In this document: positions 1 to 64,000 of the stretch, piece after piece
Position numbering within the stretch: position 1 is the first letter of the stretch
How the letters are laid out: each line of letters opens with the position of its first letter
NCBI RefSeq assembly: GCF_947503125.1
Contig: NZ_CANNCR010000003.1
Location: 124,001-188,000 of the forward strand
Length of the DNA stretch: 64,000 bases
Direction: 5' to 3'
Origin: an uncultured Metabacillus sp.
GTDB lineage: Bacteria > Bacillota > Bacilli > Bacillales > Bacillaceae
Program-made: the position numbers and the translations under genes
Notes under the pieces: generated by a model
What the model saw: the letters and a program-made list of their open reading frames with translations, nothing else
Told to the model about the DNA's origin: nothing
Databases searched by the model: none

Positions 1-413
1 GTAATAATTTTATCTACTTGATTAATTGCATTCTGAGCTTCTTCAGGATCTATTTTTTCCCTCTTAAACATATCATTGTGCATGCTTAAAATGATACGTG
101 AACCTGGTGCCGCTTCCCGTATCGGTAAAACGAGGCGGGGGCGATTAAAAATGTGAATTAAGTCAAAGGTATTGTTTTTAAGAAAATTTACAACACCCTC
201 CTGATATGTCTCCAATAACCCGCCTGGGACCCTTACATAATGAACACCATCTTTTGTTTCCGTATCTGGTAATGTTTCATCGTCCCTTCCTATTATTGTA
301 ATAGTATGGTTTTTTCTTAAGTTTGGAATAGCTCCAGCGATGAATGTTTGGATTGCCCCCCCTTTTACTGGTGGCACTGGGAGTTTTTCCGTACTAACTA
401 TTAGTATTTTCAC
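1..413 (-). CDS. cotSA: CotSA-like glycosyltransferase family 4, N-terminal part (cut by window edge)
   Basis: Translating the minus strand from a GTG at 413 gives an uninterrupted frame to the window edge, 137 residues, beginning MKILIVSTEKLPVPPVKGGA. This is the usual N-terminal Rossmann half of a GT4 (GT-B) glycosyltransferase: the GGA loop near residue 18, then an FDLIHIFNRP strand where such enzymes have a D-hH motif. The start overlaps the cotS stop (GTGA), and AGGA lies just upstream, so the two are translationally coupled. In B. subtilis cotSA sits next to cotS and encodes a spore coat glycosyltransferase. The donor-binding C-terminal half is outside the window. Family assignment is firm; the CotSA name rests on the neighbour. 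Confidence 0.8.
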   Translation of the reverse strand, partial: MKILIVSTEKLPVPPVKGGAIQTFIAGAIPNLRKNHTITIIGRDDETLPDTETKDGVHYVRVPGGLLETYQEGVVNFLKNNTFDLIHIFNRPRLVLPIREAAPGSRIILSMHNDMFKREKIDPEEAQNAINQVDKII

Positions 414-1507
414 TTCCTATTTCCCCCTCTCCATTCTTTCCGCAATTGCTCAATTATTGGCCATTTTGTCTTATCAATTTCTACGATTCTTTGGACAACA
501 GAATCCAATTCACTATTTAAAGCTATGGTTGGCTCAATCAACATTTCTTTTACATTTTTATAATATAAATTAGGTAATGAAAAATCGATCAATAGAATTT
601 CAAACAAGTCGTCTGTGATAGGGTTCGCCTCATTGTATGCTTCCAGCATTCCTACAATCCAATTGATATCCCATTTTCCTAGATCATCCATAGAGCCGGT
701 AATGAGCTTGCGTAAATCTCGAATAGGAATATCATACGCTACTCCATCAAGGTCGATGATCCACATGCCGCCTGGTCCCATTTGTCCATTCGACCATCCA
801 TAATCCTGATGCACTAATCCCCATTCCTTATTTCCTTTGGAGACCATTTGTTGATATGAGGATTGTTCCAGCATAGTTAATGCTTTTTTTGCTTGCTCCT
901 CAAATATATCTACTGTGTTTAAAATGGTCCTGCTAGCGGGCATTTCTGAATATAATTTGGCTACATCTTTAAACCAGGTCATTTTTCTAACAATCTTTTT
1001 ATATGCATTTGGCCATCGAAATAGTCTTGAAGCATTTTCTGCTCCTTTAGGAGGAACATATCCTTGAGAAAGTTGATGAAATTCGCCAATGGCATTGCTT
1101 AGTAGCTTTGCCCCTTCAATATCTGCAGATACTTGATAAAGAGGTTCAATCCAATCAGCAACAAACCAGATTTTCCCTCCCATTTCCACTATATTGCTGC
1201 CCGATTTTGTCTTTACAATCGGTGGTACTCTAGCCTTTTTAACATTGACTAAATATTCCTGTGCACCAATGCTAAATAAACTCCTGGATGGTCTCCGATG
1301 GAGTATTTTTAAGCTTTTTGGCCCCTTGCTCGTATTGATTTTCCATATTAGTCCACCCTTATCCGCCTTTGTTGTAATAACTTCCATGCTGTTCACTTTA
1401 AAGTCGTATTGATTAATTACTTGTTGAGCCATTTCCTCTATATATTGTGGAACGTATAAATCATCTAATATTTCATCTGAATCCCATGGTGTAATAAGCT
1501 GCTCCAA
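410..1507 (-). CDS. cotS: CotS family spore coat protein (kinase-like fold)
   Basis: 365 residues, close to B. subtilis CotS. It has the aminoglycoside-phosphotransferase-like fold of the CotS/CotI/YtaA family. The catalytic loop reads HQDYGWSNGQ (about residue 234) and the metal-binding segment IIDLDGVAYDIP (about 251-262). An early Lys-rich stretch (LKILHRR) fits the nucleotide lobe. The start is a TTG; GGAAGGA lies 10 bases upstream, and the only nearby ATG is out of frame. It is the first gene of a minus-strand pair with the glycosyltransferase at 1-413, overlapping it by 4 bases. Role in the outer layers of the spore coat is inferred from the family; no substrate can be read from the sequence. 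Confidence 0.85.
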   Translation of the reverse strand: MEQLITPWDSDEILDDLYVPQYIEEMAQQVINQYDFKVNSMEVITTKADKGGLIWKINTSKGPKSLKILHRRPSRSLFSIGAQEYLVNVKKARVPPIVKTKSGSNIVEMGGKIWFVADWIEPLYQVSADIEGAKLLSNAIGEFHQLSQGYVPPKGAENASRLFRWPNAYKKIVRKMTWFKDVAKLYSEMPASRTILNTVDIFEEQAKKALTMLEQSSYQQMVSKGNKEWGLVHQDYGWSNGQMGPGGMWIIDLDGVAYDIPIRDLRKLITGSMDDLGKWDINWIVGMLEAYNEANPITDDLFEILLIDFSLPNLYYKNVKEMLIEPTIALNSELDSVVQRIVEIDKTKWPIIEQLRKEWRGGNRK

Positions 1508-1649
1508 AACTAGTCATTCCTTCCCTGGGTATTTTTGTTTTTACATTGTATTCACTTAGTGAAAAATTGGGTGGACATTTGTCCATAGATAAAAATAATT
1601 GTCTATAAGTTCATTTGAATTAAAATGAATCTAAAAGTTATCGAGGGAG

Positions 1650-1770
1650 GATATCGGCGGAATAGAAAATAAAATAGCGGAAGTAAGGTTGATATTGGCG
1701 AAATAGAAATAAGAACGGCAGAATTGAAGTTGATATCGACGTAATCGAGCAATGATTGGCGCGAGCGAAA
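1650..1770. repeat. Degenerate tandem repeat, 41-base unit
   Basis: Three head-to-tail copies start with GATATCGGCG (1650), GATATTGGCG (1691) and GATATCGACG (1732). The first two are exactly 41 bases and align throughout; the third decays after about 20 bases. Each unit itself looks like two related 20-base halves containing GGCGGAAT or AGCGGAAG. It occupies most of the cotS-yugN gap and has no coding potential. The rest of 1508-1860 holds only the divergent promoter region. Confidence 0.65.
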
Positions 1771-1860
1771 AAGCAGCCCCACTCATTTCAACACATCTTT
1801 AGCTGCAAAAGAATGTTTTTTTATCATTAGGAAAATCTAAAGGTAAAAGGGGGTTAAACA

Positions 1861-2265
1861 ATGATCGAGATTGAATCAAGATTAGAAGGGCAAACGATTG
1901 AATTGTATGATCTTGAACAAAAGCTAAAGCCTATGGGGTATTCAATTGGCGGCAATTGGGAGTATGATCATGGATATTTTGATTATAAAATTGATTCTCA
2001 AAATGGCTATCAATATTTAAGAGTTCCCTTCAAAGCGACAGATGGTCAGCTTGACACACCTAATACGATGGTTGAAATTGGCACACCATTTTTATTATCC
2101 CATCGATATCAGGAAGATATGGATGATCATGCGAAAATTGGGAATTTTAGTGCTTCGTTTAATCAGTTCCAGGAGCCGGAAGAAAAGGATGCTGCCTTCC
2201 CTGAAAAATATGTTGAGACCGGGAAGGAGCTTGTTAAGCAATTGGAAGCGGAGCTGCTTAGTTAG
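1861..2265 (+). CDS. yugN: YugN-like family protein
   Basis: 134 residues, the same size as B. subtilis YugN (133), with family-like sequence MIEIESRLEGQTIELYDLEQ at the N-terminus. It is soluble and acidic, with no signal peptide or membrane segment. The ribosome site GGGGG lies 7 bases before the ATG. The gene converges on yugO and the two stop codons overlap by 4 bases (2262-2265), leaving no room for a terminator between them. The same yugN/yugO neighbourhood occurs in B. subtilis. The biochemical role is unknown; no catalytic motif is evident. Confidence 0.8.
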   Translation: MIEIESRLEGQTIELYDLEQKLKPMGYSIGGNWEYDHGYFDYKIDSQNGYQYLRVPFKATDGQLDTPNTMVEIGTPFLLSHRYQEDMDDHAKIGNFSASFNQFQEPEEKDAAFPEKYVETGKELVKQLEAELLS

Positions 2266-3257
2266 TGTGTAAAAACAATTAATGAATCCAAGGGTTGAAT
2301 TTCATAGGTGAGGGGGGGATTGACTTTTGTTTCCTCTCCTCTATTTATTCCAATTAAAATCGATTCTTTTTCAAGAAGCTCATGGCTTGCTTCTTTAAAT
2401 GTTTTTCCAATTAGCTCATCTGATACTGGCAAGATTTTAAATAAATTTCCACTTGCTGGATTCAGCTCAGAGTAAAACTTAGATAGTCCATTTTTTGCTA
2501 AATAGCTGCTCATCATAAAATGGCTAGTTAGCTTATAGGAGCGAATGATTTCATCGGCACCGGCACGATCTGCGTTTTTCGTTTGCAGCTCGGTTAAAAT
2601 TTCAATTATACAGTACAGACTAGGGTTGATTCCTTTTAATGTTAATAAGACAAGAATGGAATGCATATCTGCATCATGCTCATTTTTATGCTGGTCAGCA
2701 GTGATAATGGCCGCATCGGCTTTTAAAATATTTGCTTTCAGTAAGGTTTTATCATGGAGCGGGTTTCCGCGTACAAAGTGGACATTTTCAATTAGCGGTG
2801 ATTCTTTTAAAGAATCATCTACTAAGACAATTTGTTTATACGGTTTTACGGATTGAAGTGATTCGATCATTTCGTTTGCTTTTTCATTCCAGCCAATAAT
2901 GACAACATGATCTGAGCCTTTAAATGAAATAGTGCCCTCTGCATGTGAATTTTGCCTTTTAATCGCCGCTGCAGAGATGCTGGCAAAATAAGCTGAAACA
3001 AAGCTTGCGCCTGCTAAGATCATGATGATCGCTATTCCCCGTCCTAAATAGGTTTCAGGAACATAATCACCAAATCCCACAGTTGAGACCGTCACAACAA
3101 CCCACCAAATCCCGTCAAACGTTGTAGGAAATTCTTTAGGTTCCACTAGTGAGATGATTTCTCCAAAGACAAGGATCATAAAAAGCACGATTAATGATAT
3201 TCGGTAATGTATGGGCCATCTCAGCCATTGGATAATTGTTTTATTCGTTTTGGCCAT
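2262..3257 (-). CDS. yugO: Potassium channel YugO (2-TM pore plus TrkA-N/RCK domain)
   Basis: 331 residues from the ATG at 3257. Two membrane helices (about 20-37 and 72-92) flank a pore loop with the K+ selectivity filter TVGFGD. A cytoplasmic RCK/TrkA-N domain follows, beginning HVVIIGWNEKANEMI, and then a C-terminal TrkA-C-like segment. I chose the ATG because GAAGGG lies 9 bases upstream; the in-frame TTG at 3266 has the same site directly abutting it. It is the second gene after mstX, spaced by a few bases. In B. subtilis the mstX-yugO pair carries K+ efflux and is linked to biofilm formation and electrical signalling; that role is taken from the homologue. Confidence 0.9.
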   Translation of the reverse strand: MAKTNKTIIQWLRWPIHYRISLIVLFMILVFGEIISLVEPKEFPTTFDGIWWVVVTVSTVGFGDYVPETYLGRGIAIIMILAGASFVSAYFASISAAAIKRQNSHAEGTISFKGSDHVVIIGWNEKANEMIESLQSVKPYKQIVLVDDSLKESPLIENVHFVRGNPLHDKTLLKANILKADAAIITADQHKNEHDADMHSILVLLTLKGINPSLYCIIEILTELQTKNADRAGADEIIRSYKLTSHFMMSSYLAKNGLSKFYSELNPASGNLFKILPVSDELIGKTFKEASHELLEKESILIGINRGEETKVNPPLTYEIQPLDSLIVFTH

Positions 3258-3262
3258 TGAAC

Positions 3263-3508
3263 TCAACCCTTCTTATTAGGTAAGAATGATAAAACTTCTT
3301 TAATAATCGTATTTATTTTTGCTGTGACTTCTTCTTTCCCATAAACTTCGATTGCGTTTTCGATCGTTTTGATGGTTTCCTCTGAGAACTCAATTAATCC
3401 TTTATCTTCTTCAGAATCATTATAAAATCCGATAAATGTATCTAAGCCTTCGTTCATCTTATCAATTGCTTCACTAAGCTGCTTTTTTTCCTCTTCACTG
3501 ACTTTCAA
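3263..3508 (-). CDS. mstX: Mistic protein MstX, short form
   Basis: 81 residues from a TTG start at 3508. The core VSEEEKKQLSEAIDKMNEGL and the tail INTIIKEVLSF clearly match B. subtilis Mistic, an acidic membrane-associating protein encoded ahead of YugO. The B. subtilis protein has 110 residues; short homologues lack its N-terminal helix, as here. The TTG is favoured because AGAAGGTG lies about 9 bases upstream, whereas the ATG at 3532 has its AGAGGA only 2 bases away. The stop overlaps the possible yugO TTG, so the two genes are coupled. Mistic is thought to help insert or regulate YugO. Confidence 0.85.
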   Translation of the reverse strand: MKVSEEEKKQLSEAIDKMNEGLDTFIGFYNDSEEDKGLIEFSEETIKTIENAIEVYGKEEVTAKINTIIKEVLSFLPNKKG

Positions 3509-3541
3509 AAAATCACCACACCTTCTCAACATATCCTCTTT

Positions 3542-3561
3542 AAGGCGCTTTCGCTTTTCTT
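3542..3561. repeat. Fragment of a dispersed Bacillaceae repeat
   Basis: The stretch AAGGCGCTTTCGCTTTTCTT matches the 3' end of the longer element at 32187-32312 (AAGGCGCTTACGCTTTTCTT), with one difference. It lies just upstream of mstX. The rest of the 3533-3765 gap shows no other feature. Confidence 0.6.
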
Positions 3562-3765
3562 AGTATGCGCACTTCCTAAAATAGCTTGCGAAAATTATAC
3601 AATTTAATGGTAATGAAAATTAGTCTGCTGGAAAAAATAGCAGGATGGTTTAAAATAAGAAGAGAGATTGTCAACTTTAAATAAACCAATGGGATTATCC
3701 GTAATAAATATCTTGCAAAGGGTTTTATCCAACGGAATGTAACTCTGATAAAGGGAGAGACTGAC

Positions 3766-4170
3766 ATGTTAAAAAAACAAACGCTGCGTACAAATAAACG
3801 CGATGAGATGATTGAGGTAACAGAAGAAGTCCAAGCCTTCGTGAGTGAATTAGGAATACAAGAAGGGGCTGTCTTAATTTATTGTCCGCACACAACGGCT
3901 GGAATAACGATAAATGAAAATGCCGATCCAGATGTAAAACGGGATATGATTAGACGCTTTGATGAAGTCTATCCGTGGAATGTCGTAAAAGACTTGCATG
4001 CAGAAGGTAACACGGCAGCGCATATGAAAGCAAGCACTGTTGGGGCATCACAAACAGTAATTATTACGAATGGGAGATTGCTTTTAGGAACATGGCAAGG
4101 CATTTACTTTTGTGAATTTGACGGTCCAAGACAAAGAACCTTTTATATAAAATCTTTATCCCAATCTTAA
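3766..4170 (+). CDS. yugU: YjbQ/UPF0047 family protein (YugU)
   Basis: 134 residues, the standard length for the UPF0047/YjbQ family; B. subtilis YugU is 132. The hallmark segments are present: [18 protein letters not shown] (about 47-64), the central [13 protein letters not shown] with its conserved His residues, and [16 protein letters not shown] near the end. AAGGGAGAG precedes the ATG. Members have been described as having weak thiamine-phosphate synthase activity, but the true role is unsettled. It stands alone after the mstX promoter region and is followed by a small membrane-protein gene. Confidence 0.88.
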
Positions 4171-4249
4171 TGGGAGTTAATTTGGAATGCTTACTCTATG
4201 TTTGATATGTTAATATGATCTATTAGGAAGTGTCAGTATGAGGTGATGT

Positions 4250-4474
4250 ATGGAATTCTTACTAATATTCTTTTTTGTTATAGTCATCTTAGTTTCAATT
4301 GCAGGGTTTATGATGACCAAAAAAATCTATGTTGCACCTGCTGTTGTTTTTGTTCTCTTATCATTTATTCTGCTCCTGTTTTTTAACGAAACATTTTTTA
4401 TTTGGGTGCTCGGATATACATTGTTATCAACGATCATTTCTTTTCTGATGGCGATCATTAAAAAAACGGCCTGA
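4250..4474 (+). CDS. Small DUF2651-type membrane protein
   Basis: 74 residues, nearly all hydrophobic: helices at about 3-22, 27-46 and 48-70, with a short basic stretch (MTKKIYVAP) between the first two and AIIKKTA at the end. The pattern resembles the DUF2651 (YbeF-like) proteins of Bacillus. GAGGTGAT lies just before the ATG, so the frame is very likely translated. It is followed directly by a strong terminator. No function is known for the family. Confidence 0.7.
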   Translation: MEFLLIFFFVIVILVSIAGFMMTKKIYVAPAVVFVLLSFILLLFFNETFFIWVLGYTLLSTIISFLMAIIKKTA

Positions 4475-4484
4475 ATAAATAAAG

Positions 4485-4526
4485 AGGCTGTCTCAATGGG
4501 CCTAATCCATTTTAGACAGCCTTTTT
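4485..4526 (+). terminator. Intrinsic terminator
   Basis: AGGCTGTCT at 4485-4493 pairs with AGACAGCCT at 4514-4522 and is followed by a T run. It ends the small membrane-protein gene and probably also limits tgl coming from the other side. The GAGGCTGTCTCAA arm recurs in the terminator at 10346. Confidence 0.85.
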
Positions 4527-4529
4527 CAG

Positions 4530-5354
4530 TTAATCATAATATAAGTGTGTGCCAATCCTGCCGACTATTTTCTTTTGTGAGATAAATCGCGGAACATTTC
4601 CTTGACGATGACTGTCATTTTCAAATTGATAGAGATAATAATCATCAATTCGAGTCACCTGTGACAGTAAATAGGCTGATATAGTTGCGTTAGGATATCT
4701 CCGCTTATTTAAAGCCTCGATAACACCTTCTGCTGTTTTTATCCCTATTCCATGAGCAAAATATAGTCCTTTACTTAAATCAATCACATTCTCCCCGCGC
4801 CATTGTGGCCTTTTTGGATCAAATTGCGGGTTATTAAAATATAGGCAATCACCGGGAATAAAATCATTTCCCCTTCTTGTATAAATGGGCAGGTCATCAT
4901 CCGATTGCCAGTCACGTAAGTACATGCCTTGATAGATTCGGTCAAATTGGGTGCGATTTATCGAATCAAGAACGGCTTTATAAAAAATAATTACAATCGC
5001 AGTCGCACACTCAAACCCGTACTTGGCGCCATTTTGAAAAATATCATTGATCGCATCGGACGGACGAATTCCGTCTCTAAGCTTAAAGCCTCCTTGCACT
5101 GTTAATCTCCAATACCGTTCATTACAACGGGCGTTTTCAAAAGTGGTGAACCTGGCTTCACTAGCAAACAAATCTCTTGATGCCTTAATAATTGAAGAGC
5201 GCAAATGAAGGACAAACAGAAAATGATCATTATTCAAAAAGGTATACTTGATTGGATACCGGCCCATACGATCAATCATTTCTCTTTCTTCCTCTGAAAG
5301 TGTCGATGTGTACAATTGATTTTCCTGCACAAAATTATTTCCTATATAAATCAT
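4530..5354 (-). CDS. tgl: Protein-glutamine gamma-glutamyltransferase (spore transglutaminase)
   Basis: 274 residues from the ATG at 5354, which follows AGGAGGGAGAAG; the frame runs open to 5414 but the extra 20 codons lack a ribosome site. Spore Tgl cross-links coat proteins through Gln-Lys bonds. The catalytic Cys lies in GFECATA and falls exactly at residue 116, the position of the B. subtilis active-site Cys. The segments RYWRLTVQGGFKLRDGIRPSDA and IDLSKGLYFAHGIGIKTAE are also typical. It is slightly longer than the 245-residue B. subtilis enzyme. It is monocistronic, and a late mother-cell promoter would be expected, though I could not identify one with confidence. Confidence 0.93.
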   Translation of the reverse strand: MIYIGNNFVQENQLYTSTLSEEEREMIDRMGRYPIKYTFLNNDHFLFVLHLRSSIIKASRDLFASEARFTTFENARCNERYWRLTVQGGFKLRDGIRPSDAINDIFQNGAKYGFECATAIVIIFYKAVLDSINRTQFDRIYQGMYLRDWQSDDDLPIYTRRGNDFIPGDCLYFNNPQFDPKRPQWRGENVIDLSKGLYFAHGIGIKTAEGVIEALNKRRYPNATISAYLLSQVTRIDDYYLYQFENDSHRQGNVPRFISQKKIVGRIGTHLYYD

Positions 5355-5426
5355 CTTCTCCCTCCTATCACTAAAGTGTATGTGGAGAGAAGAAAGGTTA
5401 GAGATAGGAAACAAAATTGTATGATA

Positions 5427-6233
5427 TCATTTTCTATTTTTCGGAATTTCGGTTTGATCAAAGTGAAGTGCAAGTTTTCTCAGCTCTGTCCTTAACTCAT
5501 CATTTGCCATTGGCAGTCCATGTCCTGAAATAGCGATTGAGGGCATTAATGCATCTAGTTTTTTGACAGATTCCCATGCATCCTGCCAATCAATCGTGAA
5601 GTAGGCTGGCGGGCCATGCATTTCCTGTTTTTGTGTGATGACATCATATAATGATTCCTGTTCAACCAAGGTAAACGCATCTCCAGCAATTAATGCTTGG
5701 TCATGCTCTCTGTACAATGAAATGTGACCTGGTGTATGTCCTGGTGTGTGGATATAACGCCAGTCCGGTAAGGAAGGCAGGATACCATCGTTACTTAACA
5801 GCTTTAGATGTGAGCTAATATCGATGCTATGTCTTGGAAACTTTTTAGACATTTTTGCGACAAATCCTTCCACTTCTTGGTTTGGCGGCGGATAATCACT
5901 TTTTCCGGTTAAATAGGGCGCTTCCAAAGGGTGAGCATAGACCGGTACATCCCATTTATACAGCAAATCAGGTAAAGCACCAACATGATCAAAGTGTCCA
6001 TGTGTCAGGATGATGCTGCTCAACCTGCAGCCTTCCCCGAATCTTTTTTCCGCTTCGTTTATAATGAATTCACTAGATCCCGGCATTCCGGCATCAATCA
6101 AGACAAACTCATTCGTCTCTCTTGGGTTTCCAATAAAACAGAGATTGACAATTTGATCTGATAAACAAAAAACATCTGGAAGAACTTCAATTCCCATTCC
6201 ACTCGTGATAGAGGTCAATGGCATTTTTTTCAC
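5427..6233 (-). CDS. MBL-fold metallo-hydrolase (YflN-like)
   Basis: 268 residues from a GTG at 6233. The zinc-binding motif THGHFDHVG (about 79-87) is intact, with later metal ligands in HTPGHTPGHISL, AGDAF and SGHGLPM, so the di-metal centre looks complete. It resembles B. subtilis YflN in length and N-terminus (KMPLTSITSG). The GTG is preceded by GGGGGTG at 6 bases; an in-frame TTG at 6248 would place this site inside the gene. No signal peptide, so it is cytoplasmic. The substrate cannot be told; family members cleave thioesters, lactones or phosphoesters. Confidence 0.85.
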   Translation of the reverse strand: MKKMPLTSITSGMGIEVLPDVFCLSDQIVNLCFIGNPRETNEFVLIDAGMPGSSEFIINEAEKRFGEGCRLSSIILTHGHFDHVGALPDLLYKWDVPVYAHPLEAPYLTGKSDYPPPNQEVEGFVAKMSKKFPRHSIDISSHLKLLSNDGILPSLPDWRYIHTPGHTPGHISLYREHDQALIAGDAFTLVEQESLYDVITQKQEMHGPPAYFTIDWQDAWESVKKLDALMPSIAISGHGLPMANDELRTELRKLALHFDQTEIPKNRK

Positions 6234-6380
6234 TTTTGACACCCCCAAAGCATTTCATTTTCATTATTTTTCCCTGCGAAAAAGTAAAGTATGCCATCTT
6301 TAAAAAACGAGAAAGAGGAAGCATTGCTGGATAATACATTGAGGGATACGAGGAAAACTCTTCAGGAATGGTGAGGGTTT

Positions 6381-6581
6381 CTATCCTTTGCTTTTCCCTC
6401 TATAAATCAAGCCAAAAATAAGTGGTGCTGCAATTGTTACATACAAAAAAGACCAATCCTTATAAATGAGAAAATCAATTGCATAGCCGATTAGCAGGAT
6501 AACGAAAATGAAAAAAAAGAGCCATGAAAGATCTTGTTGATTTCTCTTGAAAAACTGCTTACGACTGAACAAAAGCTTCAC
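6381..6581 (-). CDS. Small two-helix membrane protein, unknown
   Basis: 66 residues from a GTG start. A basic N-terminus (LFSRKQFFKRNQ) is followed by two membrane helices at about 19-38 and 43-60 and ends in RGKSKG. AGGAGGG lies 6 bases before the GTG, which strongly supports translation. I do not recognise a family. It sits between the metallo-hydrolase and the divergent marR promoter and has its own start signals. Confidence 0.7.
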   Translation of the reverse strand: MKLLFSRKQFFKRNQQDLSWLFFFIFVILLIGYAIDFLIYKDWSFLYVTIAAPLIFGLIYRGKSKG

Positions 6582-6671
6582 TGTTTTCCCTCCTCATTCC
6601 GATTATTGTTTCCTATTATATGCCTATAATGATGATTCCATGTTCTAGTTTAATACGTATCAGAATATTCA

Positions 6672-6701
6672 TTGACATGCAGTCGAATGCCGATATATAG
6701 T
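6672..6701 (+). promoter_or_regulatory. Sigma-A promoter of the marR-MMPL operon
   Basis: A consensus -35 TTGACA (6672-6677) is followed after 16 bases by TATATA (6694-6699), or after 18 by TATAGT. It points at the marR gene 50 bases downstream. Confidence 0.75.
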
Positions 6702-6729
6702 TAAATAGTTGAATAGTTAAATCATTGAA
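6698..6729. promoter_or_regulatory. Candidate MarR operator: four tandem octamers
   Basis: Four adjacent 8-base units, TAGTTAAA, TAGTTGAA, TAGTTAAA and TCATTGAA, start inside the -10 box and run into the transcribed leader. A regulator bound here would block its own promoter, as MarR proteins usually do. That MarR is the ligand is inference. Confidence 0.6.
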
Positions 6730-6752
6730 CTAATAAGAGGGGCGGCTTCTTT

Positions 6753-7214
6753 ATGAAGGAAAAACAGATAGAAGATTTGATTAACCGGTACCTTTCCGTG
6801 TCCTTTTCCGTAACAAAAAAGGGTGAAAACCTAATTAAGGACAGTATCGGTGAAGAAATTACAAATGACCAGCATTACACATTGCGGTACATCCACCAGG
6901 CCGGAACATGTACATCCACCGAGCTTGCAGAGGTCTTTGAGGTAAAGAAAAGCGCGATTACTGCGATCATCAATCGCCTAACAGACAAAGAGTTAATTAA
7001 GCGGACACGTGATGAAAATGATCGCCGTGTCATCTACTTAACACTAACGGAGAAAGGGGAAGCGTTATACAAAAAAACAGAGGATAAAATTTGCAACTTA
7101 GTAGGATCCATACTTACAAGTTTTGAGGAAAGCGAAATTGTCGCATTTATTGAAACATATGAAAAGCTTGATAGACTTTTAAAGTCTCTTAAAAACTGTC
7201 ATTTGGAGGAATAG
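6753..7214 (+). CDS. MarR family transcriptional regulator
   Basis: 153 residues with a central winged helix: recognition region TSTELAEVFEVKKSAITAIINRL (about 53-75) and the wing DENDRRVIYLTLTEKG. The N- and C-terminal helices would form the dimer interface. AGAGGGG precedes the ATG. Its stop is 2 bases from the start of the MMPL exporter gene, so the two form one operon, like the ydgG-ydgH pair of B. subtilis. It probably represses the operon until a drug, lipid or phenolic compound binds; the ligand is unknown. Confidence 0.88.
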   Translation: MKEKQIEDLINRYLSVSFSVTKKGENLIKDSIGEEITNDQHYTLRYIHQAGTCTSTELAEVFEVKKSAITAIINRLTDKELIKRTRDENDRRVIYLTLTEKGEALYKKTEDKICNLVGSILTSFEESEIVAFIETYEKLDRLLKSLKNCHLEE

Positions 7215-7216
7215 CG

Positions 7217-10200
7217 ATGAACACCATCATTAAAGGAAAATGGCTTGTTATTGTTGCTTGGATTACTGTAGTAGCAGGGTTATTTTTTGCTGCGCCTAAT
7301 ATGGCAGACCTTGTGCGTGAGAAAGGGCAGATTAGCGTCCCGGAAGGATATTCTTCAACCTTAGCAAGTGAGATTTTGGAGGATGTTCAGAGGCAGGAAA
7401 ATGCCGGAGATGAAACACAGGTGGCCCTTGTTTTTCATAATGAAGATAAACTGTCAACTAAGGAAATCAAGGAAGCTGAAAGAGCGATTCGATTGCTCGA
7501 GGAGAACAAAGAGCTTGGCGTCACAGAAATTCTTACTCACTTTAATGAAGAAAGTTTAAAGGAACAGCTAGTATCAAAGGACGGTAAAACCATTTTAGCG
7601 TCTGTGTCGGTTAGTTGGAATGACCGGGAAGCCAAGGAAGTATCAGCATTACTTTATAAGGCAATTGAAGATGTCAATGTGGATCATTACTATACGAGCG
7701 GCTGGATGATTGATCAAGATGTCATGACAAGCTCACAGGAAGGCTTAAAGAAAACGGAAGGGATTACCGTTGTGTTTATTTTAGCTGTCCTGCTCCTTGT
7801 ATTTCGATCTGTTATTGCACCACTTATTCCGCTTATTACCGTCGGGATTACCTATTTGGCTTCACAATCAATTGTTGCGATTTTAGTTGATGTTGTGAAC
7901 TTTCCAATCTCAAATTTTACACAGATCTTTTTAGTGGCTGTTTTATTCGGAATTGGTACAGACTATTGTATTTTGTTGTTAAGTCGATTTAAAGAAGAAC
8001 TGTCACATCATGAAAGTGTGCCAGAAGCGATTGTTGCGACGTATCGCCATGCTGGACGCACTGTCTTTTTCAGCGGGATAGCTGTCATGATCGGCTTTGC
8101 TGCCATTGGGTTTTCCCAATTTAAGCTTTATCAATCCGCATCAGCTGTAGCGGTTGGAGTTGCCGTCTTGTTGGTCGCATTGTTTACCGTTGTTCCCTTC
8201 TTCATGGCGGTACTTGGGAATAAAATCTTTTGGCCATCAAAAGGAACTCTTGAACATAAGGATAGTAAATTATGGGCAATTGTCGGCCGTTTTTCGCTTA
8301 CCCGTCCACTCATCGCTCTGCTAATTGTTGCAGCGATATCTGTCCCATTTTTAGTGCAATATGATGGCGAATTATCATATAACTCCTTAGAGGAAATCGG
8401 GAGTGATGTCAACTCAATAAAAGCGTTTAATGCGATTTCAGACAGCTTTGGTCCAGGGGAATCTATGCCGACACAAATTGTTTTAAAAAATGATGAAGAA
8501 ATGGATTCAACAGAATATATCAGCTTAGCTGAAAAGATTAGTCAGGAGCTCGAAACAGTTGATTTAGTCGATTCCGTCCGTTCTGTGACTAGGCCGACTG
8601 GTGAAAAAATAGACGAGTTCTATGTGGCTAACCAAGCGGGAACGCTTGAAGAAGGTCTTAATGATGGAAAAGATGGGATTGACACGATAAGTAAAGGAAT
8701 GGCAGAGGCGGTAAGCGAACTCACCAAATCGTCGCCACAGCTTCAAGAGGCAACAAGTGGAATAAATGATTTGATCTCGGGTACTGAGGAAATTCAATCA
8801 GGAATGTCAGAAGTTCAGAGTAACCTAGCCAAAATTGAGGCTGGAATTCGTCAAGGATCTGCCGGTTCTGATGAGATAAAGAAGCGTTTAGCTCAAGCGA
8901 AGGCAGGAGTTGAAGAGCTTCAAGCCAGAAGCAGCCAGCTGCTTTCGGGATATCAAAATGCAGCAAATGGTCTGTATGCTTTAACTTCAGAGTATAGCAA
9001 GATTGGCAACGGGATTACAGGGCTATCTAGTGCCTTGTCTCAATTAGATCAAAGTTTTAAAAATCTAGAAGCGAAGTATCCAGAGCTGACTGACGATGGA
9101 GATTATAAAAATATCAAAGTTACGGTCCAAACTACAGCTACACAGCTTCCTAAGCTAGCAGAAGGAATTGGTAAATTAACCGAAACACAAAGTGGTATCA
9201 GCAACGGCTTAAGTAAGGCAAATGAAAACTTCGCTCAGCTGATTGAGGGCCATAAACAAATCTCAGCAGGATTAGCACAACTTATTGCCGGAATAGAAAA
9301 GCAGCAAGCAGGCTTAAATGAGCTTGCAAACGGACAGAGCCAAATTGTAAGCAATATGCCAAAATTATCAGATGGTCTCTCAAGTGTCACAACAGGTCAA
9401 AAGCAGCTGCTAGATGGTTTTGGCGATCTTGATGGACAAATGAATCAATTAACAAGTGGATTAAATCAAAGTGTTACAGGATTAAATCAAGTATCAAATG
9501 GACTCGGCTCTGCTCAGGATTATTTAGCCGACTTAGCGAAAACATCCGAGACAGCAGGCTTTTACTTGCCTGAAGACGTGTTAACAAGTGAGGATTTCCA
9601 ACAGGCGCTTGATACCTATTTATCTGGTGACCGTAAAGTCATGACATTTGATGTGATTTTTGAGGCAAATCCTTACTCTAATGAAGCAATCAATCAGGTT
9701 GATGCCATTAATGCGGCGATTGAACGTGCGACAAAGGCTACGAAGTTAGAAAATGCCAAGGTCGCAATCGGAGGAATTACAAGTACAAATGCTGATTTAA
9801 ATACAATGTCTAATAACGACTATACACGTACCGTTATTTTAATGCTTGTCGGTATTTCGATTATTCTAGTTTTCTTATTTAGATCACTCATCATGCCGCT
9901 TTATTTGATTGGCTCCTTGATCTTAACGTATTACACAGCCATTGGAATAAATGAAGTGATCTTTGTGAATCTATTAGGATATACAGGAATCAGCTGGGCT
10001 GTTCCATTCTTTGCTTTTGTGATTCTCGTCGCCCTGGGTGTTGACTACAGTATTTTCTTAATGGATCGTTTTAATGAGTATAAGGATTTATCAGTAGGAG
10101 AGGCCATGCTTTTATCGATGAAAAAGATGGGAACCGTTATTATTTCGGCTGTAGTCATCCTTGGCGGGACATTTGCAGCTATGATTCCTTCAGGCATGCT

Positions 10201-10333
10201 TTCCCTTATCCAAATTGCTTCAATTATTTTAACAGGCTTGCTCCTTTACGCATTAATTGTTTTACCTCTATTTGTTCCGGTTATGGTCAAAACATTTGGT
10301 GCCGCAAACTGGTGGCCGTTTAAACGAGCATAA
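7217..10333 (+). CDS. MMPL/RND family exporter (YdgH-like)
   Basis: 1038 residues. The layout is that of MMPL transporters: helix 1, an extracellular loop, five helices (about 175-345), a very long extracellular segment (about 365-870) and a second block of helices. The paired proton-relay motifs are present: GIGTDYCILLLSRFKEE in the first half and ALGVDYSIFLMDRFNEY in the second. The large loop is rich in repeated heptad-like stretches (SGLxxLxxG, about 470-790), as in YhgE/Pip-like proteins, and probably forms a long coiled coil outside the membrane. GGAGG precedes the ATG. Substrate is unknown; the gene likely serves drug or lipid export under the MarR gene. Confidence 0.9.
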   Translation: MNTIIKGKWLVIVAWITVVAGLFFAAPNMADLVREKGQISVPEGYSSTLASEILEDVQRQENAGDETQVALVFHNEDKLSTKEIKEAERAIRLLEENKELGVTEILTHFNEESLKEQLVSKDGKTILASVSVSWNDREAKEVSALLYKAIEDVNVDHYYTSGWMIDQDVMTSSQEGLKKTEGITVVFILAVLLLVFRSVIAPLIPLITVGITYLASQSIVAILVDVVNFPISNFTQIFLVAVLFGIGTDYCILLLSRFKEELSHHESVPEAIVATYRHAGRTVFFSGIAVMIGFAAIGFSQFKLYQSASAVAVGVAVLLVALFTVVPFFMAVLGNKIFWPSKGTLEHKDSKLWAIVGRFSLTRPLIALLIVAAISVPFLVQYDGELSYNSLEEIGSDVNSIKAFNAISDSFGPGESMPTQIVLKNDEEMDSTEYISLAEKISQELETVDLVDSVRSVTRPTGEKIDEFYVANQAGTLEEGLNDGKDGIDTISKGMAEAVSELTKSSPQLQEATSGINDLISGTEEIQSGMSEVQSNLAKIEAGIRQGSAGSDEIKKRLAQAKAGVEELQARSSQLLSGYQNAANGLYALTSEYSKIGNGITGLSSALSQLDQSFKNLEAKYPELTDDGDYKNIKVTVQTTATQLPKLAEGIGKLTETQSGISNGLSKANENFAQLIEGHKQISAGLAQLIAGIEKQQAGLNELANGQSQIVSNMPKLSDGLSSVTTGQKQLLDGFGDLDGQMNQLTSGLNQSVTGLNQVSNGLGSAQDYLADLAKTSETAGFYLPEDVLTSEDFQQALDTYLSGDRKVMTFDVIFEANPYSNEAINQVDAINAAIERATKATKLENAKVAIGGITSTNADLNTMSNNDYTRTVILMLVGISIILVFLFRSLIMPLYLIGSLILTYYTAIGINEVIFVNLLGYTGISWAVPFFAFVILVALGVDYSIFLMDRFNEYKDLSVGEAMLLSMKKMGTVIISAVVILGGTFAAMIPSGMLSLIQIASIILTGLLLYALIVLPLFVPVMVKTFGAANWWPFKRA

Positions 10334-10345
10334 GTGATGTTTAGG

Positions 10346-10383
10346 AAGAGGCTGTCTCAAATAGATAGAGACGGCCTCTTTCC
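10346..10383. terminator. Bidirectional intrinsic terminator
   Basis: AAGAGGCTGTCTC (10346-10358) pairs with GAGACGGCCTCTT (10368-10380), followed by TTTCCTTT. It separates the MMPL gene from the convergent membrane-protein gene. Confidence 0.85.
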
Positions 10384-10384
10384 T

Positions 10385-10933
10385 TTAAGACCGATCATGT
10401 TTTTTGAGAAAGCTAATAAACGCCCTGATGCTGATTCCGAATAGTAACAATCCAATGAATGAACAGGTGTGATTCCACCACTTGTAGCTTTGGTATATAT
10501 CAAGGAGGGTAAATAAAGGCTCTATGACATAGGCCAGCAAAAATGCAAATAGGACATAGCGCCAAATGTAAGAAAACCAAGTAGAAGAGTATTGATAGAC
10601 GATCATAGAGCCAACTGGAATAACGATTAAATCAGCTGGAATGAGTGGAGGAATAATGGAGATTAATTTATCTGGATATCCCCAAAGACCTAGCGATACA
10701 CCAATTAAATCCAAAAAGGAAGCAAAAACAGCACATATCAACCCGAATGCAGCAATTTCAAATAAATTGGTTTTATCAACAATTTTCCACCATAGAATAT
10801 AAGGAAGGATTGTCGATAAAAGCAAGATCCACCATGCTAATGCAAAAACATCATCATGAAACCAATGATCAAAGCTGGTCTCTTGAAGCTTTTCCCTTAC
10901 CTTTTGCACGTCGTCAAAGTCAGGTGTATTCAT
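10385..10933 (-). CDS. CBO0543 family integral membrane protein
   Basis: 182 residues with about five membrane helices (starting near residues 30, 60, 95, 118 and 150). The motifs LGLWGYPDKL and the LIPADLIVIPVGSMIVYQY stretch match the CBO0543 family, which is common in spore-forming Firmicutes and has no assigned function. GGGAGGTTCT precedes the ATG. The gene is monocistronic and converges on the MMPL exporter gene, with the shared terminator between them. Confidence 0.75.
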   Translation of the reverse strand: MNTPDFDDVQKVREKLQETSFDHWFHDDVFALAWWILLLSTILPYILWWKIVDKTNLFEIAAFGLICAVFASFLDLIGVSLGLWGYPDKLISIIPPLIPADLIVIPVGSMIVYQYSSTWFSYIWRYVLFAFLLAYVIEPLFTLLDIYQSYKWWNHTCSFIGLLLFGISIRAFISFLKKHDRS

Positions 10934-11030
10934 AGAACCTCCCTTTCCAATAAAGATAGTGGGGAAACTTTCTTATTTTTCTGATCACCTTTATAATAAT
11001 TATGTAAATCAAAGATATCTGTTTCGATCC

Positions 11031-11059
11031 TTGATTTTGGGAAAATAAAGTGTTAGAAT
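11031..11059 (+). promoter_or_regulatory. Promoter of the cold-shock gene
   Basis: TTGATT (11031-11036) and TAGAAT (11054-11059) are spaced by 17 bases. They predict a leader of about 125 bases before the csp ATG, the long 5' UTR typical of cold-shock genes. Confidence 0.6.
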
Positions 11060-11156
11060 AATATTAATTATTTTTGTTCGGATAAGGATTATTGATGGAA
11101 GTTGCTTTAAAAGTTTCCTCTTGAAAGGTCGTTGTCTAGCAAGAATAGTAATACAA

Positions 11157-11176
11157 TGTGGGTTAATTATTCCACA
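11157..11176 (+). promoter_or_regulatory. Leader hairpin next to the csp ribosome site
   Basis: TGTGG (11157-11161) pairs with CCACA (11172-11176) around a 10-base AT-rich loop, ending just before the AGGAGG. It could make translation of the cold-shock gene temperature-dependent; that is inference. Confidence 0.45.
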
Positions 11177-11190
11177 CAGGAGGAAAAACA

Positions 11191-11388
11191 ATGTTACAAG
11201 GTAAAGTAAAATGGTTTAATTCAGAAAAAGGTTTTGGATTTATCGAAGTAGAAGGCCAAGACGATGTATTCGTACACTTCTCTGCTATCCAAGGTGAAGG
11301 TTTCAAAACTTTAGAAGAAGGCCAAACAGTTACTTTTGAAGTTGAGCAAGGCGCTCGTGGACCACAAGCTGCAAACGTTCAAAAATAA
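11191..11388 (+). CDS. cspB: Cold-shock protein (CspB-like)
   Basis: 65 residues, one cold-shock domain. RNP1 (KGFGFIEV, 13-20) and RNP2 (VFVHF, 26-30) are intact, so it binds single-stranded nucleic acids. The first 39 residues match B. subtilis CspB except for Gln3; the tail ([12 protein letters not shown]) is closer to CspC, so the exact paralogue is uncertain. CAGGAGG lies upstream of the ATG. It is monocistronic, with a long leader and a strong terminator. It likely acts as an RNA chaperone in the cold and in growth. Confidence 0.92.
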
Positions 11389-11420
11389 TGAAATAACGCT
11401 GCATAGGCAGCTCTAATAAA

Positions 11421-11447
11421 AGACTCCGGTTTCGGGGTCTTTTTTTT
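11421..11447 (+). terminator. Intrinsic terminator of the cold-shock gene
   Basis: AGACTCC (11421-11427) pairs with GGGGTCT (11434-11440), followed by eight T residues. Confidence 0.9.
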
Positions 11448-11578
11448 ACGCCCAACAAGCCGTTACATGCTAAATGGAGAAGTCCAATCTTGAATTATTT
11501 GTACACCGGGTGAGAAAACGATAAAATGAATAAATGTAGAACTATATTTAGGTATTAGATACAACTGGCAGGTGGAAA

Positions 11579-12289
11579 ATGAACGTTTTAGTGATTGAAG
11601 ATAATCCAAGTGTTTGTTCGATGCTTGAGATGTTCTTTTCAAAAGAAGGAATAACCGGTAAATTTGTTCATGATGGACTTAAGGGCTATGAGGAGTATAA
11701 AAAGCATGAGTGGGATTTATTAATTCTCGACTGGATGCTTCCAGGAATGGATGGTGTCACACTCTGCAGAAAGATTAGGCAAGAAAAAAGCACGATCCCC
11801 ATCATCATGCTTACAGCAAAAGATAGTGAGTCAGATCAAGTGCTTGGACTTGAAATGGGGGCAGATGATTATGTGACAAAACCGTTCAGCCCATTAGCCT
11901 TAATGGCAAGAATAAAGGCTGTCACGCGCCGCTATCAGCTAGCCGAACAGGATCAGCAGGTAAGCAGCTCAGATGTTTTGCTAACGGAAAACTTTAAAAT
12001 GAGCCAATCAACACGTGAGGTTTATTTGCAAGGGCGGAAAATCACGAATCTTACTCCAAAAGAGTTTGATTTGCTTTATTATTTTCTAAAACATCCCCGC
12101 CAAGTATTCACGAGAGAGCAGCTGTTAGAACGGGTTTGGGGTTATCAATTTTATGGCGATGAACGTACGGTTGATGTCCATATTAAGCGATTGAGAAAGA
12201 AGATCGAGACAGAAACACATCCATTTTTTCATACCGTATGGGGAGTGGGCTATAAATTTGATGAATCGGTAGAAGCGAATGAGGATTAA
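11579..12289 (+). CDS. yclJ: OmpR-family response regulator (YclJ-like)
   Basis: 236 residues. An N-terminal receiver domain has the acidic pair ED at 7-8, phospho-acceptor Asp51 (LILDWMLPGMDG) and the conserved Lys in VTKPFS. A C-terminal winged helix (about 130-230) ends in the typical RTVDVHIKRLRKKI and VWGVGYKF. The sequence is closest, from memory, to B. subtilis YclJ. AGGTGG precedes the ATG. The partner kinase starts inside its last codons (11-base overlap). Targets are unknown; the foldase gene just downstream is a reasonable candidate. Confidence 0.88.
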   Translation: MNVLVIEDNPSVCSMLEMFFSKEGITGKFVHDGLKGYEEYKKHEWDLLILDWMLPGMDGVTLCRKIRQEKSTIPIIMLTAKDSESDQVLGLEMGADDYVTKPFSPLALMARIKAVTRRYQLAEQDQQVSSSDVLLTENFKMSQSTREVYLQGRKITNLTPKEFDLLYYFLKHPRQVFTREQLLERVWGYQFYGDERTVDVHIKRLRKKIETETHPFFHTVWGVGYKFDESVEANED

Positions 12290-13679
12290 ATATATTTATC
12301 AGCTTTTTTTAAGTCATATCAGTATATTGATCATTGCCTTTTTAATTTTAAGTTTGCTGTTTGCCCACTATGTTGAAAATTTGGTGTACGAAAATAAAGT
12401 ATCAGAACTAACCGAGTTTGGGGAACAGATCCTTGATGATTTTAACCAGACCGGACAGGAATTTGTTTTAGCCCAATATAATAATGTCTTAAGCTCACAA
12501 AATATCTTTTTCAGTATTTTTGATCAGCAAGGCAGAATTGTTTATCCTCTTTCCCCGAGCTCGCCAAGAACGCGAATAACGGAAGAAGACTGGAACAAGC
12601 TTGTTAATGGTGAAAAAGTTGTAACAAGGCATAATATTAAATGGGCCGACCAACAGGTTTCGTTAGTCGCTATCCCATATATTGGCGGAGGAGGGCTGAT
12701 CGGAGGAATATTGCTCATCTCCCCGGTTAGCGGCTCCCGGCAAATTATTAGTGAAATGAATCAATTTTTGCTCTACACTGTGGTTATTGCGTTATCAGTG
12801 TCCTTTCTGTTAAGCTGGATTCTTTCAAAAATTCATGTCAATCGGATCCAAAAAATAAGAAATGCCACTTCAAAAATTGCCAAAGGTGATTATGATGCCT
12901 ATATTCCTGCTTCTAACTTCGATGAAATAGCAGAAATGGCGAATGATTTTAATGAAATGATTGATCAATTAAAATCGCAAAACGATGAAATCGATCGCCT
13001 GGAGAAACGGCGAAGACAATTTATTGCCGATGTTTCCCACGAGCTCCGTACACCGCTGACAACGATTAGCGGTGTGATTGAAGGGCTTAAAAACAATATG
13101 ATTGCCGATAGTGAAAAGGAAAAAGGCATTCAGCTTGTAAGCCAGGAAACAAAACGGTTAATTCGTCTTGTGAATGAAAATCTTGATTATGAACGGATTC
13201 GTTCAAATCAACTGAAGCTGCTGAAAGAAAAGATCCAGTTGAAAGAGGTACTGGAAGTCATTAAGGATCATTTACTCTATCAAGCGGAAGCAAAGGGAAT
13301 TGAGCTGCAAATTGACGTTGATGAGAAGAGTATCGTCTTTGCTGACTATGACCGGCTTATTCAGATCTTAATGAACATTACAAAGAACAGCATTCAGTTT
13401 ACAAATCAAGGCTCAGTCTGGCTTCGCGGCAGCCAAACAAGTCATGAAACAATCATTGAAATTGAAGATACCGGAATAGGCATAGATAAGCATGAGGTTG
13501 AATCCATCTGGCAGAGATTTTATAAAGCGGACTTATCAAGAACCAGCAGCCAGTTCGGCGAATTTGGCTTAGGACTTTCGATTGTTAAACGTCTTGTCGA
13601 GCTGCATGAAGGGAGAATCTCTATTTCAAGCGAGCAAAATAAAGGGACGAAGTTTACGATTAAGCTGCCAATTTCATGA
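12279..13679 (+). CDS. yclK: Sensor histidine kinase (YclK-like)
   Basis: 466 residues: helix 1 (about 8-30), an extracellular sensor of some 130 residues, helix 2 (about 163-182), HAMP, then the H-box ADVSHELRTPL with His254. The ATP-binding boxes are all present: MNITKNSIQFT, DTGIGI and FGEFGLGLSIVKRL. It is therefore a complete membrane kinase. Its start lies inside the regulator gene, so the two are co-translated. The sensed signal is unknown; the sensor loop has no Cys and no recognised PAS motif. A terminator follows closely. Confidence 0.88.
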   Translation: MRIKYIYQLFLSHISILIIAFLILSLLFAHYVENLVYENKVSELTEFGEQILDDFNQTGQEFVLAQYNNVLSSQNIFFSIFDQQGRIVYPLSPSSPRTRITEEDWNKLVNGEKVVTRHNIKWADQQVSLVAIPYIGGGGLIGGILLISPVSGSRQIISEMNQFLLYTVVIALSVSFLLSWILSKIHVNRIQKIRNATSKIAKGDYDAYIPASNFDEIAEMANDFNEMIDQLKSQNDEIDRLEKRRRQFIADVSHELRTPLTTISGVIEGLKNNMIADSEKEKGIQLVSQETKRLIRLVNENLDYERIRSNQLKLLKEKIQLKEVLEVIKDHLLYQAEAKGIELQIDVDEKSIVFADYDRLIQILMNITKNSIQFTNQGSVWLRGSQTSHETIIEIEDTGIGIDKHEVESIWQRFYKADLSRTSSQFGEFGLGLSIVKRLVELHEGRISISSEQNKGTKFTIKLPIS

Positions 13680-13685
13680 TTAATG

Positions 13686-13714
13686 GTTACTGGAGCAATT
13701 CTAGTAACTTTTTT
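13686..13714 (+). terminator. Intrinsic terminator after the two-component operon
   Basis: GTTACT (13686-13691) pairs with AGTAAC (13703-13708), followed by six T residues. Confidence 0.75.
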
Positions 13715-13806
13715 CATTTTTTCATCATTTGTTCATAGTTTATTAATAATTTTCCGTTACAATAAAAAGAAGGCTAATATGCAGATTATTTTGATTAAGG
13801 AGACGT

Positions 13807-14712
13807 ATGATGATTGAGAAACTATTTTCGAGTAAAAAAACAATTGCGATTTTGGCAGTGCTTGTTGTAGCAGCAGCTGCAGTATTTATTTTTCTTTCCA
13901 CACGAGGCGAAGTTGTCGCAAAGGTTGGGGATGAATCTATAACAAAAGACAATTTATATACATTCTTTGTTGAACAAAACGGTGAAGCGGCAGTCGATAC
14001 ACTGATTACGAAAAGCATCATCGAGCAAGAAGCAAAAAAGGAAAAGGTTTCTGTTTCTGATAAAGAAGTCGATGCAGAGCTTCAAGAGCTGATCGATTCC
14101 TACGGCGGTGAGGAAACATTTAACCAACAGCTAACTGCGAGCGGATTAACGGAAGAAGATGTAAAGGAAGATGTGAAAACAAATCTTCAAATTGAGAAAA
14201 TATTAGAACCAAGTATTGAAATTACCGAAGAAGAAATGAAAACATATTTCGATGAAAACAAAGAATCCTTTGCCAAAACAAAGCAAGTAAAAGCAAGCCA
14301 TATTTTAGTAGAAGATGAGAAAACAGCGAATGAGGTCAAAGAAAAGATCGACGCAGGTGAAGATTTTGCTGAACTTGCAAAAGAATATTCAACAGATACA
14401 GGCTCAGCAGAAAATGGCGGTGACTTAGGATTTTTCGGTGAAGGCAGCATGGTTGCTGAATTTGAAAAAGCAGCTTTTTCAATGAAGGTGAACGAAATCA
14501 GCGAACCAGTTAAATCAGAATATGGTTATCATATTATTAAAGTAACAGACATCCAGGAAGCAGCCGAAGCTAACTTTGAGGACAGCAAAGAAGAAATTAA
14601 AGACATCTTATTTGATGAAAAAATGCAGACTGAATATCCAACATGGTTGGAAGAGAAAAAAGAAGAATATAAGGTGAAAAATTATTTAAGTCAAGAAGAG
14701 GAAGAGAAGTAA
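13807..14712 (+). CDS. Membrane-anchored PpiC/PrsA-like peptidyl-prolyl isomerase
   Basis: 301 residues. A signal-anchor helix (about 12-30) is followed by a SurA/PrsA-type N-terminal chaperone region and a parvulin domain (about 160-250) with [23 protein letters not shown] and EYGYHIIKV. Unlike PrsA lipoproteins it has no lipobox Cys after the helix, so it would stay anchored by that helix on the outer face of the membrane, more like YacD. AAGGAG precedes two adjacent ATGs (13807 and 13810); either could be used. The C-terminus is highly charged (SQEEEEK). It probably helps fold exported proteins. Confidence 0.85.
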
Positions 14713-14722
14713 AGACATAAAA

Positions 14723-14750
14723 ACGGACTCCGCAGGGGGTCTGTTTTTTT
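14723..14750 (+). terminator. Intrinsic terminator of the foldase gene
   Basis: ACGGACTCC (14723-14731) pairs with GGGGTCTGT (14736-14744), followed by a run of T residues. Confidence 0.88.
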
Positions 14751-14767
14751 ATACATTAAGAAAGCAT

Positions 14768-14813
14768 AAATTGGCAGCGTGGAAGACTATTCAACGTAGC
14801 GGCCAATTTTAGG
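14768..14813. other. Inverted repeat in the gap before trpB
   Basis: AAATTGGC and GCCAATTT face each other across about 30 bases. There is no T tail, so it is not an obvious terminator. The remainder of 14814-14940 holds no frame or RNA motif I recognise; I found no T-box signature there. Confidence 0.4.
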
Positions 14814-14954
14814 TATGAAGTATCAGGGCAACTATGCCTCTTTCTTCGCCTTTACAAGCTCCCTAAACGGTGAGTTTTCTTTATAGAGTATGGAACTATT
14901 CTCCGGCCCAAAGCGTCTTTATAGATGTACTTATAAGAAAAGGTGGATATTTGT

Positions 14955-15050
14955 ATGAAAAGAAAGATTTCGTATTTTCATCTAGTCATTTTGATGAATA
15001 TCGTGCTGTTTGGTATAATGCTTTGGTGCTTAAACGAAATTAGAAAGTAG
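14955..15050 (+). CDS. 31-residue hydrophobic peptide, unknown
   Basis: A short frame encodes MKRKISYFHLVILMNIVLFG followed by IMLWCLNEIRK. It has the form of a single-span membrane peptide with basic ends, and AAGGTGG lies 8 bases before the ATG. It stands 99 bases upstream of trpB and contains a single Trp, so it does not look like a Trp-rich attenuation leader. I do not recognise it. The ribosome site and helix make it a plausible small protein, but length alone gives little support. Confidence 0.4.
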   Translation: MKRKISYFHLVILMNIVLFGIMLWCLNEIRK

Positions 15051-15148
15051 TAGATTTGCTGACATTTGTCGATTTAGAAATGGTATAATCATTAAAGACG
15101 ATCATTTCTGAATATTTGCATTTTTATTCGACGAAGGGGAGTGGCGAG

Positions 15149-16315
15149 ATGGAAAATCGAACAATGGAAAGAGGTTATTTTGGAGAATTTGGGGGAAGTT
15201 TTGTACCTGAGGATTTAAAAAATGTGCTGAATGTATTAGATGAGAATTTTGAAACATATAAGAATGACCCGGAGTTTATTAAGGAATTTAATTATTATAT
15301 GAAGGAATATATCGGTAGGGAAAATCCGCTGACATACGCTGAAAACTTAACAAGGCAGGTCGGTGGAGCAAAAATCTATCTAAAGCGTGAGGATTTGAAC
15401 CATACTGGAGCACATAAAATTAACAATGCGATTGGACAAATATTATTAGCGAAGCGTATGGGAGCAACGCGCATCATTGCCGAGACCGGGGCGGGCCAGC
15501 ATGGGGTTGCGACTGCGACAGCCTGTGCGATTGTAGGCGGTATGGAATGCACGATCTACATGGGAAAATTGGATACAGAAAGACAAGCATTAAATGTGTT
15601 CCGCATGGAGCTGTTAGGTGCAAAGGTTGTTCCTGTTGACAAAGGACAAGGCAGGCTAAAGGACGCGGTTGATGAAGCATTAAATGATTTAGTGGCAAAC
15701 TATAAAACAACCTTTTATTTGTTGGGCTCCGCAGTTGGACCACATCCATTCCCAACAATGGTGAAACATTTCCAATCAATTATTAGCGAAGAATCCAAAA
15801 AACAAATCCTCGAGAAAGAAGGCAAGCTTCCTAGGGCAGTTGTAGCCTGCGCCGGAGGGGGAAGTAATGCAATTGGCGCGTTTGCCCATTATATTGACGA
15901 AAAATCAGTTCGTTTAATTGGTGTTGAACCTGCAGAGGCTCCATCATTAACCGAAGGAACTCCAGCAGTCATCCACGGCTTTAAATGTTTAACATTGCTC
16001 GACGAAAACGGTGAGCCGCAGCCAACCTATTCGATTGCAGCTGGATTAGACTATCCAGGTATCGGTCCTGAGCACAGCTATTTAAAAACAACGAACCGAG
16101 CTGAATATGTAACAGTTACCGGACAAGAAGCATTAGAAGCGTTTCAAACTCTTTCTAAAGTGGAAGGGATCATCCCGGCTCTTGAAAGCTCACATGCGAT
16201 TGCCTATGCTATAAAACTGGCAAAAGAGCTTGATCAAGATGATGCGATTATTGTTAACCTGTCCGGAAGAGGAGACAAGGATGTGGAGCAAGTTTATAAA
16301 ATGCTTCAATCATAA
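15149..16315 (+). CDS. trpB: Tryptophan synthase beta chain, stand-alone
   Basis: 388 residues from the ATG at 15149, preceded by AAGGGGAG; the open frame to 15116 lacks a ribosome site. TrpB joins indole and serine to make tryptophan. The PLP lysine lies in HTGAHKINN (Lys90), the phosphate-binding loop is [10 protein letters not shown], and AETGAGQHG and [13 protein letters not shown] are intact, so the enzyme looks active. There is no trpA or other trp gene nearby, and the sequence departs from B. subtilis TrpB at many positions. It may be a second, indole-salvaging copy. Confidence 0.93.
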
Positions 16316-16354
16316 AATAAATGAGGGATGACGTATGTCATCCCTCATTTATTT
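16315..16354. terminator. Bidirectional terminator, perfect 18-base-pair stem
   Basis: AAATAAATGAGGGATGAC (16315-16332) pairs perfectly with 16337-16354 around a GTAT loop, with T-rich ends on both strands. It overlaps the last codons of the convergent hxlR gene. Confidence 0.88.
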
Positions 16355-16669
16355 CCCCCACTGCGCTCCCCACTTTTTCATTTCCTTCAACATTTTATTA
16401 AGTGAATGACCCTTTTCAGTTAATGTATATTCAACCGTCACAGGGACTGTAGGAAATGTTTCGCGTGTTAATACTTCATGTGCTTCTAAATGGCGCAGAG
16501 TATCTGTTAAAGCTTTCGGACTTATTTTTGGAATGGCACGCTGCAATTCTCCAAATCGCTTCGTTCCATCAAAAAGTTCTTTAATAACTAGGAAAGACCA
16601 TTTTCCACCGATAATTTCAAGCGCTTTTTCGATTGAGCATTCAATCTGTATTTCCTCTAATTTTTCCAT
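16349..16669 (-). CDS. HxlR family transcriptional regulator
   Basis: 106 residues from the ATG at 16669; the ATG one codon upstream sits too close to the GAGGGGG. The HxlR winged helix is clear: ECSIEKALEIIGGKWSFLVIKEL near the start with the typical Cys, recognition stretch PKISPKALTDTLRHLE, and wing VPVTVEYTLTEKG. Such proteins often sense electrophiles or redox state through the N-terminal Cys. It is divergent from the aldo/keto reductase gene, which it probably controls together with itself through the palindrome at 16689-16707. Confidence 0.88.
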   Translation of the reverse strand: MEKLEEIQIECSIEKALEIIGGKWSFLVIKELFDGTKRFGELQRAIPKISPKALTDTLRHLEAHEVLTRETFPTVPVTVEYTLTEKGHSLNKMLKEMKKWGAQWGK

Positions 16670-16688
16670 CATATCCCCCTCAGGTAGT

Positions 16689-16707
16689 TACTATAAAATT
16701 TATAGTA
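16689..16707. promoter_or_regulatory. HxlR operator candidate
   Basis: TACTATAAA-A-TTTATAGTA is a perfect 9-1-9 palindrome just upstream of hxlR. A degraded second copy, TACTAGATTTTTAGTA, follows at 16711-16726. Both lie in the shared hxlR/reductase promoter region. Confidence 0.65.
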
Positions 16708-16836
16708 GGTTACTAGATTTTTAGTATATCAATAATATTTCAGTACTTGTACACAAAATTCGTAAAATTTATAATTTTAGTGGGAGAACCAAAAGAAACC
16801 ATTTTTGGTTTGTAAATGAAGAGGAGGATGGGATGA

Positions 16837-17784
16837 ATGAAATATCGTCGTTTAGGAAGATCCGGATTAAAAGTAAGTGAGGTAAGCTTGGGAAGCTGGT
16901 TAACATTTGGTGCATCGACCGAAAAGGATAAGGCTATCCAAACAATTGAGACCGCTTACGATTTGGGGATAAATTCTTTTGATACAGCAAATGTGTATGC
17001 AAGAGGCGAATCTGAAAAAGTAGTTGGTGAAGCGCTTAGCAAATATGCACGAGATTCATATGTACTGGCAACAAAAGTGTTTTGGCCGATGGGAGATGGC
17101 CCGAATGATCGAGGGCTGTCAAGAAAGCATGTATTTGAACAGCTTCACGCAAGTTTAAAGCGATTAAAAACAGATTATGTTGATATCTATTATTGCCATC
17201 GTTATGATCCAGAAACACCTGTTGATGAAACATTAAGAACAATTGATGATTTAATTCGTCAAGGGAAAATTTTGTATGCAGGGGTAAGTGAATGGACAGC
17301 ACAGCAAATTCAAGAAGCGGTAGGCACAGCTGATAAGTTTTTATTAAACCGTATTGTTGTCAATCAACCAAACTATAGTATGTTACAGCGCTATATTGAA
17401 AAAGAAGTCCTACCGGTATGTGAACAGCATGGTATTAGTCAGATTGTGTTTTCGCCATTAGCCCAAGGGGTTCTAACAGGAAAATACAGCTTAAGCAATC
17501 GTGCACCAGAAGGAAGCCGTGCTACAGATTCGAAGGCAAACATGCATATAGGAAATCTTTTAACAGATGAAACCTTGTTAAAGGTGGAAAAATTAGGCGG
17601 AATTGCAAAAGAGCTTGATAGTAGCTTATCACAATTAGCAATTGCCTGGATTTTACGCCAGCCGGGTGTTGCCAGTACATTGGTTGGGGCAACAAAGCCT
17701 GAGCAAATCATTGAAAATGTTAAAGGGGTTGAAGTGACATTAACGGAGGAAGTCATTTCAAGAATTGAAGAGATTCTAAAATAA
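16837..17784 (+). CDS. Aldo/keto reductase (Kv-beta-like group)
   Basis: 315 residues, a full AKR barrel. The catalytic tetrad is present: Asp49, Tyr54 (FDTANVYARG), Lys80 (LATKVFWP) and His121 (YYCHRYD). The C-terminal NADPH-binding segment ASTLVGATKPEQIIENV is typical, and the sequence RLGRSGLKVSEVSLGSW places it with the potassium-channel beta-subunit-like reductases. AGGAGGATGGG precedes the ATG. Divergence from hxlR suggests induction by a reactive carbonyl; the real substrate is unknown. Confidence 0.9.
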   Translation: MKYRRLGRSGLKVSEVSLGSWLTFGASTEKDKAIQTIETAYDLGINSFDTANVYARGESEKVVGEALSKYARDSYVLATKVFWPMGDGPNDRGLSRKHVFEQLHASLKRLKTDYVDIYYCHRYDPETPVDETLRTIDDLIRQGKILYAGVSEWTAQQIQEAVGTADKFLLNRIVVNQPNYSMLQRYIEKEVLPVCEQHGISQIVFSPLAQGVLTGKYSLSNRAPEGSRATDSKANMHIGNLLTDETLLKVEKLGGIAKELDSSLSQLAIAWILRQPGVASTLVGATKPEQIIENVKGVEVTLTEEVISRIEEILK

Positions 17785-17823
17785 AGAGAAATAGCTTATA
17801 ATTAACCTCTTGATGGGGTTATG

Positions 17824-17863
17824 GAGAAGGTCGATAAATAGATAACTATTTATTGTCCTTCTC
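17824..17863 (+). terminator. Hairpin after the aldo/keto reductase gene
   Basis: GAGAAGG pairs with CCTTCTC, and inside it ATAAATAG pairs with CTATTTAT. The T tail is interrupted (TATTTTAA), so termination may be partial. Confidence 0.6.
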
Positions 17864-18026
17864 TATTTTAATGTGAAAAAATTCCGGCGGATCTAAACAA
17901 AAATTCCCTTTTCTCAGCATCAACTATGAAAAACTATTTGCTATCCTAAATCGAAATATATTACACTGTGAAGGGATAATTGCTGTCCATCAAACTAGTT
18001 TGATCCAAACAGAGAGGAATCGATTA

Positions 18027-18929
18027 ATGTTACACGAATTTACTTTACATGTACCGTTTAAGCGGATTGATGAATACACGGAACTGCTGAATGCAGCGGG
18101 AATCTATAATCTTTATTATGAATCACCCATTGAAATCATTAAAGTCCAGAATGGCTATGGCTATGAAGAAAAAGAAAACGAGAAGGTTGATTTAAAAATT
18201 TACGCAAGTGATGCAGAGGTCGATCATTTACCAGAAGCATATTTTGCCCTTTTAGAAGAAACATTGTCTATTTCAAGAAACAGTATAAGCTATATTTCCC
18301 GTGAAGAAACAGACTGGGAAGAGACTTATGAATTTGAAGATATCGATTTAGGGAATGGCTGGGTTATCATGTATCCAAATTCAAAGGCACAATATGATGA
18401 TCAGCATGTGTTGAAATTTGATCCATTGGCTGCATTTGGAACAGGCCTTCATGAAACGACCCAAGGCTGTTTGAGAATGATTTTGGATAAGGATTTAACA
18501 GGAAAAAGCGTTCTAGACTTAGGCACTGGTTCAGGAATGCTGACGATTGCCGCTTCCCTAAAAGGGGCTGAAAAAGTTGTTGCCGTTGATTATGAGGAGG
18601 TTGCAAGGGAGCTTTATCATAATGCTGAGCTAAATCAGCTGACGAATAGACTTGAGGTCGAGCAGGCTGATTTGATTACAGGTGATTATACAATTGATGA
18701 TCAATATGATTTGATTTTAATCAATATTGGGGCAAATGAAACGATGAGCATCTTAGAAAGACATGACCTTTTAAAACACAGCAATGATTTTATCATCTCA
18801 GGTTTGGTTGAATGGCATATTGATCAATTGATTGCTGTATTTGAATCCGGCGGGTTTTCTATTAAAGAAAAAGCACAAACGAATGAATGGGTAACGATTC
18901 ATTTTTCAAAAGGATATACGCACTTTTAA
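18027..18929 (+). CDS. PrmA-like class I SAM methyltransferase
   Basis: 300 residues from the ATG at 18027 (AGAGAGG upstream). The SAM-binding motif is VLDLGTGSGMLTIAASLKGA (about 167-186), and the preceding FDPLAAFGTGLHETTQG closely mirrors the PrmA signature FDPGLAFGTGTHPTT. The N-terminal third has an EFTLHVPF start reminiscent of the L11-recognition domain. It is thus a relative of ribosomal protein L11 methyltransferase, but the substrate loop (LINIGAN rather than the usual VANILA) differs, so a different target is possible. Monocistronic, with a perfect terminator. Confidence 0.75.
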   Translation: MLHEFTLHVPFKRIDEYTELLNAAGIYNLYYESPIEIIKVQNGYGYEEKENEKVDLKIYASDAEVDHLPEAYFALLEETLSISRNSISYISREETDWEETYEFEDIDLGNGWVIMYPNSKAQYDDQHVLKFDPLAAFGTGLHETTQGCLRMILDKDLTGKSVLDLGTGSGMLTIAASLKGAEKVVAVDYEEVARELYHNAELNQLTNRLEVEQADLITGDYTIDDQYDLILINIGANETMSILERHDLLKHSNDFIISGLVEWHIDQLIAVFESGGFSIKEKAQTNEWVTIHFSKGYTHF

Positions 18930-18934
18930 TAGAA

Positions 18935-18964
18935 GGGTCTGACTCTTGATTTTGAGTCAGACCC
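18935..18964. terminator. Perfect hairpin terminator with GGGTCTGACTC arms
   Basis: GGGTCTGACTC (18935-18945) pairs with GAGTCAGACCC (18954-18964). It lies between the convergent methyltransferase and dctR genes. The same arm sequence recurs in the element at 50957-51050. Confidence 0.8.
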
Positions 18965-18967
18965 TGA

Positions 18968-19651
18968 CTATTTTAGGAAACGATAGCGATTGATCGGCCT
19001 CCCAATTCCCCCATATTCGATATGGATTTGTACAGTTCCCGTTTGCTCCATATATTCAAGATATCTTCTCGCCGTAACACGGGCGATGCCGATCCCTTCT
19101 GCCACCTCTTCCGCGGAAACGGCTTGACTTTGCTTTTTTAAATAATCACTTATTTTTTCCAGTGTAAGAGCGTTTAGACCTTTAGGAAGCTCCTTTTGTT
19201 CGGTTTTAGATGCTTGAAATCGGAGTAAATCCAATTCCTGCTGAGTAATTGCGTCCTTTTCCTTAAACTTTAAATGGTAGTTTCGGTAATTTGTTAGGGC
19301 TTGTCTGATGCGTTCAGATTTAAAAGGCTTCATAATGTAGTCAATTGCTCCGTGCTGAAGCACCTGTCTGACCGTTTCTATATCACTGGCAGCTGTGATT
19401 GCAATCACATCGGTATTTAGCCCTTCGGAACGAATTTGCTTGATTGTTGTTAGCCCATCCTGATTAGGCATATAAATGTCAACTAAAGCTAAATCAGGCT
19501 TTTCCTTTTTAATAAACTCGATTCCTTCCTTTCCATTTGACACTAAACCAATAACCGTGAAGCCTTCTACCTGTTCAACAAATTGTTTGTTGATTTCTTG
19601 AACCATCGGATCATCCTCAATCAGTAAGACACGTGTAGATGTACTCTTCAT
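18968..19651 (-). CDS. dctR: DctR, C4-dicarboxylate response regulator (CitB family)
   Basis: 227 residues. The receiver domain has the acidic cluster IEDD and phospho-acceptor Asp58 (LALVDIYMPNQDG), with Lys in IMKPFKSERI. The C-terminal helix-turn-helix (GIARVTARRYLEYMEQTG) is that of the CitT/DcuR/DctR group. GGAGG lies 8 bases before the ATG. It follows dctS by 20 bases in one operon. With DctS it should activate dicarboxylate uptake, here presumably dctP at 25663. Confidence 0.9.
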   Translation of the reverse strand: MKSTSTRVLLIEDDPMVQEINKQFVEQVEGFTVIGLVSNGKEGIEFIKKEKPDLALVDIYMPNQDGLTTIKQIRSEGLNTDVIAITAASDIETVRQVLQHGAIDYIMKPFKSERIRQALTNYRNYHLKFKEKDAITQQELDLLRFQASKTEQKELPKGLNALTLEKISDYLKKQSQAVSAEEVAEGIGIARVTARRYLEYMEQTGTVQIHIEYGGIGRPINRYRFLK

Positions 19652-19671
19652 AGAAAAATTCCTCCATAACT

Positions 19672-21249
19672 TTACAGATTAAAGGTGATGATAAAGGAGG
19701 TACCTTGTTCGGATGTGGATTCAACTTTGATCGTGCCATTTGCTTTCTTAACAATCTCTTTTACTAAAAACAAACCGATCCCTCTGTTGGAGCCATCTTT
19801 TGTAGAGAAGCCTTCTTGAAAAATGAAAGCTTCTGCTTCCTTTGGTATTCCTTTTCCATTGTCCTCAACAAGGATGGATAAAAGCTTTTCATGCTGTTCT
19901 ATACTTACATATATTTCTTGTTCTTTTCCGTTGCAGTCTTTAAAGGCGTCAAAAGCGTTCTCAATCAGATTTCCAAGGATGACGACAAAGTCATGATCAT
20001 CAAGGGGAGGGGGGAATGAAGTCAATCTGCTGTGACGGTCAATATGAACGGTAATGCCAAGCTCCTTCCCGCGGCTCACTTTGCTTAATAGGAGGCCTGA
20101 TAGACTCTCGCTATGAATGTTTTTGGATAAAAAACGTGTTAGCTCTTCGTGTTCCTCGGTTATTTGAAACACATACTCTAACGCTCTCTCTTTATGGCCA
20201 AGCTGGAGCAAGCCCGCTATTGTATGAAGCTTATTCATATGTTCATGATTTTGAATGCGCAAAGCGCTTACAAACGCTTTTACCCCTGTTAATTCTTCGG
20301 CGAGCTTTTTCACTTCCGTCCGATCCTGAAAAATCGCGACAGCTCCAACGGTTTTTTCCTCCACTTTTATCGGGATGCGGTTTGAGACAATATTTAGATT
20401 GCGAACGGTTAACTCTTTATTGTAGAGCGGTTTTTGCAGCTCAAGAATCTCTGGTAGTCTTGTATCAGGTATAATGGAATTAATGTTGTGACCAATAACG
20501 TCACCTGTAATGCCCATCATGCTTTTCGCTTTGTCATTAAAGATCGTAATCGTTTCATTTGTATCAATCGCAATAATGCCTTCATGCATCGCATTAAAGG
20601 TTTCTGTTCTCTCGATCACTAATTGAGCAATTTCATGTGGTTCAAGATTAAACATTTCTTTTTTGATTCGCAAGGCTAAAAGCCATGCACCCCAGCCGCC
20701 GAATAAAAGGGAGATCCCTCCTGTTAAGAGGATTTCAAAACGGACATTCCAGATCATTTCTAAAAATGTCGGAAGGATGTAGCCAACAACAACGACACCG
20801 ACTTGATGGTGGTCTTTATTCATAATCGGAACAAATCCGCGAATAACGGTTCCGGCATCTCCTTTTGCTTTCGTTGTATAGGTAAGCTCAGCGAAGGCTG
20901 GCCTCTCATCATCACCTTGAGACCTTTTGCCAATCAGGCTGGGAACAGGATGGGACAGCCGAATATGGTTCATATCCATAACAACAATATAATCAGCATC
21001 ATGGATGATTCGTAAGCTTTCGACTCTGCTATTAATCGTGTTCCGTTCATCTTTCGTACCTGTTATACTAGTGCTGATCTCCGGGACCTCGGCAACAGTA
21101 CGGGCTGCCAGCAGGGCGCGCTGCTTTAAATCATCCTCGCGGGAATCAATAAAATTGCCAATAATCACGATACCGGCAAGCAACAAGGAAAAACTAACGA
21201 TAAAAAAGGTGAGCCCCATAATTTTTGTTTTGATGGAAACGTAATGCAT
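19672..21249 (-). CDS. dctS: DctS, C4-dicarboxylate sensor kinase
   Basis: 525 residues: helix 1 (about 11-33), a periplasmic-type PDC/CitA sensor domain (about 34-160), helix 2 (about 172-193), PAS (about 212-315) and kinase. The phospho-His is in RIQNHEHMNKLHTI (His335), the signature of the CitA/DcuS group; the ATP boxes NLIENAFDAF, EDNGKGI and GIGLFLVK are intact. AAAGGAAC precedes the ATG. The gene is divergent from dctB, whose product in B. subtilis works with DctS in sensing. Confidence 0.92.
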   Translation of the reverse strand: MHYVSIKTKIMGLTFFIVSFSLLLAGIVIIGNFIDSREDDLKQRALLAARTVAEVPEISTSITGTKDERNTINSRVESLRIIHDADYIVVMDMNHIRLSHPVPSLIGKRSQGDDERPAFAELTYTTKAKGDAGTVIRGFVPIMNKDHHQVGVVVVGYILPTFLEMIWNVRFEILLTGGISLLFGGWGAWLLALRIKKEMFNLEPHEIAQLVIERTETFNAMHEGIIAIDTNETITIFNDKAKSMMGITGDVIGHNINSIIPDTRLPEILELQKPLYNKELTVRNLNIVSNRIPIKVEEKTVGAVAIFQDRTEVKKLAEELTGVKAFVSALRIQNHEHMNKLHTIAGLLQLGHKERALEYVFQITEEHEELTRFLSKNIHSESLSGLLLSKVSRGKELGITVHIDRHSRLTSFPPPLDDHDFVVILGNLIENAFDAFKDCNGKEQEIYVSIEQHEKLLSILVEDNGKGIPKEAEAFIFQEGFSTKDGSNRGIGLFLVKEIVKKANGTIKVESTSEQGTSFIITFNL

Positions 21250-21341
21250 CCTGAGAGTTCCTTTCTTTCCAAAGAGGATGAACTTATTTTACCATGGAAA
21301 ATCACACATGTTACAATGATCAGGATGAATAATGGGAGTAG

Positions 21342-22412
21342 ATGTTAAAAATGAAATATTTATTCGCCTCAAGTATTCTTGTCATCATCGTGATCCTATG
21401 TTTCCTATTCTATCCTTTTGAGTTATTTAGACATGAAAACATCAGTTACGATGACGAACAAAAAGGCTTGTCTGAACAAATTACGATTCGGTTTAGTCAT
21501 GTGGTTGCAGAAAACACACCAAAGGGACTAGCAGCACAAAAATTTGCCCAATTAGCCTCCGAAAAAACAGACGGATTAGTCAATGTTGAGGTTGTTCCTA
21601 ATGGGACGTTATATACAGATGAAGAGGAATTGGATGCATTAATGAAAAACGATGTCCAGATGATCGCCCCATCCGTATCAAAAATGACAAAATTAGCACC
21701 AGAATGGGGATTATTCGACCTGCCTTTCTTGTTTCAAACAAATGAGGATGTCACAGCTGTCTTTACGAATGAAATTGGCCAAAATTTTTTAAAGCTCCAT
21801 GAAGATGAAAACATCAAAGGAATGGCGTTGTGGAGCAATGGGCTGAAACAGATGACCAGCAGCGTAAAGGCGCTAAAGAAGCCTGAGGATTTTATTGGAC
21901 AGCGTTTTCGGATCATGCCGAGTGACATCATTGCAGAGCAGTTTAGGCGATTAGAAGCAGTGCCAATTCCGCTGCCGTTTGATCAAGTGTATGTTTCTCT
22001 TGAAGCGAATAGGTTTGAAGGACAGGAAAACACCATTTCCAATATTTATTCTCGAAGATTATATGAGCTTCAAAACTATATGACAATCAGCAATCATGGA
22101 TTTTTAGGGTATGTTGTTTTAATGAACAAGGAGTTTTGGAATAGCTTACCTAAAGATGTGCAAACAAGCTTAACAGAAGCTATGGAGGAGACAACAACCT
22201 GGATGATCAACGAATCCATGAAAATGAACAAACAACAGCTAAAAGTGATCGACAAAGATTCCTCGATTCAAATTCATTATTTAACAAATGAAGAAAGGGA
22301 AGCGTGGTTAAACAAGCTGATGCCTATATATCAAACGCTTTATAATCAGGTGAATGAAGAATTTGTGAAGGATTTTATTGAGCAAAGAAGGAAGCAACTG
22401 GAGACGCATTAA
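21342..22412 (+). CDS. dctB: DctB, C4-dicarboxylate-binding protein (TRAP DctP family)
   Basis: 356 residues with an N-terminal membrane segment (about 6-24) and a TRAP-type solute-binding fold: FSHVVAENTPKGLAAQKFAQ, the substrate Arg region GQRFRIMPS and LEANRFEGQENTISNIYSRR. No lipobox Cys is seen, so it is probably anchored by its helix. No TRAP membrane subunits are present. As in B. subtilis it would act as a co-sensor with DctS rather than as part of a TRAP pump. Two start codons (21342 and 21351) are possible; neither is ideally spaced from GGGAG. Confidence 0.88.
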   Translation: MLKMKYLFASSILVIIVILCFLFYPFELFRHENISYDDEQKGLSEQITIRFSHVVAENTPKGLAAQKFAQLASEKTDGLVNVEVVPNGTLYTDEEELDALMKNDVQMIAPSVSKMTKLAPEWGLFDLPFLFQTNEDVTAVFTNEIGQNFLKLHEDENIKGMALWSNGLKQMTSSVKALKKPEDFIGQRFRIMPSDIIAEQFRRLEAVPIPLPFDQVYVSLEANRFEGQENTISNIYSRRLYELQNYMTISNHGFLGYVVLMNKEFWNSLPKDVQTSLTEAMEETTTWMINESMKMNKQQLKVIDKDSSIQIHYLTNEEREAWLNKLMPIYQTLYNQVNEEFVKDFIEQRRKQLETH

Positions 22413-22637
22413 TCTGTGTCTTCTTTTATTATTATTTGAAATATGAATGATGCTCAACAATTACTTATATTTCTATAACACTTTAAAACTTTTAGGGATG
22501 AATGATGGCTTTTGGAATAATCACAAAATGAGCAAATAAGTTATATAAAGCGAGAATATGGAGTCAATCGCTGCTCAAAATAGTGATTATTGTTAAGTTG
22601 CTACTTTTTAGGCAGCTACCTTTATGGAGCGAGGATG

Positions 22638-22663
22638 GAGGATTATTTTATCCTCTTTTTTTT
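22638..22663 (+). terminator. Intrinsic terminator before the galactonate regulator
   Basis: GAGGAT (22638-22643) pairs with ATCCTC (22650-22655), then nine T residues. The rest of 22413-22637 shows no gene. Confidence 0.8.
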
Positions 22664-22721
22664 ATCTAAAAATAAAATTATTGTTATTTAGTAGAAAGAC
22701 ATGTTAGGATAAAATTAATAA

Positions 22722-22735
22722 ATCATATATATGAT
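22722..22735. promoter_or_regulatory. Candidate IclR operator
   Basis: ATCATATATATGAT is a perfect palindrome 34 bases upstream of the IclR start. A second near-palindrome, AATCTCATATGTGATT, follows and includes the region just before the ribosome site. Confidence 0.45.
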
Positions 22736-22769
22736 GATTAATCTCATATGTGATTTTGGAGGTAATAAC

Positions 22770-23516
22770 ATGTCAGTAAAATCTGCTGAACGGGTTTTAA
22801 GAGTATTCGAGCTATTGGCTCATCACACAGAAGGTTTAACGATTAAAGAAATCAGTGGAAAGCTTTCATTTCCACAAAGCAGTACGTCTAATCTTATTGG
22901 TACTCTCTATCAGGAAGGATACTTAAACCAGGACTCTCATAAACGATATCGATTAGGGCCAAAGTTGATTCAAATGGGAACGCTCGCAATGGAGTCGCTT
23001 GATATTTCATCCCAAGGAACACCGTTTCTGAAAAAGTTAATGGAAGATGTACAAGAAACGGTATTCATGGCTGTTTTATCTGAGGGGCAGTTAGTATATA
23101 TTGCCAAAATAGACAATAACCGTTCGATACGAACAACAGCTCAGCCAGGTTATCGCAAACCGTTGTATTGCACAGGATTAGGAAAGGCTTTTCTTGCATT
23201 CTTGCCTGAACATGAAAAAAACGCTATTTTAGACGAAACTGATCTTACTCCGATTACAAATAATACAATTACGAATCGCCAGGAGTTTGAACAGAAATTA
23301 AAACAGTTTGCTGAATGGGGATATTCTATTGATGATGAGGAAAATGAGGAAGGTCTATATTGTCTGGCAGCCCCCATTTTTGGCGCAGATCGAACAATCC
23401 AAGCTGCGATTAGTGTTGCCGGGCCAAAAGAAAGAATGATCAACAGGAAGGATTTTATCGTCGAAAAGCTCCTGCAAACAGCAAAGAACATTTCCGAAAG
23501 CATTGGATATTCATAA
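22770..23516 (+). CDS. IclR family regulator of the galactonate operon
   Basis: 248 residues from the ATG at 22770 (TTTGGAGGT upstream). The N-terminal winged helix is GLTIKEISGKLSFPQSSTSNLIGTL (split here only by the helix turn), and the C-terminal effector domain contains RKPLYCTGLGKAFLAFLPE and CLAAPIFG. It precedes the aldolase and dehydratase genes on the same strand, separated by a hairpin. It is most likely a repressor released by galactonate or a keto-deoxy sugar acid; the ligand is inferred from the neighbours. Confidence 0.88.
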   Translation: MSVKSAERVLRVFELLAHHTEGLTIKEISGKLSFPQSSTSNLIGTLYQEGYLNQDSHKRYRLGPKLIQMGTLAMESLDISSQGTPFLKKLMEDVQETVFMAVLSEGQLVYIAKIDNNRSIRTTAQPGYRKPLYCTGLGKAFLAFLPEHEKNAILDETDLTPITNNTITNRQEFEQKLKQFAEWGYSIDDEENEEGLYCLAAPIFGADRTIQAAISVAGPKERMINRKDFIVEKLLQTAKNISESIGYS

Positions 23517-23570
23517 AGCAGAAATGGAGGAGAAACATGGAAGTTTTCTCCTCATACTTAATAGATTAAT

Positions 23571-23584
23571 TGGAAGCGCTTGTA
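23571..23584. promoter_or_regulatory. Possible cre (CcpA) site before the aldolase
   Basis: TGGAAGCGCTTGTA has the AAGCGCTT core of cre sites but matches the consensus at only about 11 of 14 positions. A hairpin with GGAGAA/TTCTCC arms (23527-23552) separates it from the IclR gene. Confidence 0.4.
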
Positions 23585-23636
23585 AATCTATCAGGAAAAG
23601 AAGATGTTTCCAGGTGAAAAATAAAGGAGGAACAGC

Positions 23637-24275
23637 ATGTTAATGAATACACTGTCTAGCATTCTTGAAAACAAACTGATTGCTATTATCCGCGGAGCAA
23701 ACCCGGAAGATGTTGTATCGATTGCGAAAGCATTGCATGAAGGCGGAGTAAACATGATCGAAATCACAATGAATTCTCCAAAAGCATTAGCTGGTATAGA
23801 AGCAGTAAAAGCTGAGCTTGGAAATCAGGTTCTGGTTGGAGCAGGTACCGTGTTAGACGCTGAAACGGCCAGAGCTGCCATTTTAGCAGGTGCCGAGTTT
23901 ATCTTGTCTCCTACTATTCATCTTGAAACCATAAACATGACCAAAAGATATGGAGCAGTAAGCATTCCAGGTGCCTTTACGCCAACTGAAATTCTAGCAG
24001 CCTATGAAAATGGCGGAGATCTTATTAAAGTATTCCCTGCAACATTAGGACCAAGCTACATAAAGGATTTCCGCGGACCTCTCCCGCAAATACCGCTACT
24101 TCCAACAGGCGGTGTTGATGTAAACAATATTAAGGACTATTTGAAAGCAGGTGCAGTTGGCTGTGGAATCGGCAGCGCGCTTGTGAATACGAAGCAAAAG
24201 ATAACAGCTGAATATCTCGAAAAAATAGCAGAAAAAGCAAGACAATTTGTAGTCGCTGTAACATCTGACAATTAA
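23637..24275 (+). CDS. dgoA: KDPG/KDPGal aldolase (Eda/DgoA family)
   Basis: 212 residues. The Schiff-base lysine is Lys131 in LIKVFPATLGPSYIKDF, the catalytic Glu is Glu42 (MIEITM), and phosphate/pyruvate contacts are Arg19 (IIRG) and PTGGV. AAAGGAGG precedes the ATG. The family cleaves 2-keto-3-deoxy-6-phospho sugar acids to pyruvate and glyceraldehyde 3-phosphate. Sequence alone does not tell the gluconate from the galactonate isomer; the DgoD gene 18 bases downstream favours the galactonate role. Confidence 0.88.
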   Translation: MLMNTLSSILENKLIAIIRGANPEDVVSIAKALHEGGVNMIEITMNSPKALAGIEAVKAELGNQVLVGAGTVLDAETARAAILAGAEFILSPTIHLETINMTKRYGAVSIPGAFTPTEILAAYENGGDLIKVFPATLGPSYIKDFRGPLPQIPLLPTGGVDVNNIKDYLKAGAVGCGIGSALVNTKQKITAEYLEKIAEKARQFVVAVTSDN

Positions 24276-24292
24276 AGAGGAGAGTGTTATTG

Positions 24293-25441
24293 ATGAAAAT
24301 TACAAATTATGAATTATTCCAAGTACCGCCACGTTGGTTATTTTTAAAAATTGAAACAGACGAAGGGATTACCGGCTGGGGTGAACCAGTCATAGAGGGA
24401 AGAGCAACTACAGTAAAAACGGCAGTGGAAGAATTGATGGAATATCTTATGGATAAGGACCCGCTTACAATTGAAGATCATTGGAATGTGATGTATCGGG
24501 CTGGTTTTTACCGAGGCGGTCCTATCTTAATGAGTGCCATTTCCGGTATTGACCAAGCGCTATGGGATATCAAAGGAAAATACTACAACGCACCAGTGCA
24601 TCAGTTGTTAGGCGGTAAGGCAAGAGAATCAATCAAGGTTTATTCATGGATTGGCGGGGACCGTCCTGCTGATGTTGGAAATGCAGCAAAAGCGGTTGTG
24701 GACCAAGGCTTTACAGCTGTAAAAATGAATGGGACGGAAGAGCTTCAATATGTAGATTCCCATGAAAAAATTGATCAGGTGATTGAACGAATTGCAGCGG
24801 TTAGAGAGGCGGTAGGTCCTTATATAGGAATCGGAATTGATTTCCACGGCCGGGTACATAAACCAATGGCAAAAATTTTAGCAAAAGAGCTTGAACCTTT
24901 CCGTCCTATGTTTATTGAAGAGCCTGTTTTGCCGGAAAATAATGAGGCGCTGCGTGAAATTGCCAATCTTGTCACCACTCCTATTGCAACAGGTGAAAGA
25001 ATGTTTTCAAAATGGGATTTTAAAAACCTTTTAATGGATGGATATGTTGACATTATTCAGCCGGATTTATCCCATGCAGGCGGGATTACGGAATGCAAAA
25101 AAATCATTTCAATGGCTGAGGCGTTTGATGTTGCGGCAGCTCCACACTGTCCGTTAGGGCCCATTGCATTAGCTTCCTGTCTCCAAGTAGATGCTACATG
25201 CCACAATGCCTTTATCCAAGAACAGAGTCTTGGCATTCATTATAACCAAGGGAATGATTTATTAGATTACATTGTCGATCACAGCGTGTTCCAATATGAA
25301 AACGGGTACGTAAACATCCCGGATGGACCTGGGTTAGGAATTGAAATCAATGAAGATTATGTAAGAAAGATGGCAGAAATCGGTCATAATTGGAGAAATC
25401 CAATTTGGAGACATGCTGATGGCAGTATTGCTGAGTGGTGA
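24293..25441 (+). CDS. dgoD: D-galactonate dehydratase
   Basis: 382 residues from the ATG at 24293 (AGGAGAG upstream), exactly the length of E. coli DgoD. It is an enolase-superfamily enzyme of the mandelate racemase group. Metal ligands Asp183, Glu209 and Glu235 and catalytic His185 (IDFHGR) and His285 (APHCPLGP) fall at the same positions as in E. coli. It dehydrates D-galactonate to 2-keto-3-deoxygalactonate. The kinase (dgoK) needed before the aldolase is absent from this locus. Confidence 0.95.
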   Translation: MKITNYELFQVPPRWLFLKIETDEGITGWGEPVIEGRATTVKTAVEELMEYLMDKDPLTIEDHWNVMYRAGFYRGGPILMSAISGIDQALWDIKGKYYNAPVHQLLGGKARESIKVYSWIGGDRPADVGNAAKAVVDQGFTAVKMNGTEELQYVDSHEKIDQVIERIAAVREAVGPYIGIGIDFHGRVHKPMAKILAKELEPFRPMFIEEPVLPENNEALREIANLVTTPIATGERMFSKWDFKNLLMDGYVDIIQPDLSHAGGITECKKIISMAEAFDVAAAPHCPLGPIALASCLQVDATCHNAFIQEQSLGIHYNQGNDLLDYIVDHSVFQYENGYVNIPDGPGLGIEINEDYVRKMAEIGHNWRNPIWRHADGSIAEW

Positions 25442-25488
25442 TTGTTACCTAGTAATTTTATTTTCTAGTAATGAAAAATATGATGATT

Positions 25489-25522
25489 AGAGCAAACCTA
25501 TTATTGGGTCTGCTCTTTTTTA
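25489..25522 (+). terminator. Intrinsic terminator of the galactonate operon
   Basis: AGAGCA (25489-25494) pairs with TGCTCT (25511-25516), with inner AACC/GGGT pairs, followed by T residues. Confidence 0.85.
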
Positions 25523-25549
25523 TTTTAAAAGGAATTCCTAACTCTAAAT

Positions 25550-25575
25550 AAAGACCAAAAAGAACAAAAAGACCA
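25550..25575. promoter_or_regulatory. Direct repeat upstream of dctP, candidate DctR site
   Basis: AAAGACCA occurs at 25550-25557 and again at 25568-25575, an 18-base period. CitB-family regulators often bind direct repeats upstream of their transporter genes; the link to DctR is inference. Confidence 0.4.
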
Positions 25576-25662
25576 TTAAAACCATAAATATAAAGTTTCA
25601 AAATTATCAGTTATTATAAAAATCAAGAAGTGAAAGCGGTATCAATAAGGGGTGAATGATGA

Positions 25663-26964
25663 ATGAAAGTAAACTTTAGAAATTTAACTGTCCAGGTGAT
25701 TATCGGGATTATCCTCGGGATTACAATCGGCTTTATTTTCCCGGAGTTTGGAGCACAGTTAAAGGTATTAGCTGACATTTTTATTAAGCTCATTAAGATG
25801 GTAATCGCACCAATTATCTTTTTTACGATTGTCATTGGAATTGGCAGCATGGGAGATTTAAAGAAGGTTGGCCGAATAGGCGGGAAAGCCTTACTTTATT
25901 TTGAAATTGTGACGACTTTTGCTTTAGCCATCGGTATTTTAGTTGTTACGATTATTCAGCCGGGCAATGGCTTTAATACAAATGGAGCAGAAGGGGCAGA
26001 TGTCTCGCAGTACACACAACAAGCTGAAGAATCAAGTCATGGAATGATGGATTTTATCATGAGTATTGTTCCTGAAAATGCGGTTGCAGCCATGGCGGGA
26101 GGGGAATTATTACCAATTCTATTCTTTGCGGTATTATTCGGAATTGCAACGGCATCATTAGGCGAAAAAGCATCACCGGTTATCACGTTATTTGAAAAAT
26201 TAACAGATATTTTCTTTGCAATTGTTAATATGATCATGAAAATTTCACCAATTGCAGCTTTTGGTGCCATGGCGTACACAATTGGGAACTTTGGTCTTGG
26301 ATCCCTCGTAAATTTAGGTAAATTAATGGGCTCTGTGTATATCACGATGTTTTTCTTTGTCGTCCTTGTTCTTGGTGCGATAGCAAAATTTTATCAATTT
26401 AATATTTTTAGCTTCATCAAATATATTAAAGAGGAAATTCTGCTTGTTTTAGGTACTTCATCTTCTGAATCTGCTCTTCCAAAAATGATGGAAAAGCTTG
26501 AAAAATACGGGTGTTCTAAATCGGTAGTAGGTCTTGTTGTGCCAACAGGCTATTCCTTTAATCTAGATGGAACGTCGATTTATCTGTCGATGGCGGCCAT
26601 TTTCATTGCCCAAGCCTATGGAGTTGATCTATCAATCTGGCAGCTTGCAACATTATTAGGTGTTCTAATGCTGACATCAAAGGGTGCTGCAGGGGTAACC
26701 GGCTCAGGATTTATTACATTGGCGGCAACATTAGCGGCGTTTCCGATGATTCCAGTTGAAGGAATGGCGCTTCTGCTAGGTGTGGACCGCTTTATGTCAG
26801 AAGCCCGTGCCATTACGAATTTAATCGGTAACGGAGTTGCAACAGTAGTTGTTGCGAAGTCAGAAAATGAGTTTGATCCAAATGGGTATATAGAAGCAGC
26901 AATTAATGAACCGGAAGCAAGTACATCGAGTTATGAAACATCTGTCGGTGCAGCAGTAAAATAA
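25663..26964 (+). CDS. dctP: DctP, C4-dicarboxylate:cation symporter (DAACS family)
   Basis: 433 residues with eight helices and two re-entrant loops typical of the GltP/DctA fold. Signature stretches are MVIAPIIFFTIVIGI, GTSSSESALPKMM (hairpin 1) and PTGYSFNLDGTSIYLS. It follows B. subtilis DctP closely, including DVSQYTQ and SKSVVGLVVPTGYS. The ribosome site AGGGGTGA precedes the ATG. It should import succinate, fumarate and malate with cations, under DctSR. It lies 3 kb from dctB, with the galactonate operon between. Confidence 0.92.
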   Translation: MKVNFRNLTVQVIIGIILGITIGFIFPEFGAQLKVLADIFIKLIKMVIAPIIFFTIVIGIGSMGDLKKVGRIGGKALLYFEIVTTFALAIGILVVTIIQPGNGFNTNGAEGADVSQYTQQAEESSHGMMDFIMSIVPENAVAAMAGGELLPILFFAVLFGIATASLGEKASPVITLFEKLTDIFFAIVNMIMKISPIAAFGAMAYTIGNFGLGSLVNLGKLMGSVYITMFFFVVLVLGAIAKFYQFNIFSFIKYIKEEILLVLGTSSSESALPKMMEKLEKYGCSKSVVGLVVPTGYSFNLDGTSIYLSMAAIFIAQAYGVDLSIWQLATLLGVLMLTSKGAAGVTGSGFITLAATLAAFPMIPVEGMALLLGVDRFMSEARAITNLIGNGVATVVVAKSENEFDPNGYIEAAINEPEASTSSYETSVGAAVK

Positions 26965-26988
26965 ACTATTATATGAATTACGGAAAAA

Positions 26989-27016
26989 GGCTGACTTAAA
27001 TTGGGTCAGCCTGTCT
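26989..27016 (+). terminator. Terminator hairpin after dctP
   Basis: GGCTGAC (26989-26995) pairs with GTCAGCC (27005-27011). The following TGTCTCT tail is only partly T-rich. Confidence 0.65.
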
Positions 27017-27089
27017 CTATGGAAGGGAAAAAGGAAATGATTTAAAAAGATAGAATTCTATAGAGAGGATCATTTAAGGAGGGCAAGCC

Positions 27090-28166
27090 ATGCAATCAAG
27101 TCTATGTAAAGTGTTAGGTATTACACATCCGATTATTCAAGCAGGGATGGCTGGCGGTGCAACGACCGTTGATTTAGTAGTGAATGTATCTGAAGCTGGA
27201 GCCCTTGGTACTTTAGGTGCTGCATATATGAAGCCTGAAATGATAAGGGAAGCCGTTAAGAAAATAAAAGACCGGACAGCTCGTCCCTTTGCTGTTAATT
27301 TGTTTTGTACCTCAATGAAGGATGATGATAAAAATTTCACAGAGGTCCAACCAGTCCTAAATTGTTTTCGCAACAAATTAGGAATTCCAGAAGGAGAAGG
27401 AACAGTCAAGACAGCAGATGATTTTGAGGAACAATTTCAGGCCGTGATCGATGAAAATGTGCCGATCATAAGTACTGCATTTGGTCTGCTATCGGAAGAA
27501 AAAATGGAGCAAGTGAAAAGAAAAGGGATAAAAGTGGTTTCTATGGTCACAACGGTCCGGGAGGCGATCATGGCTGAAGAGACTGGAGCCGATGTTATTG
27601 TTGCACAAGGAAGTGATGCAGGCGGACATCGAAGCACCTTTGATATCCACGAGCATCCAAATGGAGCGAATATCGGAACATTTTCGCTTATTCCTCAAGT
27701 TGTTGATCATGTGAGAGTGCCAGTCGTTGCTGCAGGCGGGATTATGGATGGAAGAGGAATGCTCGCAGCGTTTGTTTTAGGTGCACAAGGAATACAAATG
27801 GGTACACAATTTTTAACAAGCAAAGAATCTGGAATTCACCACATCTATAAACAAGCATTATCTAGTAGTACGGAAGAAAGCACAGTACTAACAAAAAGCT
27901 TTTCAGGACGTCCTGCCAGAGGGATTCAAAATGAGTTTATTACGGAATTTGAAAAGACAGGTGTTCCGCCTTTACCTTTTCCAAGTCAAAATACATTAAC
28001 AGCAGACATCCGAAAGGCCGCTGCAGCACAGAATAATCCTAACTATATGTCATTATGGTCTGGGCAGGGAACGAGATTGCTAAAGGAGGATAAGCCAGCT
28101 GAAAAAATCATCAAAGAGGTGCTAGCGGAAATGGAAGAGTCATTGCGGCTTATAAATAAAAACTAA
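27090..28166 (+). CDS. Nitronate monooxygenase / FMN-dependent enoyl reductase-like enzyme
   Basis: 358 residues, an FMN-binding TIM barrel of the 2-nitropropane dioxygenase group. Typical elements: HPIIQAGMAGGATT near the start, ADVIVAQGSDAGGHR (about 169-183) and VVAAGGIMDGRGMLAAFVLGAQGIQMGTQFL. GGAGGG precedes the ATG. The family includes nitronate monooxygenases and the reductase FabK; the AQGSDAGGH motif fits the nitronate oxidisers, but no partner gene fixes the substrate. Monocistronic. Confidence 0.82.
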   Translation: MQSSLCKVLGITHPIIQAGMAGGATTVDLVVNVSEAGALGTLGAAYMKPEMIREAVKKIKDRTARPFAVNLFCTSMKDDDKNFTEVQPVLNCFRNKLGIPEGEGTVKTADDFEEQFQAVIDENVPIISTAFGLLSEEKMEQVKRKGIKVVSMVTTVREAIMAEETGADVIVAQGSDAGGHRSTFDIHEHPNGANIGTFSLIPQVVDHVRVPVVAAGGIMDGRGMLAAFVLGAQGIQMGTQFLTSKESGIHHIYKQALSSSTEESTVLTKSFSGRPARGIQNEFITEFEKTGVPPLPFPSQNTLTADIRKAAAAQNNPNYMSLWSGQGTRLLKEDKPAEKIIKEVLAEMEESLRLINKN

Positions 28167-28296
28167 TGCTCCTTCAATGCCGTGTAATCCGATAAAATTG
28201 GGATTATTATTTGATAATTTTCAAATTTGATGGTTATTTTAATAGATGAAAATATGATATGATAGAATATATTTTATTGTGTAAAGGAGCTTTCTT

Positions 28297-29226
28297 ATGG
28301 AAAAAGTACTTGTTTTTGGTCATAAAAATCCGGATACAGATACAATCTGTTCTGCGATTGCGTATGCTGAGCTGAAAAATAAAATCGGACAAAACGCTGA
28401 GGCTGTTCGCTTAGGTGAAATTAACGGTGAAACACAATATGCGCTTAACTACTTTAAAAAAGATGCACCACGTTTAGTAGAAAAAGTAGCCGGTGAAGTA
28501 AGCGAAGTTATTTTAGTTGACCATAACGAGCGTCAACAAAGTGCGGATGATATTACAGAGGTACGAGTACTAGAGGTAATCGACCACCACAGAATCGCAA
28601 ATTTCGAGACTAGCGATCCGCTATATTACCGTGCTGAGCCTGTTGGATGTACAGCAACCATTCTTAACAAACTGTATAAAGAGCATGGCGTACAAATTGA
28701 AAAGGAAACAGCTGGATTAATGCTATCAGCGATTATTTCTGATTCTTTACTATTTAAATCACCAACATGCACACAGCAAGATGTTGACGCAGCAAAAGAA
28801 TTAGCTGAAATCGCTGGAGTTGATGCAAATACATATGGATTAGATATGCTAAAAGCTGGTGCTGATCTAAGCGATAAAACAGTTGAGCAGTTAATCTCGC
28901 TTGATGCAAAAGAATTCCAAATGGGCTCAAGCAAAGTGGAAATCGCACAGGTTAATGCTGTTGATACAAATGATGTGCTTGTAAATAAAGCTGAAATTGA
29001 AGCAGCTCTTTCCAAGGTTGTCGCTGAAAAGGGATTAGATTTATTCCTATTCGTTGTAACAGATATTTTAACAAATGATTCTGTTGCTGTAGCCATCGGT
29101 AACGAAGCAAGCAAAGTAGAGCAAGCATTTAATGTTGAGCTTGACAACAACCAAGCCCTACTAAAAGGTGTTGTTTCACGTAAAAAACAAATTGTTCCTG
29201 TATTAACAGAAGCATTTACAAAGTAA
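28297..29226 (+). CDS. ppaC: Manganese-dependent inorganic pyrophosphatase
   Basis: 309 residues, as in B. subtilis PpaC (family II, DHH). Metal ligands His9, Asp13 and Asp15 (GHKNPDTDT), Asp75 (VDHNE), His97 (IDHH) and Asp149 are all in place. The C-terminal DHHA2 domain ends with [16 protein letters not shown], which contributes the substrate-binding SRKK. AAGGAG precedes the ATG. The enzyme removes pyrophosphate from biosynthetic reactions in the cytoplasm. Monocistronic, with a strong terminator. Confidence 0.96.
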
Positions 29227-29234
29227 TTAATAGA

Positions 29235-29279
29235 GAAGCCATTCGCCTTATTTACTCAAGGTGAATGGCTTCTTTTTTA
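29235..29279 (+). terminator. Intrinsic terminator of ppaC
   Basis: GAAGCCATTCGCCTT (29235-29249) pairs with AAGGTGAATGGCTTC (29258-29272), followed by six or more T residues. Confidence 0.92.
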
Positions 29280-29430
29280 TACATATGAAAAGTCATTATA
29301 TACTTATTCTTTGTCAATTCTTGCTACAGTTTTGCAAATAATACATAATGAATAGAAATGCTATTATCTGTCTTGCGCTATTTATAGTATAATAATGGAG
29401 GTTAAGTAAACATTGGAAAGGTGGAATCAC

Positions 29431-29754
29431 ATGCTGAAATTATCTATTTCTTTCATCATAATTATTTATGTGTTTATTTCACCTGTTCTTCAGATAAAGG
29501 GCCATTTGACTGATGATGATTTGGAAAAAGAATTTCTTTCTATTATTTCTGAACTGGAGATAGAAGCTTCCAAATTAGCGGTGTTTAAAGAAATGAAAGT
29601 GACAAAGATGTTGACTGCATTTCATAGTAATGAAAAAAACGTCGCTATACATCTAATAGGGATGGATCAAATCTTACATAACATAATCGACTATTTTCCT
29701 CATGATAAGTCCTTTCTCATTGTGAAGAAATACCAATCAAATTATCTCAGCTAA
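29431..29754 (+). CDS. Hypothetical exported or membrane-tethered protein
   Basis: 107 residues from the ATG at 29431, preceded by AAAGGTGG; the frame continues upstream to a TTG at 29413 without its own site. The N-terminus (MLKLSISFIIIIYVFISPVL) is a signal-like hydrophobic helix; the rest is an acidic and mixed-charge domain without recognisable motifs. It lies 62 bases upstream of secDF and may share its transcript. I do not recognise a family. Confidence 0.6.
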   Translation: MLKLSISFIIIIYVFISPVLQIKGHLTDDDLEKEFLSIISELEIEASKLAVFKEMKVTKMLTAFHSNEKNVAIHLIGMDQILHNIIDYFPHDKSFLIVKKYQSNYLS

Positions 29755-29816
29755 CTATTGATTATCAATATTTGAAGGTAATGATTTATCATAATGAAGG
29801 TAGGAGATTTTAAACA

Positions 29817-32081
29817 ATGGTTAAAAAAAATCGCATCGTCGCATTTTTTATATTTCTTGTCGTTTTTTCAAGCATCATGCTGGCGACTTCTAAGGACATC
29901 TTAAACAATATTAAATTAGGCCTTGATCTGCAGGGTGGTTTTGAAATTCTATATGAGGTGAAACCTGCAAAAGAAGGACAAGTGATTGACCAAAAAGCAC
30001 TTGCAGCAACTGCAGAAGCTTTAGATAAACGGGTAAACATTTTAGGTGTGAGTGAGCCTAATATCCAAATTGAAGGTGAAAATCGCATTCGGGTTCAATT
30101 AGCAGGTGTTGAGGATCAAAATGAGGCAAGAGAGATTTTATCAACAGAAGCAAACCTGTCTTTTCGTGATGCAAATGATCGTCTCATGATGGATGGTTCT
30201 GATCTTGCCGAAGGAGGAGCAGAACAAACCTTTGATGAGAATGGTAAGCCAAGTGTTTCAATAAAATTAAAAAGTGCTGATAAATTTCGTGATGTAACCC
30301 AGCAAATTGTTGATCTCACTCCAAACAACGTTTTAGTAATTTGGCTGGACTTCGAAGAAGGCAAGGACTCTTTTGCTAAAGAAAGTGCGAAGCCGGAACC
30401 AAAATACATTTCAGCACCAGTTGTAAACCAGGTTTTTAATCAAAATACGGTATCCATTGTAGGGGATTTTACGATAGACGAAGCAAAAAATTTAGCAGAC
30501 ATTTTAAATGCTGGTGCGCTGCCTGTTAAACTTGATGAAATCTACTCCACTTCAGTAGGTGCTTCATTTGGTGAACAAGCAATGGATAAAACAGTATTTG
30601 CAGGTATTATTGGCGTACTGGCAGTTTATCTCTTTATGATTTTTTACTATCGTTTTCCCGGCTTTATTGCCACGATCACCTTGACCATTTACAGTTATTT
30701 GACTGTTCTCGTTTTTGATTGGATGAACGTCGTTTTAACACTGCCTGGTATTGCAGCGCTTATTTTAGGTGTTGGTATGGCGGTAGATGCTAATATCATC
30801 ACATATGAACGAATAAGAGAGGAAATTAAAGTTGGCAAATCAATGCAAGCTGCGTTTAAAGCGGGGAATCAAAGCTCGTTTTCTGCCGTTACCGATGCAA
30901 ACTTAACAACGCTTTTAGCTTCTGCTGTTCTTTTCTTTTATGGGACAAGTTCGGTAAAAGGGTTTGCGACAAGCTTAATCATTGGGATACTCGGAAGCTT
31001 TTTGACCAACGTCTATCTGTCAAGATGGTTGCTTGGCCTATGGGTGAATAGTAGAATTTTCAATAAAAAACCTGGTTGGTTTGGGGTTAAGCAAAAAGAA
31101 ATACATGATATATCTGAAAACTTTGATACTCTTGATCTTCCTACTAAATTTGATCGTTTTGATTTTGTAAAGCATCGTAAAAAGTTCTTTGCTTTTTCAG
31201 GAATCATCCTGCTGTTAGGGATCATATGCCTATTCGTGCTTCGTTTGAATCTAGGCATTGACTTTACAAGCGGGACAAGAGTGGAGCTGCTTTCTGATAA
31301 ACCTCTAAATACGGAGTTGGTTGCAGCTGAGCTTGAAGAAATTGAACTGCCGACAGATGATATCGTCATTTCAGGAGAAGAAAGCAATTTAGCGGTTGCA
31401 AGATATAAAGGAATCCTTTCAAAATCAGAAATCGCAACGTTAAAGAGCCACTTTAGCAAGGAATTAGGGGCAGAGCCAAATGTAAGCAGTGTGACGCCGA
31501 CTGTTGGTAAAGAGCTGGCCAAAAATGCTTTGACCGCATTGCTTATTTCTGTTGTAGGATTGATTATTTTTGTCACCTTCCGCTTTGAACTTCGAATGGC
31601 TGTTTCAGCCGTCATCGCGCTTTTATATGCAACATTTTTTGTCATTCCGTTCTTTAGTGTGACGGGTCTGGAAGTAGATATCACGTTTATTGCTGCGCTT
31701 TTAACGGTTGTCGGCTATTCAATTAACGATACAATTGTCACCTTTGACCGCATGCGTGAGAATATGCAAAGAAGAAGGTATTTGAAGACATATGAGGATA
31801 TCGTTGATGTCGTCAATACAAGTTTACGACAAACATTGGGGCGTTCTGTTAACACCGTTTTAATGGTTGCGATCACTGTTCTTTCGCTGCTGATCTTTGG
31901 AAGCGAGGCGATTCGGCCGTTTTCAATTGCATTATTAGTTGGTTTGATCGTTGGAACCTACTCTTCTATTTTTATCGCTGCTCAGCTTTGGGGAGAGTGG
32001 AAGCATAAGGAATTGAAGAAGAAAGGTGTTATTAAGACCTTTAAAGAGAAACGTGTGTATTCAGATGAACCACAAGTGTAA
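29817..32081 (+). CDS. secDF: SecDF, fused protein-export accessory subunits
   Basis: 754 residues, a natural SecD-SecF fusion as in B. subtilis (737). The SecD half has helix 1, the KLGLDLQGGFEILYEV motif, a large extracellular P1-like domain and GMAVDANIITYERIREE in helix 4. The SecF half begins near residue 440 with FVKHRKKFFAFSG and has NLGIDFTSGTRVEL and GYSINDTIVTFDRMREN. Twelve helices in all. It uses the proton gradient to help SecYEG release exported proteins. A strong terminator follows. Confidence 0.96.
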   Translation: MVKKNRIVAFFIFLVVFSSIMLATSKDILNNIKLGLDLQGGFEILYEVKPAKEGQVIDQKALAATAEALDKRVNILGVSEPNIQIEGENRIRVQLAGVEDQNEAREILSTEANLSFRDANDRLMMDGSDLAEGGAEQTFDENGKPSVSIKLKSADKFRDVTQQIVDLTPNNVLVIWLDFEEGKDSFAKESAKPEPKYISAPVVNQVFNQNTVSIVGDFTIDEAKNLADILNAGALPVKLDEIYSTSVGASFGEQAMDKTVFAGIIGVLAVYLFMIFYYRFPGFIATITLTIYSYLTVLVFDWMNVVLTLPGIAALILGVGMAVDANIITYERIREEIKVGKSMQAAFKAGNQSSFSAVTDANLTTLLASAVLFFYGTSSVKGFATSLIIGILGSFLTNVYLSRWLLGLWVNSRIFNKKPGWFGVKQKEIHDISENFDTLDLPTKFDRFDFVKHRKKFFAFSGIILLLGIICLFVLRLNLGIDFTSGTRVELLSDKPLNTELVAAELEEIELPTDDIVISGEESNLAVARYKGILSKSEIATLKSHFSKELGAEPNVSSVTPTVGKELAKNALTALLISVVGLIIFVTFRFELRMAVSAVIALLYATFFVIPFFSVTGLEVDITFIAALLTVVGYSINDTIVTFDRMRENMQRRRYLKTYEDIVDVVNTSLRQTLGRSVNTVLMVAITVLSLLIFGSEAIRPFSIALLVGLIVGTYSSIFIAAQLWGEWKHKELKKKGVIKTFKEKRVYSDEPQV

Positions 32082-32115
32082 GCTGCGATGCTAGAATAAA
32101 AAAGGTTAGATCAGG

Positions 32116-32148
32116 CACAGAGGTGAGTAAACCTCTGTGTATTTTTTT
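32116..32148 (+). terminator. Intrinsic terminator of secDF
   Basis: CACAGAGGT (32116-32124) pairs with ACCTCTGTG (32131-32139), followed by a T run. Confidence 0.9.
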
Positions 32149-32186
32149 AAAGGTAAGAAAGTATAAAATTTTGTACTTAGTTTTAG

Positions 32187-32312
32187 TGTCTAGCTCCAGC
32201 GCCTAGCCCCTCTAGGGTCTAGCCACTCATGAATTGAAGGCAAAGAACGCCTTCTATTCATGAGCGTCTTATTTGCCCTAGGCTGATCAAGGCGCTTACG
32301 CTTTTCTTATGA
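32187..32312. repeat. Dispersed Bacillaceae intergenic repeat, full copy
   Basis: The element begins GTGTCTAGCTCCAGCGCCTA and ends AAGGCGCTTACGCTTTTCTT. Its middle contains the inverted pair ACTCATGAAT/ATTCATGAG around GGCAAAGAACGCC, so the whole could fold as a long RNA. It has no coding frame. I recall very similar sequences between genes in many Bacillaceae genomes. A 20-base end fragment occurs at 3542-3561. Confidence 0.7.
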
Positions 32313-32322
32313 GGAGATTGGG

Positions 32323-32463
32323 TTATTTACCTTCATTACCATCTTCTCTTATTGCCTCATTATGATCTTCTATTGGCTGGGGATGTCCATATAGCAGGTT
32401 AATTTCTCTTGCCACCTCATTTAAAAACTCGTCCGATAATAAGAGCTTCTTTTCCTTTGACAT
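32323..32463 (-). CDS. 46-residue acidic protein, unknown
   Basis: A frame from the ATG at 32463 encodes MSKEKKLLLSDEFLNEVARE and then INLLYGHPQPIEDHNEAIRE, ending DGNEGK. AAAGGGTGA lies 6 bases before the ATG. The product is charged, soluble and helix-prone in its first half. It sits alone on the minus strand between the repeat element and the c-di-AMP riboswitch. I do not recognise it; the ribosome site and natural composition make it a likely real small gene. Confidence 0.55.
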   Translation of the reverse strand: MSKEKKLLLSDEFLNEVAREINLLYGHPQPIEDHNEAIREDGNEGK

Positions 32464-32619
32464 GTCATTCACCCTTTACTCGTTTTACCTATCATTATCA
32501 TTGACGTTTTCATCATGAATATTCCAGACTCATTTTTTATGTTCAACAAGAAAAAATTACGATTAGGTATTTACATAGCAAAATCTTAGGAGTATGATAA
32601 TCATCAGTTTCATAATTCA

Positions 32620-32745
32620 AATCGCTTAATCCATTAGGAACGGGGGACCCATTTTCACGTGGATCATTGATCCTTTGGGGTGAATCCTTAACAGGTAGGG
32701 ATACTCTTTTGTCCCGAACCCGACAGCTAACTCCGTAAGCGTTAT
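32620..32745 (+). ncRNA. c-di-AMP riboswitch (ydaO-yuaA class)
   Basis: The class hallmarks appear in order: the closing stem CGCTTA (32623-32628) with TAAGCG (32736-32741), AATCCATTAGGAACGGGGGA, GGGGTGAATCC, a GTAGGGAT segment, and CCCGAACCCGACAGCTAAC. It lies directly upstream of kimA, its usual partner in Bacillus. In B. subtilis c-di-AMP binding shuts off kimA expression when potassium is plentiful. Confidence 0.93.
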
Positions 32746-32785
32746 GAGAGGAAGGTGGAGCTGGTGTGACAGACAAAATGAATGT

Positions 32786-32819
32786 CCACAAGCTATTAAC
32801 GGTGCCTTTGTGGGCTTTT
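32786..32819 (+). terminator. Expression-platform terminator of the c-di-AMP riboswitch
   Basis: CCACAA (32786-32791) pairs with TTGTGG (32808-32813), followed by CTTTTT. It sits between the aptamer and the kimA start. Confidence 0.75.
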
Positions 32820-32920
32820 TGGCGTTCCTAAAAAAGATATAAATTGATCTTATTGAAGGCTTATATCCCTGAATGTGGGGAATATAAGCGTGTAATCAAA
32901 AAAACGTGGTGGTGTAAGAA

Positions 32921-34737
32921 ATGGTATCTACGGTAAAAAGAATCTTAATAGGTCGCCCCTTAAAGTCAACAGAATTAGGGGAACAAAAACTGAATAAGAA
33001 GAAAGCTCTGGCTATTTTATCTTCTGATGCTTTATCATCTGTTGCATATGGGCCAGAACAAATTTTGCTTGTTTTAATGACAGTAAGTGCCGTTGCCTTT
33101 TGGTACTCAATCCCAATCGCAATTGGCGTATTATTTCTCTTATTGGCACTCCTATCGGCAAATTATTTTTGCCTATCCGCACGGAGGTGGGGCATATGTC
33201 GTTTCACGAGAGAATCTTGGAGTAAATCCAGGGCTTGTTGCAGGCGGTTCATTATTGGTTGACTATATTCTGACTGTAGCAGTTAGTGTGTCGGCGGGAA
33301 CAGATGCGATTACTTCCGCTTTTCCTGCCTTACATTCATACAATGTCATCATCGCATGTTTACTTGTTGTGTTTTTAACTATCTTGAATTTAAGAGGGGT
33401 TACTGAATCAGCTTCCTTTTTAGCCTATCCAGTTTACTTATTTGTTTTCGCTTTGTTTGTCTTAATTGGAGTAGGCTTATATCAGATTGTGACTGGTCAT
33501 GTCTCACCAGAGCTTCATGCACCTGTTGGGTCGCCGGTTACTGGTATAACCTTGTTTTTGCTGCTTAGAGCATTTGCGTCAGGTTGTTCTGCTTTAACTG
33601 GTGTAGAAGCGATTTCGAATGCGATCCCCAATTTTAAGGACCCAGCTCCGAATAATGCAGCGAAAACGCTGACAGCAATGGGGATATTGCTCGCGATTTT
33701 ATTTTCGGGTATTGTTTATTTAGCCTATTACTATGGTATAACACCAAAAGCAGAGGAAACGGTTGTTTCACAAATAGCATCAGAAACCTTTGGAAGGAAT
33801 TTCATGTATTTCTTCATTCAAGGAACAACAGCTATGATTCTTATTCTAGCGGCAAATACCGGTTATTCTGCTTTCCCTCTATTGGCTTTTAATCTTGCAA
33901 AGGATAAATATTTGGCAAGAATGTTTACCATTAGAGGAGATCGCTTAGGGTATTCTAATGGTATCATATTTCTTGGAGTGGCTTCCATTCTTTTGATTAT
34001 CGCCTTTAGAGGACATACTGAGCAATTAATTCCGCTTTATGCAGTTGGTGTATTCATACCATTTACCTTATCTCAAACAGGGATGCTGGTTAAATGGATT
34101 CGTGAAAAGCCTGATGGCTGGGTGGTAAAGCTGACAATTAACTTTGTCGGGGCATTCATTAGCTTTTTAGTTATGATGACGTTCTTTATCACTAAATTTG
34201 GCCAGGTGTGGTCTGTTGGTTTTCCTGCCAATTCTTGTGTTCATTTTTCATCGGGTGAAAAAGCACTATGACGCAGTAGGAAACCAATTAAGAATCACAA
34301 CATGTGAACCAGTTAAACCAATTGAGGGAAATGTGATTATTGTTCCAGTCGCAGGAATTACTCATGTTGTAGAGAATTCATTAAATTATGCGAAATCTTT
34401 AAATGCTGACCAAATCATTGCTGTTTATGTTTCGTTTGAACGAAAGGATGAAAAAACCTTTGAACAGAAATGGGAAAAATGGCAGCCGGATATTCGGCTA
34501 GTGACATTACACTCATATTATAGAAGCATCATCCAGCCGCTATCAAAATTTATTGATACAGTGGAACATAAAGCAGATGAGTCAAATTATCGGGTCACGG
34601 TGTTAATCCCGCAATTTATTCCGAAGAAAAGATGGCACTATATTCTTCATAATCAGTCAAGCTTGTTAATTCGGGCTGTGCTTTTGTATAGGAAAGATGT
34701 TGTAGTTACTACAGTTCCTTATCATCTAAAGGAATAA
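32921..34737 (+). pseudogene. kimA: kimA (ydaO) potassium importer, broken by two frameshifts
   Basis: Three overlapping frames together cover one KUP/APC-type potassium importer of the usual length (about 605 residues). Frame 1 begins MVSTVKRILIGRPLKS and stays in register to about 33150 (VLFLLLALL). Homology then continues one frame over from SYRQIIFAYPHGGGAYVVS to FITKFGQVWSV near 34212, and in the third frame from VFLPILVFIFHRVKKHYDAV to the stop at 34737. Both shifts behave as +1 (or -2) changes. No product longer than about 113 residues can be made from the natural start. The c-di-AMP riboswitch in front is intact. It is either a recent pseudogene or a sequencing artefact. Confidence 0.85.
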
Positions 34738-34801
34738 AATGTTGGTAGATATGAAAATTTATACCATGAATCTATCTTAGCTTAAGTGAGTAAATTGTGA
34801 T

Positions 34802-34840
34802 AAAACCTTCTATTTTAAGGAATAGAAGGTTTTTGTATTT
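34802..34840 (+). terminator. Intrinsic terminator after kimA
   Basis: AAAACCTTCTATT (34802-34814) pairs with AATAGAAGGTTTT (34821-34833), followed by T-rich sequence. Confidence 0.88.
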
Positions 34841-34960
34841 TAGCAAGGAAATCATTCTGAAGAAACAGAATATTAGAGCTTTTTGCTGAATGATTGACCA
34901 TCATAAGATGATTTGCTATTCTCAAATCTAGTTAATTAAATAGAGTTAAAATCCTCATCG

Positions 34961-35151
34961 CTATCCTGGTGAGGTAGAGGTTGCAACAATTAAGAGTAGT
35001 TCTTACTGAGATCTGGTGGGATCATGGAAGAAGAAACAAAAGGAATTGTTGCCGAAGCAAGGAATGACCACACAGCTATCCTTGCTGGGACTGCACTGAA
35101 TAAGTGCAGGACTGTCATAGGTTTTTTCTATGGAGAGCTATTACGGGATAG
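34961..35151 (+). ncRNA. Lysine riboswitch (L box)
   Basis: The P1 stem pairs CTATCC (34961-34966) with GGATAG (35146-35151). Conserved L-box blocks lie between: GAGGTAGAGGTTGC, AAGAGTA, TTGTTGCCGAAGCAAGGAAT, CTTGCTGGGACTGCACTGAA and GACTGTCATAG with TATGGAGAGCTATT. It stands before a basic amino acid permease, a usual L-box target, where lysine binding favours termination. Confidence 0.92.
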
Positions 35152-35173
35152 GATGCGGGTTTTTTGAATAAGA

Positions 35174-35204
35174 ACGCGTAGAGTATGAATCTATGCGTTT
35201 TTTT
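35174..35204 (+). terminator. Expression-platform terminator of the lysine riboswitch
   Basis: ACGCGTAGA (35174-35182) pairs with TCTATGCGT (35190-35198), followed by six T residues, 30 bases before the permease start region. Confidence 0.85.
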
Positions 35205-35264
35205 AATATCATTTATCAATTCGGAGGAATTCTTATGATAGACAAAAAATGGGGGCTTTAAGTT

Positions 35265-36653
35265 TTGACCTCCTTAGTAGTTGGAAATATGGTAGGCTCG
35301 GGCATCTTTATGCTTCCAAGCACACTTGCACAGACAGCAAGTCCTTTAGGGGTAACCTTTGCATGGATCATTACCGGGCTGGGTGTTTTGATGATTGCCC
35401 TTGTCTTTGGTAAGTTAGCAATCCGCAGGCCTGATTTAACAGCTGGGCCTCAAAGCTATGCACGTGAATTATTTGCATCAAAGAATAAGGGAAATGTTGC
35501 CGGTTTTGGTATGGTTTGGGGATATTGGATCGCAAACTGGATAAGTAACGTTGCGATTATTACAAGCTTTGCAGGCTATCTATCTACTTTCTTTCCTATC
35601 ATGAGCAACCCATCCATTTTGTTTACAATTGGAAACCAAGATGTTGAATTAGGGAGACTTGTGACATTTATTGTTTGTACCCTGTTACTATGGGGAACAC
35701 ATTTCATTTTGGTAACGAACCTAAATGTTGGAGGAAAAGTAAATGTTGTAGCAACTTCTACAAAAATTATTGGCTTTGTTTTATTTATTGTCGCAGCGCT
35801 TTTTGCATTTCAATCCTCAAATTTAGGAGATTTATATTCACCTGTTGTTGATGCTAATGGACAAACACATGGATTATCCAGTCAAATCAATTTAGCGATG
35901 ATTTCGACCCTATGGGCATTTGTTGGGATTGAGTCTGCTGTGATCTTATCTGGACGGGCAAAATCTCAACGCGATGTCAGCCGCGCAACTATTATTGGCT
36001 TGTTTATCGCGTTAACGATCTATACAGGAATTACATTACTGATCATGGGCGTTTTACCGCAGGAGGTATTAAAAGCTTCTGACAAACCATTCGTAGATGC
36101 GCTTTCTGTTATGATTGGCGACATGGGTGCAACCGTTATGGCCATCCTTGCGATTGTTTCATTGCTTGGCTCGACAATCGGTTGGATCCTTCTAAGTGCT
36201 GAAGTGCCTTATCAAGCGGCAAAAAAAGGAACTTTTCCAAGCTTTTTTGCCAAGGTAAATAAGAAAGGAAGCCCGGTTCGTGCTTTAACCGTTACAAATG
36301 CTATGTCGCAAATTTTTATTCTTTCCGTCATTTCAGGTACGATTAGTGAGGCATATACATTTTTGACAACTTCTGCAACACTGGCCTATCTTATTCCTTA
36401 TTTTGTTTCAGCGTTATTCTTCTTAAAGCTTGTGATAAAAGGAGAAACATATGATCGTATAGCAGGTTCTAGATGGTTCGACGGTTTGATTGCAGTTTTA
36501 GCACTTATCTATTCGGTATGGGTTATTAAATCAGGAATCTCAGATTTAACGACATTTTCGTTGGGAATTGGATTATTTCTAGCAGGTATTATTATTTATC
36601 CGTTTGTAAATCGTAAAAAAACTAACAGTCAAGTTGGTCATGAAGCCGAATAA
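35265..36653 (+). CDS. yvsH: Lysine-type APC permease with an in-frame stop after codon 8
   Basis: 462 residues are open from a TTG at 35265. The protein is a 12-helix APC transporter of the basic amino acid group (VVGNMVGSGIFMLPSTLAQ, FAWIITGLGVLM), like B. subtilis YvsH. The expected start is the ATG at 35235, which has a GGAGG and begins MIDKKWGL, but codon 9 is TAA (35259-35261). The remaining frame is continuous with it. The first helix is complete from the TTG, and GGGGG lies about 9 bases before that codon, so re-initiation could rescue the gene. Otherwise it is a pseudogene or a base-call error. Confidence 0.8.
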   Translation: MTSLVVGNMVGSGIFMLPSTLAQTASPLGVTFAWIITGLGVLMIALVFGKLAIRRPDLTAGPQSYARELFASKNKGNVAGFGMVWGYWIANWISNVAIITSFAGYLSTFFPIMSNPSILFTIGNQDVELGRLVTFIVCTLLLWGTHFILVTNLNVGGKVNVVATSTKIIGFVLFIVAALFAFQSSNLGDLYSPVVDANGQTHGLSSQINLAMISTLWAFVGIESAVILSGRAKSQRDVSRATIIGLFIALTIYTGITLLIMGVLPQEVLKASDKPFVDALSVMIGDMGATVMAILAIVSLLGSTIGWILLSAEVPYQAAKKGTFPSFFAKVNKKGSPVRALTVTNAMSQIFILSVISGTISEAYTFLTTSATLAYLIPYFVSALFFLKLVIKGETYDRIAGSRWFDGLIAVLALIYSVWVIKSGISDLTTFSLGIGLFLAGIIIYPFVNRKKTNSQVGHEAE

Positions 36654-36768
36654 CCAACGATTTTAGATTAACCAATATCGCGTCTATTATTTTTGCGAAA
36701 AAATAAAATTTAATATAATATAAATAGTTGGGATTGATGTAAACTAGATTTAGATAGGAGGAATCAAT

Positions 36769-38019
36769 TTGAAAAGAATTGGGCTAGCTTGGCAAATTCT
36801 TATTGGACTCATCCTCGGAATTATTGTAGGAGCCATTTTTTATGGAAATGAACAAGTGGCGTCATACTTACAACCGATTGGTGATATATTCTTAAGATTG
36901 ATTAAAATGATTGTGGTACCTATTGTTATTTCAAGTATTATCGTTGGTGTTGCAAGTGTAGGTGATACAAAAAAGCTTGGTCGTTTAGGCGGCAAGACCA
37001 TACTTTATTTTGAAATTATTACGACGATTGCCATCATATTAGGTCTCGCAGTTGCGAACATCTTCCAGCCTGGTGCAGGTGTGGATATGGGAGCAATTGA
37101 AAAAACAGATATTAATAGTTATGTTGAAACATCTGAGGATGTAGAAAGTCATGGCATCGCTGAAACATTTGTCCATATTGTACCAAGTAATGTCTTTACA
37201 TCATTTGTTGAAGGCGATATGCTGGCGATTATCTTTTTCTCTGTCCTATTCGGTTTTGCTCTTACAGCAATTGGAGAAAGGGGGAAACCTGTCCTTGCCT
37301 TTTTCCAAGGCACAGCTGACGCCATGTTTTACATGACAAATCAAATTATGAAGTTTGCTCCTTTTGGTGTTTTTGCTTTAATAGGGGTAACAATTTCAAA
37401 ATTTGGTTTAGAGTCTCTTATACCACTAGGAAAATTAGTGATTACTGTTTATTTAACGATGGCGTTTTTTATCATTGTCGTACTAGGTTTCGTTGCGAAA
37501 TTAGCAGGAGTTAATATTTTTCACTTTATCCGCATCATAAAGGATGAATTGCTATTAGCTTATTCAACAGCCAGCTCTGAAGCAGTATTGCCAAGAATTA
37601 TGGAGAAAATGGAGAAATTCGGATGTCCGAAAGCCATTTCCTCATTTGTTATACCTACAGGTTATTCGTTTAATTTAGACGGTTCGACTTTATATCAAGC
37701 ATTAGCAGCTGTTTTCATTGCGCAAATGTATGGCATTGATTTATCGCTATCACAACAGATTTCTTTACTGCTTGTGCTAATGGTCACATCTAAAGGTATA
37801 GCAGGTGTTCCAGGCGTTTCGTTTGTTGTCCTGTTAGCTACCTTAGGTACAGTTGGTATTCCGATTGAAGGTTTGGCTTTCATTGCAGGGATTGACCGTA
37901 TTTTAGATATGGCTAGAACAGCAGTGAATGTCGTAGGAAACTCACTGGCAGCAGTGGTTATCTCCAAGTGGGAGGGAGAGTTCAGACCAAGTGCTGCTCC
38001 CAATAAGCAAATTGCATAA
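36769..38019 (+). CDS. gltT: GltT, proton/sodium-glutamate symporter
   Basis: 416 residues from a TTG preceded by AGGAGGAATC. It is a DAACS transporter: LIKMIVVPIVISSIIVG, the serine-rich hairpin YSTASSEAVLPRI, PTGYSFNLDGSTLYQ and the C-terminal DRILDMARTAVNVVGNS. Its N-terminus (RIGLAWQILIGLILGIIVGA) and middle agree well with B. subtilis GltT and not with GltP. It imports glutamate and aspartate. It is the second DAACS gene of the window (dctP is the other), about 10 kb away. A TATAAT-rich promoter region lies just upstream. Confidence 0.92.
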   Translation: MKRIGLAWQILIGLILGIIVGAIFYGNEQVASYLQPIGDIFLRLIKMIVVPIVISSIIVGVASVGDTKKLGRLGGKTILYFEIITTIAIILGLAVANIFQPGAGVDMGAIEKTDINSYVETSEDVESHGIAETFVHIVPSNVFTSFVEGDMLAIIFFSVLFGFALTAIGERGKPVLAFFQGTADAMFYMTNQIMKFAPFGVFALIGVTISKFGLESLIPLGKLVITVYLTMAFFIIVVLGFVAKLAGVNIFHFIRIIKDELLLAYSTASSEAVLPRIMEKMEKFGCPKAISSFVIPTGYSFNLDGSTLYQALAAVFIAQMYGIDLSLSQQISLLLVLMVTSKGIAGVPGVSFVVLLATLGTVGIPIEGLAFIAGIDRILDMARTAVNVVGNSLAAVVISKWEGEFRPSAAPNKQIA

Positions 38020-38066
38020 GGATTTTTTTTGGCACTACAGCATACGGTAATAATAGCAGAGAACAA

Positions 38067-38099
38067 CAAAGAACCTCTTCTTATTGAAGAGGTTCTTTG
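38067..38099. terminator. Bidirectional terminator between gltT and the SafE gene
   Basis: CAAAGAACCTCTTC (38067-38080) pairs perfectly with GAAGAGGTTCTTTG (38086-38099), with T-rich flanks on both sides. Confidence 0.88.
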
Positions 38100-38100
38100 T

Positions 38101-38865
38101 TTAAATGAGCTTCAATCCACTAACTAATATGATTGTAGCCATTACGGCTTGAAGAGGTTTAGGAGATACTTTAGTAGACAGCATGCTGCCTGCAATTACT
38201 CCGGGAATTGAACCTAATAATAAGTTAAGTGTAAGCAGATAATCCACACTGCCAAAGCTAGCATTTAAGATACCGGCCACTGTGACTAGCAAAAAGGCAT
38301 GTGCAATATCTGTACCAACGAGCTCAGATGTCTTCATTTTATATAGATATAACATGGCAATTGCAAATAAAGATCCAGAGCCAATCGATGTTAAGCCAAC
38401 GATGAATCCAAAGATGACCCCAATGAAAATCGTTAAGGCTTTTTTGTTTTCTAATGGCAGGCTCTGCCACTTGTTCGGGCGAATTTTCTTATCGAAAAAT
38501 ACTCGAAGTAATATCGAGATAGCAACTAATGTCAGAACATATCCTAAAGCATGAGTAATGATTTTCTCCTGGTGCTGATGAAGTGCTGGAAATAAATGAA
38601 GAGTTCCGATCGCAAGCACTGCACTAGGAATACTGCCGAAAGCTAAATATTTTACTAGTTTAAAATTGATGGTTTTCTGTCTCCAATGCTGTGCAAATCC
38701 AAATAATTTTGTAATGGAATTATAGACAAGGTCTGTTCCTACTGCAATCGTAGGATTAATCCCTAAAGCTATTAAAAGAGGAGTTAACAAAGCGGCACCG
38801 CCAACACCTGTTAAACCTACTAATATACCAACTGCTAATCCCATAATCATAATACTAATACTCAT
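38101..38865 (-). CDS. TauE/SafE family sulfite/anion exporter
   Basis: 254 residues with about seven or eight helices. The inverted repeat of the family is visible: GLAVGILVGLTGVGGAALLTPLLI in the first half and GFIVGLTSIGSGSLFAIAML in the second. AGGAGGCT precedes the ATG. Members export sulfite, sulfoacetate or other sulfur anions; no neighbouring sulfur gene fixes the substrate. It is monocistronic and divergent from lytS. Confidence 0.85.
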   Translation of the reverse strand: MSISIMIMGLAVGILVGLTGVGGAALLTPLLIALGINPTIAVGTDLVYNSITKLFGFAQHWRQKTINFKLVKYLAFGSIPSAVLAIGTLHLFPALHQHQEKIITHALGYVLTLVAISILLRVFFDKKIRPNKWQSLPLENKKALTIFIGVIFGFIVGLTSIGSGSLFAIAMLYLYKMKTSELVGTDIAHAFLLVTVAGILNASFGSVDYLLTLNLLLGSIPGVIAGSMLSTKVSPKPLQAVMATIILVSGLKLI

Positions 38866-39128
38866 TTGGTAGCCTCCTGATCAAAATCCGAGTATGTTTA
38901 TATGATTTTAACCCATTAGCCTTGTTTAGTAAATAAAATTCTTACTATTCAGCTAATTTTTTTATAAAAAGCCTAAACACAGATGTTTTCTCATTTCTAA
39001 TACTTGCAGTTTCATTACGAATTATTATATTCATTGTTTTTCTAATCGCTAATACATTTTGAAAAAATCCTTCATTTATGCAAGAATTGTATAAAAGGAG
39101 TGCAAGCTTGTGAGAAGGAGAATTATCT

Positions 39129-40886
39129 ATGATTGAACTATTGCCGTTAATGATTGAGCGGGTCGGAATTCTCATTATTGTTGCTTTTTTACTTTCAAGG
39201 ATGCAATCGTTTCGTCAAATTATTCATAATGAGCATTCATTAAAAGAAAAAGTCCTTTTAATTGTTGTATTTGGATTGTTTGGGATCATTAGTAATTATA
39301 CGGGAGTTTTAGTTTATAATGGTACAATCATGGCGCACACCTGGAATACAGATGTTGATATGGATAGTGCCATTGCAAATACAAGAATAATGGGAGTTGC
39401 GATTGGCGGGTTGTTAGGAGGTCCTTTTGTTGGACTTGGAGTAGGACTCATTGCAGGCATACACCGTCTTACCTTAGGAGGGTTTACAGCTGTTGCCTGT
39501 GCGGTTTCTACAATTTTAGCTGGAATCGTAACAGGTCTAATCGGAAAAAGGTTTGGAATGAAGAAAAACCGCTCACCTTGGGGAGCTGTGGCCATCGGAA
39601 TCTTAATGGAATGTGTGCAAATGGGCATTATCTTACTACTTGCGAAGCCTTTTTATGCCGCTCTTAACCTTGTTGAAGTGATTGCCTTTCCGATGATTGT
39701 GATTAACGGTTTCGGGACGTTATTATTTATCTTTATTATTCAAAATATTTTTCTTGAAAAAGAAAGGTTAAGTGCCTTGCAAACACAAAAAGCTCTATAC
39801 ATCGCACAGCAAACGCTTCCTTTTTTTCGACAAGGGTTAAACCCGCATTCGTGCAGGGAAGCTGCAGAAATTATTTTAAACGGTACCAAGGCTGATGCGA
39901 TTGCCATCACGAATCAAAAGCGTGCACTAGCACATGTAGGAGCAGGAGAAGACCATCATAAACCTTCACATCAGCTAGCAACGGGATTAACAAGGCGAGT
40001 GCTGGAGTCAGGAGAAATTGAAGTTGCCCTTTCAAAAGCGGAGATTCAATGTTATAAAGGGGATTGTCCTTTACATGCAGCCCTTGTCTTGCCATTAAAG
40101 GCACATGAGCAGACTGTTGGTACTTTAAAGCTGTATTATATGAAGCCAAGCAAACTGGACAAGGTTGAAAAAGAACTTGCTGAAGGTCTTAGCAGACTAT
40201 TTTCTACACAGTTAGAGCTTGCTGAAGCGGAATTGCAGCGTAAACTTTTGAAGGATGCTGAAATTAAAGCCTTACATGCTCAGGTTCATCCTCATTTCCT
40301 GTTTAACGCCATCAATACTATTTCCAGCTTAATTCGCACAGATACAGATCAAGCAAGGAAACTTTTATTAAATTTAAGTACATTTTTTCGGAGCAATCTG
40401 CAAGGGGCAAGGCAATTATTAATTCCCCTTGAGAAAGAACTTGAGCATGTAAAAGCTTATTTAACTCTTGAACAAGCTCGGTTTCCAAATAAATATGAGG
40501 TTGATATTAACATCGATCCTGCTTTAATGTCTGTTTTAATTCCGCCGTTTACCTTACAGCCTCTAGTAGAAAATGCTATACGCCATGCCTTTCCAAAGAT
40601 GAAAAATGGAAAAGTGCTGGTTAGTGCGCAGATAAAAAGTGGAAAAATGATTCTCATAGCCGAGGATAATGGAAAGGGAATTCCTCAGCATTTACTCGAA
40701 TCAATCGGAAGGGGAACCGTTCAATCTGATGAAGGGACTGGTACAGCTCTTTGGAATATAAAAAATAGAATTGAAGAGCTCTATGGGAAAGAGGGTTCTT
40801 TTCAAATAAATAGTATAGAAAATCATGGAACAAAGGTATCCATTACATTACCATTATCATGGGAGCTATTGGAGGAGTTAGGGTGA
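39129..40886 (+). CDS. lytS: LytS-type sensor histidine kinase
   Basis: 585 residues: an N-terminal 5TM-LYT receptor of five or six helices (about 1-205) with the GGLLGGPFVGLGVGLIAGIHR stretch, a GAF domain (about 230-360) and a HisKA_LytS kinase domain with HPHFLFNAINTISSL as the H-box. The ATP site is DNGKGIP and GTGTALWNIKNRIEELYG. AAGGAG precedes the ATG. In B. subtilis LytST responds to extracellular pyruvate and induces pyruvate carriers; here cstA follows the pair, which points the same way. Confidence 0.92.
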   Translation: MIELLPLMIERVGILIIVAFLLSRMQSFRQIIHNEHSLKEKVLLIVVFGLFGIISNYTGVLVYNGTIMAHTWNTDVDMDSAIANTRIMGVAIGGLLGGPFVGLGVGLIAGIHRLTLGGFTAVACAVSTILAGIVTGLIGKRFGMKKNRSPWGAVAIGILMECVQMGIILLLAKPFYAALNLVEVIAFPMIVINGFGTLLFIFIIQNIFLEKERLSALQTQKALYIAQQTLPFFRQGLNPHSCREAAEIILNGTKADAIAITNQKRALAHVGAGEDHHKPSHQLATGLTRRVLESGEIEVALSKAEIQCYKGDCPLHAALVLPLKAHEQTVGTLKLYYMKPSKLDKVEKELAEGLSRLFSTQLELAEAELQRKLLKDAEIKALHAQVHPHFLFNAINTISSLIRTDTDQARKLLLNLSTFFRSNLQGARQLLIPLEKELEHVKAYLTLEQARFPNKYEVDINIDPALMSVLIPPFTLQPLVENAIRHAFPKMKNGKVLVSAQIKSGKMILIAEDNGKGIPQHLLESIGRGTVQSDEGTGTALWNIKNRIEELYGKEGSFQINSIENHGTKVSITLPLSWELLEELG

Positions 40887-41617
40887 TAAAAGCGTTTTTA
40901 GTTGATGACGAACCTCTGGCAAGAGACGAGTTATCATATCTTTTAAAAAGAACAAAACAGGTAGAAATAGCAGGAGAAGCGGAATCGATTGAGAGTGCAC
41001 TGGAACAGCTTCTTATCGTTGAAGCGGATGTCATTTTTTTAGACATCCAGTTAGCAGATGAAAGTGGATTGGATTTAGCAAATAGAATTCTGAAGCTAAA
41101 GCATCGTCCAGAGATTGTTTTTGCGACGGCTTATGATGAATACGCTTTAAAAGCTTTTGAATTGCAGGCCGCTGATTATTTATTAAAGCCATTTGATGAA
41201 TCTCGAGTTCAATTAACGATAAAAAAGCTTTCTCAATTGCTTGACTCAAGGGGAGCTGTGAAAGCTCACAAGGGACAACGTAAAGAGGAAAATGACCGAT
41301 TAGCCATTACGGTGGAAGAACGGATTGTCATTATAAAAGTCAGTGACATTCTATATTTAGGTGCGATTGAGGGAAAAACAATTGTTGTAACGGATAAAAA
41401 CAAATATCAAGTGAGTGAACCGCTGGTAAACTTTGAACGAAGACTTAGGTCTCATGATATCATTCGGGTTCATAGAGCTTATCTTATAAATGTGAATGCC
41501 ATTGTGGAAATTGAGCCTTGGTTTCACTCTACGTATAATTTAATTATGCAAGATGGAGAAAAAGTACCGGTTAGTAGAACATATACAAAGGATCTTAAAC
41601 AATTACTTGATTTTTAA
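40883..41617 (+). CDS. lytT: LytT response regulator (LytTR DNA-binding domain)
   Basis: 244 residues from a GTG at 40883 that overlaps the lytS stop (GTGA) and follows GGAGGAG. The receiver domain carries VDDE and phospho-acceptor Asp54 (VIFLDIQLADESGLD), with YLLKPFDE as the switch Lys region. The C-terminal LytTR domain (about 140-244) has DILYLGAIEGKTIVV and IIRVHRAYLINVNAI. It forms a unit with LytS and probably activates cstA, 127 bases downstream. Confidence 0.92.
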   Translation: MIKAFLVDDEPLARDELSYLLKRTKQVEIAGEAESIESALEQLLIVEADVIFLDIQLADESGLDLANRILKLKHRPEIVFATAYDEYALKAFELQAADYLLKPFDESRVQLTIKKLSQLLDSRGAVKAHKGQRKEENDRLAITVEERIVIIKVSDILYLGAIEGKTIVVTDKNKYQVSEPLVNFERRLRSHDIIRVHRAYLINVNAIVEIEPWFHSTYNLIMQDGEKVPVSRTYTKDLKQLLDF

Positions 41618-41673
41618 TATGCATTTCAATTTAAAAAATTTGTAACTCAAACTCTTATTCTTGCATTCTATGC

Positions 41674-41687
41674 TGAAATCCTTATCA
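41674..41687. promoter_or_regulatory. cre (CcpA) site upstream of cstA
   Basis: TGAAATCCTTATCA matches the cre consensus TGWAANCGNTNWCA at 13 of 14 positions, the exception being the central G. It fits a carbon-starvation gene under catabolite repression. Confidence 0.6.
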
Positions 41688-41744
41688 ATGCGTTTACAAA
41701 TAGTAAGATGAAAGTAGACATTATAAAAAGGAGGTCGCAACTAA

Positions 41745-43538
41745 ATGAATGCGGTTACAATAGTGGTTGCTTCTATGTGTATCTTGATGATTGCCTATCG
41801 GCTGTACGGTACATTTATGGCTGTTAAAGTGTTAAAGCTTGATGATTCAAAGGCAACCCCAGCACATGAATTAAATGATGGAAAGGATTATGTTCCTACT
41901 AATAAATGGGTATCCTTTGGACACCATTTTGCAGCGATTGCCGCTGCAGGGCCGCTAGTAGGTCCAATCCTCGCAGCACAATTCGGCTATCTGCCTGGCT
42001 TGCTCTGGTTATTAATTGGAGCGGTTATTGGAGGCGCTGTACATGATGCTGTCGTGTTATTTGCATCAATGCGTAAAAAAGGGAAGTCCCTTTCAGAAGT
42101 GGCGAAAGAAGAACTAGGACCTGTAGCTGGTTTCTGTACTGGTCTTGCCATGTTATTTATTATTACAATTACAATGGCCGGCTTATCTATGGTTGTTCTT
42201 CATGCTCTTGAAAATAATCCATGGGGTACCTTTGCTGTAGGGATCACCATTCCAATTGCAATGGGAGTAGGTCTCTTTTATAAGAAAACTGGAAATCTAA
42301 AATTAGCCTCAACAGTTGGTTTTATTTTACTTATGATAGGTGTTTTTGCAGGACCATCTATACAGGGTACTGCATTTGGGGAATTCCTTACATTTGACAC
42401 AAAAACATTAGCTATTATTTTACCAGTCTATGCTTTCTTTGCAGCAGCCTTGCCGGTGTGGCTATTGCTTGCTCCAAGGGATTATTTAAGCAGCTTTATG
42501 AAAATTGGCGTCTTTATTGCATTAATTATTGGTGTCTTCATAATTAATCCATCCATTCATTTTCCTGCTGTTACGGAATTTGTTGGAGGGGGTGGCCCGA
42601 TTTTAGCCGGACCGGTATGGCCGTTTATTTCAATTACAATTGCTTGTGGAGCTATTTCTGGATTCCATGCATTTGTCGGTTCGGGAACAACACCAAAAAT
42701 GCTCAATCGCTGGAGTGATATTAAAGTAGTCGGTTTTGGAGCAATGTTGGTTGAATGTTTGGTTGGCATTATGGCATTAATCGCAGCCACTGCTCTTCAG
42801 CCGGCAGATTATTTTGCCATTAACTCAACACCTGAGGTTTTTAAAACGTTAGGAATGGAGGTCGTTCACCTGCCTGAGCTTGCCCGTGAAATAGGCTTGG
42901 ATTTAGAGGGAAGAACAGGTGGAGCTGTTACATTGGCTGTGGGTATGACCTATATTTTTACAAGCATTCCGTGGTTTGAGACCTTGTCATCTTACTTCTT
43001 CCAATTTGTTATTATGTTTGAAGCGGTATTTATTTTAACGGCCATTGATGCAGGAACCCGTGTAGCACGCTATCTTATTCAAGATTTCTTTGGTGAATTT
43101 TATCAACCGCTGAAGAAAACGGATTGGCTTCCAGGAAACATTATGGCTAGTGCTATTGCATGCTTTATGTGGGGATATCTTCTCTATTCGGGAGATATAG
43201 GTTCTGTTTGGGCATTATTTGGTGTATCGAATCAGCTAATGGCATCAATTGGGTTAATAATCGGTGCAACGGTGATCTTGAAAATAGCTGATAAACGAAG
43301 ATATATGTTAACATGCCTTATTCCGCTGTCATACTTATTTATGACTGTAAACTATGCCGGCTATTGGATGGTAAAAAATGTTTACTTAAATCCTGAGGCA
43401 GCTGGTTTCAGTGTTCTAAATGGTATTTTATCAGTCATTATGTTAATACTTGGGGTCGTCATTTTGGTATCAGCAATTAAGAAATGGTTGGACCTATGGA
43501 ACTCGCCTCGTGTCCAAATGCAAGTGACATCCGCTTAA
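41745..43538 (+). CDS. cstA: CstA family carbon starvation / pyruvate transporter
   Basis: 597 residues with about 16 helices, the length of B. subtilis CstA. Family signatures are ATPAHELNDGKDYVPTNKW, FGHHFAAIAAAGPLVGPILA and SGFHAFVGSGTTPK. AAGGAGG precedes the ATG. Relatives in E. coli (BtsT, CstA) import pyruvate and are controlled by LytS-like systems. Position right after lytST and behind a cre site supports pyruvate uptake under starvation. Confidence 0.92.
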   Translation: MNAVTIVVASMCILMIAYRLYGTFMAVKVLKLDDSKATPAHELNDGKDYVPTNKWVSFGHHFAAIAAAGPLVGPILAAQFGYLPGLLWLLIGAVIGGAVHDAVVLFASMRKKGKSLSEVAKEELGPVAGFCTGLAMLFIITITMAGLSMVVLHALENNPWGTFAVGITIPIAMGVGLFYKKTGNLKLASTVGFILLMIGVFAGPSIQGTAFGEFLTFDTKTLAIILPVYAFFAAALPVWLLLAPRDYLSSFMKIGVFIALIIGVFIINPSIHFPAVTEFVGGGGPILAGPVWPFISITIACGAISGFHAFVGSGTTPKMLNRWSDIKVVGFGAMLVECLVGIMALIAATALQPADYFAINSTPEVFKTLGMEVVHLPELAREIGLDLEGRTGGAVTLAVGMTYIFTSIPWFETLSSYFFQFVIMFEAVFILTAIDAGTRVARYLIQDFFGEFYQPLKKTDWLPGNIMASAIACFMWGYLLYSGDIGSVWALFGVSNQLMASIGLIIGATVILKIADKRRYMLTCLIPLSYLFMTVNYAGYWMVKNVYLNPEAAGFSVLNGILSVIMLILGVVILVSAIKKWLDLWNSPRVQMQVTSA

Positions 43539-43560
43539 TCTTATAAGGAAAAAAAAATTT

Positions 43561-43589
43561 AAGATCGCTACTTTTTAGGTAGCGATCTT
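43561..43589. terminator. Terminator after cstA
   Basis: AAGATCGCTAC (43561-43571) pairs with GTAGCGATCTT (43579-43589). The A run upstream makes it a good minus-strand terminator too; the plus-strand tail is weaker. Confidence 0.75.
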
Positions 43590-43643
43590 TAAAATTTTAT
43601 GGATGATAGTATAAGAAAAACTAAGTGATATTTTGATCTATGA

Positions 43644-44120
43644 TTATATTAAATTCATATAACCGAAACCATATACAGAACCAACTGTCAATGCGATGGT
43701 CCATAGTGCAAGACTAATAGCCATCCAAGAGATAACACGAGGACGAGAAGATCCGAAGCTTAGGGCCAAGATTGCTGCTAAGTCTGTTCCAACTATCCCT
43801 GGTGCTACTAAAGCTAGACCGGGAAGTCCATATTGTTCCCATATTCTTCTTGCTCTTGTTTCCCTTTTTGACGGAGTTGTAATACCTTTCTTTTGTCGTC
43901 TTTTATCTCTCCATTTTGAAAGTTGCTTAAAGAAGAAGCCAAAAAGAAGTACTATTAAAAAGTTCCCAGCAAAACCAATAACCCCGACTGCCATCGGATT
44001 TAGACCTAATGCTACCCCAAGTGGCACTACAAGAAATACATCTAATAACGGTGCTGCTGCGAGCACAAATAATATAACATATTGCCATATTCCATCAGTT
44101 TGTTGAATCCATTCCATCAT
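43644..44120 (-). CDS. Small multidrug export-type membrane protein (Pfam Sm_multidrug_ex)
   Basis: 158 residues from the ATG at 44120; GGAGGG is spaced 8 bases from it, whereas the ATG at 44126 is too close. About four helices: YVILFVLAAAPLLDVFLVVPLG, MAVGVIGFAGNFLIVLLFGF, LALVAPGIVGTDLAAILAL and SWMAISLALWTIALTVG. A basic loop (KWRDKRRQKKGITTPSKRETRAR) divides the halves. This fits the poorly characterised small multidrug export family, related in fold to DedA proteins. Transport of drugs is not proven for it. Confidence 0.65.
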   Translation of the reverse strand: MMEWIQQTDGIWQYVILFVLAAAPLLDVFLVVPLGVALGLNPMAVGVIGFAGNFLIVLLFGFFFKQLSKWRDKRRQKKGITTPSKRETRARRIWEQYGLPGLALVAPGIVGTDLAAILALSFGSSRPRVISWMAISLALWTIALTVGSVYGFGYMNLI

Positions 44121-44213
44121 TAACATAGCCCTCCGTTATTCTTTTCATTGAATACATATACGCACCAATTTTGCAAAAAGTTTCATAGTAATATTAATTT
44201 TTGAAAAAAAGAA

Positions 44214-44251
44214 AGCTTGTAAAGAAAATAGAATCCTTTTCTTTACAAGCT
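44214..44251 (-). terminator. Terminator of the fbpB-spo0M-ykvA transcript
   Basis: AGCTTGTAAAGAAAA (44214-44228) pairs perfectly with TTTTCTTTACAAGCT (44237-44251); on the minus strand a TTTCTTTTTTTC tail follows. Confidence 0.85.
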
Positions 44252-44317
44252 GAGCAAAAAGCTAATGCTATAGGTTTTGTTATTTTTTATAAAATGGTGT
44301 AACTCCATATATCTTGA

Positions 44318-44593
44318 TTAGTGAAGCTGATATTTGTCTTTTAATGACGCTGGAGCCATTTTAATCATTCCATCTAAAATAAATCCTGCAATTACAACAT
44401 CATCGACAATCCCAAGTAGTGATAAAAAGTCTGGGATTAAATCAAATGGGAAAAAGACATAGGTTAATATTAATAAAACCCCTAGTACCTTTTTATGGAG
44501 TACAACCTCTCTTGAAAGAAAAAAATCTTTTAAGAAAGGAATGAACTTCCAGAACTTAAGGATAAATTTTATTCTTTTAAAAAACTTAATCAA
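44318..44593 (-). CDS. DUF1232 (YkvA-like) membrane protein
   Basis: 91 residues from a TTG at 44593, preceded by AAGGGGTGA; the in-frame ATG at 44623 has no ribosome site. The DUF1232 core is VLLILTYVFFPFDLIPDFLSLLG followed by IVDDVVIAGFILDGMIK. A basic N-terminus (KFFKRIKFILKFWKF) precedes it. B. subtilis YkvA belongs to this family; function unknown. It is the last gene of the minus-strand group behind the manganese riboswitch and ends before a perfect terminator. Confidence 0.8.
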   Translation of the reverse strand: MIKFFKRIKFILKFWKFIPFLKDFFLSREVVLHKKVLGVLLILTYVFFPFDLIPDFLSLLGIVDDVVIAGFILDGMIKMAPASLKDKYQLH

Positions 44594-44636
44594 ACGAATC
44601 ACCCCTTTTAAGGTAATTTTCATGCTTGCTTATTTC

Positions 44637-45023
44637 TTAGATTACCTGGATGATGTCTTGGTCTTTACTTTCAACCCCTTCGTTAAAGGTCAATCGAGTT
44701 TTAAAGCGATAAGAGATTTTCTCGCTTGAAATAGGAATTGTTTCAGGCAGCTTAAATGTAAAGGAAACGGTATTTGATTCATCTGAATGAATATTCTTTG
44801 ATGATAAAATGGTCGCGGTATCGATTACCTTTTCTTGACCAGTCGTTTGGTCGTGCATCACTAAATCACAGTCAATACGTTTAAGCTGTTGTTCAATGGT
44901 TCCGCCTTTTATATAAAAGTGTCCGTTTATTAGCTCGCCGCGTCGATACGTTTCCTTTGGCAAAATGAGGTCAATAATTGCTGAACCTACACCTAATAGT
45001 GACATATATTTTCTAAGTAACAT
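44637..45023 (-). CDS. Spo0M-like sporulation control protein, N-terminal (arrestin-like) half only
   Basis: 128 residues from the second of two ATGs (GGGAGG upstream). The sequence, from LLRKYMSLLGVGSAIIDLIL through GELINGHFYIKGGTIEQQLK to SYRFKTRLTFNEGVESKDQD, matches the first half of Spo0M, which has about 258 residues in B. subtilis. It stops at a normal TAA, and no remnant of the C-terminal half follows before the next gene, so it is a short family member rather than a visible fresh truncation. Spo0M modulates early sporulation; whether a half-protein does is unknown. Confidence 0.75.
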   Translation of the reverse strand: MLLRKYMSLLGVGSAIIDLILPKETYRRGELINGHFYIKGGTIEQQLKRIDCDLVMHDQTTGQEKVIDTATILSSKNIHSDESNTVSFTFKLPETIPISSEKISYRFKTRLTFNEGVESKDQDIIQVI

Positions 45024-45046
45024 CATGTTCCTCCCGTATTCTCCTT

Positions 45047-45169
45047 TTATTTGCTTTGTTTAATATATTTTTGATCAAGACGTTTTTCAATTTTTTCTAG
45101 TTGTTTTTTATCATTTAGCAGCTCTTCCTTATTCTTTTTTATTAATTCAACGAATGACATTTTTTTCAT
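45047..45169 (-). CDS. fbpB: FbpB-like small basic protein
   Basis: 40 residues: MKKMSFVELIKKNKEELLND followed by KKQLEKIEKRLDQKYIKQSK. It matches the FbpB family of Fur-regulated basic proteins (B. subtilis MKRMSFAELVEKNKEELL). AAAGGAGA precedes the ATG. FbpB helps the sRNA FsrA lower the output of iron-rich enzymes, including LutABC, when iron is scarce. Here the gene is the first one behind a manganese riboswitch, and I see no clear Fur box upstream; both points are unusual. Confidence 0.82.
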   Translation of the reverse strand: MKKMSFVELIKKNKEELLNDKKQLEKIEKRLDQKYIKQSK

Positions 45170-45213
45170 AGTATAGTTCTCCTTTCGTTACCCTAAAGAA
45201 GGATGTTCAACAG

Positions 45214-45245
45214 AAAAAAACCTTTACCGTCTTGGTAAAGGTTTT
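45214..45245 (-). terminator. Riboswitch-linked terminator before fbpB
   Basis: On the minus strand CCTTTACC (45241-45234) pairs with GGTAAAGG (45228-45221), with extra A-T pairs, and ends in seven T residues. It lies between the Mn aptamer and fbpB. Confidence 0.85.
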
Positions 45246-45257
45246 AGAAAACAAATA

Positions 45258-45375
45258 AAGACCTTTACCAATAAGTAAAGGTCTTGCTAACAACGGAATG
45301 TTGCCAACAAAGCCGAGAGCTTAACATCCACTCTGTAATGACGACTTTATTGTAAAAGCTACTCCCCTTTAGGAG
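45258..45375 (-). ncRNA. Manganese riboswitch (yybP-ykoY class) with switching stems
   Basis: Reading the minus strand from 45375: the box TAAAGGGGAGTAGC, then AAAGTCGTCATTAC, CGGCTTTGTTGGC and the closing AGCAAGACCTTTAC. These are the conserved parts of the yybP-ykoY aptamer, in the right order and spacing. P1 pairs TAAAGG (45371-45366) with CCTTTA. The closing strand can instead pair with GTAAAGGT at 45268-45261. Mn2+ should stabilise P1. The downstream genes are fbpB, spo0M-like and ykvA-like rather than a Mn exporter. Confidence 0.88.
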
Positions 45376-45397
45376 ATACGATATATTATTTGAGTAA

Positions 45398-45426
45398 ATC
45401 ATATGCTATTTTAAAATATTCGTCAA
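45398..45426 (-). promoter_or_regulatory. Promoter of the Mn riboswitch transcript
   Basis: On the minus strand TTGACG (45426-45421) and TATGAT (45403-45398) are separated by exactly 17 bases. Transcription would start about 15-20 bases before the aptamer. Confidence 0.75.
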
Positions 45427-45663
45427 CAGGTATTTACATGATTTTTTAGGGAAAATGTTACAAATATGTTAACTGCTTCTCGATTTTATTTGAAAATAGT
45501 AATAAAATACGTTAGACAGTAAGATCTTTACAAGTTTACCAATCTATTTTCAACCAATTATCGGTAATGGGCTAATCATAGGAGTTATTTTATAGATATT
45601 TATCGAAAAATAATTAACTGGGAAAAGGTAGAACCTTCAACATAACGAATTTTTATTAGATAG

Positions 45664-45696
45664 AAGGTTGACTTAAATGGTCGGCCTTATTTTTTA
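45664..45696 (+). terminator. Orphan terminator-like hairpin
   Basis: AAGGTTGAC (45664-45672) pairs with GTCGGCCTT (45680-45688) including two G-T pairs, followed by ATTTTTTT. No gene precedes it on the plus strand in 45427-45663, so a short untranslated RNA is possible. Confidence 0.55.
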
Positions 45697-45780
45697 ATTT
45701 AATGAAGAGAAACGTGTTAGAATTAGCCCATCAATGAAGAAAAACAAATTAAACCAAAATAAACAAATGCTATATATTTA

Positions 45781-45828
45781 AAAAACAAACAAAAACGGGT
45801 GTTAAAACAAAAAGAAAAGTAGTATAAT
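45781..45828 (+). promoter_or_regulatory. lutA promoter region with the AAAAACAAACAAA motif
   Basis: AAAAACAAACAAA lies at 45781-45793. A -10 TATAAT follows at 45823-45828 with a weak -35 (TGTTAA) 17 bases before it. The same 13-mer occurs twice before rhaEW. Confidence 0.6.
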
Positions 45829-45882
45829 CATATTAATAGATAGGAAAGAGGAAATTGGTTCATATTGAATGGAGGTTATGAA

Positions 45883-46605
45883 ATGAAGGTCTCTCTTTTT
45901 ATTACATGCTTGGCAGATGTATTTTATTCAAATGTTGGGAAGCATACAGTAGAACTTTTAGAGAAACTGGGCTGTGAAGTTGATTTTCCTGAACAACAAA
46001 CATGCTGCGGACAGCCTGCTTATAATAGCGGTTATCATAAGGAAACAAAGGAAGTAGCAAAGCATATGATTCGTACGTTTGAAGGATCTGACTATGTGGT
46101 CGGTCCATCAGGGTCATGTGTGGCCATGCTGCGTGAATACGGACATTTATTTGAAAATGAACCAGTTTGGAAGGAAAAAGCTGAAAAATTAGCAAGCAAA
46201 TCATATGAATTAACACAATTTATTGTAGAAGTATTAAAGGTCGAAAACGTGAATGCTAGTTTACCAGCATGTGCCACTTATCATAAATCCTGCCATATGA
46301 CAAGGCTGCTAGGTGTGAAGGATGCCCCTGGAAAGCTTTTAGAAAATGTAGAAGGCTTAAAGGTGAATCCGCTTCCGAACAGTCAGGATTGCTGCGGCTT
46401 CGGCGGGACGTTCTCAGTGAAAATGGTGCCGATTTCTGAGCAAATGGTCGATGAAAAGGTGCAGCATATTGAGGAAACAGGTGCAGAAATTTTAATTGGC
46501 GCGGATTGCGGCTGCTTAATGAATATCGGTGGGAGAATCAACCGTAAGGGCAAGCCAATCAAGGTGATGCATATTGCAGAAGTACTGAATAGTGAGGTGA
46601 AGTAA
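45883..46605 (+). CDS. lutA: LutA, L-lactate oxidation Fe-S subunit
   Basis: 240 residues from the ATG at 45883; ATGGAGGTT supplies the ribosome site, so the open frame back to 45865 is not used. Two CCG cysteine-rich domains are seen: [11 protein letters not shown] (about 45) and [13 protein letters not shown] (about 172), with CATYHKSCH between. They form the heterodisulfide-reductase-like Fe-S sites of LutA/LldE. It is the first gene of lutABC, which oxidises L-lactate to pyruvate. Confidence 0.93.
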
Positions 46606-46606
46606 G

Positions 46607-48031
46607 ATGGCAATGAAAATTAGCGATGATAAGTTTTTTGAACGGGTTGATAAAGGTGTTAACAATACATTTATGCGCAATGCAGTTGTCTCCGCCCAGG
46701 AGCGTATGCAGGGAAAGCGTTTGGCAGCGGCTGAAGAATTAGGAAATTGGGAGGAATGGCGCAAGCTTGGTGAGGAAATTCGTACACACACGCTTGAAAA
46801 TCTTGATTACTATTTAGAACAGCTAAGTGAAAATGTCACGAAGCGCGGGGGTCATGTTTTCTTTGCTTCAACAAAGGAAGAAGCAAATGAGTATATTTCC
46901 AAAGTAGTCAAAGAAAAGCAAGCTAAGAAGGTTGTAAAGTCGAAATCAATGGTAACAGAAGAAATTCATTTGAATGCTGCCCTTGAGGAGGCTGGCTGTG
47001 AGGTCATTGAAACAGATTTAGGCGAGTATATTCTTCAGCTTGATGATCATGATCCGCCATCCCATATTGTCGTTCCTGCACTTCATAAAAATAAAGAGCA
47101 AATTCGGGACACATTTAAGGAAAAACGGGGCTACGATAAGTCGGAGATTCCCGAAGAGCTTGCGCTTTTTGCAAGAGAGCAGCTTCGCCAGGAATTTTTA
47201 ACTGCAGATTTAGGAATTACAGGCTGTAATTTTGCTGTTGCGGAATCTGGATCAATTAGCCTTGTAACAAATGAAGGAAATGCAGGACTTGTAACCGCTT
47301 TACCTAAAACGCAAATTACGGTTATGGGGATGGAGCGGATTGTTCCTACCTGGGAAGAGCTTGATATCCTTGTAAGTTTACTGTGCCGAAGCTCTGTCGG
47401 GCAGAAACTAACAAGCTATATTACAGGCTTAACAGGGCCGAAGGATGAAGGGGATGTTGATGGTCCTGAGGAGTTTCATCTTGTCATTGTCGATAATGGA
47501 CGTTCCAATATATTAGGCACTGAATTCCAAAGTGCGCTCCATTGTATTCGTTGTGCAGCATGTGTGAATGTTTGCCCGGTTTATCGCCATATTGGCGGCC
47601 ACTCCTATGGATCGATTTATGCTGGTCCAATCGGGGCTGTCTTAACACCATTATTAGGCGGTTATGAAGATTATAAGGAGCTGCCATATGCTTCTTCTTT
47701 ATGTGCTGCATGTACGGAAGCATGTCCTGTAAAAATACCGCTGCATGAATTGCTCATTAAGCACCGGAGAAAAATTGTCGAAGATGAGAAAAAATCGCCA
47801 TTTGCTGAAAAGCTTGCCATGAAGGGCTACCAGTTAGCTGCAAGTTCACCAAGTCTTTATAAGGCGGGAACAAAATCAGCTTCAACCGTTATGGCGCCAT
47901 TTACCCAAGCGAATAGCATTCAAAAAGGGCCTGGTCCTATGAAGCCTTGGACAGATGTTCGTGATTTTCCAGCGCCAAGTAAGGAAAGATTTAGAGATTG
48001 GTATAAAAAGAGAGAGAAAGGTGGGGAATAG
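46607..48031 (+). CDS. lutB: LutB, L-lactate oxidation ferredoxin-type subunit
   Basis: 474 residues. The N-terminal LUD domain (about 65-290) contains [12 protein letters not shown] and [17 protein letters not shown]; two 4Fe-4S motifs follow, [12 protein letters not shown] (about 311) and [13 protein letters not shown] (about 365), as in B. subtilis LutB (479). It starts 1 base after the lutA stop, with AGTGAGGTGAAGTAAG overlapping as the ribosome site. It relays electrons in the lactate oxidation complex. FsrA/FbpB-type control of this operon is known in B. subtilis. Confidence 0.94.
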
Positions 48032-48033
48032 AA

Positions 48034-48753
48034 ATGGCACAGGGACAAATCTATCATCGCGAATCATTTCTATATACCGTTGCAGCAAAGCTTGGTCGCG
48101 GACGTAAATCAACTGTTACTAAGCCTGAGTGGAAAACAACCCCGCAATATGATGTGTTAAAGGATGCTTCACAGGATGACTTAGTAACGGTTCTAAAAAA
48201 GCATTGTGATGTAATCCATACACAATTTATTGAAACGAATTCAAATGATTTAACCAAAAACCTGCGCAAGGTTTTTGAACAATATGAAGTTGGCAGCGTT
48301 GTAACCTGGAAGGATGACCGTCATAAAGAGTTTCATTTGGAGGATGAGCTTCAAAAAAATTGGCCTGCTGAAGGTATTGATGTTCATATTTGGGATCCTG
48401 CCCTTAAGGAAAAGAATCTTGAAGCGGCAGAAAAAGCGGATGTAGGAATCACCTATAGTGACATCACCCTTGCTGAATCAGGCACAGTTGTCTTATTCAG
48501 CAGTGAAAATAAAGGCCGGTCAGTTAGCTTATTGCCTAAAACGTATATTGCGATAATTCCAAAAAGCACGCTCGTTCCAAGAATGACACAAGCAACATCA
48601 TTCATTTCTAAACAAGTCAAGGAGGGGAAAAACATTTCTTCTTGTATCGACTTTATTACCGGTCCAAGCAATAGTGCTGATATCGAACTCAATTTAATTG
48701 TTGGTGTACATGGTCCGATAAAGGCTACTTATCTATTAGTAAATGATAAATAA
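48034..48753 (+). CDS. lutC: LutC, L-lactate oxidation subunit
   Basis: 239 residues, a LUD-domain protein like B. subtilis LutC (240). Typical segments are DVGITYSDITLAESGTVVLFS, GRSVSLLPKTYIAI and ITGPSNSADIELNLIVGVHGP. Its ATG follows the lutB stop by 2 bases with GGTGGGGA upstream, so lutABC is one operon. The exact catalytic role of LutC is not settled. The rhaEW promoter region begins directly after its stop. Confidence 0.93.
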   Translation: MAQGQIYHRESFLYTVAAKLGRGRKSTVTKPEWKTTPQYDVLKDASQDDLVTVLKKHCDVIHTQFIETNSNDLTKNLRKVFEQYEVGSVVTWKDDRHKEFHLEDELQKNWPAEGIDVHIWDPALKEKNLEAAEKADVGITYSDITLAESGTVVLFSSENKGRSVSLLPKTYIAIIPKSTLVPRMTQATSFISKQVKEGKNISSCIDFITGPSNSADIELNLIVGVHGPIKATYLLVNDK

Positions 48754-48759
48754 AATAAT

Positions 48760-48811
48760 TTCAAAAACAAACAAAAAATATATTCAAAAACAAACAAACA
48801 TATAGTATAAT
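48760..48811 (+). promoter_or_regulatory. rhaEW promoter with two identical 16-base repeats
   Basis: TTCAAAAACAAACAAA occurs at 48760-48775 and again at 48783-48798. The second copy starts on the -35 (TTCAAA), 17 bases before the -10 TATAAT (48806-48811). The arrangement suits a repressor, most simply the DeoR-type RhaR. Confidence 0.7.
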
Positions 48812-48861
48812 AAAACCAAGATATAAAAAGAGGAAACAGAAATAAAGAGGAGGAAACAAAA

Positions 48862-50931
48862 ATGGTACAAAGCTTATGGAATAAAGAACAAGCTGCAGCA
48901 CTACAACCGGGGTTAGAGGAGTTAGTTTACCGCTCCAATCTAATAGGTTCAGACCGTTCCGTTTGTAACTGGGGCGGCGGCAATACATCAATGAAAACAA
49001 TTGAAAAGGATTTCCGCGGCCGTGATGTAGAAGTCATGTACGTTAAAGGAAGCGGATCTGACTTAGCAACGATGAAGGCTCACAATTTTACTGGCTTAAG
49101 AATGGAAGATATTCGCCCATTAATCGAGCGTGACGAAATGTCAGATGAGGAAATGGTAGCATATCTTGCTCACTGTATGATCGACAGCAAGCATCCCCGT
49201 GCATCAATCGAAACATTATTACATGCATTCTTGCCATTTAAGCATGTTGATCACACACATCCAGATGCAATCATCAGCATTTGCTGTGCAGACAATGGCA
49301 GACAAATTGCTGAAGAGATCTACGGTGACCGTTTCGTATGGGTTCCATATGTTCGACCAGGATTCACTTTATCAAAAATGATCGCTGAAGGTGTCAAAAA
49401 CAATCCAAATGCAGAGCTTGTGCTTATGGAAAAGCATGGACTAGTCGTTTGGGGAGAAACAGCTGAAGAAAGCTATGAAAAAACAATTTCCGTTATTAAT
49501 GAGGCAGAACAATATATTCAAGCTAAAGTGATAGAAGAAAACGTATTTGGCGGTCAAAAATACGAAGCGCTTTCTGAAGAAGATCGTAAAAAAGTTTTAG
49601 CTCAAGTTATGCCTGTTATCCGCGGTGCAGTTAGCGAAGAAAAGAAAATGCTTTTAACTTATGATGATGCTGAAGATGTATTACAATTTGTAAACAGCAA
49701 CAATGCTCCGGAATTATCACAAGTAGGAGCAGCATGTCCTGATCACTTAGTTCATACAAAAATGACACCATTATTCATTGACTGGAATCCTCAATCTGAA
49801 GATGCTGCAACTCTGATAGAAAAAGTAAAAGCCGGAATTGCAAATTTTAAAGAAGAGTACAAAGCATACTTTGAAAGAAACAAAAATGAAGGTGACCAAA
49901 TTTCTGAAACAGCTCCACGTGTTATTTTAATTCCTGGGATTGGAATGGTGAACACTGGTAAAAACATAGCAATGGCTAACGTAAGTGGTGCTCTATACCA
50001 TCGTGCAATTGCGGTTATGAAGGGTTCAACGACTCTAGGAAGCTTTGTTTCTTTAAATGAAAATGAATCATTCAATGTTGAATACTGGCCATTAGAGCTT
50101 TACAAATTATCTCTGGCTCCTGCTGAAGCTGAATTCTCAAGACAGGTAGCATTTGTTACAGGTGGTGCAGGCGGTATCGGCAGTGAAACTTGCCGTCAAT
50201 TTGTTGCAGAAGGCGCACATGTAGTGATTGCTGACCTTAATCTTGAAGGGGCAGAAAAAGTTGCAGCAGAAATCAATGAAAAATATGGTGAGGGCCGTGC
50301 ATTCGCTGTGAAGATGGATGTAACAAGTGAAGAGGCTGTTCAAGCTGCATTTGAACAAACTGCCTTAACATACGGCGGTGTTGACATTATTGTTAACAAT
50401 GCAGGTCTTGCAACATCAAGTCCATTTGACGAAACATCTTTAAAAGAATGGAATCTTAATATGAATGTACTTGGAACTGGTTATTTCTTAGTTGCCCGTG
50501 AAGCATTCAAGCAAATGAAAACACAAGGCACTGGCGGTAATATGGTATTCATCGGTTCGAAAAACTCAGTATATGCTGGTAAAAATGCAGCAGCTTACAG
50601 CTCTGTTAAAGCGATGGAAACTCATCTTGCAAGATGTATTGCGGCAGAAGGCGGAGAATTTGGCATTCGCGTAAACTCTGTACTTCCAGATGCTGTGCTT
50701 CAAGGTTCAGCTATTTGGGGATCAAGCTGGAGAGAAGAACGTGCTGCAGCATACGGAATTCACCCAGATCAGCTAGAAGAGCACTATCGTAAACGTACAA
50801 CTTTATTAGTGAATATCTATCCAAAAGATATCGCTCAATCGATTTTATTCTTTGCTTCATCTAAATCAGATCGTACAACGGGCTGTATGCTAACTGTTGA
50901 CGGCGGTGTACCAGCTGCGTTTACTAGATAA
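48862..50931 (+). CDS. rhaEW: RhaEW, rhamnulose-1-phosphate aldolase / lactaldehyde dehydrogenase
   Basis: 689 residues in two domains. Residues 1 to about 400 are a class II aldolase with zinc ligands in HVDHTHPDAI and the LMEKHGLVVWGE stretch; about 430-689 are a short-chain dehydrogenase with VTGGAGGIG, NNAG and the YSSVK catalytic pair. The aldolase splits rhamnulose 1-phosphate into DHAP and L-lactaldehyde, and the dehydrogenase oxidises the latter to L-lactate. AGGAGG precedes the ATG. It is the homologue of B. subtilis RhaEW (YuxG). Confidence 0.95.
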   Translation: MVQSLWNKEQAAALQPGLEELVYRSNLIGSDRSVCNWGGGNTSMKTIEKDFRGRDVEVMYVKGSGSDLATMKAHNFTGLRMEDIRPLIERDEMSDEEMVAYLAHCMIDSKHPRASIETLLHAFLPFKHVDHTHPDAIISICCADNGRQIAEEIYGDRFVWVPYVRPGFTLSKMIAEGVKNNPNAELVLMEKHGLVVWGETAEESYEKTISVINEAEQYIQAKVIEENVFGGQKYEALSEEDRKKVLAQVMPVIRGAVSEEKKMLLTYDDAEDVLQFVNSNNAPELSQVGAACPDHLVHTKMTPLFIDWNPQSEDAATLIEKVKAGIANFKEEYKAYFERNKNEGDQISETAPRVILIPGIGMVNTGKNIAMANVSGALYHRAIAVMKGSTTLGSFVSLNENESFNVEYWPLELYKLSLAPAEAEFSRQVAFVTGGAGGIGSETCRQFVAEGAHVVIADLNLEGAEKVAAEINEKYGEGRAFAVKMDVTSEEAVQAAFEQTALTYGGVDIIVNNAGLATSSPFDETSLKEWNLNMNVLGTGYFLVAREAFKQMKTQGTGGNMVFIGSKNSVYAGKNAAAYSSVKAMETHLARCIAAEGGEFGIRVNSVLPDAVLQGSAIWGSSWREERAAAYGIHPDQLEEHYRKRTTLLVNIYPKDIAQSILFFASSKSDRTTGCMLTVDGGVPAAFTR

Positions 50932-50956
50932 TAGATAAACGTTCAAGAGGTTATCC

Positions 50957-51050
50957 CAAAGGGTCTGACTCCTTTAGACAAACACCAATATACGGAATTT
51001 TCTTTTAGTCAAAATCCATATATCATGTGTTTGAGGGGTCTGACCCTTTT
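50957..51050 (+). repeat. Long imperfect hairpin with GGGTCTGAC ends
   Basis: AAAGGGTCTGACTCC near 50958 faces GGGGTCTGACCCTTTT at 51037-51050, with inner CAAACAC/GTGTTTG arms. It may act as the rhaEW terminator. The end sequence is shared with the terminator at 18935-18964, which suggests a dispersed element. Confidence 0.6.
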
Positions 51051-51077
51051 CTGTAAGAAAAAATTTTTCACAGACCA

Positions 51078-51091
51078 TGAAAACGCTTAAT
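51078..51091. promoter_or_regulatory. cre-like site upstream of rhaR
   Basis: TGAAAACGCTTAAT matches the cre consensus at 12 of 14 positions, losing only the final CA. Confidence 0.5.
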
Positions 51092-51222
51092 ATGGAAGTC
51101 TAATAAGGACTATACGACATTTGCAGACTATGTGATAATATGAAATGATAGACAACAAGCACAAGGTCTGGCACTTATCGTCATTCCTCATTGTAAGTAT
51201 AACTTGGAGGTATTCATTCAAA

Positions 51223-51993
51223 ATGCTTGTAGCAGAAAGACATCGGAAAATCGTTGAAGTTGTAAATGAAAAATTAAGTGTAAGAGTAACAGAGCTAAGT
51301 AAGCTTTTTAAGGTTACCGAAGAAACCATTAGACGTGATTTGGAAAAATTGGAAAAGGAAAATTTACTTCGCCGCAGTCATGGCGGTGCCGTAAGTATAC
51401 AGGATGAGCAATCAGAGGTTTCTTATACCGAAAGAGAAATTACGAACGCAGCAGAAAAGAAAGCTATTGCACTTGAAGCAGTAAAGCTTATTCAGCCTGG
51501 GGATCAAATTGTTTTAGATGCAAGTACATCCGCATGGTATATGGCAAAGGAAATGCCTGATCTGCCATTAACCGTCATAACAAACTCTATTAAAGTGGCG
51601 GTTGAGCTCAGCAAAAAAGAGCAGGTGAAAGTAATCTCTACCGGAGGGATGCTCCTTTCAAGATCCCTTTCATATGCAGGCCCTTTAGCAGAAAGATCAT
51701 TAAATATGTACCATGTAAACAAGGCGTTTATTTCTTGCAAAGGAGTTCATCTGGAAGGCGGCATAAGCGATTCAAATGAATGGCAGGCTTTATTGAAAAG
51801 ACAAATGATGTCAATAGCAGATCAAACCATTCTATTGGCGGATTCTACGAAGTTTGGTGTTCGCACCTTTGCTCATATCACCAACATCGGGCAGGTTAGC
51901 TCTATACTGACTGACTCCAAAATTGATGATTCATACAGCAAGGCATTGGAGGAAAAGGGTGTCCAAGTTAATACTGTTAAGGTTGCAGAATAA
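51223..51993 (+). CDS. rhaR: RhaR-like DeoR family regulator of rhamnose genes
   Basis: 256 residues from the ATG at 51223. The N-terminal helix-turn-helix reads VTELSKLFKVTEETIRRDLEKL with the following LLRRSHGGAV, and the C-terminal DeoR sensor domain has VLDASTSAWYMAKEM and LLADSTKFG. GGAGG lies about 12 bases upstream, slightly far. The gene order rhaEW-rhaR-rhaB-rhaA follows B. subtilis, where RhaR (YulB) represses the operon until rhamnulose 1-phosphate appears. It is the best candidate to bind the repeats at 48760-48798. Confidence 0.88.
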   Translation: MLVAERHRKIVEVVNEKLSVRVTELSKLFKVTEETIRRDLEKLEKENLLRRSHGGAVSIQDEQSEVSYTEREITNAAEKKAIALEAVKLIQPGDQIVLDASTSAWYMAKEMPDLPLTVITNSIKVAVELSKKEQVKVISTGGMLLSRSLSYAGPLAERSLNMYHVNKAFISCKGVHLEGGISDSNEWQALLKRQMMSIADQTILLADSTKFGVRTFAHITNIGQVSSILTDSKIDDSYSKALEEKGVQVNTVKVAE

Positions 51994-51997
51994 ATCC

Positions 51998-52023
51998 GGG
52001 CAGGCAGCATGACAAGCTTGCCC
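51998..52023 (+). terminator. Hairpin between rhaR and the AraC gene
   Basis: GGGCAGGC (51998-52005) pairs with GCTTGCCC (52016-52023) with one G-T pair. There is no T tail, so it may be a processing or partial termination site. It buries the ATG at 52009. Confidence 0.5.
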
Positions 52024-52044
52024 AATTTAAATGAGGGATCTAAG

Positions 52045-53007
52045 GTGAATTCTGATCTTTTACAGGAATTACTCCAACTGACTGAAGAAGAAAAGCTAAT
52101 GCTTCAACAAAAAAAAGAAGTGAAAAAAGAACTGTACACAAGCCAGGATCACTTTATTGTTGAAAGTGAGAAATTTCTTAATAATAATTCGATGATCATG
52201 GTGCGAAAGCATACAAGGTTTGTTGACTTTCCAAAGCATAAACATAATTATATCGAATTGAATTATGTGTATCATGGAACGCTAAAGCAAACGGTCGGAA
52301 ATGAACGTTTTACCTTAAAAAAAGGCGATCTTCTGTTTTTAAATCAACATATTGAGCATGAGCTTGAGGCATGTGGTGAAGAGGATATTATCATCAATTT
52401 TATCATCAAGCCAGAATTTTTCTCGTTTATCTTCTCCTACTTAACAAGCGAAAACCTGCTCAGCAATTTTTTAATCAACAGTCTTTTTAATCATACTCAA
52501 AACGGGCAATACCTTTATTTTGCTGTATCAGAGATTGAGAGTATCCAAGAGCTGGTTGGGAAAATTATCGTTGAAATCATGCAGCCCTCGTTCATGTCTG
52601 AATCAACCATTAAATTATATATGGGCTTATTAATGGTTGAACTTATTAAGCATTCTGATAAGATGAAATACAAAGAGGATGCTGATAAACATCATACCAT
52701 TATTGAATCGTTGAAATATGTAGAAGAACACTATCAAGACGCATCCTTATATCAGTTAGCTGAAAAATTAAATCAGCCGCACTATGCCTTAAGTAAACAA
52801 ATCAAAAAGGCTACGAATCTAACCTTTAAAGAATTGCTGCAGGAAAAAAGATTAAGTGTTGCAAAGGATTTATTAGAAAATACATCTTTATCAATCACTT
52901 CGATTATTGAACAGGTTGGATATGAAAATATCAGTTACTTCTATCGAGTATTTAAAAGCAAATACGGATATACACCAAAACAATTTAGAGAACTGACAAT
53001 TAAATAA
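52045..53007 (+). CDS. AraC family regulator in the rhamnose locus
   Basis: 320 residues from a GTG at 52045 that follows GAGGG at 7 bases; the ATG at 52009 lies in a hairpin with a poor ribosome site. The N-terminal cupin half includes DFPKHKHNYIELNYVYHG and LLFLNQHIEHEL; the C-terminal pair of helix-turn-helices (about 225-318) ends with IIEQVGYENISYFYRVFKSKYGYTPKQFRE. B. subtilis has no such gene in its rha operon. It may be a rhamnose-responsive activator of rhaBA, in addition to RhaR. Confidence 0.85.
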   Translation: MNSDLLQELLQLTEEEKLMLQQKKEVKKELYTSQDHFIVESEKFLNNNSMIMVRKHTRFVDFPKHKHNYIELNYVYHGTLKQTVGNERFTLKKGDLLFLNQHIEHELEACGEEDIIINFIIKPEFFSFIFSYLTSENLLSNFLINSLFNHTQNGQYLYFAVSEIESIQELVGKIIVEIMQPSFMSESTIKLYMGLLMVELIKHSDKMKYKEDADKHHTIIESLKYVEEHYQDASLYQLAEKLNQPHYALSKQIKKATNLTFKELLQEKRLSVAKDLLENTSLSITSIIEQVGYENISYFYRVFKSKYGYTPKQFRELTIK

Positions 53008-53018
53008 TTTTCACAAAT

Positions 53019-53062
53019 AGCCATATTCCATCTAGTTAAACTAAGAAAATATGGCTTTTTTT
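53019..53062 (+). terminator. Intrinsic terminator after the AraC gene
   Basis: AGCCATATT (53019-53027) pairs with AATATGGCT (53048-53056), followed by seven T residues. rhaBA must therefore have its own promoter. Confidence 0.85.
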
Positions 53063-53161
53063 GTCGGTAATCGACAAATCAGGTGAATGTGCAAATAAGG
53101 ACAATAAATTGGTTGAATGGCGATATTGGATAAACGGCTAAACTATTTTATTATATAAATA

Positions 53162-53175
53162 AGCAAGCGTTTTCA
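53162..53175. promoter_or_regulatory. cre-like site before rhaB
   Basis: AGCAAGCGTTTTCA; its complement TGAAAACGCTTGCT matches the cre consensus at 12 of 14 positions. It lies just upstream of the rhaB ribosome site. Confidence 0.5.
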
Positions 53176-53193
53176 ATGAAGAGGGTGAAAAAA

Positions 53194-54609
53194 ATGAGTA
53201 AATACAGCTTAGCAGTAGATATAGGAGCTTCAAGTGGAAGATTGATTCTTGGGCATCTTGAAAATGGCAAGCTAAAATTAGATGAAATTCATCGCTTTGA
53301 AAACAATATTGTTCAGAAAGGTGAGCATTATTGTTGGGATGTAGAAAAACTATTCAATGAAATAAAAGCGGGAATTAAGAAATGCAATGATTTAGACATA
53401 AAACCAGAAAGCATAGGGATCGACACTTGGGCTGTTGATTTTGTGCTGCTAGATGAAAACGACCATCCATTAACAGATGCAGTCGCCTATCGTGACCCGC
53501 GCACAGATGGGATGATGGAGGAAGTTTTTAAAATCATTCCTAAGGAAAAGCTTTATTTAGAAACAGGTATTCAATTTCAAAAATTCAATACAATCTATCA
53601 GCTTTATGCATTAAAGCAAAAGTCGCCAGAGGTACTAGAAAAAGCGAAATCATTTCTCATGATACCAGAATACTTTAACTTTTTACTAACCGGCAAAAAG
53701 GCAAATGAATACACAAATGCAACCTCAACACAGCTGGTGAATGCATTTACAAAAAAATGGGATCATGAGATTTTGGATCAATTAGGAATAAATAATCAAA
53801 TGTTTCAAGAAATCCATCCGCCAAAAACGGTATTAGGCACTCTTTCTGAAGAGCTTATAAGTGAAGTTGGATTTGATATGAAGGTTGTTCTGCCAGCAAC
53901 GCACGATACCGGGTCAGCGGTCATTTCCGTACCTGAATTAAGGGATACGATTTATATCAGCTCTGGTACATGGTCATTAATTGGAGTGGAAAACCGCTTC
54001 CCAATTTGTGTACCTAAGGCTCTTGAATACAATTTTACAAATGAAGGCGGAATGGATTACCGCTTCCGTTTTTTAAAGAATATTATGGGACTCTGGATGA
54101 TTCAAGAGGTGAAACGCAATTACAGTGATCAATATTCATTCGCTGAATTAGTTAACTTCGCTCGTGAGGAAAAGGAGTTTAGCTCAATTGTGAATGTTGA
54201 TGATGACCGTTTCTTAAAGCCTGAAAATATGGTTGCGGAAATTCAGAAGTACTGTGAAGAAACGAATCAGCAGGTACCGCAAACACCGGGACAAATCGCA
54301 AAATGCGTCTATGAAAGTTTAGTTGAAAGCTATAAGCAAGCTATTAATGAAATTGAAGAAATCTTTGAAAAGACATTCCCTAAAGTAAATGTCATAGGCG
54401 GGGGCTGCCAAAATGAAATGTTAAATCAACTTATTGCCGATGTGACGAATAAAGAGGTCGTAGCCGGACCGGTTGAAGCTACAGCGATTGGCAATATTGT
54501 CTCACAGCTTATGGCCCTTGGAGAAATAGAAGACATTACCCAAGCACGATCAATTATTAAAGATTCTTTTGAAGTGAAAACCTATAAACCGTTATTAGTG
54601 AAAGGATGA
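53194..54609 (+). CDS. rhaB: Rhamnulokinase
   Basis: 471 residues from the ATG at 53194 (AAGAGGGTGA upstream). FGGY sugar kinase: the N-terminal phosphate loop is [27 protein letters not shown] carries the substrate-binding Asp, [12 protein letters not shown] and [11 protein letters not shown] form the central ATP/catalytic region, and [20 protein letters not shown] the C-terminal adenosine site. It phosphorylates L-rhamnulose. Its last codons overlap the possible start of rhaA. Confidence 0.95.
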
Positions 54610-54614
54610 GAGCA

Positions 54615-55868
54615 ATGTCAGTAAAAGAAAGTTTTGAATTAGCTAAAAAGGAATACGAAAAATGGGGAATCAACGTTGAAGAAGTATTCGAACAATTAAA
54701 GCAGGTGCCTATTTCGATTCATTGCTGGCAAGGTGATGATATCGCCGGCTTTGAAGTGAATAAAGGTGAATTATCTGGAGGAATTGATGTAACAGGTAAC
54801 TATCCTGGAAAAGCAACAACACCTGAAGAACTAAGAAGCGATTTAGAGAAGGCACTTTCCCTTATCCCTGGTAAACACCGTGTCAATTTACATGCAATCT
54901 ATGCTGAAACAAACGGTGAAGCTGTGGATCGAGATCAATTAGAACCAAAGCATTTTGAAAACTGGGTAAACTGGGCAAAGAAAAATGGACTAGGCCTTGA
55001 TTTTAACCCAACGCTATTCTCCCATGAAAAAGCAGCAGATGGCCTAACATTATCACACCCGAATCAAGAAATTCGCGAGTTCTGGATTAACCACTGTATT
55101 GCCAGCCGTAAAATTGGTGAGTATTTTGGAAAAGAATTAGGTACACCAGCGTTAACGAATGTCTGGATTCCTGATGGCTATAAAGATGTCCCAAGCGACC
55201 GCCTTACACCAAGAGTACGTTTAAAAGAGTCTTTGGACAAAATTTTTAAAGAGCAAATTGATGAGCAATACAATATCGATGCAGTTGAAAGCAAATTGTT
55301 CGGCATCGGCTCTGAATCCTATGTTGTTGGCTCACATGAATTTTATTTAGGCTATGCCTTGAAAAATAACAAATTATGTCTGTTGGACACTGGACACTTC
55401 CATCCAACTGAAACAGTATCAAATAAAATTTCGTCCATGCTATTATATAGCGACAAGCTTGCCTTACACGTTTCACGTCCGGTACGCTGGGACAGTGACC
55501 ACGTTGTCACACTCGATGACGAGTTAAGAGAAATTGCTTTAGAAATCGTTCGCAACGATGCATTGGACAAAGTCATGATTGGTCTAGATTTCTTCGACGC
55601 AAGCATCAACCGTGTTGCAGCATGGGCAATCGGAACACGCAATATGATTAAATCCTTGCTGTACGCAATGCTTGTTCCAAATAACCACTTAAAACAACTG
55701 CAAGAAGAAGGCAACTTTACAGAAAGACTAGCATTAATCGAAGAATTCAAAACATACCCATTCGGAGCGATCTGGGATTACTACTGCGAACAAATGGGTG
55801 TACCAGTAAAAGAAGCTTGGTTAGAAGAAGTGAAGAAATATGAACAAGAAGTATTATCGAAAAGATAG
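54615..55868 (+). CDS. rhaA: L-rhamnose isomerase
   Basis: 417 residues from the ATG at 54615, which has AAAGGATGA spaced 8 bases away; the ATG at 54606 has no room for one. Family signatures: [15 protein letters not shown] near residue 33, [25 protein letters not shown] and [15 protein letters not shown] with metal-binding His and Asp residues. It interconverts L-rhamnose and L-rhamnulose. No mutarotase (rhaM) gene follows, unlike in B. subtilis. Confidence 0.95.
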
Positions 55869-55879
55869 ATAAAAGGCAA

Positions 55880-55919
55880 GGGCTGCAGCCGCTTAGGAAG
55901 AGTGGGTGCAGCCCTTTAA
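55880..55919 (+). terminator. Terminator of rhaBA
   Basis: GGGCTGCA (55880-55887) pairs with TGCAGCCC (55907-55914), followed by TTTAATTTT. Confidence 0.8.
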
Positions 55920-56136
55920 TTTTGGTCATGAGGTGTCTTTCAAAAATGTGAGATACGCAGTTTAATTGGGTTTCGCGGAAATTAAGGGGGCTAAAAAGCC
56001 ACCGATAAAATGCAGAACCCGCCGAATAGTGCCAATGCACTTATTAAAAAGGCGAGGTATCCGTTAAATTCCGTTTAAGTTGGTTACCCCTCCAATCAAC
56101 CTCAACTCACTATCCTTAACATTCTCTGCAAAACCC
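55920..56136. other. Gap between rhaA and glcF
   Basis: No gene, terminator or RNA motif recognised. It contains GC-rich patches (GGGTTTCGCGG, GAACCCGCC) that could pair, but without a clear stem. It may be the remnant of an older repeat. Confidence 0.3.
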
Positions 56137-57471
56137 TTACTCTTCCTGAGAATCCTGCAAAGCTTCCAATAACAAATCCACAATATGCAAGGCACGCACA
56201 CGCTCAGACAGTCCTTCACGTTCAATCCCGAGCTTCATTTGCAATAAGCAGCCTGGATTCGCAGTAACAATCGTAGTAGCATGTGTTGCTTTAGCTTGTT
56301 CCATTTTATGATCTAAAATCTGCATGGACATTTCCGATTCGACAATGTTGTAGATTCCAGCTGAACCGCAGCATCGGTCGGCATCCTTCATTTCCTGAAA
56401 ATCAATGCCTTTTATCGCTTGCAGCAGAAGCCGCGGTTCAATGGAGGTCTTCATCACATTACGTAAATGGCAGGAATCCTGGTACGTTACAACTTGTGCG
56501 GGCAGCTTCAAGTTTCGTTTATGGAATTCCAGATCAACTAGGACAGCCGAAACATCCTTCAGCTTGTCAACAAAAGCTTTGGCACGTTCCTTCCATTCTG
56601 GATCATTTTTTAATAAATGATCATAATCGATTAGGAATGCACCACAGCCGCCTGCATTGGTAATAATATAATCAATGTTAAGTTCTTCAAACGCTCGAAT
56701 ATTGCGTTTTGCTAATTCCTTTGCTTGTTCTTTTTCTCCGCTATGACCGTGAAGTGCGCCGCAGCATGCTTGATTTTGCGGAATCACGATTTCACAGCCA
56801 GCTGTTTGTAGTAGTTTGACCGTTGCATTATTTGTCTCTAAAAACATCGTATCCATTAAACAACCTGAGAAAAAGGCAACTCTTTTTTTACGTGTCCCTT
56901 CAGCTTGAAGATGGGTAGGCCGATTTTTCATTTCCTTCATTGTCGGTACTTTTGGAAGCACTTTTTCCATTGTCACCAGATGATCAGGCAGAAGATTTAG
57001 TAAGCGGGTTTTTCTCATCATGCTTTGTAAACCTGAACGCTGATAGAATCCTAAAAACCCGGTGGCCATCATCATTCGATTTTGATGTGGAAAAAGTCCT
57101 GCAAAGACGGCCTTTCGTACGGCACGGACAGGCAGTGAATGTTTTTTATTTTGGTTGATAATATCCCTTGCTTCCTCTAGTAAATGTCCGTAATTGACAC
57201 CAGATGGGCAAACAGGTTCACATGCGCGGCAGCCAAGGCAAAGCTCCAACGAACGTTCAACATCTTCGTCTGGTTCAATCAGTCCGTCTGCTACCGCCTT
57301 CATTAGGGCAATCCGTCCCCGTGGAGAATGGGATTCTTTAAAACCTGATTCTACGTAAGTCGGACAAGATGGCAAACAAAAGCCGCAGCGCATACAATTT
57401 AGAAGCTCATCTTCATTCATGCGTTCTTTAAATTGTTGTTGAATCGTCTCACGTTCTTTTAAGGTTGTCAT
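56137..57471 (-). CDS. glcF: Glycolate oxidase Fe-S subunit GlcF
   Basis: 444 residues. Two 4Fe-4S motifs lie near the start, CMRCGFCLPSCP (from Cys26) and CLGCRACEPVCP (from Cys78), and two CCG domains follow, ACCGALHGHSGE and RCCGSAGIYNI. Its ATG overlaps the glcD stop (ATGA), so the genes are coupled; GGTGG provides the ribosome site. With GlcD it oxidises glycolate (or D-lactate) and passes electrons to the membrane quinones. B. subtilis has a related pair, YsfC-YsfD. Confidence 0.9.
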   Translation of the reverse strand: MTTLKERETIQQQFKERMNEDELLNCMRCGFCLPSCPTYVESGFKESHSPRGRIALMKAVADGLIEPDEDVERSLELCLGCRACEPVCPSGVNYGHLLEEARDIINQNKKHSLPVRAVRKAVFAGLFPHQNRMMMATGFLGFYQRSGLQSMMRKTRLLNLLPDHLVTMEKVLPKVPTMKEMKNRPTHLQAEGTRKKRVAFFSGCLMDTMFLETNNATVKLLQTAGCEIVIPQNQACCGALHGHSGEKEQAKELAKRNIRAFEELNIDYIITNAGGCGAFLIDYDHLLKNDPEWKERAKAFVDKLKDVSAVLVDLEFHKRNLKLPAQVVTYQDSCHLRNVMKTSIEPRLLLQAIKGIDFQEMKDADRCCGSAGIYNIVESEMSMQILDHKMEQAKATHATTIVTANPGCLLQMKLGIEREGLSERVRALHIVDLLLEALQDSQEE

Positions 57472-58880
57472 CTTGTTACCACCACCCGTTTACGAGATTC
57501 CTTGGCAAAAACTTTCCCTGGGTTCATAATATTGTTTGGGTCTAAGGCAGTTTTGATCGCCTTCATCGCTGCGATTCCTTCTTTTCCAAGCTTTAGTTCC
57601 AGGTATGGGGCTTTCATCACGCCGACACCATGCTCGCCTGTAATGGTTCCGCCAAGCTCGATTGCTTTTTCGAAGATCTCGGCGAATGCTTTTTCAACAC
57701 GTTCAATTTCATCATGGTTTCGTGAATCTGTTAAGCATGTTGGATGAAGGTTTCCATCACCTGCATGTCCGAATGTACAAATGTTAACCTGGTATTTTTT
57801 TGCGATTTCGTTAATGGCACGTACCATCTTCGCGATTTCTGAACGCGGGACAGTTGCATCTTCCAGAATGGTTGTTGGTTTTAAACGAGCAAGCGCTGAT
57901 AAGGCTGAACGACGTGCGGTTCGCAGCGCCATTGCCTGTTCTTCTGATTCGGCCACTTGAACGGAAATGGCATGTTCCGCAGCACAAACCTCAGAAATTC
58001 GTTTTATATCTCGTTCAACTACTTCAGAAGGTCCATCTTGTTCAATTAAGAGAACGGCTTGGACATTTGTCGGCAAGCCAATTTTTGCAAAGTCCTCCAC
58101 GACCTGAAGTGTAGGCTGATCAAGAAATTCCAGTGTCGTTGGGATGATTTTACTAGCGATCATTTTTGAAACAGAGCGTGCTGCGGCTTCAAGATCCTGA
58201 TATAACGCAAGAATGGTTTTTTTCGTTTCCGGCATCGGGATTAATTTTAAAGTAGCTTCTGTAATGATCCCCAGAGTCCCTTCAGAACCGACAAATAATC
58301 GCGTTAAATCATATCCAGCTACATCCTTTGCCAGTTTTCCTCCTGTGCGGATGATATCTCCGTTTGCCAGCACAATTTCAAGGGCGATGACATAATCACG
58401 CGTCACTCCGTATTTTAAGCCGCGCAAGCCCCCGGAATTTTCGTTAATGTTCCCGCCAATGGTTGAAATTTTCATTGAACTTGGATCCGGTGGATAGAAT
58501 AAGCCGCGTGCCTCTACTTCATTAATCATATCGAGCGTAATCACACCGGGCTGAACCGTAACAGTTAAGTTTTCTTCATCTATTTCAAGAATGTGGTTCA
58601 TATGCTTAAACAAGATGACAAGTCCGCCTTCAGTCGGACATGTGCCTGCACAAAGATTTGTGCCGGAACCGCGAGGCACGATCGGAATTTTATATTCATT
58701 GCAGATTTTCACAATTTCAGAAATCTCTTTTGTGGTTCGCGGAGAAATGACCCCATCTGGCATTGATTGAAACTGCGGGGTCGCATCATAAGAGTAAACA
58801 AGGCGTCCGGCCTTGGAATCATCAAAGTTTTCCGCACCAACGATTTCGATCAATTTCGATTTAATGTCTGATGTAATCAT
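57468..58880 (-). CDS. glcD: Glycolate/D-lactate oxidase FAD subunit GlcD
   Basis: 470 residues, a VAO-type flavoprotein. The FAD-binding half (about 40-215) has IVPRGSGTNLCAGTCPTEGG and DPSSMKISTIGGNINENSGG; the C-terminal cap ends with GHAGDGNLHPTCL and TGEHGVGVMKAPYL. AAAGGTG precedes the ATG. A third subunit gene (glcE) is absent, as usual in Bacillus. Substrate could be glycolate or lactate; the nearby lactate-producing rhamnose pathway makes both plausible. Confidence 0.9.
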   Translation of the reverse strand: MITSDIKSKLIEIVGAENFDDSKAGRLVYSYDATPQFQSMPDGVISPRTTKEISEIVKICNEYKIPIVPRGSGTNLCAGTCPTEGGLVILFKHMNHILEIDEENLTVTVQPGVITLDMINEVEARGLFYPPDPSSMKISTIGGNINENSGGLRGLKYGVTRDYVIALEIVLANGDIIRTGGKLAKDVAGYDLTRLFVGSEGTLGIITEATLKLIPMPETKKTILALYQDLEAAARSVSKMIASKIIPTTLEFLDQPTLQVVEDFAKIGLPTNVQAVLLIEQDGPSEVVERDIKRISEVCAAEHAISVQVAESEEQAMALRTARRSALSALARLKPTTILEDATVPRSEIAKMVRAINEIAKKYQVNICTFGHAGDGNLHPTCLTDSRNHDEIERVEKAFAEIFEKAIELGGTITGEHGVGVMKAPYLELKLGKEGIAAMKAIKTALDPNNIMNPGKVFAKESRKRVVVTR

Positions 58881-58965
58881 TTATTTCACACCTTTATCAT
58901 ATAGTTTAAATTTGCATTTCTTCTATTAAAAAATCAATCTATGCATCGATAGTTTACAATAGAAT

Positions 58966-58980
58966 TGAAATAATATTTTA
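58966..58980. promoter_or_regulatory. Possible MurR operator upstream of the HAD gene
   Basis: TGAAATAATATTTTA agrees with the two palindromes before murQ at 11 of 15 positions. It lies in the AT-rich gap between glcD and the HAD gene, which otherwise holds only divergent promoters. Confidence 0.4.
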
Positions 58981-59037
58981 ATAATATTATATTATAATTA
59001 AAATAAAAAATCAAAATGAATTATTGAGGTGTTAATA

Positions 59038-59892
59038 ATGGAGTATTCGATACTGGCTGTTGACCTAGATGGAACGCTATTAAACAAAGAACATGAAATC
59101 GATCAAGAATCGGTTGAGGCGATCCAGGAGTATCGCGCAAACGGAGGTAAGGTTGTGATTTGCAGCGGAAGAACGGCGCTATCGACAAGATGGATTGCAG
59201 AAACGATCGGGATTACAGACCCGATTGTTGCGTTAAATGGTGCAGTTATTCAATCACATAGTGGAAACATTATAGAGAGATTCCATTTTGAAAACAGAAC
59301 TTTGCCTGGATTTATTGACTTTTGCCTTACACATGGGGCGTATGCCCATTTTTATGAAGAGGATTCGATTCTTGTACCTGAAGAAAATCGTTGGAATGAC
59401 AGATGGGGGGAAAAAAACATTTTGTCATTGCAAATGACTGGTGGTAACCCGGAGGTTTGCCAACAGTACCGTGATCAATGCTCTGTTCAAGTGGTGACAG
59501 ATTTTAATCATTATTTTAAAAAAAATCCGATCATCTCAAAAATTGCAGTTTTTCATGAAGAAGACTCACTTTATGAATTTTCAAAGAAGCTTGCCGAGCA
59601 ATCGAACGATTATGAAGTTTCCTCCAGCCTTAATTATGCAAATTTAGAAATATCACCAAGCGGTGTTTCAAAAGCAGGGTCAATTACTAGGCTGGCCGCT
59701 CAATTAGGTGTTCCCTTATCAAAAGTAGCTGCGATTGGAGATAATTATAATGATATGAAATTACTTAAAGCTGCCGGATTGGGAATTGCGATGGGAAATG
59801 CTCCTGAAAAAGTGAAATCGGCTGCAGATGTGATAACTGATACGAATGGTGAAGCTGGAGTTGCAAAGGCGATACGGAAATTTTTATTATAA
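59038..59892 (+). CDS. Cof-type HAD-IIB phosphatase
   Basis: 284 residues from the ATG at 59038 (TTGAGGTG upstream). HAD motifs are complete: VDLDGTLL (motif I, nucleophile Asp near residue 9), CSGRT (motif II), a Lys in GVSKAGSI (motif III) and GDNYNDMKLL (motif IV), with a C2B cap between II and III. Such enzymes remove phosphate from sugar phosphates or flavins. It lies right before murQ, with a similar candidate operator, so it may act on a MurNAc- or GlcNAc-derived sugar phosphate; that is inference. Confidence 0.88.
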   Translation: MEYSILAVDLDGTLLNKEHEIDQESVEAIQEYRANGGKVVICSGRTALSTRWIAETIGITDPIVALNGAVIQSHSGNIIERFHFENRTLPGFIDFCLTHGAYAHFYEEDSILVPEENRWNDRWGEKNILSLQMTGGNPEVCQQYRDQCSVQVVTDFNHYFKKNPIISKIAVFHEEDSLYEFSKKLAEQSNDYEVSSSLNYANLEISPSGVSKAGSITRLAAQLGVPLSKVAAIGDNYNDMKLLKAAGLGIAMGNAPEKVKSAADVITDTNGEAGVAKAIRKFLL

Positions 59893-59895
59893 AAC

Positions 59896-59943
59896 TAAAA
59901 TTTAATTTTAAAAATTTATTTTATATGTTGAAATTTAATTTCA
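59896..59943. promoter_or_regulatory. Tandem MurR operator candidates before murQ
   Basis: TAAAATTTAATTTTA (59896-59910) and TGAAATTTAATTTCA (59929-59943) are 7-1-7 palindromes that differ only at symmetric positions 2 and 14. Their centres are 33 bases apart, three helical turns. The second covers the murQ -35. RpiR-type MurR, encoded two genes on, is the obvious ligand. Confidence 0.7.
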
Positions 59944-59956
59944 AACACGCTATACT
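59928..59956 (+). promoter_or_regulatory. murQ promoter
   Basis: TTGAAA (59928-59933) and TATACT (59951-59956) are spaced 17 bases. The -35 lies inside the second palindrome, as expected for repression. Confidence 0.75.
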
Positions 59957-59996
59957 GAACGTAGATTTTGCAACACGATAATTGGAGGTCAATTCA

Positions 59997-60905
59997 ATGG
60001 ATCAAAAACTCACCTTATTGACAACAGAATCTCGTAACGAACGAACCATGCATATAGATACTGCCGATACGGCTGAAATTTTAAGAGTGATGAATGAAGA
60101 GGATCAGAAAGTGGCCTTGGCTGTTCAGCAAGTGCTTCCCGATGTCGAAACGGCGATAAACTTTGCTTTTGAGTCATTGAAAAATGGCGGCCGTCTTATT
60201 TATCTTGGAGCTGGTACGAGCGGCAGACTTGGTGTGTTAGATGCGGTTGAATGCCCGCCGACATTTAGTACAGACCCAAGCTTAGTCCAAGGCATAATGG
60301 CTGGTGGAGAAAAAGCATTTGTGAAAGCGGTTGAAGGTGCTGAGGATAAGGAAGAACTTGGTGAGCAGGATTTAAGAGATATTCAGTTAAGTTCAAATGA
60401 TACAGTCATTGGCATTGCGGCAAGCGGTCGTACACCTTATGTAATTGGAGCCCTAAAATATGCAAGAAGTGTTGGTGCTAAAGCTGTGGCATTATCCTGT
60501 AATGAAAACTCACCAATCAGTCAGGTGGCAGATCTTAGCATTGAAGTTGTTGTTGGTCCTGAAGTACTGACAGGCTCAACAAGATTAAAAGCTGCAACCG
60601 CACATAAAATGATTTTAAATATGATCTCAACAACGACGATGATTAAGCTTGGTAAGGCATATGAAAATTTAATGGTTGATGTGCATGTGAGTAACTTTAA
60701 ATTAAAGGAACGTGCCACAAATATTATTCGTAAAATTACCAATGTCTCGTATGAACAAGCGAAAGAAACGCTGGAATTAGCAAACAATGAAGTAAAAACA
60801 GCGATCGTCATGATTAAAACAGGAAGAGAGTACGAAGAAGCTAAAAAGCTGCTTGAACAGGCGAAAGGATATGTGAGAACAGCAATTGAACTTAGTAAGA
60901 ATTAA
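59997..60905 (+). CDS. murQ: N-acetylmuramic acid 6-phosphate etherase
   Basis: 302 residues from the ATG at 59997 (TTGGAGG upstream), matching the usual MurQ length. The SIS-fold signatures are [24 protein letters not shown], the [14 protein letters not shown] phosphosugar loop and [21 protein letters not shown]. It cleaves the lactyl ether of MurNAc 6-phosphate to GlcNAc 6-phosphate and D-lactate during recycling of cell-wall sugars. The released lactate could feed lactate oxidation. It is followed after 12 bases by murR. Confidence 0.95.
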
Positions 60906-60917
60906 AGGAGAGTACAG

Positions 60918-61772
60918 ATGGCATCAGGCGGATTAAACATGATTAAAAATGTAATACCGAGTCTTCCAGAATCTGAGCGGAAAATTGCTGACTATATTTT
61001 AGAGCATCCAAAAGAGATAGTGAATTGTACCGCTGGAGAGCTGGGGACATTGGCTGGTTCAAGCAGCGCAGCTGTGATTCGTTTATGCAAGTCACTTGGT
61101 GTAAAAGGGTTTCAGGAGTTAAAGGTCAGGATTGCCGGAGATTTAGTGAAGCCTGTTGAACAAGGGTATCGGGACATTGAGCCAGATGAAACGATTCAAT
61201 CGATTGTTCAAAAGACAACAAGCAACAGCATCCAAAGCTTGAGCGACACATCTGAGCTTATCAACAACTATGAGCTTGAGCAAGCAGTAAATGTGCTGCT
61301 TAAAGCAAAGAACGTTCATTTTTTTGGAATTGGTGCTTCACATATCATTGCGATGGATGCCCAGCAAAAGTTTCTGCGAATTAATAAAGGTTCAACAGCC
61401 TTTACAGATGCACATCTTGTTGCAACATTAATTGCAAATGCAGATGAAGATGATGTTGTATTTGGCATTTCCTTTTCAGGAGAAACAAAAGAGGTCATTA
61501 ACGTACTTTCACTGGCAAAAGAAAATAGTGTGAAAACAATAAGCTTAACGAAATATGGCCAGTCAGCGGTTTCTTCTTTGGCAGAAATTAATTTATTTAC
61601 ATCATACTCAAACGAGGCGCCGTTTCGAAGTGCTGCCACCTCTTCCCGGCTTGCCCAGCTCTATGTCATCGATTTGCTGTTTTTATGCATGGCGGCTAAG
61701 CAGTATGATGATACAGTCCAATATATTGATAAAACAAGAGAAGCGATAAAATTTTTAAAAAAGAATAAATAA
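60918..61772 (+). CDS. murR: MurR, RpiR family regulator
   Basis: 284 residues: an N-terminal RpiR helix-turn-helix (TAGELGTLAGSSSAAVIRLCKSLGVKGF split over about 38-63) and a C-terminal SIS domain (about 115-245) with FGIGASHIIAMDAQQKF and GISFSGETKEVI. AAGGAGAG precedes the ATG. It sits between murQ and murP in the operon. In relatives MurR represses murQP and responds to MurNAc 6-phosphate. Confidence 0.92.
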   Translation: MASGGLNMIKNVIPSLPESERKIADYILEHPKEIVNCTAGELGTLAGSSSAAVIRLCKSLGVKGFQELKVRIAGDLVKPVEQGYRDIEPDETIQSIVQKTTSNSIQSLSDTSELINNYELEQAVNVLLKAKNVHFFGIGASHIIAMDAQQKFLRINKGSTAFTDAHLVATLIANADEDDVVFGISFSGETKEVINVLSLAKENSVKTISLTKYGQSAVSSLAEINLFTSYSNEAPFRSAATSSRLAQLYVIDLLFLCMAAKQYDDTVQYIDKTREAIKFLKKNK

Positions 61773-61776
61773 TTGC

Positions 61777-61806
61777 CTGTACCTAATGATTTCAGGCTTT
61801 TATTTC
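61777..61806 (+). terminator. Weak hairpin between murR and murP
   Basis: GCCTG (61777-61781) pairs with CAGGC (61795-61799), followed by TTTTATTT. The short stem suggests partial termination only. Confidence 0.4.
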
Positions 61807-61813
61807 AGAAAAA

Positions 61814-61827
61814 TAATAGCGTTTTCA
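61814..61827. promoter_or_regulatory. cre (CcpA) site upstream of murP
   Basis: TAATAGCGTTTTCA; its complement TGAAAACGCTATTA matches the cre consensus at 13 of 14 positions. It lies in the murR-murP gap, 42 bases before the murP ATG. Confidence 0.65.
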
Positions 61828-61868
61828 AAACAGCAAGATTGCCGAAATGGAAAAAAGGGGGATTTAAA

Positions 61869-63230
61869 ATGTCTGGGGAAAATCAATTATTAGCAAAAAA
61901 AATACTTGAACAGCTTGGTGGAGCTGAAAACATTGCATCATATACACATTGCATGACCCGTCTTCGTGTAACGCCAGTTGACGGAACAAAGGTTAATAAA
62001 GAAGCACTCAAAAAGATAGATGGTGTGCTAGGACTTGTTGAACAGGAAACATTACAAATTATTTTAGGCCCAGGGAAGGTTGCGAAAGTGACAGAGGAGT
62101 TTGGCAAGTTGGTAGATGCTTCAGGAGGCATCGATTTAAAAGAGCGTGCCGCTCAGAAAAAATCAGAGCTAAAAGAAAAAAATGCGACACCATTTAAGCT
62201 TTTATTGCGGAAAATTGCGAGCATCTTTATCCCGCTTATCCCTGCTTTAGTAGCGTCTGGTTTAATCACTGGGATTACAAAGGCGATTGTTCAGGCGGGC
62301 TGGCTGCCGGCAGAATCACAAACGGCGATTATCTTGTCAACGATCGGAGGAGGCCTGTTTGCCTATCTCGGTATTTTAGTGGGGATCAATGCAGCGAAGG
62401 AATTTGGCGGTTCACCGGCGCTTGGAGGTTTAGCAGGTATCTTAATTATAAACCCTGCTGTTGCAGGCATCAGTCTTTTCGGTACAGAATTATTGCCTGG
62501 TCGCGGCGGTTTAATAGGGGTTTTATTTGCGGCGATCTTTATTGCTTTGGTAGAAAAGCGTGTTCGCAAGTTTGTACCACAGTCACTTGATATTATTCTT
62601 ACGCCAACAATAGCTTTACTCATTACTGGTATTTTAACTTATCTTGTCTTTATGCCAATTGGCGGAATAATTTCAGACGGATTAACAAAAGGCTTGCTGG
62701 CTGTCTTGGATATGGGCGGCATTGTCGCTGGATTTGTGTTAGGCGCAACCTTCCTGCCTCTTGTTGTTACTGGATTGCATCAAGGATTAACACCAGTTCA
62801 TTTGGAATTAATTAACTCAATCGGTGATGATCCATTGCTTCCGATTTTAGCAATGGGTGGTGCAGGTCAAGTTGGTGCAGCATTTGCTATTTATATGAAA
62901 ACGAAGAAAAAACGTTTGAAACGAGCAATTGGCGGTTCCCTTCCTTCTGGGATCCTTGGAATTGGCGAACCATTAATTTTCGGGGTAACGTTGCCGCTAG
63001 GTCGACCGTTTTTAACAGCATGCCTAGGAGCAGGAGTTGGCGGTGCATTTCAGGCCTACTTTAATGTAGCAACGGTTGCTGTAGGTGTTTCAGGAATACC
63101 ATTAACATTCTTAGTTCATGCCCAACAGATCGTCTTATATTTAATTGGCTTAGTTATTGCATATGCAGCAGGCTTTATCTTTACGTTCCTATTTGGATTT
63201 AATGATCGGATGGCTGGTGAATTTGAGTGA
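61869..63230 (+). CDS. murP: MurP, MurNAc-specific PTS EIIBC
   Basis: 453 residues from the ATG at 61869 (AAGGGGG upstream); the open frame back to 61773 has no ribosome site and spans the cre. The EIIB domain has the phospho-Cys at Cys28 (SYTHCMTRLRV), followed by a linker and an EIIC domain (about 115-450) with ten or so helices and the GIGEPLIFGVTLPLGRPF motif. There is no EIIA domain, so it borrows one from another PTS, as known for MurP. It imports and phosphorylates MurNAc or MurNAc-GlcNAc. Confidence 0.94.
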   Translation: MSGENQLLAKKILEQLGGAENIASYTHCMTRLRVTPVDGTKVNKEALKKIDGVLGLVEQETLQIILGPGKVAKVTEEFGKLVDASGGIDLKERAAQKKSELKEKNATPFKLLLRKIASIFIPLIPALVASGLITGITKAIVQAGWLPAESQTAIILSTIGGGLFAYLGILVGINAAKEFGGSPALGGLAGILIINPAVAGISLFGTELLPGRGGLIGVLFAAIFIALVEKRVRKFVPQSLDIILTPTIALLITGILTYLVFMPIGGIISDGLTKGLLAVLDMGGIVAGFVLGATFLPLVVTGLHQGLTPVHLELINSIGDDPLLPILAMGGAGQVGAAFAIYMKTKKKRLKRAIGGSLPSGILGIGEPLIFGVTLPLGRPFLTACLGAGVGGAFQAYFNVATVAVGVSGIPLTFLVHAQQIVLYLIGLVIAYAAGFIFTFLFGFNDRMAGEFE

Positions 63231-64000
63231 TCGGTATCTCGTTTTATTTAAATGATCCAAAAGCTGAACAACGGATAATAGAAGCGAGCAAGAAAGGTGT
63301 GAAGCGGGCATTTACCTCGCTTCACATTCCTGAAGAAACAGGTGATCTTGCTAAGAGAGCCAAAATACTTCTTGAAGTGGCAAGAGATTACGGGGTTGAT
63401 GTATATGCCGATGTATCGAAGAAAACACCTAAACACCTGGGAATTCAAGCATTAGAAGATTTATCGTCCCTTGGTGTTGTAGGATTGCGTCTTGATGATT
63501 TTTTTGAGGATGAAACCATTCTAAAGCTCTCAAAGCAATTTCGGCTTGCGATTAATGCAAGCATCATCCTTGAAAATGATCTGATTTCATTATTAGCAAA
63601 GGGGATCGATGCCGATCGATTAATTGCTTGGCATAACTTTTATCCCCGTCGTGAAACAGGGCTTGATGAAATGTTTTTTCAAAAGCAAACCGCTCTCTTC
63701 AATCGTTATAATATTCCAGTGTATGCGTATGTGCCTAGTCGAGGGGAGAAGCGGGGACCGCTGTTTGAGGGATTGCCTACTTTGGAACGCCATCGTTATC
63801 TAGATCCATTTGTTGCTGCAGTTGAGCTTTATCGTTGGGGCATTGCTGATGTGTATGTCGGCGATCCTGATCCTGGTGAAGGGCTGTTGGAACAATTGGT
63901 AAAATATGATCAGGACAAAGTGATTCCAATCCGGATTCAATCATCACGGCTTCAAGAAGGCGAGTATCGTCCTCGTCCTGACTTTGCAAGAGATGTACTT
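63227..64000 (+). CDS. mupG: MupG-like 6-phospho-N-acetylmuramidase (DUF871), cut by window end
   Basis: 258 residues are visible from a GTG that overlaps the murP stop (GTGA), with GGTGA upstream. The DUF871 barrel begins MIGISFYLNDPKAEQRIIEA and has FTSLHIPEE, WHNFYPRRETGLDEMFFQ and PVYAYVPSRGEKRGPLFEGL. In S. aureus MupG splits MurNAc6P-GlcNAc brought in by MurP, and its gene is grouped with murQ and murP as here. The C-terminal cyclophilin-like part lies beyond the window. Confidence 0.88.
   Translation, partial: MIGISFYLNDPKAEQRIIEASKKGVKRAFTSLHIPEETGDLAKRAKILLEVARDYGVDVYADVSKKTPKHLGIQALEDLSSLGVVGLRLDDFFEDETILKLSKQFRLAINASIILENDLISLLAKGIDADRLIAWHNFYPRRETGLDEMFFQKQTALFNRYNIPVYAYVPSRGEKRGPLFEGLPTLERHRYLDPFVAAVELYRWGIADVYVGDPDPGEGLLEQLVKYDQDKVIPIRIQSSRLQEGEYRPRPDFARDVL

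Follow-up and report, generated by a model that had tools for sequence, protein, structure and literature searches.

Likely two-terminator manganese riboswitch in front of an FbpB-family operon in Metabacillus

Based on comparisons of leader sequences combined with RNA folding, we propose that a leader on the minus strand of the window, i.e. the whole 64,000-nucleotide stretch from an uncultured Metabacillus sp. analysed here, acts as a yybP-ykoY riboswitch that turns transcription on with Mn2+ through a 'domino' platform of two terminators, and that the operon it precedes probably belongs to the manganese-homeostasis (TerC/MeeY) regulon. We consider this reading likely, with some room for doubt.

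The leader and its aptamer

The preliminary description had placed a promoter, a yybP-ykoY aptamer and two hairpins, the second with a seven-T tail, in front of a small gene; all of these lie where it put them, and its five segments, A to E, are exact in the sequence. The promoter elements were read from the sequence, the aptamer was delimited using RF00080 and an alignment of 37 aptamers, and the features of the leader are as follows.

45426-45214, minus strand: whole leader, with promoter, aptamer and two hairpins
45426-45421, minus strand: promoter -35 element TTGACG, 17-nt spacer to the -10 element
45403-45398, minus strand: promoter -10 element TATGAT
45376-45363, minus strand: P0, a 5' hairpin UCUCC-UAAA-GGGGA that overlaps segment A
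45373-45274, minus strand: apparent yybP-ykoY (Mn2+) aptamer, including P1
45371-45366, minus strand: segment A, TAAAGG, the 5' strand of P1
45285-45274, minus strand: segment B, full arm AAGACCTTTACT, the 3' strand of P1 and 5' arm of the first hairpin
45283-45274, minus strand: core of segment B, GACCTTTACT
45269-45258, minus strand: segment C, full arm GGTAAAGGTCTT, the 3' arm of the first hairpin and candidate antiterminator strand
45269-45260, minus strand: core of segment C, GGTAAAGGTC
45285-45258, minus strand: first hairpin, B-C, followed by a U-rich tail
directly after segment C, minus strand: this U-rich tail, TATTTGTTTT
45245-45234, minus strand: segment D, AAAACCTTTACC
45228-45217, minus strand: segment E, GGTAAAGGTTTT
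45245-45217, minus strand: second hairpin, D-E, ending in seven U
45220-45214, minus strand: seven-T run, the U-tract of the putative second terminator

A TTGAC(G/T) -35 element is visible by eye in 17/17 orthologous leaders of the genus, and the window leader folds much better than its dinucleotide shuffles (z -5.9, 0/200 shuffles as good). P0 hides part of segment A and is mutually exclusive with the pairing of this strand in P1. Between the second hairpin and the start codon of the 40-aa gene the gap is only 44 nt, in which no promoter-like site was found on the minus strand, and a promoter of the gene's own at this position is therefore unlikely. The case that would have undone the riboswitch reading, namely transcription of the gene from a separate Fur-controlled promoter, found neither a promoter-like site in the gap nor a good Fur box.

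A scan of the window at Rfam gathering scores lists the lysine and c-di-AMP riboswitches alone and not the aptamer. With an E-value threshold, RF00080 is top-scoring at 45381-45289 (25.8 bits, E 3.7e-5 in a 601-base search), the gathering score of 45 bits being a detection cut-off and no structural property. A genome-wide RF00080 search has four matches at E <=1, scoring 46.1 (before a TerC gene), 25.8 (window), 22.5 (the other TerC gene) and 15.2 bits (a kinase-like gene). It also matches 16 of 20 relatives at E <=0.05, all of them under 45 bits, so that these aptamers would escape annotation at that score. With R1, a lineage model built in part from the window leader and the 22.5-bit TerC leader themselves, both reach ~100 bits. 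The fourth of the genomic places, L006, carries its Mn aptamer at 1513-1600, before the kinase-like gene at 1697-2338 (Pkinase 28.3 bits, under the cut-off of 31.7), and the R1 survey described below brought up further aptamers followed by relatives of this gene.

In an alignment of 37 diverse aptamers, the genome's own four included, compensatory double changes occur in 14 of 30 pairs; covariation backs the stems as well as the P1 switch helix, which is kept in nearly all 37. The L3 residues UCANUNC are invariant in 37/37 and played no part in collecting the aptamers, whereas invariance of L1 is by construction, the aptamers having been gathered by the motif GGGGAGTAG. Both the L1 motif GGGGAGUAGC and UCANUNC are present in the window, where, in our own reading of the alignment, the A at 45339 matches the Mn-sensing A41 of Lactococcus lactis (residue roles from PMC9190785, in excerpt). 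Judged by sequence, the window aptamer looks like a real yybP-ykoY aptamer of the Mn2+ type though it falls under the Rfam cut-off, with Mn2+ as presumed ligand. Comparison of sequences supports the earlier proposal of a Mn2+ aptamer joined to an ON-type platform of exclusive stems.

The low Rfam score could alternatively indicate that the aptamer has drifted, the leader now acting as a constitutive attenuator or as the source of a terminated small RNA. We give this very little credence, as the metal-contact residues of L3 are invariant and P1 is so widely kept, and as the genome's own TerC leader scores lower still with RF00080; the high R1 scores of both leaders also speak against drift, within the limit set by the partial origin of R1 from them.

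A chain of exclusive stems and its proposed switching

To the aptamer is joined what looks like a real chain of mutually exclusive stems, in which each segment can pair with the one before it or the one after. The comparison comprised 218 distinct leaders, i.e. 94 from a mostly FbpB-anchored set, where the TerC leader L005 of the window genome is included as well, and 124 from an R1 survey of 61 genomes; L294, in which no aptamer core was found, and the lowest-scoring R1 survey matches were left out. By script, tandem hairpins are present in 168/218 leaders and single hairpins in 50/218, a second hairpin being seen by eye in four of the latter (L183, L195, L199 and L217). A script count in 95 leaders gave 87 as tandem, with two hairpins also visible by eye in L042, L101, L104, L155 and L164; the three singles of the mostly FbpB-anchored set include L003 and L006. 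Three hairpins in a row were seen by eye in L161. By regular expression, P0 occurs in 80/80 tandem leaders from the mostly FbpB-anchored set and in 45/81 from the survey, compared with 7/46 single-hairpin leaders, the classes in these counts being partly set by eye.

In the tandem leaders D, the 5' arm of the second hairpin, is able to pair with C, the 3' arm of the first, the window duplex comprising 9 bp at -12.3 kcal/mol. C and D fit each other better within leaders than between them, with a mean of -15.02 kcal/mol for matched and -14.18 kcal/mol for permuted combinations (z -7.4, 0/5000). Mere relatedness of the leaders was rejected as the source of this signal: it persists after thinning to 16 leaders whose similarity ratios stay below 0.70 (z -4.2, p 2e-4) and absent from the control pairing B:E under the same permutation (z -0.3, -0.9, +0.2 and +0.05 at four levels), with the provisos that permutation and dereplication lessen relatedness without removing it and that B varies little, which limits the power of the control. 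The mostly FbpB-anchored set, which likewise varies little, gives a weak signal on its own (z -2.2, p 0.015). In L229, L224 and L194, C and D have changed jointly, as seen by eye, with B not following. Pairing between C and D is imperfect in places, with mismatches by eye in L164, L216, L259 and L262, duplexes weaker than -9 kcal/mol in 10/168 tandem leaders, and 19/168 that do no better than the 1% tail given by 93 unrelated terminators.

The first hairpin is probably a terminator too, with both hairpins switching together. In the window, B-C scores terminator-like and is followed by a U-rich tail. In each of the 91 tandem leaders from the mostly FbpB-anchored collection, the 9 nt following B-C contain 5-8 U (mean 6.9), as compared to a mean of 7.0 in the same 9 nt of 47 single-hairpin survey leaders; the tails of tandem leaders are thus as U-rich as those of single terminators, which makes both hairpins probable terminators. 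The likeness to L. lactis, where the 3' strand of P1.1 is also part of the terminator stem (PMC11087558, in excerpt), likewise points to B-C as the first terminator of the window. Of the chain as first described, the C-D pairing stands, supported by the fit within leaders, and the role of B-C as a non-terminating element does not. A non-terminating spacer was rejected for the window on account of the U-rich tail, and fits 23 survey leaders (e.g. L228, L235 and L242) in which the 9 nt following B-C hold <=4 U. As the first U-tract is lost in these 23, B-C can hardly terminate there and D-E is the likely terminator; C:D is nonetheless still better than permuted among them (z -5.0), and a switch in such leaders would work only through the chain.

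The preliminary description further held that Mn2+ frees C to pair with D and thereby blocks D-E. The pairing is favoured by the comparison, and the mechanism additionally needs kinetic control, since D-E (-14.2 kcal/mol) is more stable than C-D (-10.3 kcal/mol) and any effect of C-D must hence be kinetic. With P1 forced, C-D appears in the minimum-energy structure of a transcript ending at 45234, and at full length the fold goes back to D-E. Forcing P1 costs 7 to 15 kcal/mol relative to free folding and gives structures that lack the canonical aptamer, which we ascribe to Mn2+ and docking lying outside the folding model.

We accordingly envisage the following cycle as a model. Without Mn2+, P1 (A-B) would be open, B-C would form as first and D-E as second terminator, and transcription would stop. 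With Mn2+, A-B would close and C would lose B as its partner; C would then pair with D as D emerges, leaving E unpaired, so that both terminators would fail jointly and the operon of FbpB-like, Spo0M-like and DUF1232 genes would be transcribed. For this, C-D would have to form first and outlast the passage of the U-tract. Computation itself establishes the sequence elements, the covariation of the aptamer and of C-D, the conserved position ahead of this gene and the linkage to TerC; the kinetic relay step, together with Mn2+ as the ligand of this leader, the direction of switching, the operon structure and the function of the protein, is what we infer.

A rival arrangement would dispense with the relay, the aptamer being coupled to B-C alone, with D-E as a backup and the likeness of the two hairpins as a relic of duplication. 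B is close to a copy of D and C to a copy of E, and much of the complementarity among the four could indeed descend from duplication; B-C by itself has a terminator-like tail, the class also has single-hairpin leaders (the 50 counted by script), D-E is the more stable fold, and covariation in the mostly FbpB-anchored set alone is weak. Yet transcription would in that case end at D-E even in the presence of Mn2+, unless D-E were leaky, and this arrangement accounts poorly for a C:D fit that is better within than between leaders and has no counterpart in B:E, for the 23 leaders that keep the chain though their B-C has no U-tract, or for the changes of C and D without B in L194, L224 and L229. 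We regard it as unlikely, and retain the relay.

The proposed operon, its conservation and the iron question

The genes presumably controlled by the leader, and the hairpin that follows them, are listed below.

45169-45047, minus strand: FbpB-family (PF13040) 40-aa gene of the Mn-riboswitch subfamily (51.6 bits, cut-off 25)
45026-44637, minus strand: short Spo0M-like gene (PF07070)
44623-44318, minus strand: DUF1232 (PF06803) gene
44251-44214, minus strand: terminator-like hairpin, the probable end of the operon

Beyond this hairpin lies a gene for a PF06695 small membrane protein (43644-44126, minus strand). The possibility that the 40-aa gene is a chance reading frame was rejected, as it differs from its counterpart at L037 by 8 synonymous and 0 nonsynonymous codons.

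The preliminary description had proposed to look for the aptamer before fbpB in other Bacillaceae, and the arrangement recurs widely. Among 21 Metabacillus genomes searched, four have no close homologue of the window protein; all 17 close homologues, its own included (identity 61-100%), have the aptamer upstream. The same is true, within 650 nt, for 63 of 75 named loci that were found by protein alone and come partly from the same genomes as the genus set. These named loci carry names such as Metabacillus, Mesobacillus, Cytobacillus, Peribacillus, Rossellomorea, Fredinandcohnia, Niallia and Lederbergia. The 12 named loci without it in this range comprise three in which it sits just downstream of the FbpB-like gene (L126, L128 and L132), one in which it sits 2 kb upstream (L111), one whose upstream region is lost to the contig end (L105), and seven in which an exact-motif search found no aptamer (L073, L094, L120, L129, L133, L139 and L140). 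At L126 the aptamer is located between tandem FbpB-like genes (4001-4561). No aptamer was found upstream of the 43 other PF13040 loci (36 distinct places) used as controls. Counted over all 115 distinct FbpB-like loci the share is 103/115, a figure that is biased because some of these loci were reached through the aptamer.

The neighbourhood of these genes points towards manganese. Among 137 FbpB-like loci (138 on recount; 115 distinct), a Spo0M-like gene accompanies the FbpB-like gene in 76, DUF1232 in 52 and TerC in 54, counted on the same strand from 0.6 kb before to 3 kb after the gene, with many loci covering just 1.5 kb per side; near the 43 control PF13040 loci (36 distinct) none of the three was found. 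Of the 115 distinct loci, 48 have TerC no more than 3 kb downstream in the same orientation, all 48 with an upstream aptamer, 26 of them <=300 nt from the gene start. In the window genome itself, the two TerC genes found (L003 and L005) are at other loci, with aptamers of their own. TerC proteins of the MeeF/MeeY type export Mn2+ and metalate exoproteins, meeY being under a riboswitch of the yybP-ykoY class (PMC12096827, in excerpt). At L138, a Spo0E-like gene (3825-3989; PF09388, 36.8 bits) separates the FbpB-like gene from the Mn riboswitch, and by eye probably also at L098, L106 and L161, which raises a possible manganese link to sporulation control.

The downstream gene had been taken as fbpB itself. 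It appears instead to encode a family relative distinct from true, Fur-regulated FbpB: with NF033227, the NCBIfam equivalog model of FbpB, the window protein reaches 17.4 bits against a cut-off of 60, where three FbpB proteins of genus g6, used as positive controls, reach 90, 95.3 and 97.5 bits. The best Fur box within 300 nt before the window gene (L036) has 9/14 matches, and the Mn-type genes that were read have 11/14 at best, versus an exact 14/14 box ~215 nt upstream of the g6 FbpB genes in 10/19 loci; in this reading 20 of the 43 control and 6 Mn-type loci gave no protein match, and 19 of those 20 controls were read separately.

It had also been suggested that manganese excess would be coupled to the iron-sparing response and, through FbpB, perhaps to the neighbouring lutABC. 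Spelled out, Mn excess would turn on FbpB as an iron-sparing RNA chaperone, and FbpB would then repress lutABC. The gene does belong to PF13040, lutABC is adjacent and divergent in the window, and FbpB of Bacillus subtilis enhances FsrA repression of lutABC (PMC12871923, in excerpt). Nevertheless, the low NF033227 score and poor Fur boxes set the Mn-type genes apart from g6 FbpB, the best FsrA match in the window genome has 23.5 bits with RF02273 (gathering score 80), although a diverged FsrA could still be present, and direct adjacency of lutABC is confined to the window and a single relative (L037/L066), with a second relative, L067, having it ~2.2 kb away. A coupling to iron sparing or to lutABC thus finds no support, the rarity of the adjacency weighing against the latter, and we judge the whole iron-sparing reading highly improbable. 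Given the linkage to TerC and the missing hallmarks of iron sparing, manganese homeostasis is the likelier role of the operon. From gene neighbourhood, our guess is that the small FbpB-like protein serves as a TerC helper.

Known systems and wider meaning

The closest characterised parallels place the window leader within a known class while setting its platform apart. With the yoaB riboswitch of L. lactis (RF00080) it shares the aptamer core, the P1.1 switch helix and, as proposed, Mn2+ ON behaviour (PMC11087558 and PMC9190785, in excerpt); to the one terminator described for yoaB it adds a chained second hairpin and a 5' hairpin before P1. The ykoY riboswitch of Halalkalibacterium halodurans is Mn-ON in vitro, with nearly 50% full-length product at 200 uM Mn2+. 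A 43-bp deletion that arose repeatedly as a suppressor in the platform gives ~3-fold more readthrough without Mn; the excerpted text of PMC10898510 has this deletion leave a 'fortuitous' terminator stem, names one natural terminator and describes no relay. In strain DSM 497, R1 has one match, before a TerC gene whose product is 68% identical to that of the window genome, and the leader has a tandem B-C / D-E platform like that of the window, with a direct repeat AAAGGTCTTTT spaced exactly 43 nt. The deletion would accordingly have removed one hairpin unit, with the caveat that the strain in the excerpted paper may differ from DSM 497. This leader precedes terC (ykoY), as opposed to the FbpB-like gene of the window.

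The proteins compare in a similar manner. FbpB of B. subtilis, here considered with FbpA, FbpC and FsrA, is one of the PF13040 small basic proteins to which the window gene is also related; it is Fur-regulated and iron-sparing (PMC12871923, in excerpt), unlike the window gene with its lack of a good Fur box and its failure with NF033227. As for MeeF/MeeY, meeY is controlled by the riboswitch class of the window leader (PMC12096827, in excerpt) and TerC often follows the FbpB-like gene in relatives, whereas the two TerC genes found in the window genome are elsewhere and outside the window operon.

More broadly, and with slightly more doubt than conviction, we suggest that the 'domino' platform of Mn2+ riboswitches in Bacillales is modular, built of ~43-nt units, and drives a manganese operon not reported before, with an FbpB-family protein acting in the physiology of manganese instead of iron. 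If so, ~43-nt hairpin units would be gained and lost by repeat recombination, each gain bringing one terminator more and leaving the ON logic intact, as every added hairpin contributes two more segments and parity preserves the direction of the switch. L003 with one hairpin, the window with two, L161 with three and the H. halodurans deletion would then lie on one scale of tightness. A single ligand decision would be handed along the row of hairpins, extra terminators tightening the switch without inverting it. The operon would comprise the FbpB-like, Spo0M-like and DUF1232 genes, often with TerC, the FbpB-like protein perhaps being a helper of the latter. With many leaders under the Rfam threshold, a widespread small-protein manganese operon may have escaped annotation, and caution is warranted before an FbpB-family gene is taken to be iron-sparing.

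As far as the literature was searched, the gene context of a Mn riboswitch before an FbpB-like operon is unreported: yybP-ykoY together with FbpB was not found, the 2015 Mol Cell gene lists on this riboswitch being outside the scope of the search, nor was 'manganese riboswitch' together with 'tandem terminators', and TerC with FbpB came up only in two genome papers on other bacteria; nothing nearer than the papers cited above turned up.

The window holds two further riboswitches, both on the plus strand. A c-di-AMP (ydaO/yuaA) riboswitch (32613-32755, 104.8 bits) precedes an AA_permease_2 gene of 394 aa, which overlaps a 179-aa reading frame without a Pfam match (region 33087-34737, plus strand); possibly the transporter is split, or its start was set wrongly. 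A lysine riboswitch (34967-35148, 115.5 bits) precedes an amino acid permease gene at 35265-36653 on the same strand.
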